Shown here piece by piece: positions 1 to 21,871 of a stretch of DNA of 21,871 bases (within the stretch, counting starts at the first letter, position 1; the number at the start of each line of letters is the position of its first letter). Made by a program: the position numbers and the translations under genes. The stretch lies in IMG/VR virus record IMGVR_UViG_3300007351_000317, positions 1 through 21,871 of that record; one strand, given 5' to 3'. The notes under the pieces were generated by a model. The model was given only the letters and a program-made list of their open reading frames with translations. It did no database searches and had not been told where the DNA came from. The DNA comes from a virus.

Positions 1-13
1 GCTCTTCCGATCT
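1..13. other. Illumina adapter remnant at contig end
   Basis: The first 13 bases, GCTCTTCCGATCT, are identical to the 3' end shared by the Illumina TruSeq P5 and P7 adapters. They are not biological. Sequence from base 14 on should be treated as the true contig start. Confidence 0.93.
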
Positions 14-30
14 CTATATACTTCAACTCT

Positions 31-390
31 CTAGAGATTTGATACCCCATACCCATGATCGTTGAGGATCGTTTTGCGCGAATGACATGAGTGACACAAT
101 CCCTGCAAATTGCTCAAGTCATCAGAGCCGCCAGCGGCTAATGACTGGATGTGATCGACGTGAGTTGCTGGGGTTGATCGATCATGGATATGATATGGAT
201 CCATACAGTACGGATGAGCGGCTAAATATTTTTTGCGCATTGCTCTCCAGCGATTATTGTTATAGTGGCGATTGTCTCCTCCGCTAGCGCGCCTGATTTG
301 TTGCTCATGCTGGTTGCAGTATCGACTCGAGCGAGTGGTATTCGGGCAGCCAGGCTGCGCACATGGACGAGCTGCTCTACGCGGCATCAT
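31..390 (-). CDS. HNH endonuclease, probably terminase-associated
   Basis: A 119-residue protein with an HNH nuclease fold. An N-terminal zinc-knuckle-like cluster (C10, C15, C25, H28) precedes the HNH core: THVDH at 76-80, N94 in the DDLSNLQGLC segment, and a C99-x2-C102-H103 zinc pair. Phage HNH proteins of this size are commonly encoded just before the small terminase subunit and assist packaging-associated DNA cleavage; the terminase itself would lie beyond the left edge, so that role is inferred. I chose the ATG at 390 because it overlaps the endolysin stop as ATGA, the usual sign of translational coupling. A longer reading from 420 is possible but would overlap the upstream gene by 34 bases. 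The stop is complete, 17 bases inside the adapter junction. Confidence 0.85.
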   Translation of the reverse strand: MMPRRAARPCAQPGCPNTTRSSRYCNQHEQQIRRASGGDNRHYNNNRWRAMRKKYLAAHPYCMDPYHIHDRSTPATHVDHIQSLAAGGSDDLSNLQGLCHSCHSRKTILNDHGYGVSNL

Positions 391-1382
391 ATTTTCCGCA
401 GATAATAGCCGTGCACCCAAAGCTCCTGGTCCGCCGGCAATTTAATTTTTCGCCAATCGCCATCTTCTCCAACCACAATCACCCGTGAGCTCGGGTGGAA
501 TGCGAGCACGGCTGCATTGCCAGTCCCCGGACCAACCCGGGCATTCAGCCCGCGGCATTTGGCCGGATCGACAATGGCCTCATACGTGTCATATCCAGGA
601 TCGGGTGGAGGCTCCTGGGGAATAACTCCGGTCGCGAACGAAACCAGATCCATACGCGTATGCGTCAACGGCCAATCCAGCGACCACCAATATAATTTGC
701 CGATTCCCCGGGTGACTGCCCAGTCTCGGAATTGTTGCAGCTCCTCGGCAGTAGGCTCCCACCAGACCGGCCCCTGGGCAGTCTTGACGTTCTGGCCCCA
801 GCATGGACCGGCTGGGATGATCGATTTGTCAGTAAAATCTCGGTACTCCTGCCAGCAGCGTTCCGCCTGGTCAAATGGGTTATGAGCTCCGAGCCAGTAG
901 ATCTGGGGGTCAAAGCCATCGATCTCTACCAGGTTATCCAATTTGTCCCAGGGCGTATTTGGAAAATTGAGCGGGAACCTGGCGCCGGTCATCAACACCT
1001 GGAGGCCGCCGCGCTTTACTTTGGAGAACATAGTTTCGGCTGCCTTTGGCATACCGAACGGCTGCTCCCACTCGATCTCCAGATCAGCCAGGTAGACGGT
1101 CGTGCTAAGCTTCTCTATGCGCTCCATAATCATGTCGCCCTGCAGCCCAGGCGAATCCGGATAGTGATAGCCCCACAGCTCTACATCTATGCCGGTGCCA
1201 CGCAGCCCGTCGATCATGGATTTCAGGCGCTTGTCATTGCCTCCATCGGTGTTAAAACGGCTGGCCCCATCCAGGACCTTGATCGCCACGCCATCGATGC
1301 CGTAGGATTTGCACAGCGCAGCCAATACCAGCGGATCTGCCGGGACGTTTTCGAGCTGCCAGATATAAAAATAGTGTTTCAT
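387..1382 (-). CDS. Phage endolysin: TIM-barrel glycoside hydrolase-like plus SH3b domain
   Basis: A 331-residue probable cell-wall hydrolase that would release progeny phage. Residues 1 to about 250 look like a GH25/DUF1906-type TIM barrel: a YLADLEIEWE strand carries acidic residues D100, E102, E104 and E106, and the barrel-type segments WGYHYP (70-75) and LYWWSLDWP (230-238) are rich in aromatics. A proline-rich hinge (IPQEPPPDPG, 254-263) leads into a C-terminal SH3b-like wall-binding domain (265-331, GLNARVGPGTGN). It has no signal peptide, which fits holin-dependent export. A clear Shine-Dalgarno (AGGAG, 5-6 bases before the ATG) fixes the start. The gene follows two membrane proteins on the same strand. 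The exact hydrolase family is uncertain; a GH25 muramidase is the best guess. Confidence 0.8.
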   Translation of the reverse strand: MKHYFYIWQLENVPADPLVLAALCKSYGIDGVAIKVLDGASRFNTDGGNDKRLKSMIDGLRGTGIDVELWGYHYPDSPGLQGDMIMERIEKLSTTVYLADLEIEWEQPFGMPKAAETMFSKVKRGGLQVLMTGARFPLNFPNTPWDKLDNLVEIDGFDPQIYWLGAHNPFDQAERCWQEYRDFTDKSIIPAGPCWGQNVKTAQGPVWWEPTAEELQQFRDWAVTRGIGKLYWWSLDWPLTHTRMDLVSFATGVIPQEPPPDPGYDTYEAIVDPAKCRGLNARVGPGTGNAAVLAFHPSSRVIVVGEDGDWRKIKLPADQELWVHGYYLRKI

Positions 1383-1390
1383 TTAATCTC

Positions 1391-1666
1391 CTATGGCACG
1401 ACTGTAAATTGCAGCCGTCCGGTGACAGCCATCGTTAATAACGACAATCCAATGATTCCCACTGCCCAGGCCAGGACCTGCAAATAAGGTTTATATTTCT
1501 CGAGGAATTCGAGCCTGCCGGCGTGATTTTTTACCGTGCGCAGTATCTCCGCCAGCCCCAGCAAAATAAGCTCGTCCTTGAGATTCTGCGGCACGGTATC
1601 GTGCCGCTCGAGGATATTTTGGATGCGCTCTACGATGTTATTGTCGTGCATCGCTATAGCATCCAT
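1391..1666 (-). CDS. Small membrane protein, holin-like or holin partner
   Basis: A 91-residue protein with a charged, helical N-terminal half (1-60) and one strong transmembrane helix near residues 64-83 (LQVLAWAVGIIGLSLLTMAV), ending in a short tail. Single-helix proteins placed directly before an endolysin are often holins, antiholins or spanin-like partners. The start codon overlaps the stop of the upstream membrane gene (TGATG, one base shared), and its TAG stop lies 8 bases before the endolysin start, so the three form one translationally coupled lysis operon. No family is firmly recognised; the lysis role comes from topology and position. M6 is an alternative start. Confidence 0.6.
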   Translation of the reverse strand: MDAIAMHDNNIVERIQNILERHDTVPQNLKDELILLGLAEILRTVKNHAGRLEFLEKYKPYLQVLAWAVGIIGLSLLTMAVTGRLQFTVVP

Positions 1667-2031
1667 CAGGCGAAATTATCCTGCGGACGTTTGAGGATAT
1701 ATTTGCTGGCCAGATCGTGCACGAAAACCGAGCCGCGCCCGACCGCGTATCCCGTGGCGATATATCCGACCCAGGTGCCAGATTGATACAGCCCGAGCAC
1801 CACGATCCAGCCCGGGAACAGCTCCAGTAGCCAGATCGAGAGCATTGCGATCAGATCGAGTTTATAGAAAAATGTGAGCCCAACTCCAACGAGCAGGGCT
1901 ATGTACATGAGCAGCCATTTATACGGTGTTAGTTGAGGAATTTTGTTGAACGGCGTCCCAAAAACGTATTCGACCGCGCTCTCCGTGATGAACGCCAGGA
2001 GAAAAACGATTGCGAGCAATCCGAAAACCAT
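1666..2031 (-). CDS. Multi-helix membrane protein, putative holin
   Basis: A 121-residue protein with about three hydrophobic segments: near 2-15 (VFGLLAIVFLLAFI), 38-55 (LLMYIALLVGVGLTFF) and 62-85 (LIAMLSIWLLELFPGWIVVLG). The C-terminus is basic. Size and topology suit a class I-type holin, and it is the first gene of the lysis operon. The start at 2031 is well supported: a perfect AGGAGGT Shine-Dalgarno (2041-2035) lies 3 bases from the ATG. An upstream in-frame start at 2118 would translate through a strong terminator hairpin and is rejected. That terminator sits directly between the promoter and this ribosome-binding site, so expression should need readthrough or antitermination. Confidence 0.7.
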   Translation of the reverse strand: MVFGLLAIVFLLAFITESAVEYVFGTPFNKIPQLTPYKWLLMYIALLVGVGLTFFYKLDLIAMLSIWLLELFPGWIVVLGLYQSGTWVGYIATGYAVGRGSVFVHDLASKYILKRPQDNFA

Positions 2032-2046
2032 ATGACCTCCTATAAC

Positions 2047-2085
2047 AAAAAAGACCTGGGCCGCGCAATTGGCGCGACCCAGGTC
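2047..2085 (-). terminator. Intrinsic terminator directly upstream of the lysis genes
   Basis: On the minus strand, GACCTGGG (2085-2078) pairs with CCCAGGTC (2060-2053), and the stem continues through GCGCC/GCGC to about 14 base pairs with one mismatch around an AATT-type loop. It is followed at once by six T residues (2052-2047). This is a textbook rho-independent terminator. It ends only 6 bases before the holin Shine-Dalgarno, so no promoter fits between it and the holin gene. Confidence 0.88.
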
Positions 2086-2126
2086 TGATGACTGTCTCAG
2101 GTCGTGGAATCTATTCAATTAATTAC

Positions 2127-2154
2127 ATTATAAGCGCGTTTTTAAATAATTCAA
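2127..2154 (-). promoter_or_regulatory. Sigma-70-type late promoter for the lysis operon
   Basis: Read on the minus strand there is a perfect -10 TATAAT (2132-2127) and a -35 TTGAAT (2154-2149) with a 16-bp spacer in AT-rich DNA. Transcription would start near 2120 and meet the terminator hairpin after about 35 bases. The order promoter, early terminator, lysis genes matches the pR'-tR' late control region of lambdoid phages. Confidence 0.72.
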
Positions 2155-2172
2155 TCTTAATATTTTCCTAGA

Positions 2173-2193
2173 ACGGGTGCAAAACGGGTGCAA
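2173..2193. repeat. Tandem ACGGGTGCAA repeats, left arm of putative attP
   Basis: Two exact copies of ACGGGTGCAA (2173-2182 and 2184-2193) with an 11-bp period, about 120 bp from the half-tRNA core. Related copies lie on the other side at 2457-2475. Paired short repeats flanking a core are typical arm-type binding sites of tyrosine integrases. Confidence 0.6.
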
Positions 2194-2311
2194 TCTTTAT
2201 GGTGATGATGTTTATGATGGTATAGATGTAATAAATCCGGCCTGTTTTTGGCCGAAAATGGGGTAAAATCGGGACTATTGGTGCGTATGTTGCCGGTGGT
2301 TTTGCGGCGCG

Positions 2312-2358
2312 CTTCAATCGCACTGAAGAGGTCGAGGGTTCGAATCCCTCCAGGTCCA
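2312..2358 (+). other. 3' half of a tRNA gene: putative attP core
   Basis: A 47-base segment folds as the 3' half of a class I tRNA. It has an anticodon stem CTTCA/TGAAG with a 7-base loop containing U33 and positional anticodon CGC (Ala-like, tentative). It continues with a canonical AGGTC variable loop, a GAGGG-TTCGAAT-CCCTC T-arm, and the 3' acceptor strand CAGGTCC plus A73. No matching 5' acceptor strand (GGACCTG) or normal D-arm lies upstream, so it is not a functional tRNA. Identity running from anticodon stem to 3' end is typical of phage attachment cores that restore a host tRNA on integration. Phage genes lie on both sides. Confidence 0.75.
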
Positions 2359-2412
2359 CAATCTCGATTGCAAAAAGCGCCTTGATTGTCTAAATCCTGG
2401 CACTTTTTCTAT

Positions 2413-2443
2413 TTCAATGCCAATTTAATCAATTGGCATTGAA
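2413..2443. repeat. AT-rich perfect inverted repeat next to attP
   Basis: TTCAATGCCAATT (2413-2425) and its exact complement AATTGGCATTGAA (2431-2443) flank a 5-base loop. On the plus strand it is followed by a T-rich run (TTTTATTT), so it could be a weak terminator. Its place between the half-tRNA and the right arm repeats also suits a protein-binding site within attP. Confidence 0.55.
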
Positions 2444-2456
2444 TTTTATTTAAATC

Positions 2457-2475
2457 CGGGTGCGACTAGGTGCAA
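2457..2475. repeat. Tandem GGTGC repeats, right arm of putative attP
   Basis: CGGGTGCGA (2457-2465) and TAGGTGCAA (2467-2475) share the GGTGC core of the left-arm repeats, here with a 10-bp period, about 100 bp to the right of the half-tRNA. Confidence 0.5.
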
Positions 2476-2549
2476 TATCGAGATTGAGGAGGTTGTGCGG
2501 GGGTTGTGCTGTGCGTGCGTGCTGTGCGGGTTGTGCGGGGGGTACCCTC

Positions 2550-2610
2550 ACCCCGACCCTCTCCCTAGAGGGAGAGGGTCGGGGTCGGGCGCCCCGGGTG
2601 GGGCGCTTTT
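2550..2610. repeat. REP-like long GC palindrome and adjoining GC hairpin
   Basis: CCCCGACCCTCTCCCT (2551-2566) and its exact complement (2569-2584) form a nearly loopless 16-17 bp palindrome of the CCCTCTCCC/GGGAGAGGG type that is common between genes in many bacteria. A second hairpin, GCGCCCC-GGGT-GGGGCGC (2589-2606), follows with TTTT on the plus strand and touches the stop of the DnaA-like gene. For minus-strand transcripts these structures lie just past that gene and could terminate or protect the 3' end. The bases just left of it (about 2491-2540) are a G/T-rich run with repeated TTGTGCGGG. Confidence 0.7.
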
Positions 2611-2830
2611 AGCGGGTGAGGTTGAGGCTGCGGTGGATTTTGGTTTCGAGATCGGGGAGCAGCTGTTCGACCTCGTCGATGATGCGCATGGAGCGCAGGG
2701 CGGTGGAGCGGTGGCCGAGGTCGAACAGGTCGGCGATTTCCTGGTAGGTGAGCATGCGCAGGTGGTGGCGCAGGAAATACATGAGCATCAGGCGGGCGGC
2801 GTGGGAGGGGGTGCGGGTGTCAGCGCACAT
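2609..2830 (-). CDS. Stand-alone DnaA domain IV-like DNA-binding protein
   Basis: A 73-residue protein that matches the C-terminal DNA-binding domain of DnaA over nearly its whole length. A helix with AARLMLMYFLR (11-21) precedes a helix-turn-helix, LTYQEIADLFDLGHRSTALR (27-46). GHRSTA there aligns with the DnaA signature (G)RDHSTV that reads the DnaA box. A last helix resembles LETKIHRSL. There is no AAA+ or domain I, so it cannot be an initiator alone. It might occupy DnaA boxes, regulate transcription, or act with the initiator at 12932-14041, which carries the opposite end of DnaA. It overlaps the upstream gene by 11 bases. It is the last gene before the late promoter, where lambdoid phages keep the antiterminator Q; that link is speculation. 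Confidence 0.72.
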   Translation of the reverse strand: MCADTRTPSHAARLMLMYFLRHHLRMLTYQEIADLFDLGHRSTALRSMRIIDEVEQLLPDLETKIHRSLNLTR

Positions 2831-3449
2831 CAGTTTTTCGACCTGGTTTTGGGCGATTGTCGAGATAATGATTCATCCCGTCGTATGGGATTAGCCAATC
2901 TCTGCCGATTTTGCGGGCGCCCGGAATGTATCCATTCTTCGCCGCGAGTCGGATCCCGCGCGCTGTGGCTTTCTCGCCGACTTCGTGGGCATAGTTTTCC
3001 GCCTGGCCAACGGTCATTTCGTTGTGGATCTGCCCTTTTACGGGCTGCTCTCCCCCGATTTTGCCAATAGTGGCGCCGTAATCCCAGTAGCCCGGCTGGT
3101 CGCTGTCGGCAAAAATCCTATCAGCCCAACTATCTGGTAGCAGGTATCCGATGTCGTCCACAATAATTATTTGCCGTCTCATATCTTCTAGTTTTGCGTC
3201 AGGCTTATTTACATAGTCTGCCCATTGGCCAGAGTAGCTGCTTCCACCGGCCTGCAAATGCCACACTGTATCGAGCATCACAATACTACCGCCACACTCT
3301 TTGATGGACGGTCCATCTGCCGGGTGCGCAAAGAGCACATCTGGGTGATATATCGGATCAGAGTAAGCAATTCCCAATCTACCACGATCATCGATTACAA
3401 CGTATTGCCGGATAACTGGCTTATTGTTCGGCCATGTATACTCTTTCAT
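2820..3449 (-). CDS. Hypothetical protein with C-terminal helix-turn-helix
   Basis: A 209-residue protein. The N-terminal ~140 residues are unrecognised, with beta-rich segments such as RQIIIVDDIGYLLPD (92-106). The C-terminal part (about 145-200: MTVGQAENYAHEVG, IRLAAKNGYIPGARKIGRDW) looks like an excisionase/MerR-type winged helix in which GARKIGRDWLIP forms the wing. This suggests a DNA-binding regulator with a separate N-terminal domain. A strong GAGGAG ribosome site sits 6 bases before the ATG and overlaps the end of ibrB, whose stop is 3 bases upstream, so the two are co-translated. It belongs to the cargo cassette driven from 5750. Function unknown. Confidence 0.65.
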   Translation of the reverse strand: MKEYTWPNNKPVIRQYVVIDDRGRLGIAYSDPIYHPDVLFAHPADGPSIKECGGSIVMLDTVWHLQAGGSSYSGQWADYVNKPDAKLEDMRRQIIIVDDIGYLLPDSWADRIFADSDQPGYWDYGATIGKIGGEQPVKGQIHNEMTVGQAENYAHEVGEKATARGIRLAAKNGYIPGARKIGRDWLIPYDGMNHYLDNRPKPGRKTDVR

Positions 3450-3452
3450 GGT

Positions 3453-4115
3453 TTACTCCTCTGTGTATGGGTCGATTTCCCACGCCTCACTAAAATCTTC
3501 GTTGGCAAACATTTCTGCCAACCCGGTGATTTGCTTCAAGCGCAGGACTTCATCCGGGTCCATCCCAAGCTCGCGCCCAATTTTGGCGTCTGACCAATTG
3601 CGGCGCGCCAACTCAACCACAATATCGCTCATAGCTGAGATTTGATGCTTGCCTCTTGCCCGGTTGTGGCGTATCGTAGATGCAATTCGGTCGCCGCGAT
3701 CATGGCGATTCTCGTTTACCGTTGTCACAGGGAGATATCCCCGTATTCGCTCTCTGATAGTTTTACACTCCTGGCCTACGCGGTTGCGATGGAAGCCGTC
3801 AATTACCTCGCGCTTGCCATCGTCAACCCAGGTGACAATGGGTTGAGTATAGCCATCCTCCAGGATACTAGTTTCGAGCAAGCGCATTTCTGGCGGGGCA
3901 ACCTTATTGGGGTTGTAGTCGTTGGCCAAAACCGTATCGCAGGGCACCCAGATCACGCAATCAATCGGCTCATTTTTAAATGGACTGATTTCATGTAACG
4001 CCATTTTGATTATGTTAATAGCATCGATACGCTCTTCCTCGGGCATATCTGCGATTTCATTTTGTAAAACCGCATTGATAATTTGCATCCAACCACTTTT
4101 GATTATCGTCTCCAT
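3453..4115 (-). CDS. ibrB: IbrB-like ParB/sulfiredoxin-fold protein
   Basis: A 220-residue protein of the ParB/Srx superfamily. After a helical N-terminus (1-48), the ParB-like core shows IWVPCDTVLANDYNPNKV (55-72), TQPIVTW (90-96) and the nucleotide-binding signature VIDGFHR (104-110). STIRHNRARGKH (146-157) and a helix-turn-helix near 174-196 (SDAKIGRELGMDPDEVLRL) follow. In Enterobacteria the IbrB family is always paired with IbrA, a PAPS-reductase-like protein, and the two were described as regulators of prophage-borne immunoglobulin-binding genes; their biochemistry is unresolved. Here the ibrA-like gene is directly upstream and overlaps by 13 bases, which makes the pair assignment strong. 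It is distinct from the partition-type ParB at 11443-12627. Confidence 0.82.
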   Translation of the reverse strand: METIIKSGWMQIINAVLQNEIADMPEEERIDAINIIKMALHEISPFKNEPIDCVIWVPCDTVLANDYNPNKVAPPEMRLLETSILEDGYTQPIVTWVDDGKREVIDGFHRNRVGQECKTIRERIRGYLPVTTVNENRHDRGDRIASTIRHNRARGKHQISAMSDIVVELARRNWSDAKIGRELGMDPDEVLRLKQITGLAEMFANEDFSEAWEIDPYTEE

Positions 4116-5365
4116 AATGGGATATATCCTCTCAGGCGCTTTCGGTCTGCCATATATTTACGATAGCGGTCATAATGGGGAGATGAGGTTGGTACAAAAC
4201 CAATCCCTTTGCACCAATAGTCGCTACGCAGTAAGGATTTACATATCCGTTTCCAGGATGGCGCTTTCTTGGCTACCTCTAGCTTATGATCAACTTCGTC
4301 TGGGATACTGCCGTAAATCGGGTAGAAATTTCCATCATCATCCCAATAGCCGCCCCTCTCCATCCACCATCCGATAAACGTAAAAATCTTGTTGTCGTAA
4401 TGCTCGGCTAAATTTTGTGGCATTGATTTCAGAAGGAGCAAAGCAAAGCTCCTCCAGGTGTGCCCAGCAGGTTTATGGATTTTGATCTGGCCCGAGATAT
4501 TGCCGCTGTATTTGACAAACTCAGCCCCACTGTTGGCGCCATTGACGCGCGCCACAATTTTTGACCAGGTCTCTGGCTCGAGGATATGAAAAAGCCATAA
4601 ACCCTTGCGCTGGTCCACTCCGTAGGGCTGACATAGGCGTGCCTGATGCAATGATAGACCGGCCTTGTGCATCAGGTCGTAAATACGATTATAGGGTTTG
4701 CCGAACTTGCCATGATAGCGCCAGATATCTTCGACTTTCCAATCATAAATTGGATGGATCGAGTACACCGGTTGGCTGGCCGACTTTTGTTTCAGCGCCC
4801 ACATGTTGTCGCCGTGAAATTCTCGGTTGTGCCTGACAGCCAGTTTCAGGTGGCGGTTGTAGCTTTCCTCTGTGCGGATGCCGATGAATGCTGCACAATC
4901 CTGCCCCTGGCTGTACCACTCGCCAAAGGCAGGCACAAATTCTTCAAACTCCATTGCGTAGCTGTAGAAGGGGAAATAGTTCTGATCCCCGATGCTGTTT
5001 GACGGGCGCGGCCTGACCCAGTCGAAGCCCGGCTCCCAGCAGATCCAGCGCGGCTGATATTCCGACACCCCATTGTCAAGCGAGATAGGCAGCGTTACCC
5101 AGTATGGTTCAATGATGTCCGCATATAGCTCGTACATCGTCGCCACATGCTCGTAGGTGTGACGGTACTGGGCTTCAAAGTCTACACACAGCAAGCCGAT
5201 TTTGTGCTGGCGTCGTCTGGCTTCTTCGGCGACCAGGTGCAGCATGGCAGTGGAGTCTTTCCCGCCGCTAAATGAAACGTATATGCGCGGGAAGTGATCG
5301 AATACATACGCCACCCTTTTACGGGCGGCGTCGTAGACGTTTATTCCGAGATAGCGTTTTGGCAT
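4103..5365 (-). CDS. ibrA: IbrA-like PAPS reductase-family protein (DUF3440)
   Basis: A 420-residue ATP-pyrophosphatase-fold protein. The PP-loop is SGGKDS (33-38) after the strand IYVSF, and LLCVDFEAQYRHTYEHV matches the second PAPS-reductase strand. The C-terminal half carries the DUF3440-type region (TWRSFALLLLKSMP, then FIGWWMERGGYWDD). Length is close to known IbrA proteins (about 400). The family shares its fold with enzymes that adenylate sulfur or nucleoside substrates, including DndC of DNA phosphorothioation, but the IbrA substrate is not known. The start at 5365 shares one base with the upstream stop (TAATG); a longer reading from 5404 is less likely. It may be a regulator, a nucleic-acid modifier or a defence function; only the pair with IbrB is secure. 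Confidence 0.85.
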   Translation of the reverse strand: MPKRYLGINVYDAARKRVAYVFDHFPRIYVSFSGGKDSTAMLHLVAEEARRRQHKIGLLCVDFEAQYRHTYEHVATMYELYADIIEPYWVTLPISLDNGVSEYQPRWICWEPGFDWVRPRPSNSIGDQNYFPFYSYAMEFEEFVPAFGEWYSQGQDCAAFIGIRTEESYNRHLKLAVRHNREFHGDNMWALKQKSASQPVYSIHPIYDWKVEDIWRYHGKFGKPYNRIYDLMHKAGLSLHQARLCQPYGVDQRKGLWLFHILEPETWSKIVARVNGANSGAEFVKYSGNISGQIKIHKPAGHTWRSFALLLLKSMPQNLAEHYDNKIFTFIGWWMERGGYWDDDGNFYPIYGSIPDEVDHKLEVAKKAPSWKRICKSLLRSDYWCKGIGFVPTSSPHYDRYRKYMADRKRLRGYIPLWRR

Positions 5366-5697
5366 TAGTTTGCTTCGCAGTCGCCGTAGCAGTAGGAGCC
5401 ACATTTGCGGCAGTAGCCATTCTGCCCGTGTTTTGGCTCTAGATCATAGTCGTAATCTTCTTCGATTCTCGGGGGCTTCTGTTCTTGGAGTGCCCAGAGT
5501 TCGGTCCAAAATTCTTTTGCTGCCTGGCGGATATCGCTTTCTACTTCTTCGCCATTATTCCAGCGCATCTGGTAAATCTCACGACCGCTCGGCTTGTGGG
5601 TCAGGCAATTACCGCTGGTGCCGTCCCAATAATTCCACGAAAAAAGATCGTTCTCTGCTTTCTCAAAATTGAATTTTGTATCGGTTATGATTGCCAT
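5365..5697 (-). CDS. Hypothetical protein with C-terminal Cys cluster
   Basis: A 110-residue protein, unrecognised, and first gene of the IbrA/IbrB cassette. The N-terminal part is rich in Trp, Asn and acidic residues (FSWNYWDGTSGN). The C-terminus has a small zinc-ribbon-like cluster, YCRKCGSYCYGDCEAN, with four cysteines as CxxC-x3-C-x3-C. A strong Shine-Dalgarno (AAAGGAG, 6-7 bases before the ATG) follows a near-consensus promoter, so it should be the best expressed gene of the cassette. Its stop overlaps the ibrA start. It may be a third partner of the IbrA/B pair or a small regulator. Confidence 0.65.
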   Translation of the reverse strand: MAIITDTKFNFEKAENDLFSWNYWDGTSGNCLTHKPSGREIYQMRWNNGEEVESDIRQAAKEFWTELWALQEQKPPRIEEDYDYDLEPKHGQNGYCRKCGSYCYGDCEAN

Positions 5698-5721
5698 CTC
5701 AATCTCCTTTGTTGTGTATAT

Positions 5722-5750
5722 ATAATACCGTATACGGAAGTGGTTGTCAA
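5722..5750 (-). promoter_or_regulatory. Near-consensus sigma-70 promoter of the IbrA/B cassette
   Basis: On the minus strand a perfect -35 TTGACA (5750-5745), an exact 17-bp spacer and the -10 TATTAT (5727-5722) precede the gene starting at 5697. The spacer contains the perfect palindrome CCGTATACGG next to the -10, so a repressor bound there would block RNA polymerase. Confidence 0.82.
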
Positions 5751-5774
5751 GAGGGAATAATGCCGTATGCGGAA
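5722..5774. repeat. Tandem operator-like repeats TTCCGYATACGGYATTAT
   Basis: Read on the minus strand, TTCCGTATACGGTATTAT (5739-5722) and TTCCGCATACGGCATTAT (5774-5757) differ at two positions and lie 35 bp apart. Each carries a CCGYATACGG dyad. The proximal copy overlaps the promoter spacer and -10; the distal copy lies just upstream of the -35. This is the layout of a cooperative repressor operator pair. The binding protein is unknown; the HTH proteins at 2609 and 2820 in the same operon are candidates. Confidence 0.7.
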
Positions 5775-5800
5775 TTGTAATATATCGTTCTATATTTGTT

Positions 5801-6718
5801 CTATAAATTCCAATTTGCCACCGGGCTGGCGTGGTGGTGGCGCGCTTCGATGTCGGCCTGGGCGATGGAGAGATAGCGTTTGACCATATCCATCGAGGTG
5901 TGCCCGAGCAGGATTTGCAGGGTATAGGGATCGCCGCCGTTGCGCAGGTAGGTGATGGCGAAGGTGTGACGGAAACGGTGGCAGGTGACAGCGTGCACGC
6001 CGGCGTGCTCTCCGATGGATTGGAGCTGTTTGGTCAGGCGGGTGCGAGTGAGGGTGCGCCCGGCGGCTTCGAAAAGCGGGGCGTTGATCGGCTCATCTTT
6101 GCGGGGCAGCAGGTAGCGCCAAATCGCCTGCCCGGTCTGGGCGACGAACGGAAGAGTGCGTTCCTTAGCCCCCTTGCCGAAGACGCGGATGCGGCGGTTG
6201 CGCAGATCGAGCTGGTTGATTTTGGCTTCGGCAAGCTCAGAGGCGCGCATGCCGGTATCGAGCAGCAGCAGGATGATGGCGCGGTTGCGGTCCACGTTGG
6301 GCAGGGAGTGGTTGGAGGCTTTTTTGCCCGGGCGTTTGTATTTATTGGTGCGCTCCAGGCTGTTGAGCATGGCCTGCAGATCGGCCTGGGTGTAGGGGGC
6401 GATGGTGCGTTTCTCCGGCTCGGGTGGATCCACGCGGCGGACGGTGTGCTCGTGCACCAAGTTTTCCTTGAGCGCCCAGGTCCATAGGGCCGATAGGCCG
6501 GTGTGGTAGTTCAGGGCGGTTTTGGCGGAGACGGGCTGGGCGGCAATGAACTGGGTAATCTGGCGGCGGGTGATGGTCTCCAAGGGCGGGTCATCATCCA
6601 GCCAGCGGCTGAATTTGCGATAGGTGGTGAAATAGTCACTGAGGGTGTGTTTGCTCAGGCGGCGGGCCTGGCAATAGAGCTCGAAGCCTTCGAGGGCCTG
6701 GGTAAAGGTGATTTGCAT
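5801..6718 (-). CDS. Xer-like tyrosine recombinase
   Basis: A complete 305-residue tyrosine recombinase. The N-terminal core-binding (SAM-like) domain spans about 1-95, and the catalytic domain has all conserved residues: R158 (TGMRASEL), K182 (FGKGAK), H247 and R250 (HRFRH), H273 (LLGHTS) and nucleophile Y282 (RYLSIA). It lacks the extra arm-binding domain of classical phage integrases, so it resembles XerC/XerD or plasmid resolvases. A GGAGG Shine-Dalgarno lies 8 bases before the ATG. It lies just downstream of the classical integrase. Multimer resolution or an alternative integration route are both possible. It starts about 220 bp past the integrase stop, so it may be transcribed with it or alone. 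Confidence 0.88.
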   Translation of the reverse strand: MQITFTQALEGFELYCQARRLSKHTLSDYFTTYRKFSRWLDDDPPLETITRRQITQFIAAQPVSAKTALNYHTGLSALWTWALKENLVHEHTVRRVDPPEPEKRTIAPYTQADLQAMLNSLERTNKYKRPGKKASNHSLPNVDRNRAIILLLLDTGMRASELAEAKINQLDLRNRRIRVFGKGAKERTLPFVAQTGQAIWRYLLPRKDEPINAPLFEAAGRTLTRTRLTKQLQSIGEHAGVHAVTCHRFRHTFAITYLRNGGDPYTLQILLGHTSMDMVKRYLSIAQADIEARHHHASPVANWNL

Positions 6719-6846
6719 CCGTGTATCCTCCGGTCTGTGCAGGTTTGCACTGATAATTTACTGGACAGCGCTGATAATTATTTGCGCTGTTTTTTTTGAC
6801 CGGAGACGGCGAACCGTGTGTTGTCTGGTGGGGGGTGTTTTGGCGA

Positions 6847-6918
6847 TTTTTGGCGTTTTTTGCATTTTTACCCCCCCATATCTGGGGGTATGTTGGAGGC
6901 CTCAAATAGCGCCAAAAA
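6847..6918. repeat. Symmetrical inverted-repeat element between the two recombinases
   Basis: TTTTTGGCG (6847-6855) and its complement CGCCAAAAA (6910-6918) flank a central hairpin TACCCCC...GGGGGTA (6869-6890). The region between recombinase genes (6719-6942) is otherwise gene-free. The nested symmetry suggests a protein-binding or recombination site. No T-run makes it a convincing terminator on either strand. Confidence 0.4.
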
Positions 6919-6942
6919 ACTGTTTTTCGGCCGATTTTGCTA

Positions 6943-8091
6943 TTATTTTTCTGATTTTTCCGTCTCCACGCTCCATTCCACCGGCGCGACCAGCTCATCC
7001 ATCATGTCGCCCACGCCGGCATCCAACCCTGGGATCAGGTGCCCGTAGATATCCAGCGTGATGGAGACACGCGCGTGCCCCAGTATCCTGGAGACGACGA
7101 TTGGCGGTCGCCCGTGGCTGAGCATGATGGCCGCTGCCGTGTGGCGCAGATCGTGGAAGCGGATCGGTTTGACGCCAGCAGCCTGGACCAGCGGTTTGAA
7201 ATAGCGATCCACCAGATTTTTATGGTGCACCGGCGTGCCGGTGGTGGATGTAAATATCAGCCCATGCTCCAACCATCCGCTGCCCGCCAGGCGCCGCTCA
7301 CGCGCCTGCAGCGCCAGGTGGGCGCGCAGCACGTCCAGGGTGCCGGCGCCCAGGCTGATCGTGCGTTTGGCGCGGGCGGTTTTTTGCGGTCCGAAGATCT
7401 CGTCTCCGGAGCGCAGCAATTGGCGCTGGATGCGTAACTGCCCGCCCGTCCAATCCAGGTCGCTCCACTGCAGGCCGCACAACTCCATCTGCCGGCCGCC
7501 GCTCACGATGGCCAAATAAAATAATGCATATAACCGGTTGCCGCGCGCCGCCATCAGGAAACGATTGGCCTCGGTCTCGCTCCAGAATTTCATTTCCTGC
7601 GCCGGCGCGGCCGGCGGCCTGGCTGCATCGCTCGGGTTGCGGGCGGCCAGCCCGGTCTCCACGGCGCGCCGGAGCGCCTCGTGCAGCACAGCGTGCATTT
7701 TGATGAGCGTGTGCGCGCCGACCCCGGCGCGAGTGAGCTCGTCGTAGCAAAATTGCACCAGGTCGGGCGAGAGGTCCTTGACCAGCGCGTCGCCGATGGA
7801 AGGGATCAAATATTTGTCGATCAGTAATTTATAGTGGGAGTAGGTGCTAGCTCGCAGCGATCCCTGCACGCCGGCCAGCCAGCGCTGCAGGTGATCGGCC
7901 AGACTGACACGCGCCTGGTCGTAGGTCAATCCCATCCCGATCTGGCCGGTGGTTTTGCGCAGCCATTCGGCCACAACGCTCCGTTTGGTGTGCGTTTTGG
8001 AGAGACGTTTGCCCCCAACAGAGACCTGGGCGCGCCATTTGCCGTCCGCCCGTTTGTAGATGGTGCCCTCACCGTGGCCTCGTTTTGCCAT
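6943..8091 (-). CDS. int: Phage integrase, tyrosine recombinase with arm-binding domain
   Basis: A 382-residue integrase with three domains. An N-terminal AP2-like arm-binding domain (1-45: GHGEGTIYKRADGKWRAQV) is followed by a core-binding domain (about 60-160) and a catalytic domain. The last has R200 (SGGRQMEL), K237 (PQKTAR), H313 and R316 (RFHDLRHT), H339 (ILGHAR) and nucleophile Y349 (LDIYGHL). All catalytic positions are present. I prefer the ATG at 8091; a GTG at 8142 would lie deep inside the upstream excisionase gene. The classical integrase-with-excisionase order suggests this enzyme acts on the attP-like site at 2173-2475, although that site is unusually far (4.5 kb) from the gene. 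Confidence 0.9.
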   Translation of the reverse strand: MAKRGHGEGTIYKRADGKWRAQVSVGGKRLSKTHTKRSVVAEWLRKTTGQIGMGLTYDQARVSLADHLQRWLAGVQGSLRASTYSHYKLLIDKYLIPSIGDALVKDLSPDLVQFCYDELTRAGVGAHTLIKMHAVLHEALRRAVETGLAARNPSDAARPPAAPAQEMKFWSETEANRFLMAARGNRLYALFYLAIVSGGRQMELCGLQWSDLDWTGGQLRIQRQLLRSGDEIFGPQKTARAKRTISLGAGTLDVLRAHLALQARERRLAGSGWLEHGLIFTSTTGTPVHHKNLVDRYFKPLVQAAGVKPIRFHDLRHTAAAIMLSHGRPPIVVSRILGHARVSITLDIYGHLIPGLDAGVGDMMDELVAPVEWSVETEKSEK

Positions 8092-8269
8092 TATTTGTGG
8101 TATGAGATTCGATAAATTTTTCGAGGTCCGCGCGCCGGACACGCACCGTATTGCCGAAGCGCACCGCCGGCAACTCGCGTCCCATCAGCCGGTAGGCCTG
8201 GGTGCGGCTGACGCCCAGGATCGCGGCCACGTCGGCCGGTTTCAATAAGCGCTCGATTTCCTCATCCAT
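8069..8269 (-). CDS. Excisionase-like HTH protein
   Basis: A 66-residue MerR/excisionase-family (HTH_17) DNA-binding protein. Its helix-turn-helix LLKPADVAAILGVSRTQAYR (8-27) and wing AVRFGNTVRVRRADLEKFIE are near-perfect family matches. Proteins of this size directly before an integrase act as Xis or AlpA-like directionality factors that bend attP/attR DNA. The 3' end overlaps the integrase start by 23 bases. There is no clear Shine-Dalgarno, and the upstream gene stops only 6 bases away, so translation is probably coupled. Confidence 0.87.
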   Translation of the reverse strand: MDEEIERLLKPADVAAILGVSRTQAYRLMGRELPAVRFGNTVRVRRADLEKFIESHTTNNGKTRPR

Positions 8270-8275
8270 TGTATA

Positions 8276-8464
8276 TCATCGATACGATTTCGTCTCTTTT
8301 ATGCGGTCCACCTGACCGTTTGCAATCACCAGCGTGATCTCGCCGTAGCCGCTGTCGGTGATCTCCCGCAGCGCGTTGGCCAGGCGCTCCAGTTGATCCA
8401 GGCTCAGATACAGCGGCAGGCGGTGCAGTGCGGTCGGGGCGCGTTTCTCGGTGGTTTCCATCAT
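8276..8464 (-). CDS. Small DUF2292/YezD-like protein
   Basis: A 62-residue protein. Its C-terminal half, GYGEITLVIANGQVDRIKET (39-58), matches the DUF2292 (YezD-like) pattern of a short beta hairpin, 'x-G-x-[IV]-T-[IL]-V-I-x-[DN]-G-x-[IV]-x-x-I-[EK]'. The N-terminal half is an amphipathic helix (LSLDQLERLANALREIT). Such proteins are widespread and uncharacterised. It is the first gene of the presumed xis-int operon, with a promoter-like sequence near 8552-8580. No clear Shine-Dalgarno; M1 and M2 are adjacent ATG codons. Confidence 0.6.
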   Translation of the reverse strand: MMETTEKRAPTALHRLPLYLSLDQLERLANALREITDSGYGEITLVIANGQVDRIKETKSYR

Positions 8465-8551
8465 GCAATAAATTTTTCACCTAGCGGAGCTGTTATCGGC
8501 GTCAAATGCCAGCACAGCCGATAGTAAATCGGATGGCGACCGGATATGATT

Positions 8552-8580
8552 AATCTATGCGTGTGGTATACACACCACAA
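8552..8580 (-). promoter_or_regulatory. Possible promoter with embedded operator for the xis-int operon
   Basis: On the minus strand -35 TTGTGG (8580-8575), a 17-bp spacer and -10 TAGATT (8557-8552) face the DUF2292 gene. The inverted repeat TGTGGT-N6-ACCACA (8562-8579) fills the spacer and overlaps the -35, as an operator would. Both hexamers deviate from consensus, so the promoter call is tentative; the dyad is plain. Confidence 0.45.
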
Positions 8581-8673
8581 ACAGTGCTGCTCTGATCGGC
8601 TTATTTTCGTTGGGCCTCTACGTGTCATCTTCTGTCATCCTCCATAGCTCCTCTAATACAAGTAACCATCATT

Positions 8674-9141
8674 TCACCTTCCATAATCCCACTCCCACAA
8701 ACCCTGCCGCCCCCTCGCCGCCACCGGTGCCTCCAACCGCACCACATTCTCCAGCACCCACCCCCACCTCCCCGACGAATAATCCCCAAACTCCCCCTCC
8801 TCGAAAGATATCCAGCGCCAGCGCGGATCGATCTGACGCTGCCGCTCCATATCCTCCGCCATACACACCCTAAACTGCTCCGCAGGCACACAATCCACCA
8901 GCTCACACGTCGCCACGATTACCCCCCGCGGCAGCGTAATCTCGCCCTCCAATAACCACCGAATAAGTGCAGAGCGAAACGGATCCCGGAAACATAACAA
9001 CTGCGCCTCCTGCGGAAACCGCAGCGCCGCACGAATCGCCAGCGGCCCCCGGTAATCCGTTTTCCAACTCCGCGTCTCAACCAGTTTTGCCATGATCGCC
9101 ACCAACGTCGCCCAGGGCTGCCACATACTAAGCGCCTTCAT
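8674..9141 (-). CDS. ASCH domain protein
   Basis: A 155-residue ASCH (ASC-1 homology) protein. The N-terminus is diagnostic: MKALSMWQPWATLVA (1-15), VETRSWKTDYRGPLAIRAA (21-39). GVIVATCELVDC (73-84) and a C-terminal FGDYSSGRWGWVLENV (118-133) follow. ASCH folds resemble PUA domains and bind RNA or nucleotides; family members include RNA-binding and N4-acetylcytidine amidohydrolase enzymes, and phages often carry them. A GGAGG Shine-Dalgarno 6 bases before the ATG fixes the start. It lies downstream of the DUF5131 gene. Confidence 0.88.
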   Translation of the reverse strand: MKALSMWQPWATLVAIMAKLVETRSWKTDYRGPLAIRAALRFPQEAQLLCFRDPFRSALIRWLLEGEITLPRGVIVATCELVDCVPAEQFRVCMAEDMERQRQIDPRWRWISFEEGEFGDYSSGRWGWVLENVVRLEAPVAARGRQGLWEWDYGR

Positions 9142-9159
9142 CCATCGCCTCCAATCCGT

Positions 9160-9243
9160 TCAATCCGTAGTAAGGTTTACCGGCAAATCCGTTGACAGCC
9201 TCCTCACATAATTCCGGCTGGTCACCACTTTGTACCCGTCCTC
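9160..9243 (-). pseudogene. 3' remnant of the gene at 10295-10459
   Basis: Read on the minus strand this stretch begins EDGYKVVTSRNYVR, identical to the C-terminal part of the 54-residue gene at 10295-10459, then continues in frame as RLSTDLPVNLTTD to a TGA at 9162-9160. It has no start codon. It includes the left copy of a perfect 43-bp repeat and is probably the displaced original end of that gene, cut off when the DUF5131 gene entered. Confidence 0.7.
9201..9243. repeat. 43-bp direct repeat, copy A
   Basis: Identical over 43 bp to 10306-10348. It begins TCCTCACATAATTCC on the plus strand and lies 8 bases beyond the stop of the DUF5131 gene. Confidence 0.95.
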
Positions 9244-9251
9244 GATACAAG

Positions 9252-10295
9252 TTAGCACGGGAACTCATTCCACTCCCGCCCATCCAACAGCCTGCCGGCG
9301 GCCCTCTTGCCTACTCGACGCATGATCGTAAATGGCGGTATTGCGACTTTGATCATGCCACCATTGAGCATTCGTTCACCGGTTGCATCCAGCAAAATAT
9401 CATCCTTTGCCATCCAATATTTTTGCGTCCAATGATCATAGTTTTGATACTGTAGAAAAACAGGCTCATCAGTCAATAAATTTGTTCCAGTCGACCCAAA
9501 TTCTCCCCACTGCTTGAAAAAGAAAGGCACTCCACCCGCCTGACATTGATCCCGTAACGACCGCGCCCAATCCGGGTGCATCGGCCTCGCCCCCGGCCCG
9601 CTCTCGCCGCCGACGATGACCCAGTCGAGAACAGCGTTAGAGTCTTCACCAGATCCACCGCAGCTACCGCATACTCCGACGCCATCAGGGGAAAAATAAT
9701 GGCCCGCTGTTTCACCAGCGCCCGCACATTCGAGACACTGTCCCATTCCAACCGAACCAATTGAGCTAAAATCCACCGAACCCAGCAGCGGCTCGCAGCT
9801 CACAAACCGCACGGCCGCTGGCGTTTGCAGAAGCCACGGGATGCGCTCATCCGCTGCCTGCTGATTCTCGACAGAGACGCCCAACCAAACGTTCGGCAGA
9901 GGCTTGTCATATAGTGCATATCCCGTCACCCAATGCCACATCCGCTCCGAGCGTTTTGTGAGTACCTGGTAAACGTGTTGTGGCGTCTTTTCCATTACTC
10001 GCCAAACATCGGCGATAAAATGCCGGTCTACCGTCTCGTGAAACAGATCGCTCATGCTATTCACGAATACCCGCCGTGGCGTTTTCAACCGCAATGGCTC
10101 ATCCAGCCGCTCCGGATGCAGGCGCACATCCGTAAACCTGCGCGGGCTGCCGTCAGCGTTCTGTGGATACTGCTTCGCCCAAAAACGGTTCGCTATCGTC
10201 TCGGCGTAACAGTGCTTACAGCCTCGGGAAACCTTATTGCATCCCGTCACCGGGTTCCACACAACGTCCGTCCATTCGATTTTTGATTTAGCCAT
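9252..10295 (-). CDS. DUF5131 (phage Gp37/Gp68) family protein
   Basis: A 347-residue member of the phage Gp37/Gp68 (DUF5131) family. The N-terminal signature IEWTDVVWNPVTGC (6-19) continues NKVSRGCKHCYAE, giving C19-x6-C26-x2-C29, a cysteine arrangement like radical-SAM/iron-sulfur proteins. RVFVNSMSDLFHE, YQVLTKR, VWLGVSVE and DWVIVGGESGPGARP are further family motifs. A DnaJ-type zinc ribbon (CLECAGAGE ... CGSCGGSGE) is inserted before DWVIVGGES. Enzymatic activity is not established. The ATG at 10295 shares one base with the upstream stop (TGATG). The whole gene lies between two perfect 43-bp direct repeats, so it is probably a recent insertion. Confidence 0.88.
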   Translation of the reverse strand: MAKSKIEWTDVVWNPVTGCNKVSRGCKHCYAETIANRFWAKQYPQNADGSPRRFTDVRLHPERLDEPLRLKTPRRVFVNSMSDLFHETVDRHFIADVWRVMEKTPQHVYQVLTKRSERMWHWVTGYALYDKPLPNVWLGVSVENQQAADERIPWLLQTPAAVRFVSCEPLLGSVDFSSIGSVGMGQCLECAGAGETAGHYFSPDGVGVCGSCGGSGEDSNAVLDWVIVGGESGPGARPMHPDWARSLRDQCQAGGVPFFFKQWGEFGSTGTNLLTDEPVFLQYQNYDHWTQKYWMAKDDILLDATGERMLNGGMIKVAIPPFTIMRRVGKRAAGRLLDGREWNEFPC

Positions 10296-10459
10296 CACAT
10301 CGCCTTCCTCACATAATTCCGGCTGGTCACCACTTTGTACCCGTCCTCAAACTCCACCAGGCAGCTATTCATCCGCCCGCGCACCAGCACCCGGCAGCGC
10401 TGGCCGTAGCGCTCGGGCAGGCGGGTGCGTACGCGCCAGTAGTAGGGGTAGGCGGTCAT
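10295..10459 (-). CDS. Small basic hypothetical protein
   Basis: A 54-residue basic protein rich in Arg and Tyr: MTAYPYYWRVRTRLPERYG, then RCRVLVRGRMNSCLVEFEDG and KVVTSRNYVRKAM. The strand pattern VLVRGRM...CLVEFEDGYKVVTSRNYVR resembles a small SH3/KOW-type beta barrel as found in some RNA- or DNA-binding proteins; this is only a structural impression. The start at 10459 overlaps the methylase stop as ATGA. Its 3' end is the right copy of the 43-bp repeat, and a truncated second copy of its C-terminus lies at 9160-9243. Confidence 0.65.
   Translation of the reverse strand: MTAYPYYWRVRTRLPERYGQRCRVLVRGRMNSCLVEFEDGYKVVTSRNYVRKAM
10306..10348. repeat. 43-bp direct repeat, copy B
   Basis: Perfect copy of 9201-9243, 1,105 bp away, within the 3' end of the small basic gene and 10 bases before the DUF5131 start. 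Confidence 0.95.
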
Positions 10460-11277
10460 ACCAACCTCGGCTGCACCACCGCCCCCGGTGAAATCCAGAT
10501 ACATTCTGTCGCAGTCTTGATCCCGTTATCTTTTGCCGCTCGGCGATCCACCCTGGTCCACCCTGCGAACAGTTCATCATACAAATCAGATGGATATCCA
10601 GAAATAATTGCCATTCCTTTTATTTCACTAACTACCCGGGCCAGTTCGCGATGTTCATCGTCCGTCATGTCAAAACGGTATCCATCACGCATCCATCGAT
10701 AACAGCGCGTATCCTGAACGTATGGGGGGTCTAAATAAAATAGCGTCTCCGGAGAGTCATATCGCAGAATTATTTTCTGATATGGATCGCACTCAATATG
10801 CACCTGTTTCAGACGACGTACTATGCCCCAGAGATGGTCAACGTTGTTGAAATCATCTACAGGAGTTCTGTATCTAGTCCTGCGACTCATAAAACGCCAA
10901 CCGCCTGGTTCGTTTACCCCCGCGCGCCCACGGCCCTGCCAACTCCATATATAAAATCGACGTGCCCGCTCCAGCGCATCAAGATCAATATCGTCTTGCT
11001 GCGATAACAAAAATTCTTCCCGGGAATACGGCGTCAAATCAATAGCAGCAATCAAATCTGCCGGACGCTCCCGTAGTATCCTAAAAAAGTTGACTACCTG
11101 ACCATTCAAATCGTTGTAAACTTCAATGAACGACGGATGTTTACGCAAAATAACGCTAGCCCCTCCGCCAAATGGCTCAACATACGTGGTATGTCCTGGA
11201 AAATGCTGAATAATCCAGGGAGCAAGTTTCCATTTGCCACCGTGATACCTCAACGCCGGTCTCGTTATACCTGCCAA
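10456..11277 (-). CDS. dam: D12-class N6-adenine DNA methyltransferase
   Basis: A 273-residue Dam/D12-class methyltransferase that transfers a methyl group from S-adenosylmethionine to adenine N6. Motifs in order: ALRYHGGK (8-15), the AdoMet loop VEPFGGGA (33-40), EVYNDLN (52-58), the catalytic DPPY (183-186), and TDDEHRELARVV in the C-terminal part. No restriction partner is nearby, so it is an orphan methylase, as in many phages, probably for protection from host restriction or for replication or packaging control. The start is TTG at 11277: no ATG fits, and a strong GGAGG Shine-Dalgarno lies 6 bases upstream. Target sequence cannot be read from the gene. Confidence 0.92.
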   Translation of the reverse strand: MAGITRPALRYHGGKWKLAPWIIQHFPGHTTYVEPFGGGASVILRKHPSFIEVYNDLNGQVVNFFRILRERPADLIAAIDLTPYSREEFLLSQQDDIDLDALERARRFYIWSWQGRGRAGVNEPGGWRFMSRRTRYRTPVDDFNNVDHLWGIVRRLKQVHIECDPYQKIILRYDSPETLFYLDPPYVQDTRCYRWMRDGYRFDMTDDEHRELARVVSEIKGMAIISGYPSDLYDELFAGWTRVDRRAAKDNGIKTATECIWISPGAVVQPRLV

Positions 11278-11308
11278 ATCACACCTCCGCTAATTCACAT
11301 TAGCGCGG

Positions 11309-11446
11309 CTACCAACCATGCCGCGCCAGTATCCCCTCGATCTCATCCACCATCCAACTCGGCAGGCTCACGCCGTCGGCCTGCAAAGTCTGCCTGTCAC
11401 CTAGCTCCGATTTATGCACCGCGGTGCCGTCGGCCTGCGCGATCAC
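11309..11446 (-). CDS. Small hypothetical protein between ParB and the methylase
   Basis: A 45-residue reading frame, unrecognised. It starts at a GTG overlapping the parB stop (GTGA) and ends with TAG 31 bases before the methylase. The peptide includes KSELGDRQTLQADGVSLPSW and ends VDEIEGILARHGW. It fills an otherwise empty gap, which supports it. The frame stays open upstream to a second GTG at 11482. Probably real but weakly supported because it is so short. Confidence 0.45.
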   Translation of the reverse strand: MIAQADGTAVHKSELGDRQTLQADGVSLPSWMVDEIEGILARHGW

Positions 11447-12627
11447 GCGGTACCCGTGGCCGTGATGGTCGACTCGGCCCACGTCGGCGGCGCCGGAGGC
11501 TCTGGTTCAGGTTCTGGAGCTGGAGCTGGTTTGGGCTCGGTTTTGGCCGCCGTGGGCGCAGGCAGTGGAGCGGGTGGGAAAATCTCCTGCTCATCGAGTT
11601 CATCCACCGGCGCGCCATCCGCCGGCAGAAATCCTCCAATTGCCTCGCCCGGGTCGGCCTTCTCCGGGCGCTCGAATTCCTCGACCTGTATCTGCGGCTG
11701 CGGAGCGGGTTTCTGTTCAGTTTTTTGCGGCGAACGCTGAGCATTCGCCATCTCCGAAAAGGCGAGATTTTTGATCTGGAAACACCCCGGCGCAGCGCAC
11801 AATGTCTGCGAACTCTCGGAGTTCGCGCTGCCGCGCCTGATAGTCGTTTTGCAGCCGGCGCAGCGCACCGATTTCGCTTTCCCGGCCAGATTGTGGAACG
11901 CTAGATCGAGGGGCCAGCGCGCCGTGCTCAGCGGGATGCTGTAGCGGCTGATCAGATCGCTGATGCGCTCGCGCAGCTCATCCGACGAGGCGCCATCCAG
12001 CGCCGCCTGGCGGATATTCGCCGGGCGCACCCGCTCGACCATCGAATTGGAGGCCGCCTCCAGCAGCGTCTCGGGCAGGTCCATCAGCGGCGCCAGCGCC
12101 GAGGCCGCCCGGGTGGAAATCAGCCCGCTGTGCAGCGCCTGGCGCAGCGGCTCATCCAATTTCTGCAGCGCCAGCAAATTCGTGACCGTCGAGCGTGCAA
12201 TCTGCATGCGTTCGGCGACCTGCTCCTGCGTCCAGCCGAAATCGTCGATGCGTTTCTGGATCGCCAGCACCCGCTCCCAGGGCGAATGGTCGCGGCGCTG
12301 CTCGTTTTCCGTCCAGGCCAGGTCCGCCATGTCCTCATCGGAGAGCGGGCGCACGTCCACCGGGAGGTTCTCGAATTTTCCCGGCGTGGTCGAATATTCG
12401 CCGCTCTGGTGCAGCCAGCGATAGGCTGCCAGGCGGCGGTGTCCGATGGCCAGCTCGACCTGGCCGCTGCCGTCGTCATCCGCCAGCACGCGCCCGACCG
12501 GCGTCTGGATCAGGCCGATCTTGGCGATGCTCAGCGCCAATTCCCGGATCGATTGCGCATCCGGGTCGCCCTGGCGCGTCTGCCATGGGTTAGGATAAAC
12601 TTTTTTGAGCGGAATGTAGTGGATCAT
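11443..12627 (-). CDS. parB: ParB/RepB/Spo0J family protein
   Basis: A 394-residue ParB-family protein. The N-terminal domain shows IPLKKVYPNPWQTRQ (5-19), GLIQTPVGRV (38-47), the nucleotide-binding box GHRRLAA (62-68) and ENEQRRD (107-113). A helix-turn-helix follows (GWTQEQVAERMQIARSTVTN, 131-150). Unusual additions are a zinc-binding-like region (CAGC ... CAAPGC) and a long Pro/Glu/Ala-rich tail of about 100 residues. No ParA is encoded here, so it may be a solo ParB used in replication, regulation or lysogenic plasmid maintenance. An AGGAGGAG Shine-Dalgarno precedes the ATG. AATT-type palindromes lie directly upstream. Confidence 0.88.
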   Translation of the reverse strand: MIHYIPLKKVYPNPWQTRQGDPDAQSIRELALSIAKIGLIQTPVGRVLADDDGSGQVELAIGHRRLAAYRWLHQSGEYSTTPGKFENLPVDVRPLSDEDMADLAWTENEQRRDHSPWERVLAIQKRIDDFGWTQEQVAERMQIARSTVTNLLALQKLDEPLRQALHSGLISTRAASALAPLMDLPETLLEAASNSMVERVRPANIRQAALDGASSDELRERISDLISRYSIPLSTARWPLDLAFHNLAGKAKSVRCAGCKTTIRRGSANSESSQTLCAAPGCFQIKNLAFSEMANAQRSPQKTEQKPAPQPQIQVEEFERPEKADPGEAIGGFLPADGAPVDELDEQEIFPPAPLPAPTAAKTEPKPAPAPEPEPEPPAPPTWAESTITATGTA

Positions 12628-12640
12628 AAGCTCCTCCTGT

Positions 12641-12686
12641 TTTCAATTTCGAAATTGAAAATTGCAATTTGCAAATTTCAATTTGC
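12641..12686. repeat. AATT palindromic repeat, site 1
   Basis: Contains the perfect 20-bp palindrome TTTCAATTTCGAAATTGAAA (12641-12660), then further AATTGCAATT and AATTTGCAAATT dyads. It lies between parB and the upstream gene and overlaps the last codons of that gene. Confidence 0.8.
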
Positions 12687-12914
12687 CTCTCTGCCATTTC
12701 TCAGCTTGCGCCGCGTTGCCTGTCCAATTAACATAACCGGCGCCCGGCTCTCATCCAGCGTACTGGCCACCTCGCTGATCGCCGCCGTCATCGTCGGCGC
12801 CTCGATGCGCGCAATCTGCTCCAATGCCCGCGCGACGCGCCTCATTTGCCGGTCGATGCGCTGCAAAATATCGAGCATTGCCAAAAATGTAATTGCCCAA
12901 ATCGCATATTTCAT
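12678..12914 (-). CDS. Small N-terminally anchored membrane protein
   Basis: A 78-residue protein with an N-terminal hydrophobic segment (MKYAIWAITFLAMLDILQ), then a charged helix likely to form a coiled coil (RIDRQMRRVARALEQIARIE) and a basic C-terminus. The ATG at 12914 has a GGAGG Shine-Dalgarno 4 bases upstream; a longer start at 12938 does not. It sits between the initiator and parB. Function unknown. Confidence 0.62.
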   Translation of the reverse strand: MKYAIWAITFLAMLDILQRIDRQMRRVARALEQIARIEAPTMTAAISEVASTLDESRAPVMLIGQATRRKLRNGREAN

Positions 12915-12931
12915 GGTTCCTCCGAATAAAC

Positions 12932-14041
12932 TTACCAAATAAACTTAACCTGCATCTGCCGCGCGCAAATCCCGACCAGCAGGCGCCGGATCCTGCTCTC
13001 CAGCCGGGAGACGATCCAACGATGTGCATATTCCGATCCGGCGCGGATCACGAGCGTATCGATCGCTATGTCGAAGCGCACCAGGTGCGCGTCTCTCACC
13101 CAGGCGTCGTAGGCATGCCGCGGCATCTCCATTTGCAGTTGCTCTTGCACACTATTCCATGCTTGCATTGCCGTGATATCCCGCCCGGGGATTTTTATTC
13201 GAATCGATTCGTCGCCTGATTGATCGGCCATGCCTGATTTTTCCTCCACCTGTAGCGGCTGTAGTCGCTCTGGTTCGGCAACCGTCTCCGGCGCTAATCC
13301 GATCTCAGCCAGGTACCAGTCCGGCAGATAATCCTGCGGACGCTCCACATACTCGCGCCGCGGAATCCGCCCGGCCAGCAGCGATTTATAGATCAGCCCG
13401 GGCGGGAAGCGCAGCCGGGCGCGGCAGTCATACGCCTGGGCGATCCAGCCCAGCGCCAGGCGCGGCTCAATGTGCTCCAGGCCGCGCTCGATCACCGCCT
13501 GGCCGAATAACTCCCGCGTCGAACAGAGCAGCGCCGCCGGCGAAATCTGCACATTTTGTGCGCTTAAGTCAGTAGAAGAAGTATTTAAACTTAAATCAGT
13601 TAAATTAACTACTACTGACTCACTAGTATGCACACATTGTGCGCCCAAATCTGTACATTTTGTGCTTAAATCTGCATTTTGCAGATTCAAATCTGTACAT
13701 TTTGTGCATATTTCATCCGGGACATTCTGCGCACGGGGTGCCTCCGCTTGGGGTGGCAGGACGGGTTGGAACGGTGCCTGCACGGGTGGGAGGTCTTCGA
13801 CGCCCAGAACCAGTTGCCGGCCAGTCTGCGTCAAAATGTACCCGGCTTGAATGTGGGTGCGGGTAATCAGTTGGCGCTGCGCCAGCGAGCGCAAATGCCT
13901 CTCGGCGGTGCGCGGATCGATATCCAGGATGGCGGCCAGCTCACCCTGACCAACCGGTTTATCCAACCGGATCATCAGCATGAGCACGATGGCCGTTTTT
14001 TTGAGTGAGCGGTAGAGATCTGTTTCGGATTGCGAGAGCAC
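12932..14041 (-). CDS. Replication initiator with winged helix and DnaA domain I-like C-terminus
   Basis: A 369-residue protein with three parts. Residues about 15-80 form a winged helix (GELAAILDIDPRTAERHLRS, then QLITRTHIQAGYILT). Residues about 103-167 are a low-complexity linker with repeated Cys/Thr/Asp words (ICTKCTDL, LSTKCTDLGAQC, LSAQNVQIS) dictated by DNA iterons. A helical middle domain follows, and residues 292-369 match DnaA domain I/DnaA_N (AWNSVQEQLQMEMPRHAYDAW, then LVIRAGSEYAHRWI). DnaA domain I binds the DnaB helicase, so the protein may bind iterons and recruit helicase. The start is GTG at 14041 with a GGAG about 10 bases upstream; other starts remain possible. No phage helicase or loader is visible. 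Confidence 0.8.
   Translation of the reverse strand: MLSQSETDLYRSLKKTAIVLMLMIRLDKPVGQGELAAILDIDPRTAERHLRSLAQRQLITRTHIQAGYILTQTGRQLVLGVEDLPPVQAPFQPVLPPQAEAPRAQNVPDEICTKCTDLNLQNADLSTKCTDLGAQCVHTSESVVVNLTDLSLNTSSTDLSAQNVQISPAALLCSTRELFGQAVIERGLEHIEPRLALGWIAQAYDCRARLRFPPGLIYKSLLAGRIPRREYVERPQDYLPDWYLAEIGLAPETVAEPERLQPLQVEEKSGMADQSGDESIRIKIPGRDITAMQAWNSVQEQLQMEMPRHAYDAWVRDAHLVRFDIAIDTLVIRAGSEYAHRWIVSRLESRIRRLLVGICARQMQVKFIW
13543..13732. other. Putative origin of replication: iterons and AT-rich tract inside the initiator gene
   Basis: Iterons: AAATCTGCACATTTTGTGC (13543-13561), AAATCTGTACATTTTGTGC (13647-13665 and an exact second copy at 13689-13707), and a dyad version AATCTGCA-TTT-TGCAGATT (13669-13687). 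Degenerate copies lie near 13629-13644 and 13721-13732. The three right-hand units begin 21 bp apart, two helical turns each. Between the first unit and the rest is an AT-rich tract (13563-13624) with repeated TTAA words and the inverted repeat AGTCAGTAG/CTACTGACT, suited to DNA unwinding. Iterons plus an AT-rich tract inside the initiator gene is the lambda O/ori arrangement. Confidence 0.75.
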
Positions 14042-14070
14042 GATGTAAATCTCCGAGAGTTGTCTCCTCG

Positions 14071-14132
14071 CCCCGGTCGGCGGGGAAACCGACCGGGGCT
14101 ACACAGGAGGGAAGAAGATTTCCCGGACCGCC
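14071..14132. repeat. GC hairpin element, copy 1
   Basis: CCCCGGTCGG (14071-14080) pairs with CCGACCGGGG (14089-14098) around an 8-base loop. GGGGCT, AGGAGG and CCGGACCGCC (14123-14132) follow. The same order of parts occurs at 14664-14737. It occupies the 165-bp gap between the initiator and the next gene. No T-run follows on either strand. Confidence 0.65.
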
Positions 14133-14205
14133 GTCGATCTGGCATTTCTCATCCAGCGCTGTCTCGTGGTGCGCAAGGCGCACACGGTCCAGGATAAAAA
14201 ATTAA

Positions 14206-14604
14206 TCAATCATCGACTTCGTAGTCGAAATCATCCTCCCCATCGTCATCGATCTCAGCCGGCAGCGCGTTGACCGCCGTTAGCCGCCGGCGCAGCTCAT
14301 CGTTCTCGTGTAATACCCGCCGGTATTCCGCCTCGGCTCGCTCCATGTACGCCTGGTGCTCTTCGCGGGTGATGATCGGCGCGTTATACTCGATCACCTC
14401 GTGTTGCGGCGCATACGCCCGGGCAATTTCCTCGCTCACCATGCGGATGCGGTACACCGACTGGTTGCCAAAAAATTCCGTTCGCCAGCCGTCGCCGTCC
14501 GGGATATCGATCTGCCACAGACCGCCATAATCACCGGGCTTCGTGATTCTGCCGGCCAGGGCGACATGCCCCATCAGTTCAACTCTTGCCCATGCATCGC
14601 TCAT
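14206..14604 (-). CDS. Conserved hypothetical phage protein
   Basis: A 132-residue protein. The N-terminal half (WARVELMGHVALAGRITKPG, then IDIPDGDGWRTEFFGNQSVYRI) belongs to a small-protein pattern I have seen in phages and bacteria, '[VI]-x-[LM]-[ML]-G-H/R-x-x-x-A-G-x-[IL]' followed by a 'FFGxxSVYRI' strand, of unknown function. A predicted coiled coil (EHQAYMERAEAEYRRVLHEN) and a strongly acidic tail (IDDDGEDDFDYEVDD) follow; acidic tails are common in DNA-mimic or chaperone-like proteins. A GAGGAG Shine-Dalgarno 6 bases before the ATG supports the start. AATT-type repeats lie immediately upstream. Confidence 0.7.
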   Translation of the reverse strand: MSDAWARVELMGHVALAGRITKPGDYGGLWQIDIPDGDGWRTEFFGNQSVYRIRMVSEEIARAYAPQHEVIEYNAPIITREEHQAYMERAEAEYRRVLHENDELRRRLTAVNALPAEIDDDGEDDFDYEVDD

Positions 14605-14613
14605 ATCGACTCC

Positions 14614-14646
14614 TCAAATTTCAAATTTCAATTTTCAAATCGCAAT
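14614..14646. repeat. AATT palindromic repeat, site 2
   Basis: Run of CAAATTTCAAATTTCAATT words directly upstream of the gene starting at 14604; the most degenerate of the six sites. Confidence 0.65.
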
Positions 14647-14663
14647 AATCTATCTCTCCTCCA

Positions 14664-14737
14664 CCCCAGGACCGGACCGCCCGATCCTGGGGCTTGCCAA
14701 AAGGAGGAGCCTTAGATCACCCGGACCGCCATCCGGG
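14664..14737. repeat. GC hairpin element, copy 2
   Basis: CCCCAGGA (14664-14671) pairs with TCCTGGGG (14685-14692); its loop contains CCGGACCGCC. GGGGCT, AGGAGG and a second CCGGACCGCC (14721-14730) follow, the latter inside a further hairpin CCCGGA-CCGCCA-TCCGGG. It parallels the element at 14071-14132. Confidence 0.65.
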
Positions 14738-14744
14738 ATAATCC

Positions 14745-14876
14745 CTACACAATGCCGAGCGCCGCTCCGATAGCATACGCCACCAGCAAAAGCCCAAGCC
14801 AGATCAATAGGCCGAAAAATACGGCATACAAAAAACCGCGCAGCAGCGCAGGCGAGTCATCATCCTCATACATCAT
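14745..14876 (-). CDS. Tiny single-helix membrane protein
   Basis: A 43-residue protein: MMYEDDDSPALLRG, then a long hydrophobic helix (FLYAVFFGLLIWLGLLLVAY) and AIGAALGIV. A strong GGGAGGATA ribosome site directly precedes the ATG at 14876 and an adjacent second ATG follows. The start overlaps the upstream gene by 11 bases. The acidic N-terminus would stay in the cytoplasm or face out, depending on orientation. It is one of several tiny membrane proteins in this stretch; function unknown. Confidence 0.65.
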   Translation of the reverse strand: MMYEDDDSPALLRGFLYAVFFGLLIWLGLLLVAYAIGAALGIV

Positions 14877-15192
14877 TATCCTCCCGTGGGTATGCGTTAG
14901 GACCCTCGCGCAATAAATGTAATTTGCGCATGATCGTATCCAGCCGCGCCCGGCTGGTGTCCAGCTCGATCATCAGTTGCACCAGATTGGCCGTGCTGTC
15001 CTCGATCCCGGCAATCGTGCTGTGCGTGTGGCGCTGCCGCCCGATCTGCGACTTTGCCTCGGCCAGGTCGCTCTCCAGCCGGTCCACACGCCCGACCAGC
15101 GCGCCCCATTTGCCGCGCAGCGCAGAAATCCCATAGCCGGCGCAAAATATCCCAATGGCCCCGGCCAACAATAACCCGATTTCGGCCGTCAT
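14866..15192 (-). CDS. Membrane-anchored coiled-coil protein
   Basis: A 108-residue protein with an N-terminal transmembrane helix (IGLLLAGAIGIFCAGYGI) and a long coiled-coil segment (VGRVDRLESDLAEAKSQIG) continuing to the C-terminus. The start at 15192 overlaps the stop of the upstream small gene as ATGA; an in-frame ATG at 15201 is too close to the GGAGG motif. Topology resembles phage Rz-like or anchor proteins, but nothing specific is recognised and it is far from the lysis genes. Confidence 0.65.
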   Translation of the reverse strand: MTAEIGLLLAGAIGIFCAGYGISALRGKWGALVGRVDRLESDLAEAKSQIGRQRHTHSTIAGIEDSTANLVQLMIELDTSRARLDTIMRKLHLLREGPNAYPREDNDV

Positions 15193-15305
15193 CCGAACCA
15201 TCCCCTCCGCGCGGCCGTCATCAACGCAAACCCGCCGCACGAAAACGTGAGCAGTAAAATGCCCAAAATGATATAGGCCAGCCCGGGCGGAAATTCATCC
15301 TCCAT
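15189..15305 (-). CDS. Tiny single-helix membrane protein
   Basis: A 38-residue protein: MEDEFPPG, a hydrophobic helix (LAYIILGILLLTFSCGGFAL) and a basic tail (MTAARRGWFG). GGAGGAACA-ATG is an excellent ribosome site, and its stop overlaps the next start (ATGA). Acidic N-terminus, one helix and basic C-terminus predict a bitopic membrane peptide. Function unknown. Confidence 0.62.
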   Translation of the reverse strand: MEDEFPPGLAYIILGILLLTFSCGGFALMTAARRGWFG

Positions 15306-15356
15306 TGTTCCTCCTCCTAAAAAAAAGACAAATACGGAAAACCTGCTATCCTGAAA

Positions 15357-15479
15357 TCAGCACATTAACAACACAATAAATACCAACGGCGCCAGGCAAA
15401 TCAGCGCGATCAACCACGTAAACCATGCCGGCGGAACATAAATCTCAAATTGAAAATTGCAATTTTCAATTTCTTTCAT
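15357..15479 (-). CDS. Tiny membrane protein whose N-terminus is encoded by a repeat
   Basis: A 40-residue frame: MKEIENCNFQFEIYVPP, then AWFTWLIALICLAPLVFIVL and LMC. The hydrophobic segment matches its tiny neighbours. The first part (EIENCNFQF) is read through a perfect 26-bp AATT palindrome (15447-15472). No good Shine-Dalgarno lies before the ATG, so the start is the weak point; the repeat may have supplied or replaced the original N-terminus. Confidence 0.5.
   Translation of the reverse strand: MKEIENCNFQFEIYVPPAWFTWLIALICLAPLVFIVLLMC
15447..15472. repeat. AATT palindromic repeat, site 3 (perfect 26-bp palindrome)
   Basis: AAATTGAAAATTG (15447-15459) and its exact complement CAATTTTCAATTT (15460-15472) abut without a loop, inside the start of a tiny reading frame. 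Confidence 0.85.
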
Positions 15480-15507
15480 CTGATAACCGCATCCCGCCGG
15501 CGAGAGA

Positions 15508-15548
15508 CAAATTTCAAATTGCAATTTCGAAATTGAAAATTAGAATTT
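15508..15548. repeat. AATT palindromic repeat, site 4
   Basis: CAAATTTCAAATTGC followed by the dyad CAATTTCGAAATTG and more AATT words, abutting the 3' end of the gene at 15547. Confidence 0.8.
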
Positions 15549-15975
15549 ACTGCAGCCACGGCAACCCCCCCTTAAATTTCGTCGCAAAACCGCGCAAATA
15601 ATCCATCAGCGCCCGGTAGCTGCCATCGCCCGGAGAAAACGCCGTCTTCTCGACCCCCTCGCGGTTGACCGCCTGCAATCCCCAGGTATCCGCATCGATC
15701 TGGCAGATCAGGTACCAGGTCGGCGCGAATTTGTGTTTCCAAATCATATACGGACCGTTGTTATCCAGGCATTGGCGGATCGCCGGCGCCTCGACGTGCC
15801 TCGCCTCGGCGTGCGGTTGCTCCATCACCCCCAGCGCCAGGCTCATATTGTCGCCCAGCGCCGCGCCGAACACCAGCGCCAGCCCGATCACAAACGCGAT
15901 CCCCAACCCCAGCCAGGCAATTACCATCGTGCAGCCCTGGGGCCCGCTGTCATAGGACTCCGCGTAACTACTCAT
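15547..15975 (-). CDS. Membrane protein of unknown function
   Basis: A 142-residue protein with a short polar N-terminus (MSSYAESYDSGPQGC), one long hydrophobic stretch (VIAWLGLGIAFVIGLALVFG, residues 18-37), and a C-terminal domain of about 95 residues predicted to face away from the cytoplasm. That domain is rich in Trp and Cys (IRQCLDNNGPYMIWKHKFAP, then WYLICQIDADTWGLQ). Its start overlaps the upstream gene by 8 bases. Possibly a superinfection-exclusion or envelope protein, but that is only a guess from topology. Confidence 0.65.
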   Translation of the reverse strand: MSSYAESYDSGPQGCTMVIAWLGLGIAFVIGLALVFGAALGDNMSLALGVMEQPHAEARHVEAPAIRQCLDNNGPYMIWKHKFAPTWYLICQIDADTWGLQAVNREGVEKTAFSPGDGSYRALMDYLRGFATKFKGGLPWLQ

Positions 15976-16171
15976 AATCGCCTTCCAGGTCTATGCGGGG
16001 TCGGTTGTTAAAAATCGGGATCGCTCTGTCGTACTCCCCGTTGACCGGGTTCTCGTCAACCCGGAAAACCCCGTTCGCCGTCGCCCCCTCCAGCACAATG
16101 AACTGGCACAGTTTACGGATAAAATCATCCGGCTCTTTGACATCCTGTATGTTTAAAATTAATTTATCCAT
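15968..16171 (-). CDS. Small hypothetical protein
   Basis: A 67-residue soluble protein (MDKLILNIQDVKEPDDFIRK, ending NNRPRIDLEGDYE), unrecognised. I chose the ATG at 16171 with GGAGCTCAA before it. A longer frame from 16210 would be translated from the AATT repeat array and is less likely. It overlaps the next gene by 8 bases. Confidence 0.6.
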   Translation of the reverse strand: MDKLILNIQDVKEPDDFIRKLCQFIVLEGATANGVFRVDENPVNGEYDRAIPIFNNRPRIDLEGDYE

Positions 16172-16179
16172 TTGAGCTC

Positions 16180-16254
16180 CAAATTCCAATTTCCAATTTC
16201 CAAATTGCAATTTTCAAATTGCAATTTCCAAATTCGAATTTTCAATTTCGAAAT
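16180..16254. repeat. AATT palindromic repeat, site 5 (longest)
   Basis: About 75 bp built almost wholly of CCAATTT, CAAATT, GCAATTT and GAATTT words, including AAATTGCAATTT. It is read through by the last codons of the LexA-like gene (16214-16504) and lies just before the start at 16171. Confidence 0.85.
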
Positions 16255-16504
16255 GCCATTCACCTCCCACCACCCGAATCAGCCGCGTTGTACGCGGCTC
16301 GCCCAGCAACTCGATCAAACCAAAGCGTTCCAACCTGTGCAGGTAATAGTTGATCGTCGAGGTGCTGTTCGTCCCCAGCTCCCGATCCATCTCCCGCATC
16401 GACGGCGCGCAGCCGTCGAAGTTTTTTTTATAGTGGATGATGTACGCCAACAAATCCAGCTCACGCTCGCTGACCGGCCTGGGTTTACCGGCCATCGCCC
16501 GCAT
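16214..16504 (-). CDS. LexA-type winged-helix DNA-binding protein
   Basis: A 96-residue protein with a LexA-like DNA-binding domain: SERELDLLAYIIHYKKNF, then PSMREMDRELGTNSTSTINY and YLHRLERFGLIE. It has no peptidase domain, so it is a stand-alone regulator. Its last residues (HFEIENSNLEIAI) are encoded by the AATT repeat array and probably replace the original end. The start at 16504 has GGAG 8 bases upstream; GTG at 16513 and ATG at 16495 are alternatives. It overlaps the upstream RHH gene by about 20 bases. As an early gene it may control phage development. Confidence 0.72.
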   Translation of the reverse strand: MRAMAGKPRPVSERELDLLAYIIHYKKNFDGCAPSMREMDRELGTNSTSTINYYLHRLERFGLIELLGEPRTTRLIRVVGGEWHFEIENSNLEIAI

Positions 16505-16712
16505 CGCTTCCACTCCGCGCCTCCGCCAGCGCCTGCATGCCCGCCTCCGTGATGCGGATTCTCTCGGATTTCATTTCCACCCATTCACGGATAATCATAC
16601 GCAGCGCAGCGGATGTCCCCCGCCCTCCCAACCCTTTTTCTTTGACCAATTTTCGGATTGTCCGAAAATCATCCAAATGTAAAACTACATTTTTGGTAAT
16701 AAATTCACTCAT
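16485..16712 (-). CDS. Ribbon-helix-helix regulator, first gene of the early operon
   Basis: A 75-residue protein with an Arc/MetJ-type ribbon-helix-helix pattern: strand KNVVLHLDDF, then RTIRKLVKEKGLGGRGTSAA and LRMIIREWVEM. A GGTGA ribosome site lies close before the ATG. It is the first gene of the leftward operon and divergent from the XRE repressor, the position of Cro in lambdoid phages, so it may be a Cro-like counter-regulator. That role is inferred from position only. Confidence 0.65.
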   Translation of the reverse strand: MSEFITKNVVLHLDDFRTIRKLVKEKGLGGRGTSAALRMIIREWVEMKSERIRITEAGMQALAEARSGSDAGDGR

Positions 16713-16724
16713 TCATTCACCTAT

Positions 16725-16759
16725 CTGTCAAATGTCATTGATTAACTGACATTTGACAG
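16725..16759. promoter_or_regulatory. Perfect inverted-repeat operator
   Basis: CTGTCAAATGTCA (16725-16737) and its exact complement TGACATTTGACAG (16747-16759) flank a 9-bp spacer. The right arm overlaps both the leftward -10 and the rightward -35 hexamers. Related words recur at 16780-16793 (CTGTCAATAGGCAG) and 16835-16847 (TGACATATGACAG), the latter covering the repressor start codon. Confidence 0.8.
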
Positions 16760-16781
16760 TATAGCAGAAATTTTTTATCTG
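16753..16781 (+). promoter_or_regulatory. Likely rightward promoter of the repressor
   Basis: TTGACA (16753-16758), a 17-bp spacer and TATCTG (16776-16781) face the XRE gene, about 50 bases before its start. It overlaps the leftward promoter, so the two would compete. Confidence 0.5.
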
Positions 16782-16785
16782 TCAA
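16758..16785 (-). promoter_or_regulatory. Leftward early promoter
   Basis: On the minus strand TTGACA (16785-16780), a 16-bp spacer and TATACT (16763-16758) precede the RHH gene. The -10 overlaps the right arm of the perfect operator, so repressor binding should silence the early operon. Confidence 0.75.
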
Positions 16786-16840
16786 TAGGCAGTAATAAAT
16801 CTGACCATAGTCAGAGTGATCGTCAGTAGAATATTGACAT

Positions 16841-17251
16841 ATGACAGATTTTGTAGAATGGCTAGAAGACGAATTAAAACAGCGCGATTGGAACAGAAAT
16901 GAGCTTTCCAAACGTGGCGGAATCGATTCTGGTCTGGTCAGCAGAATATTAAATAGAGAAAGAAATGCCGGCATAGAAACATTGCTTGCGATTGCTGTCG
17001 CTTTTAATATTTCTCCCGAGGTCGTCTTCCGCGCCGCCGGCCTGCTCCCGCCGCTCAACAATAAACGCCAGGTCGCCGAGCACATCGTCAACTACAAACT
17101 CGGAGAGCTCAGCGAAGATCAGCTCGACGACGTGCTCGCCTACATCGAATTCATCCAATCCAGAGATGGCCGCCGTGGCGCCAGCGGCGCCGCCAGGTAC
17201 TCAGTCACTCGCCGGGAGGGGGAAACCCCTCCCGACGCAGTTAAAGAATGA
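16841..17251 (+). CDS. XRE-family (CI/Cro-type) repressor
   Basis: A 136-residue protein with a lambda-repressor-like helix-turn-helix near residues 18-40 (NRNELSKRGGIDSGLVSRIL) and ETLLAIAVAFNISPEVVFRA completing the fold. The C-terminal region (LSEDQLDDVLAYIEFIQ) is a short helical dimerisation-like segment; there is no LexA/CI peptidase domain. It diverges from the early operon and its start codon lies inside a TGACATATGACAG operator word, which suggests autoregulation. No Shine-Dalgarno is visible. Likely master repressor of lysogeny. Its final codons form a GC hairpin (17213-17234). Confidence 0.85.
   Translation: MTDFVEWLEDELKQRDWNRNELSKRGGIDSGLVSRILNRERNAGIETLLAIAVAFNISPEVVFRAAGLLPPLNNKRQVAEHIVNYKLGELSEDQLDDVLAYIEFIQSRDGRRGASGAARYSVTRREGETPPDAVKE
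17213..17234. repeat. Perfect GC hairpin within repressor 3' end
   Basis: CGGGAGGGG (17213-17221) pairs perfectly with CCCCTCCCG (17226-17234) around a GAAA tetraloop, inside the last codons of the repressor. It is of the same short GC-palindrome type as those at 2551-2584 and 14071-14098. Confidence 0.7.
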
Positions 17252-17289
17252 ATTAGAACAAGTTTTCTAAGCAGGGGAATGGGGATTAC

Positions 17290-17637
17290 ATGAAGACCAG
17301 AAATCTTATTATTCTGGCAATAACAATATTTCTTTTAGCCGCTTGTAAATCGCAAGAGAATCGAGCAACGCCGACGACGCGTCCCACTCCAACTGAAGGT
17401 CCATTGTTATTTAAAGTAAATAAAAGTACTGGCCTTTATACTGCACCACACGCCGATGCAGGCATGATTGTTGCTTTGCCGGTAGGCACAAAATTGATAC
17501 CAGCGCGAGGTGAGAAATTTCAAAGTTGCAAAACCTATGAAGAACCTGGTATGACAATAGTGATGTGTGAAATGGAAGTCGTGGAAACCGGAAAAATAGG
17601 CTGGGTAATAAAAAAATGGATGACGTCCCAGCATTAA
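17290..17637 (+). CDS. Lipoprotein with SH3-like domain
   Basis: A 115-residue secreted lipoprotein. The signal peptide (MKTRNLIILAITIF) ends in the lipobox LLAAC, with lipidated C19. A Thr/Pro linker (TPTTRPTPTEGP) and a compact domain (LLFKVNKSTGLYTAPHADAG, then VALPVGTKLIPARG and IGWVIKKWM) with the pattern of a bacterial SH3/SH3b fold follow. GGGGATTAC precedes the ATG. Its position after the repressor suggests expression in the lysogen, as for superinfection-exclusion or lysogenic-conversion genes. Exact role unknown. Confidence 0.75.
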   Translation: MKTRNLIILAITIFLLAACKSQENRATPTTRPTPTEGPLLFKVNKSTGLYTAPHADAGMIVALPVGTKLIPARGEKFQSCKTYEEPGMTIVMCEMEVVETGKIGWVIKKWMTSQH

Positions 17638-17667
17638 TTTAGTTTACACGCGAATATCGGAGGGGCG

Positions 17668-18183
17668 ATGGACAACAAAACATCTCTGATCGTTGGAATC
17701 TTTCTGGTAGCCAGCTTGTATCTATCAGCTTGTTCAACGTCAGATGCACCAGTTGAACGCGTCGTGACCGTCGTGATCCAGATCACAGCCACCCGAGCGC
17801 CAACCGATCCACCCACAGCTATACTTGCCAACACTACCACAGATCTTCCCACCGCCACAAAGACCAAAAAACCTACTGTCACATCGCGGCCAACACTCAC
17901 CCCGCCGCCAACGTCCGCTCAGCGTGCATCATCCTCGAATGTGCTGCCCACCAGTACGCCGGCCAAACAAGCCAAACCAACGAAAACGCTCAAGCCCACC
18001 AAAGCGGCAGCCGGCGCTGCTGCTGCCGTCTGCAATTGCATCGGGCCTGACCTGGACTGCGCGGATCTGAAACGAAAAAAACCCGCCCAGGATTGCTATA
18101 ACTACTGCAAATCCCTGGGCTATGGCGATATATTTAAATTGGACCGCGATGGTGACGGCCGGGTTTGTGAGTCGCTGCCCTGA
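17668..18183 (+). CDS. Lipoprotein with Thr/Pro-rich linker and Excalibur domain
   Basis: A 171-residue lipoprotein. A signal peptide ends at lipobox LYLSAC (C22). A long Thr/Pro/Lys/Ser-rich spacer (about 40-115) leads into an Excalibur calcium-binding domain (about 124-171) with NCIGPDLDCADLK, four or more cysteines, and the calcium loop DRDGDGRVCE (159-168). A GGAGGGG ribosome site precedes the ATG. Excalibur domains occur on surface proteins and nucleases; here no nuclease domain is attached. Together with 17290-17637 it probably alters the lysogen surface. Long Thr/Pro linkers are frequent in Chloroflexota lipoproteins. Confidence 0.82.
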   Translation: MDNKTSLIVGIFLVASLYLSACSTSDAPVERVVTVVIQITATRAPTDPPTAILANTTTDLPTATKTKKPTVTSRPTLTPPPTSAQRASSSNVLPTSTPAKQAKPTKTLKPTKAAAGAAAAVCNCIGPDLDCADLKRKKPAQDCYNYCKSLGYGDIFKLDRDGDGRVCESLP

Positions 18184-18202
18184 ACGTTTGCGCGCAAACA
18201 AA

Positions 18203-18243
18203 AATTGCAATTCCGAAATTTCAAATTCGAAATTGCAATTTAT
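18203..18243. repeat. AATT palindromic repeat, site 6
   Basis: AAATTGCAATT (near 18203-18213) and its complement AATTGCAATTT (near 18232-18242) enclose further AAATTT words, so the whole unit can form one hairpin. It directly precedes a TATAAT promoter element. Confidence 0.8.
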
Positions 18244-18250
18244 TTTGTGT

Positions 18251-18256
18251 TATAAT
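18251..18256 (+). promoter_or_regulatory. Perfect TATAAT -10 element
   Basis: TATAAT lies 7 bases before an ATG (18263), too close for a leader with a ribosome site. No good -35 is visible; the AATT repeat lies in its place. A leaderless mRNA or a short RNA could start near 18263. Confidence 0.45.
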
Positions 18257-18262
18257 CACACT

Positions 18263-18376
18263 ATGCGACGACGACACAGGCGAACCGTAACAGGCCGCAT
18301 CTCAGAACCTATGCTGGGAAAATTGGGTGCAACGCCCGCCTCGCCTGACACCTGTCGCCCGATTTTTATCGCCTGA
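18263..18376 (+). CDS. Possible leaderless small basic protein
   Basis: A 37-residue frame beginning MRRRHRRTVTGRISEPMLGK and ending CRPIFIA, strongly basic at the N-terminus. It starts 7 bases after a perfect TATAAT, so it would be translated leaderless. Its stop overlaps a hairpin (18373-18400). There is no homology I recognise; the same transcript could instead be a non-coding RNA of about 140 bases. Confidence 0.3.
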   Translation: MRRRHRRTVTGRISEPMLGKLGATPASPDTCRPIFIA

Positions 18377-18410
18377 CCCCGCGTGGACGCGCCGGGTCAG
18401 CGCGTTTAAT
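18373..18410 (+). terminator. Weak intrinsic terminator or hairpin
   Basis: CTGACCC (18373-18379) pairs with GGGTCAG (18394-18400), with an inner CGCG-TGGA-CGCG stem, then GTTTAAT. The T-run is short. It separates the plus-strand lysogeny block from the minus-strand tail region and could end transcripts from the left. Confidence 0.4.
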
Positions 18411-18855
18411 CCTCTTCCCCCTCGTCAATCCCCAAATCGATCCCCAGCACCTCGGCCAACTCGACCATAAATTCCAGATATGGCTGGATATCCGGGCTGG
18501 GCATCAACGTAAACCGCGCGTCTTTCAGCCGCCCGCGCAGCAGCTCCAGCTCATAGCTCGAAATCGTAAACGCCCCCTCTTTTTCCGGGTCCAGATCGCC
18601 GGCCCGCTTCGCCAGCTTGTGCCATTTGGCCATCTCCGTAAATGCCAGCCCGCCCTGCGGCACCCAGTTTATGATCCGCTGCAGGTGGACGACATCCGAA
18701 ACTTGCTGAAATAAATCCCGTTGCTTAAAAACGCGGTCATAGGCCGCCAGACGTTCGCCGTCCGCCTCGATATCGACCAGCCCATCGGCGAGCTGCACCG
18801 GCACCTGCAGGTAATTGCCCAGGTAGCGCTTTTTTAACTCGATCTGTTTTGCCAT
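18406..18855 (-). CDS. Hypothetical protein next to the tail fibre
   Basis: A 149-residue protein from the ATG at 18855, supported by GAGGAG 6 bases upstream (an ATG at 18861 is too close). It begins MAKQIELKKRYLGNYLQVPV and ends in an acidic stretch (LGIDLGIDEGEED). The middle is helical and polar (KWHKLAKRAGDLDPEKEGAF). Its stop lies 18 bp after the tail gene's end, so it may be a tail assembly chaperone or fibre accessory protein; this is from position only. Confidence 0.6.
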   Translation of the reverse strand: MAKQIELKKRYLGNYLQVPVQLADGLVDIEADGERLAAYDRVFKQRDLFQQVSDVVHLQRIINWVPQGGLAFTEMAKWHKLAKRAGDLDPEKEGAFTISSYELELLRGRLKDARFTLMPSPDIQPYLEFMVELAEVLGIDLGIDEGEED

Positions 18856-18873
18856 AATCATCTCCTCATCAAA

Positions 18874-21870
18874 TTAGATTGCGTATCCCCATACGCGCAT
18901 CGTAATACTCATCGTCAGCGTCCCACTCGCATTGACCTGGTAATACACGGTCGGGTGACCGCTAACCGTCGAGACCGGCAGCCATCCCATTGCGTTGCCG
19001 GGATAATTCGCTCCGCCCCCGCGCGGCCTGGCCGTAATTTGAAAATATGATCCGGTTGTGCCGATTGCCGCGTATAACCCGGCCTGCGGATAGGCCCCGC
19101 TATCCTGCGCGTACAACTCGATCAGCACGGCCTGGGCGCCGTCCGGCACGCCGAACACGCTATTGAGATTAAGGGACGCTACTGCCGCGTCCGACCAGGC
19201 GTCTCCATCCCAGGAGGTAGACGTGAGCGGCGTCGTCAACCACACCGGCGCGTGCGCTGTGTACTGGGTCGAGTTGCGGTACGGACGCAAATCGCCGCTA
19301 TATCGAAAATCACTGTTTACGGACACGTAGCCGCCTGCAGGAACAGTAATCGCTGCATAGCTGGTCCCGCCATTGTAATAACTGAGAAACAATGTCGGAC
19401 CGGTTGTGGCCCGCGCCGAAATTGTAGTCTGAATGTAGGTAGCGCCTGTAGGTTGTCCGCCATCCAAAAACACACGGTAATAATCATTCGTATATCGCTC
19501 TGCCCAGATGCGACCGACTGTAATTTGATCATAAGCTACGTGATCGTATTCCCAGATGATTTTAGTGATATCGGCTAACTCGCTGTTCGGAAATCGAATG
19601 CCATAGCTGCTGATCTGCACATCCCCATTGCCTGCCGTCAACAAGCCGGGAGTTGCAATTTCGAGCGTTCCAATAATTTGAGCATTGCCGCTGATCGGCG
19701 CTCGAATCACCGCTACATTACTGGCGTTATAAATATTCAACCCGTTGACGCTATCCCATTGGATGCGTTCCGTCGCCGCCGTATCCCCGAACCACCAGTT
19801 CCCGCTGCTCAGGATATCTCCGTGCTGCACGCCCCCGCCGTAAAAATCGATCCCCGCCGACGAAATAAACAGATACTCGCCCTCGGTGGTGTCTCCGACG
19901 TACACCCCCGTCGTACTCAGCACCAAACGGTCCGCTCCCGCGCTATCCCACAGCGTAATCGTGGACCCAAACCGCGCCCGTTCCACCGCATCATAAAACA
20001 CCGACACATACGACCCGGTCGCCTGCAAATATCTGCCGGCGTCGACATCCCCGATTTTCATCGTGCTGGCGGACGAATCCCAATACAGCGCCGCCGTCGC
20101 ATTCCCCAGCATCACATCCGCCGGCGACATCGTCAGCCCATTCCACGCGATTGTCGCCGCCCCCGTATAAACGCGCAACACACCCACCCCGCCGGTCGTC
20201 CATACGCTGATCCCGTCGTCGTGATCCAGCCGGATCACCTCCCGCGTCCCGTCGTGGATGCTCAAATCGATGTTGTGGATATCAAAATTAACGTCGCTGA
20301 TCCGCAAATACTGATCCGTGACATCCACCGCCCCCGTCCCGGCATACAACCCATACTCCGTCGTCGCCGTGACTCCGTACAGATTGCCCATGCGCGTGCG
20401 CAGCGTCGGCAGACTCGGGTGCGTGCTCCACGTCGCCGTCTGCGCATACGGCGAGTTGACCGCATACAGACCATCGATGGCGTTGACCTCGTAAAACCCG
20501 TTACCGCTCGTGCCGAAATCCAGAACCAACGTCCCTTTGTTGATCGTCCCACTGGCCGCGCCGGCGTAGGGAACGGAACTGCGTGTAAACAACCAGCCCT
20601 GATATCCATCGAACGTCGTATTCGGCGACGATACCGTTCCCCAGCACCACGCAACCGTCAACCCCCCGCCCGCGCGCGAAAACTGCCGCAACCCGACATA
20701 ATCTCCCGCCTGGAACACCTGCATATCCGCCGCGCCGGGCAAATCCTCCACGTAGATGTACTGGCTGCCGCCCGCCGCCGGGCACACAAAATCGGAATAC
20801 AGAATCGCCACCGATTTGGCAATGATCTGGCCACCCGCCAGCGCCTGCTCCAGGTCGGCGATGAACGTTTTTACGTGCAGCTCATCTGCATACAGGTAGC
20901 GAAAATCCGCGCTCCCCGAATACGTAATCCCCCACCCCGTGAGCTGTGATGCATAATTGGCCGACTGGATGCGCACATCGGAATCCATTTTGAATTGATT
21001 GCCGTCCACATCCAGCGTCAAATAGCCGCTGCTGTCTACGGTCCATCTCGCCGCTTTCGCGGTATCCGCGTTGTAGAGTAGTCGCAGTTGTGTTCCGGTG
21101 TCCGAGACGTTCAAGCGCGCCCCAACGTAGGTGTAATTTAAATTTACCCCTACCCCCAAATATCCCAGCATCAGATTGTAATCAGCCGGTCCATATTGGA
21201 TCAACGAGTAAACGGAGGGCGCCCCTGTGCCGGATAGATTCCGTATGTTGATGCCAGCCGCCTGGTTGGTAATCGCTCCGCTACCAACTAGTGTGGGCGG
21301 AACCACATCCACACCGCGCCAATATGTCACCGACGACGCATCCAGCACATAGCCGGACACATATTCTGCAACCAGCAACGTACGCGATCCGCTGATCTGC
21401 GGCGCATTGATGATCCCGTATGCATTAGCCGTCGTCAGCACCGGCACAATATTGACGCCGCGGTCTGCTGCCCCCGTCGTCCCAATCCCCAAACCCTCAA
21501 GCTGCACATACCCGCTGGCGTTGCTCGCCAGGATCGCCGCCGCCGCGCCTGGATTGCTGCTGCTCGTAATCGCGTGCGTATGGTTCCCCGCCGCCGCATT
21601 CGCCGAGCTCACGCTCAACGTCCCTGGCGTGGTCAGGCTCACCGTATCCGCCCCCACCGTCAGCCCCGCCCCCGCCCCCACCGCCAACACTTTCCCGCTG
21701 ATCGTCAGCCCCGCCCCCGCGATGCTGTCCGCCAGCATCAGCCCGCTCGAAATCGCCAAGCCGGAGACCAACGCCAGCGCCAGGCTCACCTGCTGCCCGC
21801 TCAGGCTCAGCCCCGTGTTGCCGACGGTCACCGGAGCGTGGTGCGCGCTTGGATTTACGATATGCGCATC
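18874..21870 (-). CDS. Large tail fibre / receptor-binding structural protein (5' end missing)
   Basis: At least 998 residues; the frame stays open to the right edge, so the N-terminus lies outside. A GTG at 21831 could be read as a start, but the sequence before it (DAHIVNPSAHHAPVTV) is typical of fibre repeats and continues in frame. Features include AHHAPVTV, GLSLSGQQVSLALALVSGLA, repeated SISG/GLTI motifs and GNHTHAITSSSNPG, a His-x-His motif common in trimeric fibres. The long middle is beta-rich with many Gly, Ser, Thr and Tyr, and the C-terminus ends MSITMRVWGYAI. It probably forms a trimeric fibre that recognises the host surface. Confidence 0.82.
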   Translation of the reverse strand, partial: DAHIVNPSAHHAPVTVGNTGLSLSGQQVSLALALVSGLAISSGLMLADSIAGAGLTISGKVLAVGAGAGLTVGADTVSLTTPGTLSVSSANAAAGNHTHAITSSSNPGAAAAILASNASGYVQLEGLGIGTTGAADRGVNIVPVLTTANAYGIINAPQISGSRTLLVAEYVSGYVLDASSVTYWRGVDVVPPTLVGSGAITNQAAGINIRNLSGTGAPSVYSLIQYGPADYNLMLGYLGVGVNLNYTYVGARLNVSDTGTQLRLLYNADTAKAARWTVDSSGYLTLDVDGNQFKMDSDVRIQSANYASQLTGWGITYSGSADFRYLYADELHVKTFIADLEQALAGGQIIAKSVAILYSDFVCPAAGGSQYIYVEDLPGAADMQVFQAGDYVGLRQFSRAGGGLTVAWCWGTVSSPNTTFDGYQGWLFTRSSVPYAGAASGTINKGTLVLDFGTSGNGFYEVNAIDGLYAVNSPYAQTATWSTHPSLPTLRTRMGNLYGVTATTEYGLYAGTGAVDVTDQYLRISDVNFDIHNIDLSIHDGTREVIRLDHDDGISVWTTGGVGVLRVYTGAATIAWNGLTMSPADVMLGNATAALYWDSSASTMKIGDVDAGRYLQATGSYVSVFYDAVERARFGSTITLWDSAGADRLVLSTTGVYVGDTTEGEYLFISSAGIDFYGGGVQHGDILSSGNWWFGDTAATERIQWDSVNGLNIYNASNVAVIRAPISGNAQIIGTLEIATPGLLTAGNGDVQISSYGIRFPNSELADITKIIWEYDHVAYDQITVGRIWAERYTNDYYRVFLDGGQPTGATYIQTTISARATTGPTLFLSYYNGGTSYAAITVPAGGYVSVNSDFRYSGDLRPYRNSTQYTAHAPVWLTTPLTSTSWDGDAWSDAAVASLNLNSVFGVPDGAQAVLIELYAQDSGAYPQAGLYAAIGTTGSYFQITARPRGGGANYPGNAMGWLPVSTVSGHPTVYYQVNASGTLTMSITMRVWGYAI

Positions 21871-21871
21871 A

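Follow-up and report, generated by a model that had tools for sequence, protein, structure and literature searches.

The lysis genes of this phage are probably governed by a late promoter with a promoter-proximal attenuator that works like pR'-tR' of lambda, and such control is supported because the layout lies far above chance and recurs at the lysis cassettes of divergent phages. The window (the whole stretch of 21,871 nucleotides that was analysed) carries on its minus strand, between 2154 and 2127, a sigma-70-type promoter that scores 10/12 in the promoter scan, with a -35 element TTGAAT (2149-2154), a 16-nt spacer (TATTTAAAAACGCGCT) and a perfect -10 element TATAAT (2127-2132), from which transcription would be expected to start at about 2120. 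A predicted leader of about 34 nt (2087-2120), mostly unstructured, runs into an intrinsic terminator on the same strand (2047-2086) with a 15-bp stem (AGACCTGGGTCGCGC/GCGCGGCCCAGGTCT, 2086-2052, 11 GC among the 15 bp), a 5-nt loop and a U-tract of unpaired Ts at 2051-2047. The preliminary description had reported a perfect TATAAT promoter followed after about 35 bases by a strong terminator, and this is confirmed: the distance is 34 nt from the expected start and 40 nt from the -10 element, the terminator is the strongest of the whole window, the leader folds much better than shuffled sequences (z -5.0 to -6.8) and 200 dinucleotide shuffles of the window's full sequence did not once give a promoter of at least 10/12 within 200 nt upstream of a terminator of at least 8 bp. 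Directly after the U-tract come GTTAT, the Shine-Dalgarno (SD) sequence AGGAGG (2036-2041, minus strand) and the ATG of the putative holin gene at 2031, and the 5 bases separating U-tract and SD leave no room for a second promoter, as had been claimed.

Along the minus strand the order is a DnaA-like ORF (2830-2609), some 450 non-coding bases, promoter, terminator, SD, the putative holin (1666-2031, 121 aa), a second small lysis-cassette protein (1391-1666, 91 aa), a putative endolysin with an SH3_3 domain at its C-terminus (387-1382, 331 aa) and an HNH endonuclease (31-420) at the contig end. Relatives of the holin precede endolysin genes that are GH25-like, a character judged from their sequences; neither holin nor endolysin gave a match among GenBank phages. 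The expectation that lysis genes lead to HNH was correct, but the terminase placed beyond it falls outside the window because the contig ends first; the same cassette in a relative, L008, leads to TerS and TerL. Positions 1-13 (GCTCTTCCGATCT) at the contig start look like a sequencing adapter remnant, and an identical IMG/VR contig (L009, 0 mismatches over its own length) stops at the same end as the window.

A strict scan (promoter of at least 10/12, terminator of at least 8 bp, SD and an ORF of at least 60 aa) of 265 kb of phage loci, a sample that is not random because it was fetched partly via lysis and terminase genes, returned exactly four cases from four divergent phages: the window, L008, L057 and virus Rctr41k (L065). 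All four lie at the first gene of a lysis or pre-terminase cassette, and in at least two (L057, L065) the first genes are unrelated. The strict scan gave no case in four other whole phage genomes, lambda included, the lambda tR' being missed because of its large loop. When the scan was relaxed (loops up to 45, promoter 9/12) lambda pR'-tR' was recovered as a positive control, but several pairs were also reported elsewhere and therefore only the strict scan is specific. L008 retains the order of the window, with a DnaA-like fragment (58% over 31 residues with the window ORF), a TTGACA promoter, leader, terminator, holin (42% identity to that of the window), a TerS-like gene and TerL. The TerL relatives L052 and L057, together with Rctr41k, begin with other genes but share the promoter type and likewise carry a hairpin ahead of the SD, and in all of these, as in L008, promoter and gene order lead toward TerS/TerL. 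Matches in L020 and L043 were judged spurious or too distant, and among the TerL relatives L058-L064 those with upstream genes listed showed no recognisable lysis cassette directly preceding TerL. A perfect (12/12) TTGACA-16-TATAAT promoter followed by a hairpin leader with long complementary arms was also seen in L010 (225-415, minus strand), which is not counted as a case because the promoter precedes early-looking genes.

In relatives, where the preliminary description had suggested checking the promoter-terminator spacing, the pair is conserved in part. Promoter and terminator recur together in L008, L057 and L065 and a terminator is present in the relative L024, but L052 has the hairpin with the U-tract missing, and L025, L026/L027, L028 and L037/L038 have promoter and leader with no U-tract or canonical terminator there. 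Since the structured leaders of some relatives lack a canonical terminator, that element is not universal, and judged by sequence the trait common to the holin group is a promoter plus leader region, with a canonical terminator in part of the group.

Most likely, and most simply, the promoter is active without phage help, is blocked by its own terminator and is opened by an early product. Host RNA polymerase would start near 2120 unaided by the phage and would be halted at 2086-2047, leaving a leader RNA about 70 nt long and keeping the lysis, packaging and structural genes silent. After induction, or once infection is well advanced, an early product of the phage would let polymerase pass the terminator, and with this stop overridden the entire minus-strand late operon would be transcribed. 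The switch could be a Q- or AlpA-like protein that is loaded at the promoter and encoded just upstream, the first candidates being the DnaA-domain-IV-like ORF and a 209-aa HTH ORF; in the prophage state this terminator would, in addition, protect the lysis genes against transcription coming in from the host. We infer promoter activity, termination and a promoter-loaded switch protein alike from the sequence, and a Q-type protein mechanism is plausible by analogy.

The precedents for such a switch are the 21Q and lambda Q antiterminators (PMC6606751) and AlpA, an antiterminator with no sequence relation to Q whose target terminator is placed 54 nt downstream of the start and before a holin gene (PMC7969949). 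As in the lambda pR'-tR'-Q system, the window has a promoter, a leader and an intrinsic terminator followed by holin/endolysin genes and, to judge from L008, terminase beyond the contig end. Both also repeat the -35 hexamer downstream of the -35 element, the second TTGAAT of the window lying downstream of the -10 at 2118-2113, a weak feature (p about 0.04 in the window). Unlike lambda, the window has a pre-terminator leader of about 34 nt rather than about 134 (the spacing in the relaxed scan), a probable attP between early genes and late promoter and no Q homologue among the proteins scanned. The likeness to the alpBCDE system of Pseudomonas aeruginosa likewise extends to promoter, terminator and then holin gene (54 nt compared with about 34 nt in the window), but the promoter spacer of the window lacks GGGACGN5GGTA, the binding element of AlpA, and no AlpA homologue was identified in searches made with queries other than AlpA itself. 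The pR'-tR' control proposed earlier is thus upheld for layout and recurrence, but less so for a protein of the Q type: no antitermination family was matched, a Q-binding element was not identified (no direct repeat was seen in the 16-nt spacer, the TTGAAT repeat being the only one found) and the pause element does not exceed chance expectation, a -10-like TAGATT at +8 to +13 (4/6) being equalled by 47% of shuffles. The first ten transcribed positions of the window (AATTGAATAG) agree at 9/10, in register, with the lysis promoter of Rctr41k, which is their best match among 869 promoter-like sites, and this agreement may reflect a common pause signal.

That no Q homologue is recognisable agrees with the preliminary description, as neither Pfam nor PHROGs gave a Q homologue or any antitermination family among the proteins scanned, a set from which some small ORFs were left out and in which genome ends are missing. 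The gene proposed in its place encodes a protein of 73 aa (2609-2830, minus strand); it does resemble DnaA domain IV, but its score against Pfam Bac_DnaA_C is 22.4 bits, below the curated cut-off of 31.5, and its AlphaFold model consists of two long helices (pTM 0.51), with too little certainty to support a search by fold. Its position, likened to that of Q, is syntenic in the nearest relative, L008; of the upstream genes only this one was seen in the window and L008 alike (the L008 contig begins inside it), but the DnaA-domain family had no match in other phages with the layout, in a search whose sensitivity is low because the L008 fragment was also missed; nor did the ORF match GenBank phages. 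It is quite unlikely, if conceivable, that this protein is a new kind of processive antiterminator, loaded at the promoter and without relation to Q, AlpA or P7, by which the late operon of the phage group is opened. The second candidate regulator is the 209-aa protein (2820-3449, minus strand) with an HTH-like match at its C-terminus. Further upstream, at 3453-5404, a ParB-like gene is paired with a PAPS-reductase/DUF3440 gene. These may be further candidates, as they resemble genes of GenBank phages that are annotated IbrB/IbrA or 'co-activator of prophage gene expression'. Other elements that might bear on regulation were noted in relatives: in L008 (236-281), inverted, operator-like copies of ATCGTTACGAT immediately upstream of the -35 element, and in L065 (about 2990-3167) an unannotated small basic Cys-rich ORF, a possible regulator with a stop codon that overlaps the -35 element of its lysis promoter.

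An alternative is that the leader RNA is itself the switch, either by attenuation or antitermination in cis or by controlling translation through a fold in which the SD is masked. Relatives do have structured leaders of about 100-260 nt, those lying before the holin genes of L025 (4755-4950), L026 (3110-3366), L028 (1480-1620) and L037 (1005-1110) having predicted closing stems and no U-tract. L008 (359-372), L052 (1620-1633) and L057 (1900-1913) have the motif GGAGRTGAGVGCCC in common at the 5' foot of the hairpin, and in the leader of the window, where that motif was not found, the word GACCU is able to pair with the SD region. However, the pre-terminator leader of the window is only about 34 nt long and nearly unstructured, no competitive antiterminator hairpin was seen, and Rfam returned no family beyond tRNA in the window and none above the gathering score on the leaders of the relatives searched (L025, L026 and L028 included). 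We therefore regard a switch made of leader RNA as unlikely for the window.

The DNA between the DnaA-like ORF and the late promoter (2172-2477) is a probable attP, which the preliminary description had missed, together with the insulator role it implies and the relatives' structured leaders without a U-tract. Its probable core is a tRNA-like sequence (2298-2358, plus strand; 35.4 bits against the Rfam tRNA family, but no ARAGORN call), the only Rfam match in the window, followed on the same strand by a terminator-like hairpin (2413-2443). On one side of it lies a tandem direct repeat of two copies of AACGGGTGCAA (2172-2193, plus strand), a probable integrase arm site, and on the other diverged copies CCGGGTGCGA and AGGTGCAA (2455-2477, plus strand); two tyrosine integrases are encoded at 5801-8142, several kb away. 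Neither the MAG nor its family yielded a long tRNA match close to identity, the best reaching about 80-82% over 51-56 bases, with others shorter, and the true host is therefore uncertain. A perfect 17-bp GC-rich inverted repeat (2550-2585) lies between the DnaA-like ORF and the att region. With a probable attP directly upstream, the lysis end of the prophage would lie next to host DNA, and the terminator would serve to insulate that end as well. It has to be asked whether insulation is the main role of the terminator, with the late genes expressed from a different promoter or by readthrough once the phage has excised. In Tn916 terminator T1, close to the element end, insulates genes from host transcription (PMC11658703), and the position and inward direction of the window terminator would fit such a role, given the inferred att on one side and the element genes on the other. 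Unlike Tn916, the window has a promoter, and a good one, between att and terminator, and whereas canT of Tn916 is a cis antiterminator, no structured RNA antiterminator was seen before the terminator of the window. Moreover, L057 and L065 have this promoter-terminator pair as well, with no att noticed at that place on unsystematic inspection, and near the holin gene no further promoter turned up, all of which argues that insulation is rather unlikely to be the main function. It is very unlikely that the promoter match is a by-product of an AT-rich att region (GC 0.315 over about 2100-2230 compared with 0.553 overall), with the terminator ending the early operon and the lysis genes expressed by leaky readthrough, as a separate, weaker terminator-like site lies upstream of the promoter (2236-2256, minus strand) and the pairing with the promoter is retained in L008, L057 and L065.

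Late control in the style of pR'-tR' is thus indicated in phages of uncultured bacteria that have no recognisable Q. The divergent phages, promoters and neighbouring genes brought together here make up a short list in which new antiterminators may be sought with one simple reporter.
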